Under the pieces are notes generated by a model, which worked only from the letters and a program-made list of their open reading frames with translations, was not told the DNA's origin and made no database searches. A stretch of 34,849 bases of DNA from a virus, in IMG/VR virus record IMGVR_UViG_3300038701_002625, positions 1 through 34,849 of that record. One strand, written 5' to 3'. Below, in pieces: positions 1 through 34,849 of the stretch. Numbering within the stretch: the first letter of the stretch is position 1; every line of letters starts with the position of its first letter. Position numbers and translations under genes: made by a program.

Positions 1-884
1 AAGAAAGCACATCACTAGAGGGTGCTCCGAAGGAAGTAGGCAGGTCTTTCGATTGTAGCAACAACCAACTCACATCACTAGAAGGTGCTCCGAAGGAAGT
101 AGGTGGATTTTTCCGCTGTGACAACAACCAACTCACATCACTAGAGGGTGCTCCGAAGGAAGTAGGCGGGTCTTTCTATTGTAACTACAACCAACTCACA
201 TCACTGGAAGGCGCACCGAAGGAAGTAGGTGGATTTTTCGATTGTAGCAACAACCAACTCACATCACTAGAGGGTGCTCCGAAGGAAGTAGGTGGATTTT
301 TCCGCTGTGACAACAACCAACTCACATCACTAGAAGGTGCTCCGAAGGAAGTAGGTGGATTTTTCGATTGTAGCAACAACCAACTCACATCACTAGAGGG
401 TGCTCCGAAGGAAGTGGTGCTCAATAAAAAAGAATATATAAAAAGAAGCATTTTTGAATCAAAGCTGTCGCGTGGATATCTATACGCCGATGGTATTTTG
501 CAAAGAATTATTTCAAGAAAAACCCAAAATGACTTAGAGGTGTTCATGGTCCAGAATATTGGATCAAAAAAGAAATCTTTCTGTGTGAAGCGTGGCGAAG
601 TTTTCTCTCATGGCGAAACAATAAAAGAGGCCATGGATGATCTCAAATACAAGATTTCTGACCGTGATACAACTGAATTTAAAAAGTGGTCACTCGATAC
701 TGTCGCCAGTCAGAGTAAGATGATTGAAGCGTATCGTAAAATAACCGGGGCTTGTGGTGCTGGTGTAAAAAACTTTATCCAGTCCGGAAATTATCCAGAG
801 AAGATGTCCGTGGCAGATGTGATCAAATTTACCAGCGGTCGATACGGCCATGATAGTTTTGCTGGATTTTTTAACAACCACTAA
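1..884 (+). CDS. Leucine-rich-repeat phage protein, 5' end missing
   Basis: The frame is open from the left edge to the TAA at 882-884; the start lies outside the window. The N-terminal part is seven copies of a 21-residue leucine-rich unit (core NNQLTSLEGAPKEVGGFF, then x-C-x). The last copy runs straight into a non-repetitive C-terminal domain of about 155 residues with the signatures HGETIKEAMDDLKYKISDRDT and ITGACGAGVKNF. I recall this C-terminal domain behind similar repeats in other phage and bacterial proteins, where its function is unknown. LRR arrays usually bind other proteins, so a recognition or host-interaction role is possible but is inference. Variation between units falls mostly on the residues around the Cys, the exposed strand of an LRR. 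The gene ends 9 bp before the next start. Confidence 0.85.
   Translation, partial: ESTSLEGAPKEVGRSFDCSNNQLTSLEGAPKEVGGFFRCDNNQLTSLEGAPKEVGGSFYCNYNQLTSLEGAPKEVGGFFDCSNNQLTSLEGAPKEVGGFFRCDNNQLTSLEGAPKEVGGFFDCSNNQLTSLEGAPKEVVLNKKEYIKRSIFESKLSRGYLYADGILQRIISRKTQNDLEVFMVQNIGSKKKSFCVKRGEVFSHGETIKEAMDDLKYKISDRDTTEFKKWSLDTVASQSKMIEAYRKITGACGAGVKNFIQSGNYPEKMSVADVIKFTSGRYGHDSFAGFFNNH
15..413 (+). repeat. 63-bp in-frame tandem repeats (LRR units)
   Basis: The LEGAPKEV-coding segment starts at 15, 78, 141, 204, 267, 330 and 393, an exact 63-bp period. Copies are nearly identical even at silent positions. Two variants, with FFDCS or FFRCD after GG, alternate, and a third (SFYCN) occurs once. This points to recent expansion or gene conversion. 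The array continues to the left edge. Confidence 0.95.
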
Positions 885-893
885 GGGGTGAGT

Positions 894-1166
894 ATGATTG
901 TAAACATTTACCACGGAAACAAGCTGCTCGTGTCTAAGAATTTCTCACTGCGGGACTCTCTCCCCATGAGTAAAAAAAGAATAAAAGAAAGCATTACGAT
1001 GGCCGACTCTGCTTTTAATTGGGGTGTCTCTCTTGGTGTACATCTTGATGTGGCACAACTACTAAACACACTAAAGAGAGAGGATGTCAGCAGCGGCCAA
1101 AGTGGTATTCATGTTTTCATGGGAGATGACTACCGTGAAAGCGCGGCTTTAAATTTAAACAGTTAA
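894..1166 (+). CDS. Small hypothetical protein
   Basis: A 90-residue protein that I do not recognise. It starts MIVNIYHGNKLLVSKNFSL and contains a basic stretch (MSKKRIKES) followed by a hydrophobic, probably helical segment. The ATG at 894 is preferred over the in-frame GTG at 888 because AAGGGG (883-888) sits at normal spacing before it. The gene lies between the LRR gene and the DUF3850 gene in the int operon, and its stop overlaps the first copy of a 19-bp direct repeat. Confidence 0.65.
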   Translation: MIVNIYHGNKLLVSKNFSLRDSLPMSKKRIKESITMADSAFNWGVSLGVHLDVAQLLNTLKREDVSSGQSGIHVFMGDDYRESAALNLNS

Positions 1167-1177
1167 CGCAAATAGGA
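1159..1177 (+). repeat. 19-bp direct repeat, copy 1
   Basis: ACAGTTAACGCAAATAGGA. It recurs at 1442-1460 with one mismatch. The two copies bracket the DUF3850-like gene. The overlapping 10-mer ATAGGACAGT is also present at both places (1172 and 1437). Confidence 0.8.
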
Positions 1178-1181
1178 CAGT

Positions 1182-1466
1182 ATGAGTAAACAAAAATACC
1201 ACGAACTTAAAATTGTAGAACCTTATTATACGGCGGTTTCCACAGGCAAAAAGACTTTTGAGATAAGAAGAAATGATCGCGACTTTAAAATTGGCGATCG
1301 TCTTATTTTGTCGCCATACGATCCTGCTTTGGCGATGTACGAAAGCGGAAAACCGACCTTAATCAAAGAAATAACTTACATAACGGACTACGCTCAAAAA
1401 TCTGGCTTCGTAGTTATGTCGATTATCGAACCGGAAATAGGACAGTTAACGCAAGTAGGAATATGA
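1182..1466 (+). CDS. DUF3850 / ASCH-like RNA-binding domain protein
   Basis: A 94-residue protein of the size and pattern of DUF3850, a small PUA/ASCH-fold family common in phages. Visible signatures are HELKIVEPYYTAVSTGKKTFE and IRRNDRDFKIGDRLILSPYD, followed by EITYITDY and GFVVMSI. ASCH/PUA domains are thought to bind RNA or modified bases; the role in phages is not known. The last residues (GQLTQVGI) are coded by the second copy of a direct repeat that also precedes the gene, as if the gene arrived as a unit. Its stop codon abuts the next start. Confidence 0.85.
   Translation: MSKQKYHELKIVEPYYTAVSTGKKTFEIRRNDRDFKIGDRLILSPYDPALAMYESGKPTLIKEITYITDYAQKSGFVVMSIIEPEIGQLTQVGI
1442..1460 (+). 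repeat. 19-bp direct repeat, copy 2
   Basis: ACAGTTAACGCAAGTAGGA. It matches 1159-1177 at 18 of 19 positions. It codes the last residues of the DUF3850 gene and supplies the AGTAGGA ribosome site for the next gene. Confidence 0.8.
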
Positions 1467-1661
1467 ATGAGAAAGAAAATAAATAGTGACGACGAAATTT
1501 TAAAGGCCAAAGACGTGGCGAAACTATTGAAGATTTCGCAATCATTGGTTTATAAACTTACGTCAAATGGCGATATTCCCCACAGGCGACCGAACGGTAA
1601 TGATCCGAGGTATATTAAGAGGGAAGTGTTAGACTGGTTTAATAGGCAAGAGGCGTCGTAG
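1467..1661 (+). CDS. Excisionase-like HTH DNA-binding protein
   Basis: A 64-residue protein of the HTH_17/MerR-like excisionase family. The pattern ILKAKDVAKLLKISQSLVYK is a helix-turn-helix, followed by a wing (IPHRRPNGNDPRYIKREVLDWF). Members bend DNA at attachment sites as recombination directionality factors, or act as small transcription regulators (AlpA). It sits directly upstream of the integrase, with stop and start sharing one base, so it is probably co-translated and is the likely Xis. A competing ATG at 1463 opens only a seven-codon frame. AGTAGGA (1454-1460) serves the 1467 start. Confidence 0.8.
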   Translation: MRKKINSDDEILKAKDVAKLLKISQSLVYKLTSNGDIPHRRPNGNDPRYIKREVLDWFNRQEAS

Positions 1662-2872
1662 TGTCGATCAAAAAAACAGAAAGCGGACAATACAGGGTAG
1701 AGGTCTATCTCGGATTAAGTGGAGACGGTAAAAAGATCCGTGAAGTTCGCCATCTACCAACAAGGCGTGAAGCTAAGCTAGAGCACGCTCGACTTGAAAA
1801 ACTCAAAGGTAAGGGACTGTTAAGAATCGGTGGCTTTTCTGAAATAGCTGAACTTTACTTTGCTTCGCTTGATCGATTAAACCGAAAAGATAATACGAGA
1901 AAGGCATACCGGTCAAATTACGATGCCTGGATCGCACCCTTCTTTGATCATTTAAAAATAGGCAAGCTGTCCACTAGATTAATTGATGCATTCGTCGATG
2001 AAATGGAGCTGGCCGGCGCTACCGACAAGACCAGGTCGTACACATTAAAGCGATTAAAAGGCATTGTTGATTGGGCCTATAAGAATAAGCACATAAGCGA
2101 TAATCCGTTTGATGTTTACGAAATCCCGGTCGTTAGAGACACGAGTGATCGCAAGGTAAAGTATCACACATCGGAAGAGGTTTTTCGACTGCTTGATTAT
2201 ATGGCCGGCAATGAGGATCGGAAGCGATCGGACTATCTAGAATTCATGGAGCTTCTATATAGCACAGGCCTAAGAATTGCCGAGGGATGTGGATTGCTTA
2301 AAGAGTGCTGGGATTCAAAAAACAAGGTATTGGACGTTAGGTATAGTCTTAATAAGTACGTGGCAAAACGAGGCGAAGATGAGCTTCATGGTGCGTTTAT
2401 TCTCGATACCACCAAGGGTAATGAGCGACGTCGAATATTTCCATGCGAACACGTGTGTCAGATACTCGATAAGAAATGTAAAAATATAAAACCAAAAGAT
2501 CCTATATTTACAACAACTCGTGGTCGTGAACGTGACGTTATTTTAAGACGTGGATCTAGGCCTTTAATTATTAAAGCAAAGGTTATAAACTCGAATGAGT
2601 TCACGAAGGATATTTACAACCCATACCAGAAACGAGCTGGGCTTGAAAATATTCTAGGCATCCATGGGACTCGTCACACGTTTGGCGTGGCCTATATGGA
2701 AAGCGGTGGCAGGCTCGAAGTTCTTCAAAAAGAAATGGGCCATAAAGATATTAAATCGACACAAATTTACGCAGATTTTTCAGATAGTTTTAGAAGAAAC
2801 AACGATATTCAGATTGAGTTTAAAAGGACACAAAATAGACACGAAAAAAAGGAGATGAGAGAAGAGAATTAA
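1661..2872 (+). CDS. int: Tyrosine recombinase integrase
   Basis: A 403-residue phage integrase. Residues about 1-50 form an arm-type DNA-binding domain (GQYRVEVYLGLSGDGKK). Residues about 58-145 are the SAM-like core-binding domain. The catalytic domain follows with Arg205 (STGLRIAEG), a probable catalytic Lys near 252, the HGTRH box (His335, Arg338), His361 (MGHKDIKSTQIY) and nucleophile Tyr370, so all expected residues are present. It catalyses attP x attB recombination. The GTG start overlaps the stop of the excisionase-like gene, with AGAGG upstream. The candidate attP region is the non-coding block after its stop. Confidence 0.97.
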   Translation: MSIKKTESGQYRVEVYLGLSGDGKKIREVRHLPTRREAKLEHARLEKLKGKGLLRIGGFSEIAELYFASLDRLNRKDNTRKAYRSNYDAWIAPFFDHLKIGKLSTRLIDAFVDEMELAGATDKTRSYTLKRLKGIVDWAYKNKHISDNPFDVYEIPVVRDTSDRKVKYHTSEEVFRLLDYMAGNEDRKRSDYLEFMELLYSTGLRIAEGCGLLKECWDSKNKVLDVRYSLNKYVAKRGEDELHGAFILDTTKGNERRRIFPCEHVCQILDKKCKNIKPKDPIFTTTRGRERDVILRRGSRPLIIKAKVINSNEFTKDIYNPYQKRAGLENILGIHGTRHTFGVAYMESGGRLEVLQKEMGHKDIKSTQIYADFSDSFRRNNDIQIEFKRTQNRHEKKEMREEN

Positions 2873-2881
2873 ATGATAATG

Positions 2882-2916
2882 ATTGGTTGTATCGATTACC
2901 CCCGATAATTACCAAT
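2882..2916 (+). terminator. Interrupted hairpin after int
   Basis: ATTGGT (2882-2887) pairs with ACCAAT (2911-2916), and inside it TATCG (2890-2894) pairs with CGATA (2903-2907). It lies 10 bp past the int stop. There is no T-tract, so it may be a weak terminator, a transcript-stabilising hairpin, or part of attP. Confidence 0.4.
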
Positions 2917-2961
2917 ATGATAGGGCTAATGCACGGGTGTTTTAACTAGTCAATATTGTTG

Positions 2962-3043
2962 GCGTTAACGTGTATTGTTAAGCACTTATAATGCAACCGT
3001 TCGCATCAATTATCATTTATTTTCACTTAACAATTTTTAACGC
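2962..3043. promoter_or_regulatory. Inverted bipartite sites beside int (arm-type or operator)
   Basis: GCGTTAA-N5-ATTGTTAAG occurs at 2962-2982, and its inverse, CTTAACAAT-N2-TTAACGC, at 3026-3043. Both halves are conserved exactly; only the spacer differs. A shorter inverted pair, ATTGT-AAC-ACAAT, is at 3117-3129. Paired, oriented sites next to int fit integrase arm-type sites in attP or operators of an early promoter. No coding sequence overlaps them. Confidence 0.45.
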
Positions 3044-3220
3044 ACGCGAATGGACACGGAATAGACACTTTTAAAGCCATTCTCGCCACGTCAAATTGTC
3101 TCTCGAAATTACTATGATTGTAACACAATTCAACCAAACTTACGTATTTTTACAAAATTCTTTGGGCCAGAAAAGAATAGGTGTGACCTCCCTCCGTTGG
3201 TTCAACGCAATACTAGTCAA
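3044..3220. other. Remainder of non-coding block between int and methyltransferase
   Basis: This is AT-rich sequence with no convincing gene. Short ORFs here have no ribosome site and no recognisable product. It probably holds the promoter for the early operon, but I could not pick a -35/-10 pair with confidence. No direct repeat shared with the right edge was seen that would mark att sites. Confidence 0.4.
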
Positions 3221-3224
3221 GCAA

Positions 3225-3298
3225 AAGTGGTCAGGTTGGCGGGCTACCGCTTTGAACCCATTCTCAATGGGGGTCGTGTGACCCCTCACTTATATAAC
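3225..3298 (+). promoter_or_regulatory. Cluster of stems upstream of the methyltransferase
   Basis: Three small stem-loops follow each other: GCGG-gcta-CCGC, CCCATT-ctc-AATGGG and GGTC-gtgt-GACC. The first two abut a region where AAGTGG upstream can pair with TCACTT downstream, closing a four-way, cloverleaf-like fold. The candidate GTG start of the methyltransferase (3278) lies in the third loop and stem. No tRNA consensus T-loop is present, so this is not called a tRNA. It may be a structured leader controlling initiation in the two overlapping frames. Confidence 0.35.
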
Positions 3299-4396
3299 AA
3301 GGAAAAGTTAAATGGCCTGGATTTATTTAGCGGGATTGGGGGAATTACGGAAGCCCTCTCGCCCTGGATTACACCGACGATCTACTGTGAGAACGAGGTC
3401 TACGCTCAATCCGTATTACTTTCGCGTATGCAAAGAGGCGAACTCCCAATTGCACCAATTTGGGACGACATTAAAACATTACCGGCATGGGAACTCCCAG
3501 AAATCGATATTTGCTATGGCGGATTTCCCTGTCAAGACATATCTGTTGCAGGAAATGGCGTCGGCCTGGGAGGCGAGCGAAGCGGATTATTTTTCGAGGT
3601 CATGCGCGTGGCCCAAGAAGCGAGACCCGCTTTCTTATTCCTTGAAAACGTCCCTGCAATCCGAACACGGGGACAGCGAGAAGTTGCAAAAGAATTGGCC
3701 CGCTGTGGGTATGATGCTCGATGGTGTGTTGTATCCGCTAGAGAAGTCGGTGCAAACCATTTGCGAAAGCGATGGTTCTGTCTTGCCTACTCCGACCGCG
3801 ACTACTTATGGAAGCAATCAAGGCGGCTCAGCGGGGCGAGCCGGAAAGAAGAGAGAGTCTTTAGAGTCGATGGCGAAAAACAATTCGTGGCCAACCCCGA
3901 GGGCAACAGAGATACAAGAGACGCCAACAGAGTGGGCGATGCGTTCAAGCAAGACAAAGAACAGAATGTCTGGCCCGAGTTTGACGGTAAAAGCTCAAAT
4001 CCTCGAAGAGATAGGGGACGTAAGCAACTCAACAGCAAGAGAACACTATATGAAAACATGGCCAACACCAACGGCGAGCGACTGCGCGGACAAACCGAGA
4101 CCACCAAGAAAGAAAACAACGAAAGAGAGTGGAAAAATAATGGGTGGACAGAAACCACCCCTTATCAGCGAAGTTGGTGGGAAATTGAACCCGATGTGGG
4201 TCGAGTGGTTAATGGGTTACCGCATCGGCGCGACAGAATCAAATGCCTCGGTAATGCGGTCGTACCTCTCCAGGTTTGTGTCGCGTTCCAACGCCTCATG
4301 GGTATCGAAAGAGGAAATACGGAAAAAGTTATCAACAAAAAAGAGAGCTCGGTTATTACCGAAGTAGAAACATTCAACCAACAGGAGGGCGTGTGA
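3278..4396 (+). CDS. DNA (cytosine-5) methyltransferase
   Basis: A phage C5 methyltransferase that transfers a methyl group from AdoMet to cytosine C5, probably to evade host restriction. Motif I is LDLFSGIGG, motif IV is GGFPCQDIS with the catalytic Cys, motif VI is ENV, motif VIII is RKRWF, and motifs IX-X lie in WWEIEPDVGRVVNGLPHRRD and CLGNAVVP. A variable recognition stretch with VANPEGNRD and MANTNGERLRGQ lies between VIII and IX. The start is uncertain: the frame is open back to a TTG at 3197, with GTGs at 3227 and 3278. I chose 3278, which leaves the usual short N-terminus, but its ribosome site (GGGGG) is poor. A second long ORF runs within it in the +1 frame. Confidence 0.9.
   Translation: MTPHLYNKEKLNGLDLFSGIGGITEALSPWITPTIYCENEVYAQSVLLSRMQRGELPIAPIWDDIKTLPAWELPEIDICYGGFPCQDISVAGNGVGLGGERSGLFFEVMRVAQEARPAFLFLENVPAIRTRGQREVAKELARCGYDARWCVVSAREVGANHLRKRWFCLAYSDRDYLWKQSRRLSGASRKEERVFRVDGEKQFVANPEGNRDTRDANRVGDAFKQDKEQNVWPEFDGKSSNPRRDRGRKQLNSKRTLYENMANTNGERLRGQTETTKKENNEREWKNNGWTETTPYQRSWWEIEPDVGRVVNGLPHRRDRIKCLGNAVVPLQVCVAFQRLMGIERGNTEKVINKKESSVITEVETFNQQEGV
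3312..4367 (+). CDS. Overprinted +1-frame ORF within the methyltransferase gene
   Basis: 351 codons lie wholly inside the methyltransferase gene in the +1 frame. The ATG is preceded by AAGGA (3300-3304) at good spacing, better than any site for the methyltransferase itself. The product has LPTPTA, SWPTPRATE, WPTPTASD, NWPAVGMMLDGVLYPLE and, at the end, GKLNPMWVEWLMGYRIG. From memory these match the pattern (TPTAsD... LNPxWVEWLMGfP) of phage proteins that are often annotated on their own as hypothetical or methylase-related. The same bases code the essential motif IX region in the other frame. It may be a genuine overprinted gene, or an open shadow frame whose motifs follow from methyltransferase conservation. 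Confidence 0.4.
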   Translation: MAWIYLAGLGELRKPSRPGLHRRSTVRTRSTLNPYYFRVCKEANSQLHQFGTTLKHYRHGNSQKSIFAMADFPVKTYLLQEMASAWEASEADYFSRSCAWPKKRDPLSYSLKTSLQSEHGDSEKLQKNWPAVGMMLDGVLYPLEKSVQTICESDGSVLPTPTATTYGSNQGGSAGRAGKKRESLESMAKNNSWPTPRATEIQETPTEWAMRSSKTKNRMSGPSLTVKAQILEEIGDVSNSTAREHYMKTWPTPTASDCADKPRPPRKKTTKESGKIMGGQKPPLISEVGGKLNPMWVEWLMGYRIGATESNASVMRSYLSRFVSRSNASWVSKEEIRKKLSTKKRARLLPK

Positions 4397-4497
4397 ACGT
4401 AATCAAACTGTTCCCTCCAGATCGCTGGCATGAGGTTGCTCACCATAAGAGGCTTGGTTTTAAACTTCGTGAAATCTTGGAGTGGTTTCAAGAATGA
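4393..4497 (+). CDS. Small hypothetical protein (34 aa)
   Basis: A GTG start at 4393 follows a strong AGGAGGG (4382-4388). The 34-residue product (ending LGFKLREILEWFQE) looks like one or two amphipathic helices and matches nothing I recognise. It overlaps the methyltransferase stop by four bases, and its own stop overlaps the next gene's ATG (ATGA). The strong ribosome site and coupled junctions argue that it is translated; it may mainly carry ribosomes into the zinc-finger regulator. Confidence 0.55.
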   Translation: MNVIKLFPPDRWHEVAHHKRLGFKLREILEWFQE

Positions 4498-5351
4498 AGA
4501 AAAATGGTGTTATTAAAAAATGTGAAAACTGCGGGGTTGGGTTTTATATTCGTCGGTCACATAGCGAGCAAGCGTGTTGCTCAAGAGAGTGTGCATACGC
4601 ATTCAGGGTAAAAAACCATACAGAGAGCAGGGGGTGTCTCGGGTGTGGAAATGAGTTTCTAGCCAGGGTCGGAGATAAATCAATTTACTGCTCAAGGTTG
4701 TGCGCAAACGAGAATAAGTCACGGCAAAAAAAAGAGCTACTGTATAAAAACTGTAAAAGGTGCAATAAGCGCTTTCAGGTAAAACCAAGCCATTTTGAGC
4801 AACGAGTAACATGCAGCAAGGAGTGTATGTATAAGCTCAGATTTGGGGAAAACGTAAATAGGCGAGACCCTCATCCAAAACTTAATGAGATCCTGAGCAA
4901 TAAAAAATTGCACCGTTATATTGAGTTACTCGTAAAGAGACGGATTGAAGAATTTTATTCACTAGACATAGTGCTTACTGAAGACATTATGCAGGAATAT
5001 TTCCTGCAGCTCCTAAAAGGGAATAGCACTTACATTGAAAATATTACTAACTACTGCATAAATAAAGAGATCAAGAAGGGGATTACACGAAAAAGCGAGT
5101 GTGATTTTTCATTTGATACGTATGATGTGGTGGAATATGCGAAAACGACATACGACAACACGAGTAACGATGAATATGTAAAAAAAATAGGCGAAGTCGC
5201 AGCGTCCCTGACTCCAAATGAGTTTAAGTTTTTAGTCTTATCTATAAAGGGATTTTGTAAACAAGATATCATTCGAGAGCTGCGCAATAGGTACGATACA
5301 ACCTCAGGTCAACTCCGACAAATCTCCGATAAGATAAGGAAGGCAATATGA
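4494..5351 (+). CDS. Zinc-finger protein with sigma-factor-like C-terminus
   Basis: A 285-residue protein. The first ~115 residues hold three Cys4-type modules: CENC...CCSREC, CLGC...CSRLC and CKRC...CSKEC, like MYM/TRASH-type zinc fingers. The rest resembles a small sigma-70-like protein: LTEDIMQEYFLQLLKGN matches region 2 style, and SLTPNEFKFLVLSIKGF with a C-terminal helical pair resembles region 4. The likely role is transcription control of phage genes, through RNA polymerase or DNA, but this is inference from weak patterns. ATG 4494 is chosen over 4482 because it makes an ATGA coupling with the upstream gene. The stop overlaps the next start. Confidence 0.65.
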   Translation: MKKNGVIKKCENCGVGFYIRRSHSEQACCSRECAYAFRVKNHTESRGCLGCGNEFLARVGDKSIYCSRLCANENKSRQKKELLYKNCKRCNKRFQVKPSHFEQRVTCSKECMYKLRFGENVNRRDPHPKLNEILSNKKLHRYIELLVKRRIEEFYSLDIVLTEDIMQEYFLQLLKGNSTYIENITNYCINKEIKKGITRKSECDFSFDTYDVVEYAKTTYDNTSNDEYVKKIGEVAASLTPNEFKFLVLSIKGFCKQDIIRELRNRYDTTSGQLRQISDKIRKAI

Positions 5352-5584
5352 ACGATAAGAACCTCAATGGAAAAGTGCTTTGGTTTGATAGGCGTGACGG
5401 TAATGGGATTATCGTCACCGACTCAGGATATGAATTCTATTTTGATATTTCTGTTTTAAGAAATTGTTCAAGTGATAATATTAAAAGAGGTTTACATGTT
5501 CAATTTGAAATTAATAGCAAAATTAAAGATTGTGCATGCGCAACGAATGTAAAACCTAACCAACCCACCAACCAAGGGGAGTGA
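5348..5584 (+). CDS. Cold-shock-domain-like protein
   Basis: A 78-residue protein with the outline of a cold-shock (OB-fold, nucleic-acid-binding) domain: GKVLWFDRRDGNGIIVTDSG for strands 1-3, EFYFDISVL where FxHxS normally lies, and GLHVQFEIN near the C-terminus, ending ATNV. The RNP1 motif is degenerate: KGFGFI is replaced by DGNGII, losing stacking aromatics, so binding may be weak or altered. The start overlaps the zinc-finger/sigma-like gene by 4 bp. The pairing suggests both act on nucleic acids early in infection. Confidence 0.65.
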   Translation: MNDKNLNGKVLWFDRRDGNGIIVTDSGYEFYFDISVLRNCSSDNIKRGLHVQFEINSKIKDCACATNVKPNQPTNQGE

Positions 5585-5585
5585 T

Positions 5586-5732
5586 GTGAAATGTAAAAAT
5601 AAAAGATGTGCCAACGATTGCTTAACACAAGAAGAATGTAACGCAGGCTATTGCTGCGATTGCATGGCAGCTCTGCAAAATCATTGGGACAGTAGGAGCG
5701 AAGAAAAGAAAATAAGTGAGCGCGAGGACTAA
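5586..5732 (+). CDS. Cys-rich micro-protein
   Basis: A 48-residue ORF from a GTG at 5586 to TAA at 5730. GGGGAG (5577-5582) precedes it. The N-terminal half carries six Cys (CKNKRC, NDC, EEC, CCDC), a likely zinc-binding knuckle, and the tail is charged (SRSEEKKISERED). I do not recognise the family. It follows the cold-shock-like gene directly and continues the run of small Cys-containing products in this operon. Confidence 0.55.
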   Translation: MKCKNKRCANDCLTQEECNAGYCCDCMAALQNHWDSRSEEKKISERED

Positions 5733-5751
5733 CCCAGAATGGAGAAGATGA

Positions 5752-6135
5752 ATGAATAAAACAGAGACAATGACATCTAGAGGATTAACTTCTGAAACGG
5801 TCTACATGACATTATCAGACTTACTATTTCACTTAAGATCAAAAGAAGATCAGATGGGTGTCTATAATTTTTGCCGTAAGTTTAATATAGATCGTAGTAA
5901 GCACGCGAGCATTAGTGAAAAGTTAGAAGATACATATTTCCTTAACTTCAAGGGCAGAATTAACAGCTTGAAAAATGGTTATGAGGCGTACAAATCAAAA
6001 GAGTTCCACTCTGATAATATCGCAGCATCGGACTGGTGCTATTGCTTAGTCGATGAAAAAACAGGGTTTCGTGCGCCAACTTCAATAGGCGCGGCAGAAG
6101 AGCTTGCAAAATTAAGAGCAAAGACTAACCAATGA
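5752..6135 (+). CDS. Hypothetical early protein
   Basis: 127 residues, unrecognised. It starts MNKTETMTSRGLTSETVYMT, is mainly helical with charged segments, and ends SIGAAEELAKLRAKTNQ. GGAG (5739-5742) precedes the ATG. It is soluble-looking, with no signal peptide or membrane segment. It sits among small early genes, so it may be a host-takeover or accessory protein, without evidence for a specific role. Confidence 0.65.
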   Translation: MNKTETMTSRGLTSETVYMTLSDLLFHLRSKEDQMGVYNFCRKFNIDRSKHASISEKLEDTYFLNFKGRINSLKNGYEAYKSKEFHSDNIAASDWCYCLVDEKTGFRAPTSIGAAEELAKLRAKTNQ

Positions 6136-6160
6136 TCGAACTTAGGATAGTGAGGGTAAG

Positions 6161-6349
6161 ATGACGATTAGAAAAAGCGGTTTATGGTGCGATATCTGCA
6201 ATAAGCCAATTTTAAGAGGGGAATGGTGGAATGCTTTGATTAACGGATCTCATGGACACTCTTGTCAGGAGTGTAAAGATCGCTATGAAAAAGTGAAGTT
6301 TTTTTCAGACCTCCCACTTAGCGAGGATGAGATAGATGAAAACAGTTAA
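6161..6349 (+). CDS. Small zinc-ribbon-like protein
   Basis: 62 residues with CDIC (near residue 10) and SCQEC (near 36) separated by GEWWNALINGSHGHS, a four-Cys arrangement typical of a treble-clef or zinc-ribbon knuckle. The C-terminus is acidic (LPLSEDEIDENS). The function is unknown. The next small ORF starts inside its last codons. Confidence 0.65.
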   Translation: MTIRKSGLWCDICNKPILRGEWWNALINGSHGHSCQECKDRYEKVKFFSDLPLSEDEIDENS

Positions 6350-6509
6350 AGTACACAATGGACGATCTAAGCATATCCATTTCTTTAATTATATATCTTT
6401 CTATTTTTGCAATTACCTTAAGAATAAAACTGATGAATATTGGGAAGGTTTCAATCGGAAACGAGTATTAAAAATTGGGAAGCTCACTATTTGGACGAGA
6501 GCGAGATAG
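6336..6509 (+). CDS. Small hypothetical protein (57 aa), overlapping
   Basis: ATG at 6336, 14 bp inside the preceding gene and in another frame, to TAG at 6507. GAGGATGAG supplies a possible ribosome site. The product is basic and aromatic-rich (HIHFFNYISFYFCNYLKNK), with no recognised domain. It would fill an otherwise empty 170-bp gap, which is the main reason to accept it. Confidence 0.45.
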   Translation: MKTVKVHNGRSKHIHFFNYISFYFCNYLKNKTDEYWEGFNRKRVLKIGKLTIWTRAR

Positions 6510-6522
6510 ATAAGGAGGAAGA

Positions 6523-6711
6523 ATGAATAAAGCACTCAGGGTAAATTTTCGGGTATGGACATATCGGTGGAATATCGAACCTTGGAACTGTCGTAAAAAT
6601 TTAAAGGCTTGGATATGGCTACCTCTAATATTGATAACATTCTCTATTTACAGAAAAAGCATATGGGACAACGGCCCCAAGGCTGCCGCTCAAGGGAAGG
6701 GAAATGAGTAA
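6523..6711 (+). CDS. Small protein with a hydrophobic segment
   Basis: 62 residues after a near-perfect AAGGAGGAA ribosome site. WIWLPLILITFSIY (about residues 30-43) could be a short membrane-associated segment in an otherwise basic, Trp-rich protein. The family is unknown. The last 8 bp overlap the next start. Small membrane-active early proteins are common in phages, but no specific role is visible. Confidence 0.55.
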   Translation: MNKALRVNFRVWTYRWNIEPWNCRKNLKAWIWLPLILITFSIYRKSIWDNGPKAAAQGKGNE

Positions 6712-7000
6712 ATTTGAAAACCTGACAGGTGCTACCTTTGGCAAACTAAAAGTTCTTGAAAGAACCAATAATTTTGAAGGCGTTTCGGATTCAAGGGCCC
6801 AGTATGTCTGCCAATGTAAGTGCGGCAATAAAGAAAAAGTTGTTGCTCGTTATCTAAAACGTGGAGATAAAAAAGCATGCATCATGTGCACGCCAAAAGG
6901 CACACCCAAGAGCGACCTTCATTTAAAAGTAATTAAATTAGAAAACCGAATTAAACATATTGAAAACCTTTTAAATTTAACCACCCAGGAGAGTGAATGA
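6704..7000 (+). CDS. Phage zinc-binding DNA-binding-like protein
   Basis: 98 residues. NLTGATFGKLKVLERT then YVCQCKCGNKEKVVARYLKRG and ACIMC form the pattern I associate with small phage proteins (tGxxFGxLxVl... C.CxCGn... C), often found alone or joined to HNH or AP2-type domains. The Cys residues probably bind zinc and the module probably contacts DNA. The C-terminus (LKVIKLENRIKHIENLLNL) is a short coiled coil, suggesting a dimer. It overlaps both neighbours. Confidence 0.65.
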   Translation: MSKFENLTGATFGKLKVLERTNNFEGVSDSRAQYVCQCKCGNKEKVVARYLKRGDKKACIMCTPKGTPKSDLHLKVIKLENRIKHIENLLNLTTQESE

Positions 7001-7335
7001 AGTTTAGAAAAAAACCAGTGGAGATTAAGGCGCATAGGTGGTTCAGGAATGGAGATCATCCAAGAGATGAATGTAGAGTCATTACACCCGCACATGGTGA
7101 CGGCGAACCATTTTTATCCGAAGGAAAGATTGTAAGATATTTTCGGAGACCAGATATTTCTGGTGAGTCTGTCTGTCCCCATTGCCAATTTATTTATCAG
7201 CAGCATGGTTGGATAGATACTCTCGAGGGGGGACATGATGTTTGTCCAGGCGACTGGATAATTGAAGGTGTTGAGGGGGAGTTTTACCCGTGTAAACCTA
7301 GAATTTTTGAAAAGACTTATGAGCTAGTTAAATAA
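6997..7335 (+). CDS. Conserved phage hypothetical (PGDWIIEGVxGEFYPCKP family)
   Basis: 112 residues of a widespread phage family of unknown function, recognised by MKFRKKPVEIKAHRW at the start and CPGDWIIEGVEGEFYPCKP plus FEKTYELV at the end. A CPHC pair in the middle may bind metal. The start overlaps the preceding gene by 4 bp (ATGA). It is typically found among early or accessory genes. Confidence 0.8.
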   Translation: MKFRKKPVEIKAHRWFRNGDHPRDECRVITPAHGDGEPFLSEGKIVRYFRRPDISGESVCPHCQFIYQQHGWIDTLEGGHDVCPGDWIIEGVEGEFYPCKPRIFEKTYELVK

Positions 7336-7393
7336 AACACACAACACAACCAGTACGGTTAAGACTTCAGTAGGAGGTTATGGAAGATGAGAG

Positions 7394-8110
7394 ATGGAGA
7401 TTACGATTACGAAATGGACAGAATACAATCCAAGGAAAGACTTAAAGTCAATGCCATGGTTTCGGGTTGAGTCAGATATTGGTTTCAGTAGAAAACTATT
7501 TGGCATTCCTGCTGAAGGGCGATGGTTGTGGATTTTCCTTCTCTCCTCATGCGCAAGAGAGCAGAAAGAAAGTGTTACCCTGGAGCACGATTATATTGAG
7601 CACCACACAGGAATTTCTTACGAAAAAATAGATGAATATCTGCAACACTTTAAAAATAAAGGACTCGTACAGGTTGCGAACGAATCCGATCGGATTACGG
7701 ACGAATCCGTACCTAACATAACAGAACAGAACGAACAGAACGAACAGAACGAACAAGCTAAAGCTTCCACGGAATTAGAAAAATCTAATTCACGTGGCGC
7801 AATCAATGAGCTTTCAGGTGATTCTGATATTGAATCAATTTTAAATTCGGTCTCTCATACCGCTCAACGCACATGGATCAAAAGCTATGGTGCAGATTGG
7901 GTTAAAGCTGAAACCCTGAAAGCGATCGCATGGATGGAGGTCAATCCCCAGAAAAAACCAAAAAAGAATTTTGGAAGCTTTCTCGGGAGATGGTTTGCAA
8001 GAGGCTGGGAAACTCACAGGAAGACAATTCCCAGTAATAGGCAGAGCTTCGCACAACAGAACCAGGATAACTTACTTAGAATTATACAGGAGTGTGAAAA
8101 TGCGAATTAA
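7394..8110 (+). CDS. Replication initiator / replisome-organiser-like protein
   Basis: 238 residues. The N-terminal ~95 residues (KWTEYNPRKDLKSMPWFRVE, then WLWIFLLSSCA and KIDEYLQHFKNKGLVQV) match winged-helix phage replication initiators of the replisome-organiser type. A low-complexity linker (NEQ repeats) follows, then a C-terminal helical domain ending in the GSFLGRWFARGWE region. Such proteins bind an origin, often inside their own gene, and recruit a loader; iterons, a palindrome and a strong stem lie in the linker-coding DNA here. The start ATG is one of three ATGs spaced 7 bp apart in three frames. GGAAG (7382-7386) serves this one. Confidence 0.75.
   Translation: MEITITKWTEYNPRKDLKSMPWFRVESDIGFSRKLFGIPAEGRWLWIFLLSSCAREQKESVTLEHDYIEHHTGISYEKIDEYLQHFKNKGLVQVANESDRITDESVPNITEQNEQNEQNEQAKASTELEKSNSRGAINELSGDSDIESILNSVSHTAQRTWIKSYGADWVKAETLKAIAWMEVNPQKKPKKNFGSFLGRWFARGWETHRKTIPSNRQSFAQQNQDNLLRIIQECENAN
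7680..7797. other. Putative replication origin inside the initiator gene
   Basis: Within 120 bp are two copies of ACGAATCCG (7680-7688, 7701-7709), a perfect 14-bp palindrome AATCCGATCGGATT (7683-7696), three tandem copies of GAACAGAAC (7724-7750), and a hairpin with CCACGGAATTAGA (7767-7779) pairing to 7784-7797 around an AAAA loop with one bulged A. Repeats plus a dyad inside an initiator gene is the lambda-O arrangement. Confidence 0.5.
7724..7750 (+). repeat. Three tandem 9-bp repeats (NEQ-coding)
   Basis: GAACAGAAC occurs three times without mismatch, followed by a partial copy (GAACA). It codes the Asn-Glu-Gln-rich linker of the replication protein and may also act as origin iterons. 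Confidence 0.85.
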
Positions 8111-8645
8111 AAAAGCAATTGCGCAGTATTGTATCGCGAAAGGAATAAGTACCACCGAGGATCGGATTAATATCACGGCCACCTATCTGCAAAAAAAGAA
8201 CGAATTCTCGGAAGATCAAATTCTTTGGGCCATAGCTCAATTATTTGAAACTTCAAAATATTTCCCAGATGTATCGGATGTTTTAAAGCTACTCAGGCCA
8301 TCGCAGGAATCAATCGCAGATGAGGGCAATTTGATCGCTGGTGAGATTATCGACTCGCTCTCAAGGTTTGGTCAGTATCAAGCAAAAGAAGCGCGAGAAA
8401 GCCTAGGGGAGACCGCGTGGTATGTGGTTGAAAGATTCGGCGGTTGGACAACGGTTTGCAATTTAACTTACTCGGAATTAGGTACGGCCAGGGCGCAGAT
8501 GAGGCGGCTTGCAGAAGCATCCGTCAGGGCGCGTGAGAGCGGCGGTGTGCTCGATTTTAGTCGTCGGGCAAGCAAAGATCTTCGGCAATTAGAAAAAATG
8601 AATTTTGACAATATCTTAAGCCTTGTAGGCGAGGAGGAAAAATGA
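8100..8645 (+). CDS. Replication accessory / helicase-loader-like protein
   Basis: 181 residues, helical. It starts MRIKKAIAQYCIAKGIST, contains QILWAIAQLFETSKYFPDVS, and ends with a Gly-Trp motif (FGGWTTVCNLTYSELGTAR) and a basic tail. The YFPD(v/i)s pattern and the 'rFGGW' ending resemble phage replication proteins encoded after an initiator, often loaders of the replicative helicase. The frame opens at 7971, but the start at 8100 has GGAG (8090-8093) and overlaps the initiator's stop, matching neighbouring gene spacing. No Walker motif is present, so it is not an ATPase-type loader. Confidence 0.6.
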   Translation: MRIKKAIAQYCIAKGISTTEDRINITATYLQKKNEFSEDQILWAIAQLFETSKYFPDVSDVLKLLRPSQESIADEGNLIAGEIIDSLSRFGQYQAKEARESLGETAWYVVERFGGWTTVCNLTYSELGTARAQMRRLAEASVRARESGGVLDFSRRASKDLRQLEKMNFDNILSLVGEEEK

Positions 8646-9307
8646 GCAAAGATTTGAAATTTTTAAGATGGTTTTGGTTTATTTGTGTGGTGTGGTCTGT
8701 TGCGACGATTTTAACAAATCTACCAGGTTGTTCGACTGTGCAGAAAAGTGACCAGGTGGAAGTTGTTGACGAAAAACTGCTTGCCCCAGAAAATGGTTGG
8801 CATACTGAAGCTTACGAGTCATATATCGAAAAAGAAGTTGCTAAACTTCCCGAGCACATGAAGTACAACTCCAATCCGAAATACTGGGCGAAGTTTTACA
8901 AGAGCTTAAGCGCTGCGGAAAGTTCCTTCAAACCTTTCACGACTTATCATGAAACGACACTTGGCAACGGGGGCATTGACCCATGGGCGAAGAAAAAAGG
9001 GTTTAAGGATACTACCTACTGGAGCATGGGGCTTTTTCAGCTCTCTTATAGCGATTCAGAATACTACTCATGTCCTTTTGATTGGGAAGCCGATCGACTC
9101 AAGGACATGAAAGATAAATCCAATTCAATTTATGTACCAAAAAATCAGTTTGATTGCGCTTTTAAAATTATGGAGAGGTTGCTCGCCAAAAACGGGACGC
9201 CATTCTTTGACTCAAAAAACTACTGGATCGTACTAAAGCCTGGTTCTAGATACGCCAAGTATCACAAAAATTTTCTGTATTACTTTAACCAGTGGGGAAT
9301 TAAGTAA
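8642..9307 (+). CDS. Lipoprotein lytic transglycosylase (SLT-like)
   Basis: 221 residues. A hydrophobic N-terminus ends in a lipobox (NLPGC, Cys30), so it is predicted to be lipid-anchored in the envelope. The body resembles a lysozyme-fold lytic transglycosylase: SLSAAESSFKPF carries the probable catalytic Glu93, and YWSMGLFQLSYSD matches the 'GLfQ' substrate motif. It would cleave the glycan strand of peptidoglycan. It is coupled to the preceding gene (ATGA) and to the NlpC/P60 gene after it (TAATG), so two different wall-cutting activities are co-expressed. Lysis is the likely role; virion entry is less likely given the position outside the tail genes. Confidence 0.8.
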   Translation: MSKDLKFLRWFWFICVVWSVATILTNLPGCSTVQKSDQVEVVDEKLLAPENGWHTEAYESYIEKEVAKLPEHMKYNSNPKYWAKFYKSLSAAESSFKPFTTYHETTLGNGGIDPWAKKKGFKDTTYWSMGLFQLSYSDSEYYSCPFDWEADRLKDMKDKSNSIYVPKNQFDCAFKIMERLLAKNGTPFFDSKNYWIVLKPGSRYAKYHKNFLYYFNQWGIK

Positions 9308-9696
9308 TGGATCTGGTCGATATTGCTCTTTTATATTTTGGAACCCCTTATGTATGGGGCGGAAATAAACCAGAGGAGGGGATGGACTGCTCGGGTTTTG
9401 TTTGTGAGGTCTTGAGGTCGGTCGGGCATATTGACGAAGCCGATAGAAGCGCGCAGATGCTTTATGATGAGTTATCAAAAAGAGAAGGTGTTAGGTCACA
9501 ACTTGGTAGGAACTCAATTCTATTTTTTGGCAAATCAAGAACAGAGATCACTCACATCGCAATCGGCATGAGTTACAAGCAACTTATCGAAAGCGGCGGC
9601 GAAGGAAGGGTTTCCACTACTCACGGCTATGTGAGGATACGACCAGTAAATTACCGAAACGATCTTGTGGCAGTTTTAAAATTGGGGGACGTGTGA
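9307..9696 (+). CDS. NlpC/P60 cysteine peptidase
   Basis: 129 residues, a bare NlpC/P60 domain: YVWGGNKPEEGMDCSGFV carries the catalytic Cys28 and EITHIAIGMS the catalytic His83, with a possible third polar residue near 106 (THGYVRI). The family hydrolyses D-Glu-diaminopimelate or related peptide bonds in peptidoglycan. No signal peptide is visible, so export needs a holin or similar. It starts at the stop of the transglycosylase gene and likely works with it as a two-enzyme endolysin. Similar domains also occur in siphovirus tail tips, but this copy is far from the tail genes. Confidence 0.9.
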   Translation: MDLVDIALLYFGTPYVWGGNKPEEGMDCSGFVCEVLRSVGHIDEADRSAQMLYDELSKREGVRSQLGRNSILFFGKSRTEITHIAIGMSYKQLIESGGEGRVSTTHGYVRIRPVNYRNDLVAVLKLGDV

Positions 9697-10253
9697 AAAG
9701 AGAAATATGGAAGAGTGTGGTTGGGTACGAAGGATATTACGAAGTGTCTAGTTACGGAGAAGTGAAATCAGTAAAACGTACAATAACCCGAAGTAATGGC
9801 TCAATCCTTTCAATTAAAGAAAAACTGTTAAAGAAAGATTTTACTCGCCATGGGTACTTCAGAGTGAAGCTGTCTAGGAAAAATAACGCCAAGTCTTTCT
9901 TGGTTCATAGACTTGTAGCGGACGCATTTATCACAAATGGAAATAACTTCCCTTTTGTAAACCATAAGGACCTGGACAAAACTAACAATTCTTCTCAGAA
10001 TTTGGAATGGTGTACCCATCTTCAAAATATTCGGCACGCAGTTGAAAAGAATAGATACGGAAAATTAACGCCACACCAAGTAATGCAAATTAAAGATTTA
10101 TTGAAGCTTCACAGGCAGAATATACTTAACAAGCAGCAAGGTCCATTTCCGCAGCGGCGGCTGGCAGAAATGTTCAACGTAACCCAGACAACGATTAAAA
10201 ATATAAACAGAGGTTATACATATAGAAGGGAGGGAGGCGATGCGCAAACCTAG
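9693..10253 (+). CDS. NUMOD4/HNH endonuclease with C-terminal HTH
   Basis: 186 residues. NUMOD4 at the N-terminus (EIWKSVVGYEGYYEVSSYGE), HNH_3-type core (FLVHRLVADAFI, FVNHKDLDKTNNSSQNLEWC, HLQNIRHA), then a C-terminal helix-turn-helix (RRLAEMFNVTQTTIKNINRG). This is a free-standing homing-endonuclease type that cuts DNA lacking the gene and spreads it. The GTG start overlaps the NlpC/P60 stop. A related but shorter gene lies at 12284. No intron is evident around it. Confidence 0.9.
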   Translation: MKREIWKSVVGYEGYYEVSSYGEVKSVKRTITRSNGSILSIKEKLLKKDFTRHGYFRVKLSRKNNAKSFLVHRLVADAFITNGNNFPFVNHKDLDKTNNSSQNLEWCTHLQNIRHAVEKNRYGKLTPHQVMQIKDLLKLHRQNILNKQQGPFPQRRLAEMFNVTQTTIKNINRGYTYRREGGDAQT

Positions 10254-10503
10254 AGAAACGTGGGAAGAGTGGGTGAGCAAAAAGGGAGGCGTTGTAGGCA
10301 GCACATATAAAAGTGTTAAAGATGCCTTCCACGCCCACGACGAATATATGGATGAGCTTGAGAAACAACTCGAGCAGGTATCGCAAGAGAGGGATGAATT
10401 GAGACAGAAAATTAGGTTAGTTTTTGAACAGAATCATATGGACTTAGATCAGTTTACATATAATGAATTATATGAGGAGTTGAAGAATGAAAGAAGATCG
10501 TGA
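10240..10503 (+). CDS. Hypothetical coiled-coil protein
   Basis: 87 residues, unrecognised. It starts MRKPRETWEEWVSKKGGVVG and continues with a predicted coiled coil (EYMDELEKQLEQVSQERDEL). It is acidic, soluble-looking and has no Cys. GGGAGG (10231-10236) precedes the start, which overlaps the HNH gene by 14 bp; its own end overlaps the next gene by 17 bp. Confidence 0.65.
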   Translation: MRKPRETWEEWVSKKGGVVGSTYKSVKDAFHAHDEYMDELEKQLEQVSQERDELRQKIRLVFEQNHMDLDQFTYNELYEELKNERRS

Positions 10504-10756
10504 CGATATCATTGATTTTGTGAAATACGCATTACACGAATCAATACTACCTCATCATTTTTTACCAAGAGATGTGGAGTGGCGGGCTAACAGAGTAGCC
10601 TCTGCAGCGCAAAGGATTTTAAATAAATACGGTATTCCTCAAGACGAACCAAATCGATACACTCTTTTACACAGGGAGGAATATTATAATGAAAGAAAAC
10701 AAAAACCATATACATGGTTACAAAGAAAATTGTTGCGTTTGTTTTTTAATAACTAA
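10487..10756 (+). CDS. Hypothetical protein
   Basis: 89 residues, unrecognised, rich in His, Arg and aromatics (ESILPHHFLPRDVEWRANRV), with a basic C-terminus ending KLLRLFFNN. No membrane segment is visible. GAGG (10471-10474) precedes the ATG. It is one of a run of five small early genes of unknown function. Confidence 0.6.
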   Translation: MKEDRDDIIDFVKYALHESILPHHFLPRDVEWRANRVASAAQRILNKYGIPQDEPNRYTLLHREEYYNERKQKPYTWLQRKLLRLFFNN

Positions 10757-10780
10757 CGATTGGATCTTGGGGTTTGATAA

Positions 10781-11005
10781 ATGAACAATCTTTCTCTTGT
10801 TGAGAGGTATATACTAAATAGAATAGCAAAAAGAATCGTACGTCAAAGCCGATTTCACGAGGGAAATATAATTCTATATTTTAAAATCCTTCACAAGGCT
10901 GCCATGCTTGAGTTTTTTGAAGACAATAAGCCTACGCTGGATGGATTTTTGCAGGACTGTCTTGTTGAGGCATTAACCAATGAATCAAATAGGGGGAGTA
11001 GGTGA
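10781..11005 (+). CDS. Hypothetical protein
   Basis: 74 residues, basic then acidic (SLVERYILNRIAKRIVRQSR, then EFFEDNKPTLDGFLQDC). No recognised domain. The ribosome site is weak (TTGGGG, 10767-10772). Its stop overlaps the GTG of the next gene (GTGA), supporting co-translation. Confidence 0.55.
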   Translation: MNNLSLVERYILNRIAKRIVRQSRFHEGNIILYFKILHKAAMLEFFEDNKPTLDGFLQDCLVEALTNESNRGSR

Positions 11006-11757
11006 GTGACTATAAAGAAAAGTATTTTGAAGCTAGTTTAGGGTATTTGGATTTAGTTGAATTAGTTAAGTACCATTCAGAAAGTGTTTATGAAAAAATA
11101 TTTAAACACGGTAAGCCAAATCCTCTGAAGCTAATGATTGATAGGGTTGTCACTGAAGATGAATACAAAAAGCTGGACTGTGTTTATATGAAAGCCCGAA
11201 TCGAGCAACTCGAAAAAGCACTTGAGGAAGCATTGGTTCGCCTTAGTGTAGAGCATGACATGAAAAACGGCACAGTTACGCCTGGAGATACTGGGCTTAT
11301 TCTGGACCTGAAGTTTAGAGAGAGTGACGTTGCTTTTATAGGCAGAGTTCTTAGGGAAATGTTAGGAGGTGGGAAAGTGAGAATGACGGCTAGAGATATA
11401 TATGAGTCATTAAGCCAAGAGTTTGTCAGGAAGGGGATAGCCTCCAATAGGTTTTCTGAGCTGAACGAACTTTATACCTGGGCGACAATTGGAGAGGAAT
11501 CAAAGAGCGAATATGGAAAAATCCAAACCCTAGAAAAAGCAATCGCTATTCTTGGGAAGAGTAATAAAAAGGCTTTGTCTAATAGTGAGTGGTGGTTAGA
11601 TGTTCTTGAAGATGGGTTTGTAGATAGTGAGTCTCCTGAGAAACACAAAGACCATAAAAACCATGAAGAATTAAACGGTGTTCTGCAAACCGCGAACCGC
11701 GAAGTTAAAGAAATATTAGGCGAAAAAGAATATGCCAGAATAATGGAGCAAGAGTGA
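11002..11757 (+). CDS. Hypothetical helical protein, C-terminus related to next gene
   Basis: 251 residues from a GTG after GGGGGAG. The first half has a coiled coil (MKARIEQLEKALEEALVRL). The last ~90 residues repeat the plan of the next gene: LEKAIAILGKSN matches LKQAIKVLGEAN, and VKEILGEKEYARIM matches AKQLLGDEEYENII. This looks like partial duplication or fusion. No known family was recognised. Confidence 0.65.
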   Translation: MSDYKEKYFEASLGYLDLVELVKYHSESVYEKIFKHGKPNPLKLMIDRVVTEDEYKKLDCVYMKARIEQLEKALEEALVRLSVEHDMKNGTVTPGDTGLILDLKFRESDVAFIGRVLREMLGGGKVRMTARDIYESLSQEFVRKGIASNRFSELNELYTWATIGEESKSEYGKIQTLEKAIAILGKSNKKALSNSEWWLDVLEDGFVDSESPEKHKDHKNHEELNGVLQTANREVKEILGEKEYARIMEQE

Positions 11758-12110
11758 GTGCTAGATTATATGATCAGATCGAAAAGTGTTTAAAAAATAC
11801 TGCTAAAAATAGAAGCGGATTTGAGACAGATGAAGGGTATTATTTAGACTGTAGTTATAATGAAATTAAAAATCTTAATGAAGAAATCTCCCTCTTAAAA
11901 CAAGCGATAAAGGTGCTGGGGGAGGCGAATGGGTTTTATGCCGATGAGGCAGATGCTTTTGACGGATACCACTTTAAAGATGATGAAAGCGAGGTATGTG
12001 AAGGCAATCTTTGTATAGAAGTGCTTGGCAAACGTGCCCGAGTTGCCCAACAAAAAGCAAAACAACTTCTCGGCGATGAAGAGTACGAGAATATTATAAA
12101 AGGAGAATAG
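11754..12110 (+). CDS. Hypothetical protein, paralogue of upstream C-terminus
   Basis: 118 residues from a GTG that overlaps the upstream stop (GTGA). It contains ISLLKQAIKVLGEANGFYA and ends AKQLLGDEEYENIIKGE, both echoed at the end of the preceding protein. The middle is acidic (EADAFDGYHFKDDESEV). Unknown function. After it comes a hairpin and 170 bp with no clear gene. Confidence 0.65.
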   Translation: MSARLYDQIEKCLKNTAKNRSGFETDEGYYLDCSYNEIKNLNEEISLLKQAIKVLGEANGFYADEADAFDGYHFKDDESEVCEGNLCIEVLGKRARVAQQKAKQLLGDEEYENIIKGE

Positions 12111-12128
12111 GATACTCTTCCAGGGGCC

Positions 12129-12148
12129 GTTCTCGAACAGTTGAGAAC
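12129..12148 (+). terminator. Hairpin after the early gene run
   Basis: GTTCTCGA (12129-12136) pairs with TTGAGAAC (12141-12148) around ACAG, 8 bp including one G-U pair. The nearest T-run (TTTTTT, about 12163-12168) is 14 bp away, so it is not a textbook terminator; it may slow transcription or protect mRNA ends. Confidence 0.4.
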
Positions 12149-12190
12149 CAATAAAGACAGCATTTTTTACTTTAGAAAAAAAATAAGCAC

Positions 12191-12262
12191 ATGTCTAAAT
12201 TCAAGATAACGCTTAACGTCTTGGCCTATCAGAAAATCCACGCTCTAATTAACTACGCCTAA
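12191..12262 (+). pseudogene. Possible 23-codon gene remnant
   Basis: ATG at 12191 to TAA at 12260 codes a 23-residue peptide starting MSKFKITLNVLAYQKIHALI. There is no ribosome site. The peptide reads like the conserved beginning of a longer protein rather than a full gene, perhaps cut short when the HNH gene arrived just downstream. Which protein it came from is not certain. Confidence 0.2.
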
Positions 12263-12265
12263 AGT

Positions 12266-12279
12266 CCCTCTACGGAGGG
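12266..12279 (+). promoter_or_regulatory. Hairpin burying the HNH ribosome site
   Basis: CCCTC (12266-12270), loop TACG (12271-12274), GAGGG (12275-12279). The right arm contains the only Shine-Dalgarno (GGAGGG) for the ATG at 12284. C(UACG)G is an unusually stable UNCG tetraloop, so translation should be blocked when the RNA folds fully. T4 homing endonucleases are known to be held back by such hairpins until late transcription. Confidence 0.6.
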
Positions 12280-12283
12280 CAAT

Positions 12284-12730
12284 ATGAACACACAACAATC
12301 CTGCGAATTAATCGAGGAAAAATCACAATCGGAAATTGAACTATGGAAGTCTATACCGGACTTCCCTCACTATAAAATATCTTCTCTCGGTAGAGTATTT
12401 AATGAAAGAAACGGGAAGTATAAAAAATCACACCACGACCACAAGGGATATAAGCGACTCAGATTAATTGATGGAAGTAAAGGGTCCACTAAAAAAATTC
12501 ATCGACTCGTGGCCCAAGCGTTTATTGCTAATTACTCAAAAGACCTTCAGGTAAATCATAAAAACTGCATCAAGGATGATAATCGCGTTTCTAATTTAGA
12601 AATGTGTAACCAGTCGGAGAATACAAAGCACGCATGGAAAAATAATAGAATGAAACTGTTGCCCCGTGATGCTGCTGGAAGGTTTGTTAAAGACAGCATC
12701 GCCAAGAAACGAATCGAGGGGGGCGTATGA
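12284..12730 (+). CDS. NUMOD4/HNH homing endonuclease
   Basis: 148 residues. NUMOD4 (ELWKSIPDFPHYKISSLGRV) then HNH_3 core (KKIHRLVAQAFIANY, LQVNHKNCIKDDNRVSNLEM and CNQSENTKHAWKNN). It lacks the C-terminal HTH of the homologue at 9693, ending in a basic tail. The two share domain order and the HRLVAxAFI...VNHK core, so they are separate members of one family. The ribosome site is inside a hairpin. Its stop overlaps the RusA start by 4 bp. Confidence 0.88.
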   Translation: MNTQQSCELIEEKSQSEIELWKSIPDFPHYKISSLGRVFNERNGKYKKSHHDHKGYKRLRLIDGSKGSTKKIHRLVAQAFIANYSKDLQVNHKNCIKDDNRVSNLEMCNQSENTKHAWKNNRMKLLPRDAAGRFVKDSIAKKRIEGGV

Positions 12731-13125
12731 AAAAGACAAGCCAAATTGAAGACATCGTTCTTGACGTTGAACCTATTGCTAAACCTCGGATGACGAGAAG
12801 TGATAAATGGAAAAAGAGGCCTTGCGTTTCTCGCTATTGGGATTTTTGCGATCAACTCAGGACCGAGTCTGATAAGTTCGGATACGTCCCAGTAAATCCA
12901 CTAAGCCTTATTTTTATCCTACCTATGCCATCAAGCTGGTCTAAGAAAAAGCGCGATCAAAAAAACGGTCAGCCGCATGAGCAGCGTCCCGACTTAGACA
13001 ACCTAATCAAAGCTTTTAAAGATGCCTTACTCAAAGAAGATTCGGGCATTTATGAATATGGAAACATGAAAAAAATATGGGGGCACGTTGGGGCCATCGT
13101 AATACAGGGAGGTGTTTGTGAATAA
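12727..13125 (+). CDS. rusA: RusA-like Holliday junction resolvase
   Basis: 132 residues matching the RusA family in length and motifs: AKPRMTRSDKWKKRP near the N-terminus, LPMPSSWSKKKR, and the acidic active site RPDLDNLIKAFKDALL, which holds the paired Asp residues that bind Mg. It cleaves four-way junctions during phage recombination and resolves branched DNA before packaging. The start overlaps the HNH stop (ATGA). The last 8 bp overlap the HTH regulator. Confidence 0.93.
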   Translation: MKKTSQIEDIVLDVEPIAKPRMTRSDKWKKRPCVSRYWDFCDQLRTESDKFGYVPVNPLSLIFILPMPSSWSKKKRDQKNGQPHEQRPDLDNLIKAFKDALLKEDSGIYEYGNMKKIWGHVGAIVIQGGVCE

Positions 13126-13384
13126 TATGAACTGTTGTTTAGATGAAACGTTAAGGGAGTTGATGAGCGAAAACGGCGACACAGTAAGAGGTCTCGCGAG
13201 AATACTTCAGATACGAACAGGGAAAAAGGTGACGAGGGGGCGAATTTATTCATGGCTCACGGGCGGCGAGCCTCGCGCCGACAAGGTTCTTTTTGCATGT
13301 GCTAAGTATTATAGAGTTCCGCTAGTCTATCTGCTTTATGGAATATGGGAGGAGTCATATCTTAAAATGAAAGACGTGGGGTAG
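13118..13384 (+). CDS. HTH transcription regulator
   Basis: 88 residues. An XRE-like helix-turn-helix is visible in TVRGLARILQIRTGKKVTRG through RIYSWLTGG, followed by a segment like that of phage antiterminator or Cro-type regulators (ADKVLFACAKYYRVPLVYLL). The GTG at 13118 is chosen since GGGAGG (13107-13112) is 5 bp upstream; an ATG at 13127 is possible. It is the last gene before the packaging and structural operon, and a 10-bp inverted repeat follows its stop, so it may control the late operon. It is the only repressor-like gene in the window apart from the small excisionase-like protein. Confidence 0.7.
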   Translation: MNNMNCCLDETLRELMSENGDTVRGLARILQIRTGKKVTRGRIYSWLTGGEPRADKVLFACAKYYRVPLVYLLYGIWEESYLKMKDVG

Positions 13385-13397
13385 TTATACATGACAC

Positions 13398-13449
13398 TTG
13401 CTTGATTTGGCTCAGTTGATAAGCAAACATTAAATTAAGAATCAAGCAA
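13398..13449. promoter_or_regulatory. Operator-like inverted repeat before the late operon
   Basis: TTGCTTGATT (13398-13407) and its exact inverse AATCAAGCAA (13440-13449). An extra AGCAAAC (13422-13428) repeats the right arm end (13444-13450). It fills the 83-bp gap between the HTH regulator and the first structural gene, where the late promoter should be. It could also fold as a long-loop hairpin. Confidence 0.5.
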
Positions 13450-13467
13450 ACTGTTAAGGATGAACAC

Positions 13468-13968
13468 ATGACAATGAAACCACAGGGCAAACAGCCCAAA
13501 AAAGCAACAAAAGAAAAACTAGAAGCACTAAAGAGAAATCTTGTTAAAAACCAAGAAATCTACCACGACCTATTCAGGCTAGAAGATGCGATCACTCAAA
13601 AAAACGTATCATACAACGAAAAGAAACCGAAATGGGAAGACGTTCCACACCGGCATTACTACCACACTGTATCGAGTGACGGAAAAGATCTCGACAAGTC
13701 GGCACCCTCAGCAGGGCACTTTCATGAGGTGACTCTAGAGAGAAATGAAGAGGGTGAGATCTTATCCGCAAAATGTGGGCCACCTAAAGTTATGCACAAA
13801 GGAAAGCCTTATCCGTATAAAAACGATGATCACACACACGACGTCGTTTACATCGAATCAGAAATGGTTCAGAAGAGAAAAATGAACGAGGATGCTCTTC
13901 AGCTGATGTCTATTAAAACATCGCACGAGCAAGAAGTTCAAAAAGGTGTCGCAGGCGTAATTAAATAA
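13468..13968 (+). CDS. Hypothetical His-rich protein, first gene of the late operon
   Basis: 166 residues. A basic, coiled-coil-like N-terminus (TKEKLEALKRNLVKNQEIYH) is followed by three His clusters: VPHRHYYHT, AGHFHEVTL and DHTHDVVYI. Paired His residues of the HxH type suggest metal binding or a beta-rich virion domain. I do not recognise the family. It begins after AAGGATGAACAC and ends one base before the next gene's start. The place before the terminase suggests a head or packaging role. Confidence 0.6.
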   Translation: MTMKPQGKQPKKATKEKLEALKRNLVKNQEIYHDLFRLEDAITQKNVSYNEKKPKWEDVPHRHYYHTVSSDGKDLDKSAPSAGHFHEVTLERNEEGEILSAKCGPPKVMHKGKPYPYKNDDHTHDVVYIESEMVQKRKMNEDALQLMSIKTSHEQEVQKGVAGVIK

Positions 13969-14330
13969 TGGACGCTTATCAAATTCTAAAAAAATCCTTC
14001 GATGATGAAGTGGATTCGCTTTTCAAGGAGAAGCCGGCTATTCATTCGTACATTAAAAACCACGAGAGAAAAAATCTCTGTATTGAGAATATCGCCAAAG
14101 AGGTTCGACTAATAGAACTAACTAGGGCGATAAAACTAGACAGAAATAGGTTAGAATTTCTAGGCAAAACGTATGTCAAGACATTTGCAAGCATAGCCAT
14201 AGCTCACGCAGAAGAGAATTTAAAGTCAGAATCCAAGAAGATACAGGAAAGGAGAGCTCGTGACGAAGCCGCCGAGTTCGAAGAGATGTTTAATAATGAG
14301 GTAAAAATAAGCGACAGAAGCATTGGTTGA
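13968..14330 (+). CDS. Hypothetical helical protein before the terminase
   Basis: 120 residues, highly charged and almost entirely helical (MDAYQILKKSFDDEVDSLF, later KKIQERRARDEAAEFEEMF). No known domain. The start abuts the upstream gene (TAATGG), and the end overlaps the next frame by 8 bp. It could be a packaging accessory or internal protein. Confidence 0.6.
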   Translation: MDAYQILKKSFDDEVDSLFKEKPAIHSYIKNHERKNLCIENIAKEVRLIELTRAIKLDRNRLEFLGKTYVKTFASIAIAHAEENLKSESKKIQERRARDEAAEFEEMFNNEVKISDRSIG

Positions 14331-14697
14331 CGACAGGCAAAAAAAACGGAGTTTTACGGTGTCACGCAATAAAGATGGAACATTCGGCGAAGGTAATAAC
14401 TTTCAAAAAAAGAAAGATTTCACTAAGGAAATGGCCAAGCATATAACTAGTCAGGAGATGTGGTATCTCTCTAAACTCATAGCTGATATGCCGTCATCTG
14501 ACCTTGATAAGTATACCAAAGATAATAGTATAGGTCTTTCGCTTCTCGGGTCAAAAATTATCGATAAAATCAAAGCGGGCGACTCGGGCACTATAAAATG
14601 GTTTGTTGAGATGATGATAGGTAGACCTTCTCAACAGGTAATACATGAGGCTCCAGAAATAAAGAGTTTCAAGCTTTCCTATGAGCGAAGTAAGTAG
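14323..14697 (+). CDS. Terminase small subunit-like protein
   Basis: About 124 residues. FTVSRNKDGTFGEGNNF at the N-terminus and a helical body ending with KWFVEMMIGRP fit small terminase or terminase-associated DNA-binding proteins, and it lies directly before the large subunit. It would recognise the packaging site. The start is uncertain: TTG at 14323 has no ribosome site, while GTG at 14359 follows CGGAG at 7 bp and would give a protein starting at MSRNKDGTFG. The end overlaps the large terminase by 17 bp. Confidence 0.6.
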   Translation: MVDDRQKKRSFTVSRNKDGTFGEGNNFQKKKDFTKEMAKHITSQEMWYLSKLIADMPSSDLDKYTKDNSIGLSLLGSKIIDKIKAGDSGTIKWFVEMMIGRPSQQVIHEAPEIKSFKLSYERSK

Positions 14698-16066
14698 GGA
14701 AACACCCTCTTTTACGGAGTTCAATCCAAAGCATATTGATTGGCAATCGCGCTTTATTAAAGATTGTGACAAGCTGGATTACTCCCTGGGGGTTCACGAG
14801 TTCCTACTTAGTGGCTCTATAGGTTCGGCAAAATCACTAGTGCTGGCCCATTTGGGCGTAAGGCACGCTGTAGAGCACGAGAAGTCGAGATGTTTAATTG
14901 GTAGGCAGACACTACCAGACCTTAAGGACACGCTCATATTGACAATTAGAGACCACATGGACGGCGATTTTATCGAGGGTGAGGATTATGAGTTCAACGA
15001 GACCAAGCAACAATGGTCATTCTTAAATGGATCAGAGATTATCTCGAGATCATGGCATAAAAAGAAATGGACGAAATTTAGATCACTTAAAATCTCAATG
15101 GCCCTTATAGAAGAGCTCACCGAGAACGAACGTGAGCACTGGCCGTTTTACGACAGCATCAAGCAGCGCTTAGGGCGACTTCCGCATGTTAAAGAGAATG
15201 TAATGGCCTCTGCTACAAACCCTGCAGGGCCAGAGCATCCGGCTTACAAGCATTTCATGATCGATGGTAAGGGCAATCCAAAGCGCCACGTATACTACTC
15301 TATAACGACCGATAATCCCTTTTTGCCCGCGTGGTACATACAAAACCTAAAGGAAGACCTGGACCCAGACGAGGTCCAGAGAATGATCTACGGAAAATGG
15401 TTGTCCGTCTCTAAAGATCGAGTCTATTACAATTTTGACACCGACAGGAATTATCGTGACGACTATTATATTATTGATCTCAACCATCCAATAGATATTT
15501 CATTTGATTTTAATATTGGTGCCGGAAAGCCAATGTCTGCAATGGTGGGGCAGTATATATGCGATGTTTTTCATGTCGCCAAGACCTTTATTGTCCACGG
15601 TGCAAACACTCTCGATATGATGAAGGAGATTGCTGACAGCGGACTTTTTAAAAGACCTGCTAATTTTAGGGTATTTGGAGATGCCACTGGAAAACATAGA
15701 GACACTAGGTCAAATCTAAGCGATTACGATATCATAGATAGGTTTATGTCCCACTATGATTCGCCCACGGGAGGGCTTAATTACACAATGGAAGTCGCAA
15801 GATCAAATCCTCCAATAAGAAAACGCCACAACTCAGTAAACGCCAGGTTTTTAAACGGCAATGGCAAGGTACAGCTATATGTCTATAAAGGGGCCAAGGA
15901 CGCTACGAGCGGGTTTCTCGATACGAAACTGAAAAAAGGCGGCTCATACATAGAAGATGACTCATTCGAATTTCAGCACATAACTACGGCCATAGGCTAC
16001 TGGGTCATGCAGATAAAAAAGGGTCTATCGACAAAACAAAGATTTAATCAATCGAGGGCAAGGTAA
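14681..16066 (+). CDS. terL: Terminase large subunit
   Basis: 461 residues. The ATPase domain has Walker A GSIGSAKS (45-52) and Walker B KISMALIEEL (137-146) with the adjacent Glu pair. The nuclease half carries DISFDFNIG (272-280), whose Asp residues bind metal, and FGDATGKHRDT later. It pumps DNA into the procapsid through the portal and cuts concatemers. The order small terminase, TerL, portal is canonical. Whether packaging is by pac or cos cannot be told here. Confidence 0.95.
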   Translation: MSEVSRETPSFTEFNPKHIDWQSRFIKDCDKLDYSLGVHEFLLSGSIGSAKSLVLAHLGVRHAVEHEKSRCLIGRQTLPDLKDTLILTIRDHMDGDFIEGEDYEFNETKQQWSFLNGSEIISRSWHKKKWTKFRSLKISMALIEELTENEREHWPFYDSIKQRLGRLPHVKENVMASATNPAGPEHPAYKHFMIDGKGNPKRHVYYSITTDNPFLPAWYIQNLKEDLDPDEVQRMIYGKWLSVSKDRVYYNFDTDRNYRDDYYIIDLNHPIDISFDFNIGAGKPMSAMVGQYICDVFHVAKTFIVHGANTLDMMKEIADSGLFKRPANFRVFGDATGKHRDTRSNLSDYDIIDRFMSHYDSPTGGLNYTMEVARSNPPIRKRHNSVNARFLNGNGKVQLYVYKGAKDATSGFLDTKLKKGGSYIEDDSFEFQHITTAIGYWVMQIKKGLSTKQRFNQSRAR

Positions 16067-17697
16067 TGAAGTTTCACAATGAAGAAATGATTCTAGATAA
16101 ACACGTTCGAGTCGCACTCATAAAAGAGATTGAAGGCTCTGAAAATAAAGAGAGAAAGCTCGAGACGTTAAAACGCTACGAAATATTAAAAGACAGAATT
16201 AAGAAATATATCATCCAAAACCTCGAAAAAGAACTCGAGGGCAGCACCGTTGAAGAGATGAAAAGCAGGATTGCAACGGTCAATATTTACAAGAAGGTGA
16301 TTAGTAAGAAGGCGAGAATATATAAAACGGCACCCAAGAGGGTGGCTGTCGAAGGTACCGATCAAGAGAGGCTAGATAACTTTATAGATGCCATACATTT
16401 AAACGTTAAAATGAAAAAGGCGAATAAATACCTGGAATCAATGCTTAATACAGATGTCTTCGTTAGGCCCATAAAAGAAGTGAGAGAGACTACGGACAAC
16501 GGTAGTCCGAAATGGTCTTATCGAATAGACCCATTGCCTCCATATAAATACGATGTAATAGAGGATAGCAATGACCCCGAAAGAGCAATGGGGTATATCC
16601 TTAGTCATTTTTCGTCTTCGACGTCTCAGGCTCATGGCACTTATGATAATGACACGAGGTCGGAAACAGGTGCTCAGTCAAGCTTTAGGGATGGCGACGG
16701 TAAGGATCAGGTCATAGCTGATTCACCTAACGATAAGAGTTTGGAGTACGTGTGGTGGGGCGATAAATACCACATTACCTTCGACAGTAAGGGCGAAATA
16801 ATTCCAGAAAAATCGGGCGACGACCTCTTAAATCCAATCGGAAGGTTGCCTATTGTCTCACTCGCGAAAGATCGAGACGGCTCTTTCTGGGCGCTAGGGG
16901 GAGAGGATCTTGTCGAGGGCAGCATTTTAATTAATACAATACTCACGGATATTTACTACATCGCCAAAATGCACGGAACGGGGCTTTTTTACTTATTTGG
17001 CAAAGGTGTTCCTAAGAATATTAAAGTGGGGCCAAATCAAGGGATCTCACTCGAAGTGGGTGAAGATGATCCAACACCCACTATTGGTTTTGCAAATGCA
17101 AACCCTCAATTGTCAGACCATAAAGACCTTATTGAGCAGTACTTGGCCATACTTTTGTCTACTAATGATATCGAACCAGGGTCGGTCTCAGGAGAGCTTA
17201 ACGCCGCCAGTGCGGCCTCCGGGATACAGGAAATTATCATGAAGTCTGAGCCTGTTGGTAGTGTAGAGAATGACCAAGAGATATTTAAAAACGCCGAACC
17301 TGAAATAGTTAAGATTGCTCGCGATTGGCACAATCTCTACCTGCAAAAAGGTCTCTTAGTTGAGCGATTGGCCAAGCTCGGAAAGATTGATAGTGCGGAA
17401 TACTCTATTAAATTTGGAGCAATTCAACAGTTTATCAATGAAAAAGAGAAGCTCGAGGTAATTGAAAAGAGGCTCGGTCTCAAGCTTGATGACATGATTG
17501 ATGCCTTAATTTTAGACAACCCTGACCTTTCAAGGGACGAGGCTAAAAAATTATTAGAAGAAAGAGAGAGAGAGCGCGTCAAAAGTGCTGCTACCGATTT
17601 AGCAAACCAGATAAGCGAGGACGGTAAAGATGGTGGACAAGGTAACGAAGACATTGAACCTGGGGACGCACCTCAAGAAGATCAGCAGGTCGGATAG
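16066..17697 (+). CDS. Portal protein
   Basis: 543 residues, right length and position for a siphovirus portal (SPP1 gp6/HK97-like). Features are an N-terminal helical stretch, the segment YRIDPLPPYKYDVIEDSNDP, DRDGSFWALGGEDLVEGS, and a long C-terminal helical/coiled region (EEREREREVK-like, Glu/Arg rich), ending in a Gly/Asp-rich tail. The dodecamer is the DNA gate and the neck attachment site. It starts one base after TerL's stop begins (TAATG), and the C-terminus overlaps the next gene by 68 bp in another frame, a large overlap for this genome. Confidence 0.85.
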   Translation: MKFHNEEMILDKHVRVALIKEIEGSENKERKLETLKRYEILKDRIKKYIIQNLEKELEGSTVEEMKSRIATVNIYKKVISKKARIYKTAPKRVAVEGTDQERLDNFIDAIHLNVKMKKANKYLESMLNTDVFVRPIKEVRETTDNGSPKWSYRIDPLPPYKYDVIEDSNDPERAMGYILSHFSSSTSQAHGTYDNDTRSETGAQSSFRDGDGKDQVIADSPNDKSLEYVWWGDKYHITFDSKGEIIPEKSGDDLLNPIGRLPIVSLAKDRDGSFWALGGEDLVEGSILINTILTDIYYIAKMHGTGLFYLFGKGVPKNIKVGPNQGISLEVGEDDPTPTIGFANANPQLSDHKDLIEQYLAILLSTNDIEPGSVSGELNAASAASGIQEIIMKSEPVGSVENDQEIFKNAEPEIVKIARDWHNLYLQKGLLVERLAKLGKIDSAEYSIKFGAIQQFINEKEKLEVIEKRLGLKLDDMIDALILDNPDLSRDEAKKLLEERERERVKSAATDLANQISEDGKDGGQGNEDIEPGDAPQEDQQVG

Positions 17698-18103
17698 AAG
17701 GGATGCCTTAGAAGAGGTGGGTGAGTATATTATACAGTCCATCCTGGAGCATGTTGGTGATGCTAAATCTCCTGTCGAGGGGGGTATATATAAACGCTCC
17801 CTTGACGACGAATATAAAGACGAAAAAAAGAAGGTATCCAGCAACCTGACCGCAAACATGGAGGCCTCTGGCGAGATGCTGGACTCTCTAGAGTACAAGG
17901 TTGACACGTCGGGCGTAATCGAGTTCGGTTATTTTGATAAGGACCAAGCACAAAAAGCAGATAATCACAATAAGTTTAGTCCCGAGTCAAAGAAAACGAA
18001 GCTACCACCAAGGCAGCACATACCAAGAAAGAATGAAAATCTCAAGAGAGATATCATGAAAGAAATACATGACATATTGAGTTCTTATGCCAGTGAAGAT
18101 TAG
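17630..18103 (+). CDS. Neck/head-tail joining or morphogenesis protein 1
   Basis: 157 residues. ILEHVGDAKSPVEGG, ASGEMLDSLEYKVDTSG and LPPRQHIPRKNENLKRDIM match the plan of HK97-gp10-like/virion-morphogenesis proteins (sP..gg, 'aSGxMldSL', 'pPRqhip'). These sit at the head-tail interface. The start is 68 bp inside the portal gene with GAGG upstream. A second protein of the same general type follows. Confidence 0.6.
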   Translation: MVDKVTKTLNLGTHLKKISRSDRRDALEEVGEYIIQSILEHVGDAKSPVEGGIYKRSLDDEYKDEKKKVSSNLTANMEASGEMLDSLEYKVDTSGVIEFGYFDKDQAQKADNHNKFSPESKKTKLPPRQHIPRKNENLKRDIMKEIHDILSSYASED

Positions 18104-18566
18104 AAAAAGAATTACCGCGCTTACCATGTACGAGAAAGTTAAGCCGCGCTTTTTCAGAATGGTCAATCATTTCATTAAAGATAAAATACAAAGCTTTCTA
18201 GATAAGGGACTTTCGCCCGTTAATCAAAGAGATGCCAAGGTTAAAAACACCGGCGGCAAGAATCGATTTGTCGGTTACTCTGACTCTTACAAGAAGCAAA
18301 TCCTAGAGGGTGCAGAGGGTTCTCAGAAGAGAATACGCCCCATCAATCTTAAGCACACCAGAAAGCTACATAAGTCAATCAAGTCAAGAGTTACAAGAAA
18401 TAGCGTAAGGGTCTGGTTCACAGACAAAAAAGCTAAATATCATAACAATCTAGGTGCCGGAAAATCTAAAGTAATAAGAAGAATACTACCCACCGAGGGC
18501 GAGTCGTGGGCCAGGACGATTCAGACCACCATAAACAAAACCCTAGAGCGCGCATTTAAATTATAG
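18087..18566 (+). CDS. Neck/head-tail joining or morphogenesis protein 2
   Basis: 159 residues, very basic. SPVNQRDAKVKNTGGKNRF, then RPINLKHTRKLHKSIKSRV and AKYHNNLGAGKSKVIRRILP follow the same order of motifs as the upstream protein (SP.., a central K/S rich strand, HN..GA, RRilP), like HK97-gp10/virion morphogenesis. The two may be duplicated neck proteins. The start overlaps the upstream gene by 17 bp. Confidence 0.6.
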   Translation: MPVKIRKRITALTMYEKVKPRFFRMVNHFIKDKIQSFLDKGLSPVNQRDAKVKNTGGKNRFVGYSDSYKKQILEGAEGSQKRIRPINLKHTRKLHKSIKSRVTRNSVRVWFTDKKAKYHNNLGAGKSKVIRRILPTEGESWARTIQTTINKTLERAFKL

Positions 18567-18696
18567 GGCGGTATATAGAGAGTCCGCCTAGCGTTTGTCA
18601 CCAATACCTCTGAAATTTATCATTTAAATAATTAACTTGATGGCCGTGCCATTAATAATCTTTTGCATTGGGTAGTACCCAGTGAGGTTTGTAACC
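18567..18696 (+). promoter_or_regulatory. Leader before scaffold with two hairpins
   Basis: GGCGG (18567-18571) pairs with CCGCC (18584-18588) just after the neck gene stop. CATTGGG (18666-18672) pairs with CCCAGTG (18678-18684), directly before GAGG (18685-18688) of the scaffold. The gap is unusually long for this operon, so it may hold a promoter or a processing site that raises head-gene expression. No T-tract follows either stem. Confidence 0.4.
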
Positions 18697-19335
18697 ATGG
18701 AGAGAGATGTGTCTGAAGAGAATCTAGAAAATCTTGACGATAACGAGAATAAGTCGAAAAAAACTGACGTCGATCCGAATGTGGTCGAGCAATACAAAAA
18801 CGACATGTTCAAGTTTAAACGTGAAGCTAGAGATATGGCCGAAAAGAACGAGGCTTTAGCGAAAAAAATTCAAGAAATTGAAAACGCTAAGCTCGAGTCT
18901 CAAGGCGAATATAGAAAGCTTTACGAAGAGCAGCTGCAAAAAACGGAACAATACGAAAGCAAATACAAGGATGTATTAGGCAAGGTCGTAGAGGACAAAA
19001 AGGTAAGCGCTGTTCGAGAACTAGCAATGAAGCGAAATATTAGACCAGAGGCCCTAGAGGATCTCAATATGATTGATATGAGCGGCGTTATCGTGGAAAC
19101 GACTGATCAAGGAAGATATAGCGTTTTGGGTGCAGATTCATTTGTAGAGAAATTACAGTCAGCTAAACCACACTGGTTTACCGACAGTAAGGCCCCTAAT
19201 GTGAATAACGGCACAGGTGATTTTGACGGAAAAGAAAAGACATACTCCTCAAGTGAAGTTTTGGAATTACAAAAAAAAGATCCCGCGAAATACCGCGAGA
19301 TTATGACAAAGCAAAGACATTTAATTAGGAGTTAA
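18697..19335 (+). CDS. Capsid scaffold protein
   Basis: 212 residues, charged and coiled-coil rich (MFKFKREARDMAEKNEALAK), acidic N-terminus (ENLENLDDNENKSKKTDVD) and basic C-terminus (AKYREIMTKQRHLIRS). This is the profile of a phage scaffolding protein, placed just before the major capsid gene; it guides procapsid assembly and leaves or is degraded. ATG 18697 is preferred to the GTG at 18682 because GAGG is placed for it. No separate maturation protease is seen. Confidence 0.8.
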   Translation: MERDVSEENLENLDDNENKSKKTDVDPNVVEQYKNDMFKFKREARDMAEKNEALAKKIQEIENAKLESQGEYRKLYEEQLQKTEQYESKYKDVLGKVVEDKKVSAVRELAMKRNIRPEALEDLNMIDMSGVIVETTDQGRYSVLGADSFVEKLQSAKPHWFTDSKAPNVNNGTGDFDGKEKTYSSSEVLELQKKDPAKYREIMTKQRHLIRS

Positions 19336-19337
19336 AA

Positions 19338-20180
19338 ATGGTGGATCAGGTACACACGGCATCGTCTGAACTTGGGGTTATCGTTCCAGAGATGTGGAGC
19401 GCCAAGAGTTACGATGTTTTAAAAAATAGATTACTTTTCAAAGATTCAATAGATCATAGTTATGAGGGTGAGATCTCAGACCTTGGTGACAAGGTTAACA
19501 TTCACACCGTGCCAGAGTTTGACGAGGCATCTGAGCTTGCAGAGGACGCTGCTGCCGACGCTGACGCGGTAACAGTAACAAGTCAACAGTTAGTTATCAA
19601 CAAGAGAGTCGTTAAAGATTTTATCTTAACAAAAAGAGCAATGATTCAATCTATCGATAAGATGGACAAACTTAGGGATCATGCGGCTTATGCGATCATG
19701 AAGAAGATGGATAATACCATTATTTCTACAATCGTACCATCTGCCTCTTCTCCCGATCATGACATTTCTTTTGATTCAGCAACAACTCTCGCCTTGGCGG
19801 ATATCTTGGAAGCTAAAGAGCTTTTAGATGCTCAAAATGTACCTGTTGATAATCGAAAATGTAGAGCAGGATCGGCGCAGTTTAACGATGTTTTCAATAT
19901 TTCTGGATACACAAGTAAAGATTTTATTGCATCTGGATCACCCCTTTCTACAGGTATGATCGATTTCCCATTGGCCGGATTTGACTTTGACTGGTCTAAC
20001 CAACTTGGAAATGTTGCCTATTTCTTTCACCCAAGCTTTATGACTCTCGCTGTACAGGAGCAAATGGCAGTAGAGGTATTCAATTTAGGTGCAGAAGGTA
20101 AGCGTGCGTTGCGAGTGAACACAGACCTTTTATACGGGCTAGAGCAGCTCGATGACAAGCGTCTCGTAAAAGTATCTTAA
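19338..20180 (+). CDS. Major capsid protein
   Basis: 280 residues after a strong TTAGGAGTTAAA. ELGVIVPEMWSAKSYDVLKN at the N-terminus, EISDLGDKVNIHTVPEFDEA, a long helix (LVINKRVVKDFILTKRAMI), and GMIDFPLAGFDFDWSNQLGN later fit an HK97-fold coat protein of the P22/T5-like group with separate scaffold. It forms the shell; the high-quality ribosome site agrees with high expression. Confidence 0.88.
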   Translation: MVDQVHTASSELGVIVPEMWSAKSYDVLKNRLLFKDSIDHSYEGEISDLGDKVNIHTVPEFDEASELAEDAAADADAVTVTSQQLVINKRVVKDFILTKRAMIQSIDKMDKLRDHAAYAIMKKMDNTIISTIVPSASSPDHDISFDSATTLALADILEAKELLDAQNVPVDNRKCRAGSAQFNDVFNISGYTSKDFIASGSPLSTGMIDFPLAGFDFDWSNQLGNVAYFFHPSFMTLAVQEQMAVEVFNLGAEGKRALRVNTDLLYGLEQLDDKRLVKVS

Positions 20181-20194
20181 TAAGGAGTTAAATA

Positions 20195-20644
20195 ATGAGT
20201 AGATTTAAAAATGACGGCATCAGTATACAGGAATATGTATATGATTTTGCCGTAGACGGTGGCGCTACTGGAGCGATTGATCTTTCAGCCAAGGCGGGCT
20301 ATGCGCCCTTGCCTGATAATGCAATCGTTCTTGAGGTGTATGCACGAGTTATCACTGCAATAAGTGGAGATTCTTCAACATTGACGTGGGGAAATACCAC
20401 AAGTGCTGCAGGATATTCTGGATCTGCTATCGCAGAAGGAACGCTTGTTCAGGACTATGTAACCAACGGGCAGTCGGGCGATGCCTCTCTATTATGGGAT
20501 GGATCTAATGATCACTCTATCCCTTTTCTGTGTAATAGCGCTAATGATAGAGACTTCTCTGTAACAATCGGAAATAACGACTTAACGGCCGGAAAGATGG
20601 TCTTCATGGTTAAGTATCTCTATGACAGCCTAGCTGCTGAATAG
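20195..20644 (+). CDS. Capsid decoration-like protein
   Basis: 149 residues, beta-rich, after TAAGGAGTTAAAT. YDFAVDGGATGAIDLS, PDNAIVLEVYARVIT and TAGKMVFMVKYLYDS recur, in the same order, in the second half of the next protein. Position after the capsid gene and the strong ribosome site suggest a head decoration or stabilising protein. I recall this domain in marine phage structural proteins; no formal family name is certain. Confidence 0.6.
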   Translation: MSRFKNDGISIQEYVYDFAVDGGATGAIDLSAKAGYAPLPDNAIVLEVYARVITAISGDSSTLTWGNTTSAAGYSGSAIAEGTLVQDYVTNGQSGDASLLWDGSNDHSIPFLCNSANDRDFSVTIGNNDLTAGKMVFMVKYLYDSLAAE

Positions 20645-20653
20645 GGGGGAGTA

Positions 20654-21298
20654 ATGAAAATATTAACATTAGTTATATTTGCCATTGTAGGAAACTGCCT
20701 ATTTGCTGCGAACTATTCCGATCCTTATATAATCCCCGAATTAAAGAGAGACTTGGACGAAATTAAGAATATCGCTAATGGGAAGCTGTTGATAGGTGAT
20801 TCTAACGGTGTTGGCCAAGAACAAACCATCTCGGGTGACATTACGATCTCTAATGCCGGGGTATCAGCAATAGCTTCGGGCACTGTGGTCGAGTCTGACC
20901 TTGTTGTACCCACTAGTGATAGCTTAATGGCCGAAAGAACGGCGCGGGTTACTTACGATGTGTCAGTTGACGGCGGAGAAGTGGGGGCTCACGCCCTGGG
21001 CGTTTCACTACCGGCCAATTCCATCATTACAAGATCGTGGTTTTACACTGTGACACAGTTTACAGACGGCGGATCAGGGACCGTGGCGCTAAGTTGTGAA
21101 GATGCAGGCAATATTTATGCTGCTGCAGATATCACAGGCAACTCTGCGGGCGCGTTTGTAACGGGCGTTCAGGATGACGCCATTGGGAACTTTACAGGAA
21201 GTATAGCGGCCAGTTGTGAAGTAACGGCAACGGTTGCCACAGCAGAGCAAACAGCAGGGAAGCTTATTTTGTTCATTAGGTATGTAGTAGTTGAGTAA
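20654..21298 (+). CDS. Secreted-looking decoration-domain protein
   Basis: 214 residues. The N-terminus (MKILTLVIFAIVGNCLFAAN) reads as a signal peptide with cleavage near LFA-AN. Next is LLIGDSNGVGQEQTISGD, a pattern common in phage fibre and structural proteins. Then comes the same beta domain as the preceding protein (YDVSVDGGEVGAHALGVS, SIITRSWFYTVTQF, ending AGKLILFIRYVVVE). A virion-type domain behind an export signal is unexpected: it could be moved to the cell surface, for example to block superinfection, or the hydrophobic tip could serve the virion. GGGGGGAG precedes the start. Confidence 0.6.
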   Translation: MKILTLVIFAIVGNCLFAANYSDPYIIPELKRDLDEIKNIANGKLLIGDSNGVGQEQTISGDITISNAGVSAIASGTVVESDLVVPTSDSLMAERTARVTYDVSVDGGEVGAHALGVSLPANSIITRSWFYTVTQFTDGGSGTVALSCEDAGNIYAAADITGNSAGAFVTGVQDDAIGNFTGSIAASCEVTATVATAEQTAGKLILFIRYVVVE

Positions 21299-21304
21299 TT
21301 AAAC

Positions 21305-21341
21305 AGGGCCTCGATGTGAATACGTCAGGCCCTTAATTTTT
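21305..21341 (+). terminator. Intrinsic terminator after the head genes
   Basis: AGGGCCT (21305-21311) pairs with AGGCCCT (21327-21333); the inner arms GATGT/ACGTC pair too, leaving a GAAT loop. TTAATTTTTAATT follows. This is the best intrinsic terminator in the window and separates head from tail genes, likely allowing partial read-through to lower tail gene expression. Confidence 0.8.
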
Positions 21342-21361
21342 AATTGTCATGTAGGATGTGA

Positions 21362-22198
21362 ATGCTAAGAGTAAAAAACAAACTAACAGTCTTACATGAT
21401 GATAATGGCACCTTCTCGGACTATTCAAAAGAATCAATAGACTTCGATAGAGACACATATACCATCACGCTCAATGCGGATGACGACTATTTTTATGTTG
21501 GTTTCTATAAGCCCATTAATACGTTCTACGTCGAGATTGGAACCGCCAACGAGAATGCCGGAGCAATGGCCGCTGAGTATTATAATGGGTCATCATGGGC
21601 AAGCCTCGAAGGTTTTTACGATGAAAGCGCATCTTTTACAAGGTCGGGATTTCTCCAATGGGACAGAAATCAGGAGGACGAGACTAAAACCACAATAAAT
21701 AGCACAGAGTTGTATTGGTACAGACTTAGGCCAAGCGTAACCCATTCAGAGACAGTTATTAACGGGCTAAACCTTATCTTTGCAGATGATAATGACCTTA
21801 AAAGAGAGTTTTTTGAAATAGGAAACCATCTACCTAGCGGCGAAAGCTCACATGTTCTCACTCACGTAGCGGCAAGGGATCAGATAATTCAAAAAATTAG
21901 AAATGATGGCTGGTACAAAGAGGCAATAAGCACGGGCAAGGCTAAAGATATTACGGCCTTTGACATTTTGGACGTGGGTCAAATTAAATTAGCTGCAACA
22001 TATCTAGCGCTATCAAAAATATTCGATGCTGTCGAGGATACTCCCGATGGTATTTATACGATGAGAAGCGAGAGGTATTTATCTCTCTATAACAATGCAA
22101 TCAATACGTTTTATCTTGATATAGACAGCGATGATGACGGTATACAAGACGTTGAAGAGAGGCTTGCTAGTTCTACAGGGAGGCTTTTAAGAAGATGA
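21362..22198 (+). CDS. Head-tail connector / tail protein with C-terminal calcium-type motif
   Basis: 278 residues. The first ~140 residues form a beta-rich region with YYNGSSWASLEGFYDESASF and YRLRPSV patterns, typical of phage virion carbohydrate- or protein-binding domains. The second half is helical (TAFDILDVGQIKLAATYLAL). Near the end DSDDDGIQDVEE matches the DxDxDGxxD loop of calcium-binding thrombospondin-3-like repeats. Position between head and tail terminator suggests a connector or stopper. GTAGGATG precedes the start. Confidence 0.55.
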   Translation: MLRVKNKLTVLHDDNGTFSDYSKESIDFDRDTYTITLNADDDYFYVGFYKPINTFYVEIGTANENAGAMAAEYYNGSSWASLEGFYDESASFTRSGFLQWDRNQEDETKTTINSTELYWYRLRPSVTHSETVINGLNLIFADDNDLKREFFEIGNHLPSGESSHVLTHVAARDQIIQKIRNDGWYKEAISTGKAKDITAFDILDVGQIKLAATYLALSKIFDAVEDTPDGIYTMRSERYLSLYNNAINTFYLDIDSDDDGIQDVEERLASSTGRLLRR

Positions 22199-22635
22199 GT
22201 GCTCCCACTGACATATTAACAGCAATCGAGACAAGAGTGGGGTCAGTACTTCCTAGTTATAAAAGGCTAGAGCATAGCTATGACCTTGAGGCCAATAGTT
22301 CGCGAGTTAGCGATGGCGCTTATGGTGTTGGATCGGGCGCTGCAAATAGTGCGGAGGGCACACTTAGAACATTAACACTGGACCACGAGTTTTTTGTCAT
22401 ATTGTCGAAAAAGTTCGGCGGTAGGAGTGGTGACGCCGCAGACAGGGCGGCATTAAAACAGATTTATGACGACATCGAACTACTTTACAAAGACCTTTTT
22501 CAATCAAAACTTGGAATACCGTCAATAGTATATCTCGTAAGCGAATTGTCACTAGATACGCCGGAACTTATTGGCGACAACGTAATAAGCGTAAGAATGA
22601 ATTTTATAGTTAAGCATAGGGTTTCAACCCAATAG
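22195..22635 (+). CDS. Tail terminator-like protein
   Basis: 146 residues; starts TDILTAIETRVGSVLPSYKR and ends with a beta hairpin (NVISVRMNFIVKHRVSTQ), an alpha/beta plan like tail-terminator or tail-completion proteins (lambda gpU type) that cap the tail tube. It sits immediately before the tail-tube gene as in most siphoviruses, overlapping the upstream gene by 4 bp. Confidence 0.6.
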   Translation: MSAPTDILTAIETRVGSVLPSYKRLEHSYDLEANSSRVSDGAYGVGSGAANSAEGTLRTLTLDHEFFVILSKKFGGRSGDAADRAALKQIYDDIELLYKDLFQSKLGIPSIVYLVSELSLDTPELIGDNVISVRMNFIVKHRVSTQ

Positions 22636-22644
22636 GAGAATAAT

Positions 22645-23814
22645 ATGAGTATCGGAGTAATTAATAACGAATCAAGCGTAGCGTTGGTTAACGAAACTAC
22701 AGCAGAGGGCACCTATGAGGCCACAACCGCAGCGACAGAATATATCGAAGCACAAGCAGAAGGCACAAGTTTTAATAAGTCAAGGGAAGAGCTCACAAGA
22801 AACACTCTCGGGTCTACTACCGAACAGGAAGCCTCTAGAGTGGGCATTGCTGAAGTGGTGGGCGAGATACCTGTGGAATTTGGAGCATCTGCAACGGCAG
22901 GTAGCGCCCCACAAAGACTAGACTTATTACTAAGGTCACTACTGGGTGGCAAACGTACCGCCGCAGAGGATACGACAACGACGGGCAACACCTCTACAGT
23001 CTTAGAATTTGGGGCAACGCCAACGTTCAAAAAGGGCGATGTCGTTTTAGTAAAAGAATCGGGTGCGTATGAGCTTAGGCCAGTAAGTGCCGTCGGTTCA
23101 ACCACGATTACGCTTGCCTTCGCGCTGGCCAATGGAGCGCCAAGTGACGGCGTGTCCGTCGAGGCGGTAACCACATATTTTAGTGATACTACATCAAGCA
23201 TTTCTCTATCTGCCGAGCACAATATAGGTAATGAGATTCAACAAAGGGTCGCAGGCCTTAGGTGTCAGTCCATGAGTCTTGAAAATTGGGCCGCGGGGCA
23301 GATTCCAACCGCCACATTTTCGCTCGGTGGTCTATCGCTAGAAAGGGCCAATGATACACAGACGGCAACACCTGACTTTACAGCAGATGCATTACCGCCC
23401 GTTGCTCTAGAAGCGTGTTTATTTATCGATGGCACATCTTATTCTTATAGCGAACTCGGGCTAAGTATCGAAAACGCACTAGCATTTTTAATCGACGCCT
23501 GTACCTCTCAAGGGAAGGTTAGCTCACGAATTACAGACCAGAGTGTGACATTTACAGCATCAAAATATATGGACGACACCGCGTTGTCTCAATGGGACGC
23601 ATTTAATGATAACGACGATGTTTCGGTCTTCTTTTATGCTTACAACCCGTCATCTACAGCGGGTCAGTTTGGCGAATGTGTGGCCTGCTGGATTCCACAG
23701 GGAAAAATTACAGCAATACCAGCCGGAGATCAAGAAGGTGTGGCCATAGACGAAATAAGCGTGAAGGCACACAGATCAGCGGGTAATGACAGTATCTTTT
23801 TAGGATTTATTTAA
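22645..23814 (+). CDS. Major tail (tube) protein
   Basis: 389 residues, beta-rich and Ser/Thr/Ala rich, with TPTFKKGDVVLVKESGAYEL (an Ig- or tube-loop-like insertion) and a C-terminal part ending AIPAGDQEGVAIDEISVKAH. It is longer than a minimal tube protein, so one or more extra domains are likely on the surface. The placement between tail terminator and assembly chaperone defines the role. No sheath gene is present, supporting a non-contractile tail. Strong AGGAGAATAAT before ATG. Confidence 0.8.
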   Translation: MSIGVINNESSVALVNETTAEGTYEATTAATEYIEAQAEGTSFNKSREELTRNTLGSTTEQEASRVGIAEVVGEIPVEFGASATAGSAPQRLDLLLRSLLGGKRTAAEDTTTTGNTSTVLEFGATPTFKKGDVVLVKESGAYELRPVSAVGSTTITLAFALANGAPSDGVSVEAVTTYFSDTTSSISLSAEHNIGNEIQQRVAGLRCQSMSLENWAAGQIPTATFSLGGLSLERANDTQTATPDFTADALPPVALEACLFIDGTSYSYSELGLSIENALAFLIDACTSQGKVSSRITDQSVTFTASKYMDDTALSQWDAFNDNDDVSVFFYAYNPSSTAGQFGECVACWIPQGKITAIPAGDQEGVAIDEISVKAHRSAGNDSIFLGFI

Positions 23815-24236
23815 TGGGAAAAATACTTAGGCAAACAGATAGAATTAAGGTGAGCATCGGCAAATCGATCTTTACTCTTGCACCTCTTACTCAGTTGCAA
23901 AAAATAGAAATATCTGAATGTACAAAGATTGAAAAGGGTGGAGACGAGGTCTTAGATATAGCTAGAGCCCAGGCTCTGTTGGTTAAATACTCACTGAAGG
24001 ACATTGAGGGCATCGAGGACTACGAGGGGAACGAATACTCGCTAGAGATGGAGAACGACTCGCTTACGGACGAGTGCGTGGCAGAGATATTCACACTAGA
24101 AGAAAAGAGCAGTTTTTTAATAGCTGCGTGGCAATGCATGAATGGGTTTCCTGGCAAGATTACTAATCCTGCTACAGGCAAACCCTTAAAGGGTGTTGCC
24201 TTGGAAATACTCAGCAAGAAAAAACCAAGCGGGTAA
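23814..24236 (+). CDS. Tail assembly chaperone, short form (gpG-like)
   Basis: 140 residues. TDRIKVSIGKSIFTLAPLTQ then a helical body with KSSFLIAAWQCMNGFPGKIT, the size, position and outline of lambda gpG-type chaperones between tube and tape-measure genes. It coats the tape measure before tube assembly. Its last codons (AAG AAA AAA) can slip into the -1 frame, which stays open to 24709. Starts at the stop of the tube gene (TTAATGG). Confidence 0.75.
   Translation: MGKILRQTDRIKVSIGKSIFTLAPLTQLQKIEISECTKIEKGGDEVLDIARAQALLVKYSLKDIEGIEDYEGNEYSLEMENDSLTDECVAEIFTLEEKSSFLIAAWQCMNGFPGKITNPATGKPLKGVALEILSKKKPSG
24218..24224 (+). promoter_or_regulatory. Probable -1 ribosomal frameshift site
   Basis: G AAA AAA at 24218-24224, read in frame as AAG AAA AAA. 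After -1 slippage the A-site tRNA re-pairs fully and the P-site tRNA meets GAA. The -1 frame has no stop through to 24709, and the downstream ORF has no usable start of its own. This is the lambda G/GT arrangement. Confidence 0.65.
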
Positions 24237-24709
24237 ACTTTAACAACCAGGTGGTAGATATACTGTGTTACAAAATACAGCAAATAAGCTCACTTTCACC
24301 TCATGACTACATAGGCATAGTGTCGACCTTTCGTGCAATGGTGGACAGTGAGTTCAATTGCACCAAATGCAAGGTCAGATATCCAAGAGATAGGAAACTG
24401 CAACAGGCCCATCAGGAAAGAAAATGGTGTTTTTCAACATCAGACAAACCTCATTTTGCTTACAAGGGAGTGGGACCTATGGGTAATAGCACTGCTATAA
24501 ATTATAGCCAATGCCCCGCTAGATTTTACTCGAACAAATGGGCCAGCATCATAGGTATGCATGACCAATACAAAAAGGGCGTGATGCCGTTCGATGGGTC
24601 ACCCATGGACCAGCCCGCAAGTATTATCGAGGCCTTTAATTTGATTAACAATTTAAAAGAAGAGGCCAAATTTAAACACGAACAGACTATGAGAAAGTAT
24701 GGCAAATAA
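24226..24709 (+). CDS. Tail assembly chaperone frameshift extension (gpT-like)
   Basis: The -1 frame downstream of the short chaperone, about 160 residues, probably made only as the end of a ~297-residue fusion. The first possible independent start is a GTG at 24251 with no ribosome site. The product has TKCKVRYPRDRKLQQAHQER and later CPARFYSNKW, with several Cys that may bind zinc, then AFNLINNLKEEAKFKHEQTM. In lambda the T domain recruits the major tail protein to the coated tape measure. It overlaps the tape measure gene by 11 bp. Confidence 0.65.
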
Positions 24710-26762
24710 TGAAGTCAGCGTAGAGATTACGGTAGAGGAAAAGGCAGCGCTAAAGGCGCTGGCCAGTCTCACTAGAGGTGTAGATAGCGTAGCCAAGGAC
24801 ACTGTTAGGTCTGTCGGGAAGATGGATCTGGCATTTGCATCTTTTGCCGGGAATATCGCTGCAAACGCTGTCGGCAAGGCTTTAAATTTAATACAGGAAG
24901 GCTTTCGCAAGTCTGTTGAAGCAGCAAAAAGCCTAGAAGTTATCGAGGTGCAATTTAGAACGATGCTAGGGTCAGCACAAGCCGCGCAAAAACAACTGCA
25001 AGAATTGCAGGACTTCGCGGCGACCACACCGTTTCAACTACCAGGACTTGCGGTAGCTACGAGACAGCTTCTATCTTTCGGGGTCGCGCAGGAAGATATT
25101 GTGCCAACACTCAGAAAGATAGGCGACCTCGCGGCGGGCACAGGTTCACAAATAGACGAATTAACTATTCCGTATGGGAGACTTATATCGACTCAGAAAC
25201 TAACACTGGTCGAGCTTGATAAATTTGCTGATCGAGGCATTAATCTTTATGGAAAACTCGCTCAACAGACGGGAATTTCACTAAAGCAAATACGTGACGA
25301 TATTTCAAAAGGCAGAGTTCCCTTTGAGGAGTTTGAAAAAGCCCTGGCCAGTCTTACTAACGAGGGGGGGCTGTTTTTCAATGCTACCCAGAAGCAGTCA
25401 GAAACACTTGCGGGGGTCATATCTACACTTGATGATAACTTTTTCAACCTTGCCGCAGAAGTTGGGAAAGCCTTCAAACCGGCACTTGTAGACTCCGCTA
25501 AAGAGATTACGGGCATAGTTCAAAACCTAACGGCCGCCTTTAGAGAGGACGGACCGGCCCTGGCAACGGCCACCAAGGCAATTGCAGATTTTCTACTGAT
25601 AACACCGAGTAAATTTTGGGTAAATTTCTTCAGTGGAGGTTCTAAAAAGAATTTGAGCGAGATTAATAACGAAATAGAAACCGTAAACAATAAAATCAAC
25701 AAACTACAAGAGACTATTTCGTCCAAGAAAGAGCACACCTTTTACAACAGCTTTCTAGGCAGAAAAGAAGATGATCTGAGAGATATGTCAGAGTTAATGA
25801 TGAAACTTGGCGAGCTGAAAAGCGCAAGAGATTCAATGCTTAAAAAGGATGATGACTCGGGAATAATAGGAAGTAAAGATAGCGGCCCCGCCGATACGGG
25901 TCTGTCAGCCCAGCAACAGGCAGAGATAGAAAAGGAGAAGGTCCTTCTACAGGAAATCAAAATGCTCAGGCAGCAGTCAGCATTAGAGGAAGAAGAGAGA
26001 AAACTCTTGTTAAGAGAGGCGCAGGGGTTGCAGACCGAAGCCGATCTAGAAAGATTACGAGAGATAGAAGAAAACAGAATAGCAATCAAGAAAGAGTTTG
26101 AAGATCAGAAAATCGAAATAGGGAAAACGGGCAAAGAAAAAGATTTATTACTGGAGAAGAATGCCGCCGCTAGCAGATTAGAACTCACAAAAAAGACTAA
26201 CCAGCTTGAACTCGCAAACCTTAAAAAGAAAATGGATGAGGAGCGAAGAATAAGGGCAGCGGGATATCAAGCGGCAAGAAACTTTCTCTCGGCGGGGCAA
26301 ACTCTTGCGAAAGAAGGAACTCTTGAGGCGAAGTCGTTGGCCATTGCTCAGTCTACAATGAACACATACCAGGCCGCCGCGGCAGCTATAGCACCGCCAC
26401 CTCTGGGGCTTGGTCCTGTTGCAGGTATCCCGCTCATGGCATCCACAATTGCATTAGGTCTTGCTCAGGTTGCTAAAATATCAGGCGCGTTTGCAGAGGG
26501 TGGATTTGTGGGGGGGATGAATGGTGCCTCTTATGGTCGAGATAATACGTATGCACAAGTTAGAACGGGTGAGCAGATATTAAACGCTAATGATCAGCGA
26601 GAAGTCTTAACAGGGCTAAAAAGTGGGGCGTTTTCCAACGGCAGCTCTAAAATGGATGATCTTATAGATGCTATTTATTCTCAACCCATTGTCGTGAACA
26701 TAGACGGCATTGAGGTGGCCAGGGCCGTGAGGGATGCTAGAGAATCGGGGTTTGCAGCATGA
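24699..26762 (+). CDS. Tape measure protein
   Basis: 687 residues. The N-terminal part (LASLTRGVDSVAKDTVRSVG, then ATTPFQLPGLAVATRQLLSF and GDLAAGTGSQIDELTIPYGR) is the conserved tape measure region. A long Lys/Glu coiled coil lies at about 320-520. A Gly/Ala hydrophobic stretch (LGLGPVAGIPLMASTIALGL) follows, a likely membrane-inserting segment for DNA entry, and GGFVGGMNGASYGRDN near the end matches the usual late motif. At about 1.5 Angstrom per residue, it predicts a tail of roughly 100 nm, a siphovirus. Confidence 0.93.
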   Translation: MANNEVSVEITVEEKAALKALASLTRGVDSVAKDTVRSVGKMDLAFASFAGNIAANAVGKALNLIQEGFRKSVEAAKSLEVIEVQFRTMLGSAQAAQKQLQELQDFAATTPFQLPGLAVATRQLLSFGVAQEDIVPTLRKIGDLAAGTGSQIDELTIPYGRLISTQKLTLVELDKFADRGINLYGKLAQQTGISLKQIRDDISKGRVPFEEFEKALASLTNEGGLFFNATQKQSETLAGVISTLDDNFFNLAAEVGKAFKPALVDSAKEITGIVQNLTAAFREDGPALATATKAIADFLLITPSKFWVNFFSGGSKKNLSEINNEIETVNNKINKLQETISSKKEHTFYNSFLGRKEDDLRDMSELMMKLGELKSARDSMLKKDDDSGIIGSKDSGPADTGLSAQQQAEIEKEKVLLQEIKMLRQQSALEEEERKLLLREAQGLQTEADLERLREIEENRIAIKKEFEDQKIEIGKTGKEKDLLLEKNAAASRLELTKKTNQLELANLKKKMDEERRIRAAGYQAARNFLSAGQTLAKEGTLEAKSLAIAQSTMNTYQAAAAAIAPPPLGLGPVAGIPLMASTIALGLAQVAKISGAFAEGGFVGGMNGASYGRDNTYAQVRTGEQILNANDQREVLTGLKSGAFSNGSSKMDDLIDAIYSQPIVVNIDGIEVARAVRDARESGFAA

Positions 26763-27529
26763 TGAAATTCCTAGCTCTCAACTTAGTTGAATCTGCCACA
26801 CTCTCAGCGTCTACAGAAAACGCACAGTTTTCACTAAATAATATAAAGCACGACTTTAGAACAAAGGTTTATAGGTCGACCTCAAATAGTGACAGTGTCG
26901 TTTTCGACCTAGGCTCAATTGAGGATGTTGACCACGTGGCGATATGCGACAACTGGAAAGACGGATTTGGTGTTACCGCAGTCACCATAGAGGCGAATGC
27001 TACCGACTCATGGAGCTCTCCCTCTTTTTCGACGTCAATGACTCTCGATTCAACATTCGGCATATCAATAAAAGAGCTCTCCAGTGAACAGTCTTACAGG
27101 TTTTGGAGATTGGTTCTAACTAGTACGCTTGGATACTGTGAGCTTTCGCACGTCTTCATCGGAAAGGCTACTCAGATAACTACAAACGGTATCAGTTACG
27201 GTTGGGGCTATTTAAATAAAGACATGAAAAAAACGGGCACTAGTCGTTATGGGCAAGAATTTACAGATGTCATTGGAAAGAGAAAAGAACTCACAGGCCT
27301 TTCCATTAAGGTGGCAAACACCACGGAAATCGACAAAATTTTTGAGGTGTTTGACGATAGGGGTACTGTAAATCCTTTTTACGCAGTAATGGGAGACGGG
27401 ACGAACACCATTATAAGCAACGAGAATAGATTAAATGGCATTTATAAATTTACCACCGAACCTAGGTTTATAAACCCCACGGCCCCAGGATTATACGACA
27501 TAACGTTCTCGCTAAGGGAGCAGAAATGA
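26759..27529 (+). CDS. Distal tail / baseplate protein
   Basis: 256 residues after the tape measure (ATGA overlap, start ATGATG). Beta-rich, with a discoidin-like half (DSVVFDLGSIEDVDHVAICD and SEQSYRFWRLVLTST) that resembles carbohydrate-binding jelly-rolls, and a C-terminal half ending PTAPGLYDITFSLREQK, as in distal tail proteins. It probably forms the ring at the tip and may bind cell-surface sugar. Confidence 0.65.
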   Translation: MMKFLALNLVESATLSASTENAQFSLNNIKHDFRTKVYRSTSNSDSVVFDLGSIEDVDHVAICDNWKDGFGVTAVTIEANATDSWSSPSFSTSMTLDSTFGISIKELSSEQSYRFWRLVLTSTLGYCELSHVFIGKATQITTNGISYGWGYLNKDMKKTGTSRYGQEFTDVIGKRKELTGLSIKVANTTEIDKIFEVFDDRGTVNPFYAVMGDGTNTIISNENRLNGIYKFTTEPRFINPTAPGLYDITFSLREQK

Positions 27530-27981
27530 CCCATTTGGTAGTAGAGGAATTAAGGGGCACGCTATCTCAAGAATTCACAATCAATCTAAAGCGAAGATAT
27601 CAAATAAAAGTACTAAGGCCATATATATATATGCACAACACTCCTGCGGGCACTTTTACATTCACTGTTAAGAGTGGAGGGGTAGCGCTGGCAAGCAAGA
27701 GTTTTACGAGTGCAAGCATTAAAAGCGATCTCGGCACAACTGACGATTACGCCCATCTATATAAGACACTGGAGTTTGATACAGTCATCCCGCTAGAAAA
27801 GGGCACATATTCAATAGTCCTTTCATCGAGTGGCTACACGTTCTCTGATTCTTCGTATCTTGGATGGATCAAGCCCCACGAGAATATATTCAATGAAAAC
27901 ACCGGTGAGGTAAATTCTTTAAACGATTACTCGTTCGGGTTCGAGTTGTTTGAACTAAGAAAAATGGAGTCTTTTAAATGA
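27526..27981 (+). CDS. Baseplate/tail appendage protein
   Basis: 151 residues, beta-rich (GTFTFTVKSGGVALASKSF, PLEKGTYSIVLSSSGY). The pattern of alternating beta strands with Ser/Thr is that of a small jelly-roll or receptor-binding module. Starts in a 4-bp overlap with the distal tail gene. I do not recognise a named family. Confidence 0.55.
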   Translation: MTHLVVEELRGTLSQEFTINLKRRYQIKVLRPYIYMHNTPAGTFTFTVKSGGVALASKSFTSASIKSDLGTTDDYAHLYKTLEFDTVIPLEKGTYSIVLSSSGYTFSDSSYLGWIKPHENIFNENTGEVNSLNDYSFGFELFELRKMESFK

Positions 27982-29075
27982 GGATTATAGATTTTAGCGA
28001 CGGCTTCACGAGCGCAACATCACCCGACACTATCGGATCAGAGGCCAAGGAGCTGGAAAACTTCGCTAATGATGCGGCCTATGAATCAGAGTACGGATCG
28101 CCATCGGGAGGTGAGATTTATTATAATAGCGCCGATGATGTTATTAAATATTATGATGGCGATACAAGTAGTTGGGTCGAGATCCCAAAAGATGCTGACG
28201 TCGTAAAGCTTACGGGCAATCAAACAATAGCGGGAAATAAGACGTTTTCGGGTGATACCACCTTTAATGGTACAACCACAGTTGTGAACGCAACAAATCT
28301 GGACGTAGCCGATAAAAATATAACCGTAAATGATGGTGGTAACGATGCCAGTTCAGAAGGGGCCGGTCTTACTATTGAAAGGACGGGCACAGATGGTTCG
28401 CTAATATATGCCGATGCGTCTGCGACGAAATTTAAAGCTGGACCGAGTGGTTCTGAGGTTGAATTAGTTGGCACGTCCAGCACCCAAACTCTAAGTAATA
28501 AGTCATACTCTGACCCCGTGACAATGGATGAGGTATCTACGCCATCGACACCCGCCACGGGAAAGTGGAAGCTGTATCCAAAGACGGACGGAATCTATCA
28601 GCTTGATGACGCCGGCAACGAAACGAATCTCTCTAGCAGTAGCGGGGTTACGATTGAGAGCGCGAAGTACCAAGGACAATCAGGATATGGCTCTACCAAT
28701 AATAAAATTCCGTACTTTGCAAATACGCTACAAGACAGCACAGGGACAGTGGTAACTGTCGCAAATAATTCAACAAGTGGTATTTCTATAACCGCCAATC
28801 ATAATTGCTATATTGTCGCAACGTATACGCGTTACCCGAATGGAACATCTCAATCAGGTTTTTCTATCAGCAGCTCCGAGCTAACGACAGGAATAGGCTC
28901 TATTACAGACGCGGACAGGGCGGCGTTTGCGAGACACCCTTCTATTGAAGGTGTGTCTGTCACGGCCCCCGTATACCTTGCTTCTGGCGAGATACTTAGG
29001 CCGCATACCGCCGGAGAGGCAGAGGCAGACTCAGGAGATAGGGCCATTCTTGCATTTATAGTGTTCGGATTATGA
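27978..29075 (+). CDS. Tail fibre protein
   Basis: 365 residues. GSPSGGEIYYNSADDVIKYY and KLTGNQTIAGNKTFSGDTTF plus VADKNITVNDGGND are typical tail-fibre shaft repeats (the 'GnqtIaGnKTFsgd' motif). A Gly/Ser-rich trimeric shaft follows, and the C-terminal segment (IEGVSVTAPVYLASGEILRP) is likely the receptor-binding tip. It is co-translated with both neighbours. Confidence 0.82.
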   Translation: MRIIDFSDGFTSATSPDTIGSEAKELENFANDAAYESEYGSPSGGEIYYNSADDVIKYYDGDTSSWVEIPKDADVVKLTGNQTIAGNKTFSGDTTFNGTTTVVNATNLDVADKNITVNDGGNDASSEGAGLTIERTGTDGSLIYADASATKFKAGPSGSEVELVGTSSTQTLSNKSYSDPVTMDEVSTPSTPATGKWKLYPKTDGIYQLDDAGNETNLSSSSGVTIESAKYQGQSGYGSTNNKIPYFANTLQDSTGTVVTVANNSTSGISITANHNCYIVATYTRYPNGTSQSGFSISSSELTTGIGSITDADRAAFARHPSIEGVSVTAPVYLASGEILRPHTAGEAEADSGDRAILAFIVFGL

Positions 29076-31612
29076 CAACCAGTTATAACGACATAATAAA
29101 TACCGCCGCGACGGAAAAGATAACATTGGTTCATGTAGAGCCGACGCAAAGATTTTTAATATGGTCTGCCCATAGCGGAAGCGTATATAAAAGGACTGTT
29201 ACAAATTTTATAGTAAATATATCAGAGGACGAATCTTCCTTGACACAAGGATCGAGCGCTTCGCTCTCTTCTGGAGAGTGGTGGTTTGATGCCGCCGAGA
29301 ATATCGTTTATATAAGAACGAGCGATGATTCGAATCCCAACTCGAAGGATATTGTTGGTACGTATCGGTTATTTTATTCGGACGCACCTTTAAATCTTCC
29401 TTGCGACCTCGCAAGCGGAGTGGATGTAGAATATCAGGGGAGGTTGAAAACAAGTTCGGCCATAACAAAACAACTTGATGATGAGCGCGTTGGTATAGCT
29501 CTCGAATCAAGCACGACAATTAGCCTCCATAATGAAGATGGTTACTTTGATACATTTTTCGACAAGTATTTCTTTGAGAATAAGACGGTTCAAATTTACT
29601 CGTGGTCGCCACTGATCCCGCTTTCGGAAAAACAATTACTTTTTAAAGGAATTGTACAAGAAAAATACTTTTCCGGAAAAGAGGTTAAGTTCAAGGCGAA
29701 GGATTATATTTACAGACTAAGAGAAAGGGTCCAGCTACCAACATTTTCAGAAAGTGATGGCAGTGTTGCCGAGGCGCACATAGGAACACCAAAAAGAAGG
29801 CTTTATGGGCAGTTTGATAATCTGCAATGTGTAGGCATCGATAATGTTCTTGATGGTTATAACTTAACGGGAACATTGGCGGGTAACGTGGGAGAATTCA
29901 CTCTCTCTGGGTCGGGAACATCTTTCCTTGATGAGTGCTCACCGGGAGATACGGTTTTTCTTTCTACGAGTCTAGAAACTTATGAGCTGGATATCGATGT
30001 GGTTGACAGCGATACGCAATTAACATTAAGTGAAGAGATACCCGTGCCCATTAATGGACAGGTAAGGATTTTGCCTGAGCGCCCATGGAGAAAAAAGAAC
30101 AGGAAATGGCTCATAGCTGGTCACAAATTAAGAGCCCCGTCGACAACCGTTACCGCAGGATACCAGCCAAATAGATTTACTGTAGACGACGAGACTGATT
30201 TTTTCAGCGGCGATCTTGTAAGTATTGATGGTGAGGATGGGTACATAAAAAGAATTTCTGGTGACTATGTAGTAATGAGCTCTAATCTGCAAGGAGGTAC
30301 ACCTTCGGCTAGCGATACTGTAACAAAGTCTCCGGTTAGTAAGGCCTATATAAACAAAAATGAAGCTTTTATTTCAAGAGACTGGACGGTGACAAATACA
30401 ACCCAGGCGATTCTTGTTTTAGATAATTTGGCCGAATTCAATATAGCTAGACCTAAAAACGTAGCTGGGAGCTTTACATTCACTAACGGATCTAGGGAAA
30501 TCTCTATAACTGGGATTAATTTAACAAGCTATATTAAAACCAGAGACTGGATTCGCTCAAGCGATGTAACGCACACGACGTGGTATGAAGTGTTGAGCGT
30601 GTCAGAGGCCAGCGTAACAGTTAGGACACCCTATGGCGGCGGCACACTCACAGATAGCGCGCAAGTTAAGACGCCCGATCTTGTTGAAGATGGATCGATA
30701 GTTACCGTTAACTGTCTAGGAATGGAGTCTGATGGGGTTTGGATTAAGACGGCCGCCCAGGCGATTAGTGACCTTATCGTGTCGGACGCAGGCGTAGCCA
30801 ATGTTGACAGCGCTGAATTTACCCAAGCTTCGATAGATGGCCCTCAGGTGCTCAGTTTAGCAATACCAGAAGTAATTACGGGAGATTCTCCCATGATTAG
30901 AGACGTGATAAGTAAAATAAACGAAAGTGTTTTTGGCTCTCTTATTAATAATAGTGAATGGGAAATAGTTTTTAAAGTTTTAAGTCCCGACAGGCCAGTG
31001 GATATACTAGAAGTAAAAGATGATGATGTTTTAGACAGCATGAGCGTCGTTTCAAAAAACGAAATAGTAAAGGCTGTCAATTTAAAATATAGACCTTTTT
31101 TGGACAGGTTCACGGGAGAGAATGTTTTCACAATAAAAAGAGAGGAGAGCGACTTTGTGTCCAAGTATATAGGGCAAGATGATGAGCTTGATATAGTTTG
31201 TTACCTTTACAATGAGGATGATGCTACAGAAATTGCGCAAAGGTATTTGCTGTATAAATCTCTCAGTACGTCAACTATAAAGATATCTACGAAACTGCAG
31301 TTTATACTGAAGAATTTAACAGATGCAGTAATGTTAAACCTTGATCGCCTATATGAAAGGTTCGGAAATAGTGACAGAAGAAAAATAGGGTCAATTACCA
31401 AAATTTCAAAATCCGGTGGCTCTACAATGGTGGAGGTTAACGATCTTGGAGGCATGTACAACAGGGTTATGAGTATATCTGATGACTCGGGAAATGATTT
31501 CGCGTCTTCTGGTGCGGAAGAGTTAGTTAAAAATGCATATATTTGTGACGACAATTTAAATATTCCCACCACGTCAAATGATGCTGAACTAGGAAGAAAT
31601 TTAATAGGGTAG
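29072..31612 (+). CDS. Tail hub / central tip protein
   Basis: 846 residues, the largest gene. TTSYNDIINTAATEKITLVH opens it; KYFSGKEVKFKAKDYIYRLR and SDGSVAEAHIGTPKRRLYGQ lie in the first third and IRDVISKINESVFGSLINNS in the last third. Length, place after the tape measure block and alternating beta domains fit a siphovirus hub (gpJ-like or Dit-Tal type) that closes the tube and contacts receptors. No obvious hydrolase motif was found. It follows the fibre gene, the reverse of the lambda order. Confidence 0.75.
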   Translation: MTTSYNDIINTAATEKITLVHVEPTQRFLIWSAHSGSVYKRTVTNFIVNISEDESSLTQGSSASLSSGEWWFDAAENIVYIRTSDDSNPNSKDIVGTYRLFYSDAPLNLPCDLASGVDVEYQGRLKTSSAITKQLDDERVGIALESSTTISLHNEDGYFDTFFDKYFFENKTVQIYSWSPLIPLSEKQLLFKGIVQEKYFSGKEVKFKAKDYIYRLRERVQLPTFSESDGSVAEAHIGTPKRRLYGQFDNLQCVGIDNVLDGYNLTGTLAGNVGEFTLSGSGTSFLDECSPGDTVFLSTSLETYELDIDVVDSDTQLTLSEEIPVPINGQVRILPERPWRKKNRKWLIAGHKLRAPSTTVTAGYQPNRFTVDDETDFFSGDLVSIDGEDGYIKRISGDYVVMSSNLQGGTPSASDTVTKSPVSKAYINKNEAFISRDWTVTNTTQAILVLDNLAEFNIARPKNVAGSFTFTNGSREISITGINLTSYIKTRDWIRSSDVTHTTWYEVLSVSEASVTVRTPYGGGTLTDSAQVKTPDLVEDGSIVTVNCLGMESDGVWIKTAAQAISDLIVSDAGVANVDSAEFTQASIDGPQVLSLAIPEVITGDSPMIRDVISKINESVFGSLINNSEWEIVFKVLSPDRPVDILEVKDDDVLDSMSVVSKNEIVKAVNLKYRPFLDRFTGENVFTIKREESDFVSKYIGQDDELDIVCYLYNEDDATEIAQRYLLYKSLSTSTIKISTKLQFILKNLTDAVMLNLDRLYERFGNSDRRKIGSITKISKSGGSTMVEVNDLGGMYNRVMSISDDSGNDFASSGAEELVKNAYICDDNLNIPTTSNDAELGRNLIG

Positions 31613-31683
31613 ATGGCACGCCTAAATACCTTAACCTTGCGGTACCCAAGTTAAAAAAATAAAATTTAACATGGAGTGTTCAT
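31613..31683 (+). other. Short gap with a weak hairpin
   Basis: TTAACCTTG pairs loosely with CAAGTTAA (one bulged C), followed by A-rich rather than T-rich DNA, so it is not a clear terminator for the + strand. ATGGAGTG (31672-31679) is the ribosome site of the next gene. Nothing else is visible. Confidence 0.35.
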
Positions 31684-32193
31684 ATGTCTTATTCCACATT
31701 AAATTCGAGTTTATACGCAGTCGGAAAGGCGGTCACCAGGCAGCTTTTTTCTACGCTAAAAAATAATCAAGATGATTTACAAACAAGGGTTTTAAGTGTC
31801 GAGGCCGCCACAAATAAAATTGTATTATTCAATGGCACGATTTCCGCTGCGGCAACTTTTGATACCTATACCAATTTAACCGTTCACAGGGCGCAATCAG
31901 ATATCGATATAACTGATGTTAAAGTTGGTATTTTCAACAAGGGCAGCATCAGCTCGGGTACACTCCAGATAGATATACAGAAGGCATCCAGTTTAGACTT
32001 TTCCAGTAGTGCTTCAATCTTTTCAACAAAGCCCAGTCTCGACCTCTCTACGGCATCCAGCTATGACGAATCGTCGAACGCTGTAATATCGGGGGCCTCT
32101 ATATCGGAAGGGGAGTGTGTTCGAATAGATATTACAAGTATACCTTCTGGATTGGGCAGTTTTTTTATTTATGTAATCGGAGAACCAACGTAA
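31684..32193 (+). CDS. Tail appendage protein
   Basis: 169 residues. A helical N-terminal region (KAVTRQLFSTLKNNQDDLQT) leads to a Ser/Thr-rich beta domain (GTISAAATFDTYTNLTVHRA, SGLGSFFIYVIGEP). The helical part resembles trimerising or attachment stalks of tail fibres. Its stop overlaps the next ATG (TAATG). The receptor-binding role is inferred from position. Confidence 0.55.
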   Translation: MSYSTLNSSLYAVGKAVTRQLFSTLKNNQDDLQTRVLSVEAATNKIVLFNGTISAAATFDTYTNLTVHRAQSDIDITDVKVGIFNKGSISSGTLQIDIQKASSLDFSSSASIFSTKPSLDLSTASSYDESSNAVISGASISEGECVRIDITSIPSGLGSFFIYVIGEPT

Positions 32194-32780
32194 TGGCCAA
32201 TTTTTTCAATGTACCGTTTAATTTCGACCCCGTTTCTACAACTATAGAGACGACAACTTACTCTCTTACTGCTGGTAAATACGCGCGAATTATTCCTGTT
32301 AATTATTCCGCAGCACTTGTGATAGACGGCGAAACGGTTATGCCAAAGCTTAGCGGAGTTATAAATGACAGCACTACGAGTTCTAGTTATACAACAATGT
32401 TTGAGAATGAAACGGGGTACCCCTTAATTGTTAATTACGGCATCTCTGCCAGTACATCCACCAGCACGACCGAGGTTCAAAATGAAAACGGGATACCAAT
32501 TTTGACAAATGCCGGTGGTGTTCTACTTTCTTCCAGTGAGTTCTCGACCGGATCATCCTCATTTGCCGGAGATACTACAAATGGCGTGACGGCCCTCAGA
32601 TTACTGATGCCATCCGACACTATCGAGCTTAAAAAGGCCGGTGGGGGGACTGCTTCAATCAGGGGGACATACACCGTACAAAACCCTCCCAATTTGCACT
32701 TCTGGGCCCATGGTGGAGGGTCTGGCATAACGATAACTGGCGGCTCGTTTGTAGTCGAATTATACAACTCCATACAATAA
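32193..32780 (+). CDS. Tail appendage / receptor-binding-like protein
   Basis: 195 residues starting MANFFNVPFNFDPVSTTIET at the ATG that overlaps the upstream stop; a longer frame to 32115 is only a frame overlap. Beta-rich with GVTALRLLMPSDTIELKKAG and a Gly-rich ending (FWAHGGGSGITITGGSFVVE), typical of small virion surface domains. It is the last tail-type gene before the lysis-like cassette. Confidence 0.6.
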   Translation: MANFFNVPFNFDPVSTTIETTTYSLTAGKYARIIPVNYSAALVIDGETVMPKLSGVINDSTTSSSYTTMFENETGYPLIVNYGISASTSTSTTEVQNENGIPILTNAGGVLLSSSEFSTGSSSFAGDTTNGVTALRLLMPSDTIELKKAGGGTASIRGTYTVQNPPNLHFWAHGGGSGITITGGSFVVELYNSIQ

Positions 32781-32792
32781 AGGAGCACGCAA

Positions 32793-33005
32793 ATGAGAGA
32801 AACAAGGATACATAACATCATATTAAGCGTGATCGGATTTTTCGCTTTAATTATCTTCAACGACATGCGAGGCGATATAAGCGACCTTTCTAAAAATATT
32901 CAACTTTTAAATACAAAACTTGCGACCGTTGTGACAAATCAGAGCTTTTACAAAGAAAGGCTTGATAAGCACGAGAGTCGCATTGAGGACTTAGAAAAAA
33001 AATAG
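32793..33005 (+). CDS. Membrane-anchored coiled-coil protein (holin/spanin-like)
   Basis: 70 residues. One N-terminal membrane helix (IILSVIGFFALIIFNDM, about 9-25) then a coiled coil (ISDLSKNIQLLNTKLATVVT ... KHESRIEDLEKK). This N-in, C-out plan fits an inner-membrane spanin or a pinholin-accessory (XhlA/gp-like) lysis protein. AGGAGCACGCAA precedes the start. Confidence 0.6.
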   Translation: MRETRIHNIILSVIGFFALIIFNDMRGDISDLSKNIQLLNTKLATVVTNQSFYKERLDKHESRIEDLEKK

Positions 33006-33018
33006 CAAAGGAGGCTAT

Positions 33019-33243
33019 ATGGATTTTAAAAAACTTGTAGATAAATTAAAAGCAAAGGGACTAGACCTTGGAGAAGAGGCCGTTGCCATTATTGTTGGCG
33101 AATCATTTGATTGGTTTGCGGAAGAGGGGGTCAAGTCAGGCAATGGGATTGTCAAAACAATCGCGGCGATTTCCCCGGTGGCAAAACCAATTGTCCTGGC
33201 CGAGGTTGATAAAATTGACGGAGAAGACGACGAGGGGAGATAG
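33019..33243 (+). CDS. Small phage protein of lysis-like cassette
   Basis: 74 residues after CAAAGGAGGCTAT, a strong ribosome site. LVDKLKAKGLDLGEEAVAII begins it; ESFDWFAEEGVKSGNGIVKT and a weakly hydrophobic segment with AISPVAKPIVLAEVD follow, then an acidic end. I recall similar proteins beside phage lysis genes, without a proven role. Its stop overlaps the next GTG. Confidence 0.6.
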   Translation: MDFKKLVDKLKAKGLDLGEEAVAIIVGESFDWFAEEGVKSGNGIVKTIAAISPVAKPIVLAEVDKIDGEDDEGR

Positions 33244-33572
33244 TGAGAGGATTTTTTCTCAACCTTTGGGGCAGGCTGTTAGCGATTTTCAACGCACTTG
33301 GGCCTGTCCTTAAGCCTATAGTTTTAAAAAAACTCCTTGAGTATATATTCAAAAGCTTGTCAATAAGTGGCGGTCTCAAGTTGTGGTTAGTTAAAACAGT
33401 AGTAACGAAATACTACGACGACGCTGCGAGATTTATTTTTCTAAATACTAGGTACGGGCACAGAATGTTTGATGGCGAATTACAAGTCTATCGAATCGAT
33501 AAGGTTGAAAATGGAGAGAGTGATGAGGATATTTCTGATATTCGCGATGATATTCTTAACCGGTTGCCCTAA
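33243..33572 (+). CDS. Hydrophobic membrane-associated protein
   Basis: 109 residues from a GTG overlapping the upstream stop. The N-terminal ~60 residues are hydrophobic and helical (GRLLAIFNALGPVLKPIVLK, LKLWLVKTVV), with Lys breaks, so it is a possible holin or membrane-binding helper. The C-terminus is soluble and acidic (GESDEDISDIRDDIL). Its last 50 bp also code the start of the next, lipoprotein, gene in another frame. Confidence 0.5.
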   Translation: MRGFFLNLWGRLLAIFNALGPVLKPIVLKKLLEYIFKSLSISGGLKLWLVKTVVTKYYDDAARFIFLNTRYGHRMFDGELQVYRIDKVENGESDEDISDIRDDILNRLP

Positions 33573-33834
33573 AACGTTACCGATTGCACCCATTAGAACT
33601 TACTGGCATAGCCACAATGGCTTCAGTGTGCCCGTGTGCGAGATCGATTGCTATGACTACAACTTAATCGATATCGTTGATGATAAAAAATGTGGCGAAA
33701 ATTTTAAATCAGGCTTTTATCCCGCAAGCGCGTGCCATCGAACGACGGGCCCAGACCTTCGTTTAATGGCGAACGAACTTATTCCCAAGGCACTCTATAA
33801 TATCGAGTACTATCAGGAAAAAGAACTCAAATAA
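33523..33834 (+). CDS. Lipoprotein, possible outer-membrane spanin
   Basis: 103 residues starting MRIFLIFAMIFLTGCPKTLP. A short signal peptide and lipobox (LTGC) predict a diacylated outer-membrane lipoprotein. GGAGAGAG precedes the ATG; the frame opens earlier (33469), but that start would bury the signal. It begins inside the preceding gene, like Rz1 within Rz. The mature part has three Cys pairs (CEIDC, CGENF, SACH) and is less Pro-rich than typical o-spanins, so an immunity or other lipoprotein remains possible. Confidence 0.65.
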   Translation: MRIFLIFAMIFLTGCPKTLPIAPIRTYWHSHNGFSVPVCEIDCYDYNLIDIVDDKKCGENFKSGFYPASACHRTTGPDLRLMANELIPKALYNIEYYQEKELK

Positions 33835-33835
33835 G

Positions 33836-33864
33836 TTTACTGTACGTCTTTATGGTCGTAATAT
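33836..33864 (+). promoter_or_regulatory. Possible sigma70-type promoter
   Basis: TTTACT (33836-33841), 17-bp spacer, TAATAT (33859-33864), 21 bp before the ATG at 33886. Each hexamer matches consensus at 4 of 6 positions. It sits in one of the few forward gaps after the lysis cassette. Confidence 0.3.
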
Positions 33865-33885
33865 CCTCGCCAATCGAGAATAGAT

Positions 33886-34113
33886 ATGGCCAAGAAAAAA
33901 GCAAAGATCAAGAAGCCTAAGAACGGGGCTGACTCAAAAAAGAAGAAAGAGAAAAAGTACGTGTCCTGCGAGATAAAAATCGACTGGGATAAGCTTTTGG
34001 AACTTTATAATAGCGGGCAAGAAATAGAGGGCGTCACGATAAACGAGGATGTTGATGACGACATAATTCAGGCCTATGAAGACGAGGACGCCGAAAAAGA
34101 AAGCGGCGATTAA
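33886..34113 (+). CDS. Small charged protein
   Basis: 75 residues: a Lys-rich N-terminus (MAKKKAKIKKPKNGADSKKK), a middle segment (SCEIKIDWDKLLELYNSG) and an acidic C-terminus (DDDIIQAYEDEDAEKESGD). The split charge suggests nucleic-acid or partner binding. Unknown family. No strong ribosome site; a possible promoter lies upstream. It converges on the reverse-strand lipoprotein 25 bp away. Confidence 0.55.
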   Translation: MAKKKAKIKKPKNGADSKKKKEKKYVSCEIKIDWDKLLELYNSGQEIEGVTINEDVDDDIIQAYEDEDAEKESGD

Positions 34114-34138
34114 AGCTCCCTAATCCGTTAAGATTTCT

Positions 34139-34441
34139 TTACCGAATCATTTTCCTTGTGCCGGCACCATTGTTATAGTCTATAATCTCTTTTGTTGGCT
34201 CATACAGCATATCGATCATGCAGGCTTCATACTTATTTTCTGGTTTTGAACACTGTACCCCATTAGAACTGGTGTTTGCAGCAACAAAAGTGCCGTTACT
34301 GGAATAGGCACCACCGCTACTAGACTGAAAGTTTTTTCCGGCGGGAAAATATCCGTCCTTCGCGCACCATGTGTCGTCCCCCATGGGAACCGTAACGGCG
34401 GCACACCCACTCAGTAACAGGGCAAGAATTAGATATTTCAT
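34139..34441 (-). CDS. Reverse-strand lipoprotein
   Basis: 100 residues. The frame opens at 34477, but the true start is the ATG at 34441, since AAAGGAGTCATT precedes it and it opens a signal peptide MKYLILALLLSGCAAVTVPM. The lipobox (LSGC) is clear. The mature part is Ser/Gly/Asn-rich with two Cys (TWCAKDG, QCSKPENKYEAC). Being the only complete reverse gene in the window, it is a good candidate for a lysogenic-conversion gene, such as superinfection exclusion or surface change, expressed from its own promoter. The function is not established. Confidence 0.8.
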   Translation of the reverse strand: MKYLILALLLSGCAAVTVPMGDDTWCAKDGYFPAGKNFQSSSGGAYSSNGTFVAANTSSNGVQCSKPENKYEACMIDMLYEPTKEIIDYNNGAGTRKMIR

Positions 34442-34558
34442 AATGACTCCTTTTTCTCCTTTTCGTCGTATAAACAAATATGATTAGGCAAAATATTCGC
34501 AATGGAATAGTGCATCAATAAATATTAACACAAAACCGAATCTGTCCGTTATAAAATA
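34442..34558. promoter_or_regulatory. Divergent gap at the right end
   Basis: 117 bp between the reverse lipoprotein and the small forward gene, markedly AT-rich. It must hold the promoter of the lipoprotein and probably that of the forward gene. No -35/-10 pair stands out at 16-18 bp spacing on either strand, and no inverted repeat of note is visible. Confidence 0.35.
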
Positions 34559-34720
34559 ATGGGAAAAAAACTAAGACGAGGTCTTAAACTCATTAAAAAC
34601 AATGTTTTAACACTCCGTAGAGTGAGGCGCGCCAAATCTGACGCTGATTACATATACGTCAAAATACCAAAAAAACTTTATTGGGAATTTTTAAAGGCCA
34701 TGTCTAACCGGCACGATTAA
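34559..34720 (+). CDS. Small basic protein (53 aa)
   Basis: ATG at 34559 to TAA at 34718, product starting MGKKLRRGLKLIKNNVLTLR and ending PKKLYWEFLKAMSNRHD, very basic. No clear ribosome site; AT-rich DNA precedes it, and no family was recognised. It lies divergent to the reverse lipoprotein and convergent with the partial gene at the right edge, overlapping its stop by 3 bp. A DNA-binding regulator is possible from its charge only. Confidence 0.45.
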   Translation: MGKKLRRGLKLIKNNVLTLRRVRRAKSDADYIYVKIPKKLYWEFLKAMSNRHD

Positions 34721-34849
34721 CCGGTTTCATTCTCTTTGTTTGCCTTTTTGTGGTCCTGATACTCGAGGCAGTCATTAAGGGCGGTCTTTGCCATGACGAT
34801 AGCATCGGGGTCTGTAATTTGGGATGCCAGTTCAACCAGGGGGTTTCCT
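34717..34849 (-). CDS. Partial reverse-strand gene, C-terminal 43 residues
   Basis: The reverse frame is open from the right edge to the TAA at 34719-34717. The visible tail contains LVELASQITDPDAIVMAKTA then NDCLEYQDHKKANKENETG, mainly helical with a charged end. The family cannot be told. Its stop overlaps the stop of the small forward gene. Confidence 0.6.
   Translation of the reverse strand, partial: GNPLVELASQITDPDAIVMAKTALNDCLEYQDHKKANKENETG

Follow-up and report, generated by a model that had tools for sequence, protein, structure and literature searches.

The window, that is the whole stretch of DNA analysed here, is the 34,849-base IMG/VR virus record IMGVR_UViG_3300038701_002625. 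It contains an ORF coding for a protein of 238 aa (P0001), which is followed by a loader-like gene. In the middle of the ORF, in the part coding for a linker (0.40–0.56 of the gene length), a first-pass annotation had pointed out an iteron pair, a 14-bp palindrome, a 9-bp tandem repeat and a stem with an AAAA loop, all lying within 118 bp (7680–7797). We could verify all four features (Table 1). The two copies of ACGAATCCG are the cores of longer direct repeats, and the palindrome AATCCGATCGGATT is one of three perfect 14-bp palindromes in the whole window. A second dyad, TACGGA-CGAA-TCCGTA at 7695–7710, is absent from the first-pass annotation. It lies inside iteron-like unit 2, where dyad symmetry is clear; in unit 1 the symmetry is imperfect. 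The tandem array comprises 4.4 copies according to TRF, with CAGAACGAA occurring three times exactly, and the coding strand is free of T over 7720–7758. The stem reads CCACG-GAATTAGA-AAAA-TCTAATTC-(A)-CGTGG, with 8 perfect pairs, a bulge of 1 nt and 5 further pairs. The tract adjoining the iteron-like units is 60% AT, compared to a genome mean of 58% and to 72% at the equivalent position in lambda. A tentative candidate for an unwinding element is found beyond the hairpin, approximately 110 bp farther along than this tract; its AT content is among the best 6% of all 40-nt stretches in the window.

Table 1. Features of the initiator locus and related stems (positions in the window unless another locus is named).
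Feature	Position	Strand	Basis or remark
Replication initiator gene P0001, 238 aa	7394–8110	+	ORF, PHROG 186, model, synteny
Region coding for the N-terminal domain (winged helix, presumed to bind the origin)	7394–7678	+	L019 similarity, model
Iteron-like unit 1, TTGCGAACGAATCCGATCGGA	7674–7694		15-bp direct repeat (7674–7688), 87% identical to unit 2 (7695–7709), period 21
ACGAATCCG copies	7680–7688 and 7701–7709		No other exact occurrence in the window
Perfect 14-bp palindrome AATCCGATCGGATT	7683–7696		Spans junction of iteron-like units 1 and 2
Iteron-like unit 2, TTACGGACGAATCCGTACCTA	7695–7715		Holds hyphenated dyad
Low-complexity tract, 9-bp tandem AACAGAACG	7715–7755	+	Encodes NEQNEQNEQ
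Inverted repeat/hairpin	7767–7797		8 bp + bulge + 5 bp, AAAA loop
All-A-loop 8-bp stem	7772–7791		Initiator linker
C-terminal helical domain coding region, presumed helicase/loader recruitment	7814–8110	+	L023 similarity
Candidate unwinding element (tentative)	7821–7860		72% AT over 40 bp
Loader-like gene, phrog_10105/9804	8100–8645	+	Family without functional annotation; overlaps initiator 3' end; relatives adjoin initiators
L096 stem GCGACCGA-AAAA-TCGGTCGC	L096, 3484–3503		Initiator linker
L019 stem GTCCATTT-AAA-AAATGGAC	L019, 8059–8077		Initiator linker

The initiator and the loader-like gene

P0001 matched PHROG 186 (“DnaD-like helicase loader”) with E = 4e-6 in an alignment that includes the linker, and PHROG 277 (“O-like”) with E = 0.0085 in a match covering the linker and some of the C-terminus. 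Pfam and NCBIfam gave no match above cut-off, no solved structure in the PDB was matched significantly, tblastn against phage records found no match, and whole-protein searches of phages, IMG/VR and GTDB genomes returned no relatives. Membership in the lambda O family was not borne out, as there was just the linker-driven PHROG 277 match and none by tblastn. Likewise an origin of the DnaA type or of the Rep-plasmid iteron type was rejected, because P0001 matched none of the RepA, Rep_3 and DnaA families in Pfam or NCBIfam. A single-sequence structure model with a mean pLDDT of 54 predicts a winged-helix-like helix-strand-helix-helix arrangement for residues 40–95, where block means reach 75–84 within residues 41–90, followed by a disordered linker (residues 96–146) and a C-terminal part made of helices, a topology that fits initiators of the DnaD/replisome-organiser type. 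Among viral folds the best four matches were a Replication protein C, two replisome organizers and one replication initiator, all of them weak (E between 0.006 and 0.041), and no fold match reached E ≤ 0.001.

More information came from single domains. The N-terminal domain is 33% identical to the N-terminus of the initiator in the related locus L019 (E = 2.5e-13), and the C-terminal domain is approximately 40% identical to the C-terminus of the gene in the initiator position of L023 (E = 1e-23). Both loci are among the relatives reached via the terminase; more genes in the initiator position were reached via the loader-like gene. Searches with alignments of the N- and C-terminal parts of P0001 returned only loci already known, and for no domain of the initiator did the collections searched yield a relative above about 40% identity. 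Each half of P0001 is thus closest to the initiator of a different phage. This pattern of similarities shows domain shuffling, with the linker that carries the cluster as the exchange point.

The profile of the loader-like gene did not match any solved structure, G39P included, and unlike lambda P the gene matches no annotated loader family. Used alone as a query it found no relatives; these came via the terminase together with small alignments. A final loader scan led to the same contigs only, and no relatives of the terminase were found in bacterial genomes. The gene is 38% identical to the gene following the initiator-position gene in L023. Its relatives adjoin genes that match replication initiation families in L089 (1e-34), in L094 (2e-26; O-like 1e-16) and, weakly, in L092 (3e-4); in Aeromonas phage vB_AsaM-56 the neighbour is annotated as a replication initiation protein. 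To judge from weak homology and from synteny, P0001 is a diverged replication initiator, for which the context is stronger than the direct searches.

The cluster under coding constraint and in related initiators

When the region 7670–7810 was folded as single-stranded DNA we obtained z = -3.97, and none of 200 dinucleotide shuffles folded equally well. We then permuted synonymous codons, holding the protein fixed. In the linker region, which for this test was picked after the cluster had been seen, the fold reached p = 0.001 and the 14-bp palindrome p = 0.0015, and palindrome and 8-bp stem occurred together in none of 2000 synonymous draws. Permuting the codons of the whole gene (n = 10,000) produced a 14-bp palindrome in 3.3% and an 8-bp stem in 8.1% of the permutations, so that the stem alone is unremarkable. 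Taken singly each feature of the cluster is modest: the best single dyad is unexceptional (p = 0.16), and the two 9-mers ACGAATCCG alone are weak evidence. The whole cluster is stronger. Palindrome and 8-bp stem fell within 120 bp of each other in only 10 of the 10,000 whole-gene permutations (0.1%), and the cluster is the only spot in the 34.8-kb window that joins the two within this distance. The z-value of the fold against synonymous permutation is -5.2 at the linker, the extreme of the initiator gene. Because the combination is so rare with the protein held fixed, the cluster is not explained by what the gene encodes.

These numbers bear on an alternative in which the DNA itself has no function and the linker has been expanded by slippage, with palindrome and hairpin being accidental or left over from that process. 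We consider this unlikely, since the tandem array includes neither the palindrome nor the second dyad nor the stem, synonymous permutation seldom brings them together and, as described below, relatives show the same layout in sequences of their own. The tandem array itself fits this alternative: its 9-bp unit codes for NEQ, a recent duplication would be expected to leave identical codons, and most relatives possess low-complexity tandem linkers. The features of the cluster are also modest one by one. One argument of the first-pass annotation has to be qualified. The low-complexity linker that it described is present, but as a sign of selection on the DNA it does not serve, being general in this class of proteins and open to an origin by slippage.

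For comparison we assembled a panel of 28–29 initiator genes, in which lambda O served as the positive control; the named phages represented include those of Vibrio, Staphylococcus, Streptococcus, Lactobacillus, Bacteroides and Burkholderia. The strongest dyad or inverted repeat was located at 0.33–0.60 of the gene length, the linker-coding middle, in 21 of 28 initiators, as compared to 34% in synonymous permutations (p = 1e-5; p = 5e-5 when leaving out the window and lambda); since some members of the panel are related, these p-values are somewhat optimistic. Among control ORFs from the same loci the strongest dyad lay mid-gene in 8 of 40. Tests for dyads upstream and downstream of the T-poor tract gave p = 0.001 and 0.002, respectively, for the rest of the panel combined. 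Individually, only 4 of 27 genes were below 0.05 on each side; one reason for this small number is that the T-poor tract was picked automatically and often wrongly.

Many linkers of the panel contain purine-rich or T-poor tandem tracts with stem-loops farther on, and in many of them dyads are repeated at a spacing of 21–24 bp (Staphylococcus phage 77, phiPYB5, H6/1, L094). L090 and L092, which belong to the same module, show tandem repeats only and no notable dyad. Folding gene by gene yielded no significant linker hairpin in L023, L090, L092 and L019, and a universal strong linker hairpin was rejected on these grounds. An exact requirement for a tract lacking T and then an 8-bp stem proved too strict, as apart from the window it recovered a single case, which was unrelated. 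A comparison of the repeats in related phages had been proposed along with the initial observation. In this comparison the window's own repeat sequences are absent from the relatives, but most of these have repeats or dyads of their own at the same place and in this way retain the plan. The layout is shared across relatives, lambda O included.

Some further observations were made in the panel. In the metagenomic phage L094 (IMGVR 3300049844_000180) the initiator linker contains, at 3382–3535, four repeats with dyad symmetry around CTGCCCCTANGGGCAG, spaced by ~22 bp and followed by AT-rich DNA; by its sequence this region would be a strong lambda-type origin. The Aeromonas phages L106 and L108 carry direct repeats of 44–45 bp (CCCCGCAGATTCTGCACCACACCCCCGCAGAAGTTGC) in the initiator linker, at 0.34–0.45 of the gene. 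In phage 2_D05 (L107) the initiator gene is annotated as two pieces.

Comparison with known embedded origins and the predicted initiation

Origins embedded in the initiator gene have been established for lambda (PMC5043065, PMC7466680) and SPP1 (PMC6316719), and the origin of 80alpha was inferred genetically to be embedded in ORF20 (PMC5499656). Like the cluster, the lambda origin (iterons 1–4 of record NC_001416) lies midway along the initiator gene (gene O), and a loader gene (P in lambda, the loader-like gene here) comes after it. Its elements also follow the same order: dyad iterons at 20–24 bp spacing, a T-poor low-complexity tract and an inverted repeat. The lambda iterons lie at about 0.39–0.48 of gene O. 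Using one script for both, we found in lambda the iteron dyad, a T-poor tract at 0.47–0.51 and then GTCAGAGAATTC-TGGC-GAATCCTCTGAC, and in the window the palindrome, a T-poor tract at 0.45–0.51 and then the AAAA hairpin. The inverted repeat lies ~46 bp after iteron 4 in lambda and ~57 bp after unit 2 in the window. In order and in gene position the cluster thus matches the annotated ori-lambda, and the likeness to lambda O that had been noticed at first sight is borne out. Lambda differs in having four iterons instead of two and an AT-rich tract where the window's is not AT-rich, in the sequences of iterons and inverted repeat, and in the initiator itself, O not being detectably homologous to P0001 beyond the linker-driven E = 0.0085. 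According to the passage in PMC7466680 that cites Dodson 1986 and Wickner 1987, two iterons and the AT-rich region are enough for lambda in vitro.

Other systems show a similar mixture. In SPP1, oriL is located in gene 38 (G38P), contains direct repeats and is followed by a loader-type gene (G39P) (PMC6316719); SPP1 differs by a second origin, oriR, and by a clear AT-rich unwinding element, and the likeness was drawn from the published description. Staphylococcus phage 77 (L118) shares linker dyads with a period of 24 bp (TCAATACCCCTATTGA) and a further stem-loop downstream. In this phage and relatives such as 80alpha (ORF20), however, the iterons are more numerous and clearer, and a DnaC-type loader follows. 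The initiator gene of L094 is directly followed by a gene of the same loader family and has a dyad array in its linker. It differs in its four strong dyads leading into AT-rich DNA, in its strong matches to O-like and replication initiation families and in having no detectable homology to P0001.

Considering the initiator-like protein, the adjacent loader-like gene, the synonymous-codon tests, the panel of relatives and the lambda O control, we find the initial reading of the cluster as an origin supported: very probably the phage starts replication here, at an origin that sits within its own initiator gene where the linker is encoded. Several points speak against it. There are only two iteron-like units, one of them with an imperfect dyad, the adjacent tract is hardly richer in AT than the genome, and a switch in GC skew is missing. 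The initiator assignment draws on weak scores and on synteny. The skew had been suggested as a check; it is positive almost throughout and does not switch at 7.7 kb, which is uninformative because nearly all genes of the phage run one way.

Palindromes within an early operon are typically operators. The dyads might accordingly serve the initiator or another regulator in repressing transcription of the operon or the gene, with no role as an origin. Scanning for promoters around the cluster we found no sites above chance, and in relatives, lambda among them, the origin is located mid-gene as well; we consider a role solely as an operator very unlikely. The two roles are compatible with each other. 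It is likewise conceivable, at an extremely low probability, that the hairpin acts in the mRNA as an attenuator, a processing site or a translational pause. As RNA, too, the inverted repeat would form a hairpin, and its stem of 13 pairs is strong (computed for the DNA strand); yet no T-run follows the stem, scans for terminators and for Rfam families found nothing at the cluster, and palindrome and iterons would be left unexplained.

For the cluster as origin we infer the following course of initiation. The N-terminal domain of the initiator, probably as dimers, would bind the two dyad repeats spaced by 21 bp (7674–7715). The initiator, together with negative supercoiling from early transcription, would open the strand-biased tract beside these repeats and AT-rich DNA close by. 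The C-terminal domain of the initiator and the product of the next gene would bring in the replicative helicase of the host. The inverted repeat (7767–7797) might bound the opened region or fold on the exposed strand. This kind of origin is ordinary and well known; the phage is highly diverged, and the cluster is thus a diverged new example. Its interest lies mainly in a clean prediction and in being part of a comparative pattern: it provides a concrete origin prediction for a phage lineage without a close cultured relative, and the panel shows that origins can well be read directly off metagenomic sequence in the linker of phage initiator genes, even if neither iteron nor protein sequence is shared.

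Stem-loops with all-A loops and other elements of the window

In 1.05 Mb of related loci we counted 69 perfect stems of at least 8 bp with loops of 3–5 nt. Four of these fell inside the eight initiator genes covered by this count, each of them in a linker. Stems with a loop consisting of A only occurred four times in the 1.05 Mb, three of them in initiator linkers (window, L096 and L019) with unrelated stem sequences, a pattern that was spotted after the fact. The other initiators of the panel have loops other than all-A. One might suppose that a stem-loop behind the low-complexity tract is a general, sequence-independent third element of such origins, present in this group in a special form with an 8-bp stem and an all-A loop of 3–4 nt; we regard this as doubtful. 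If true, the all-A stem could be a structure-specific site, e.g. for strand choice, helicase loading or priming, and it could be carried along while the iterons change with the initiator.

Apart from the cluster, the window has a single perfect 8-bp stem closed by a short loop, TGCAGGAA-TAT-TTCCTGCA at 4990–5008. This stem is located in the ORF 4482–5351, which matches the HNH endonuclease PHROG 1271. Two related HNH/NUMOD-like genes at 9693–10253 and 12284–12730, with similar genes in L002, L077, L083 and L084, are probable homing endonucleases. L002 shares with the window the terminase (72% identity), the portal (67%) and the product of 19338–20180 (73%). In L002, at 5998–7383 and following, no relative of P0001 or of the loader-like gene was found, and the contig starts near there; this pattern suggests an exchange of the replication module. 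Near the left edge of the window a tandem repeat of 63 bp (8–419, 6.6 copies), which in one plus-strand frame reads as a repeat of the type SLEGAPKEVGG...NNNQLT, is perhaps the end of a gene for a repeat-rich protein cut by the window.
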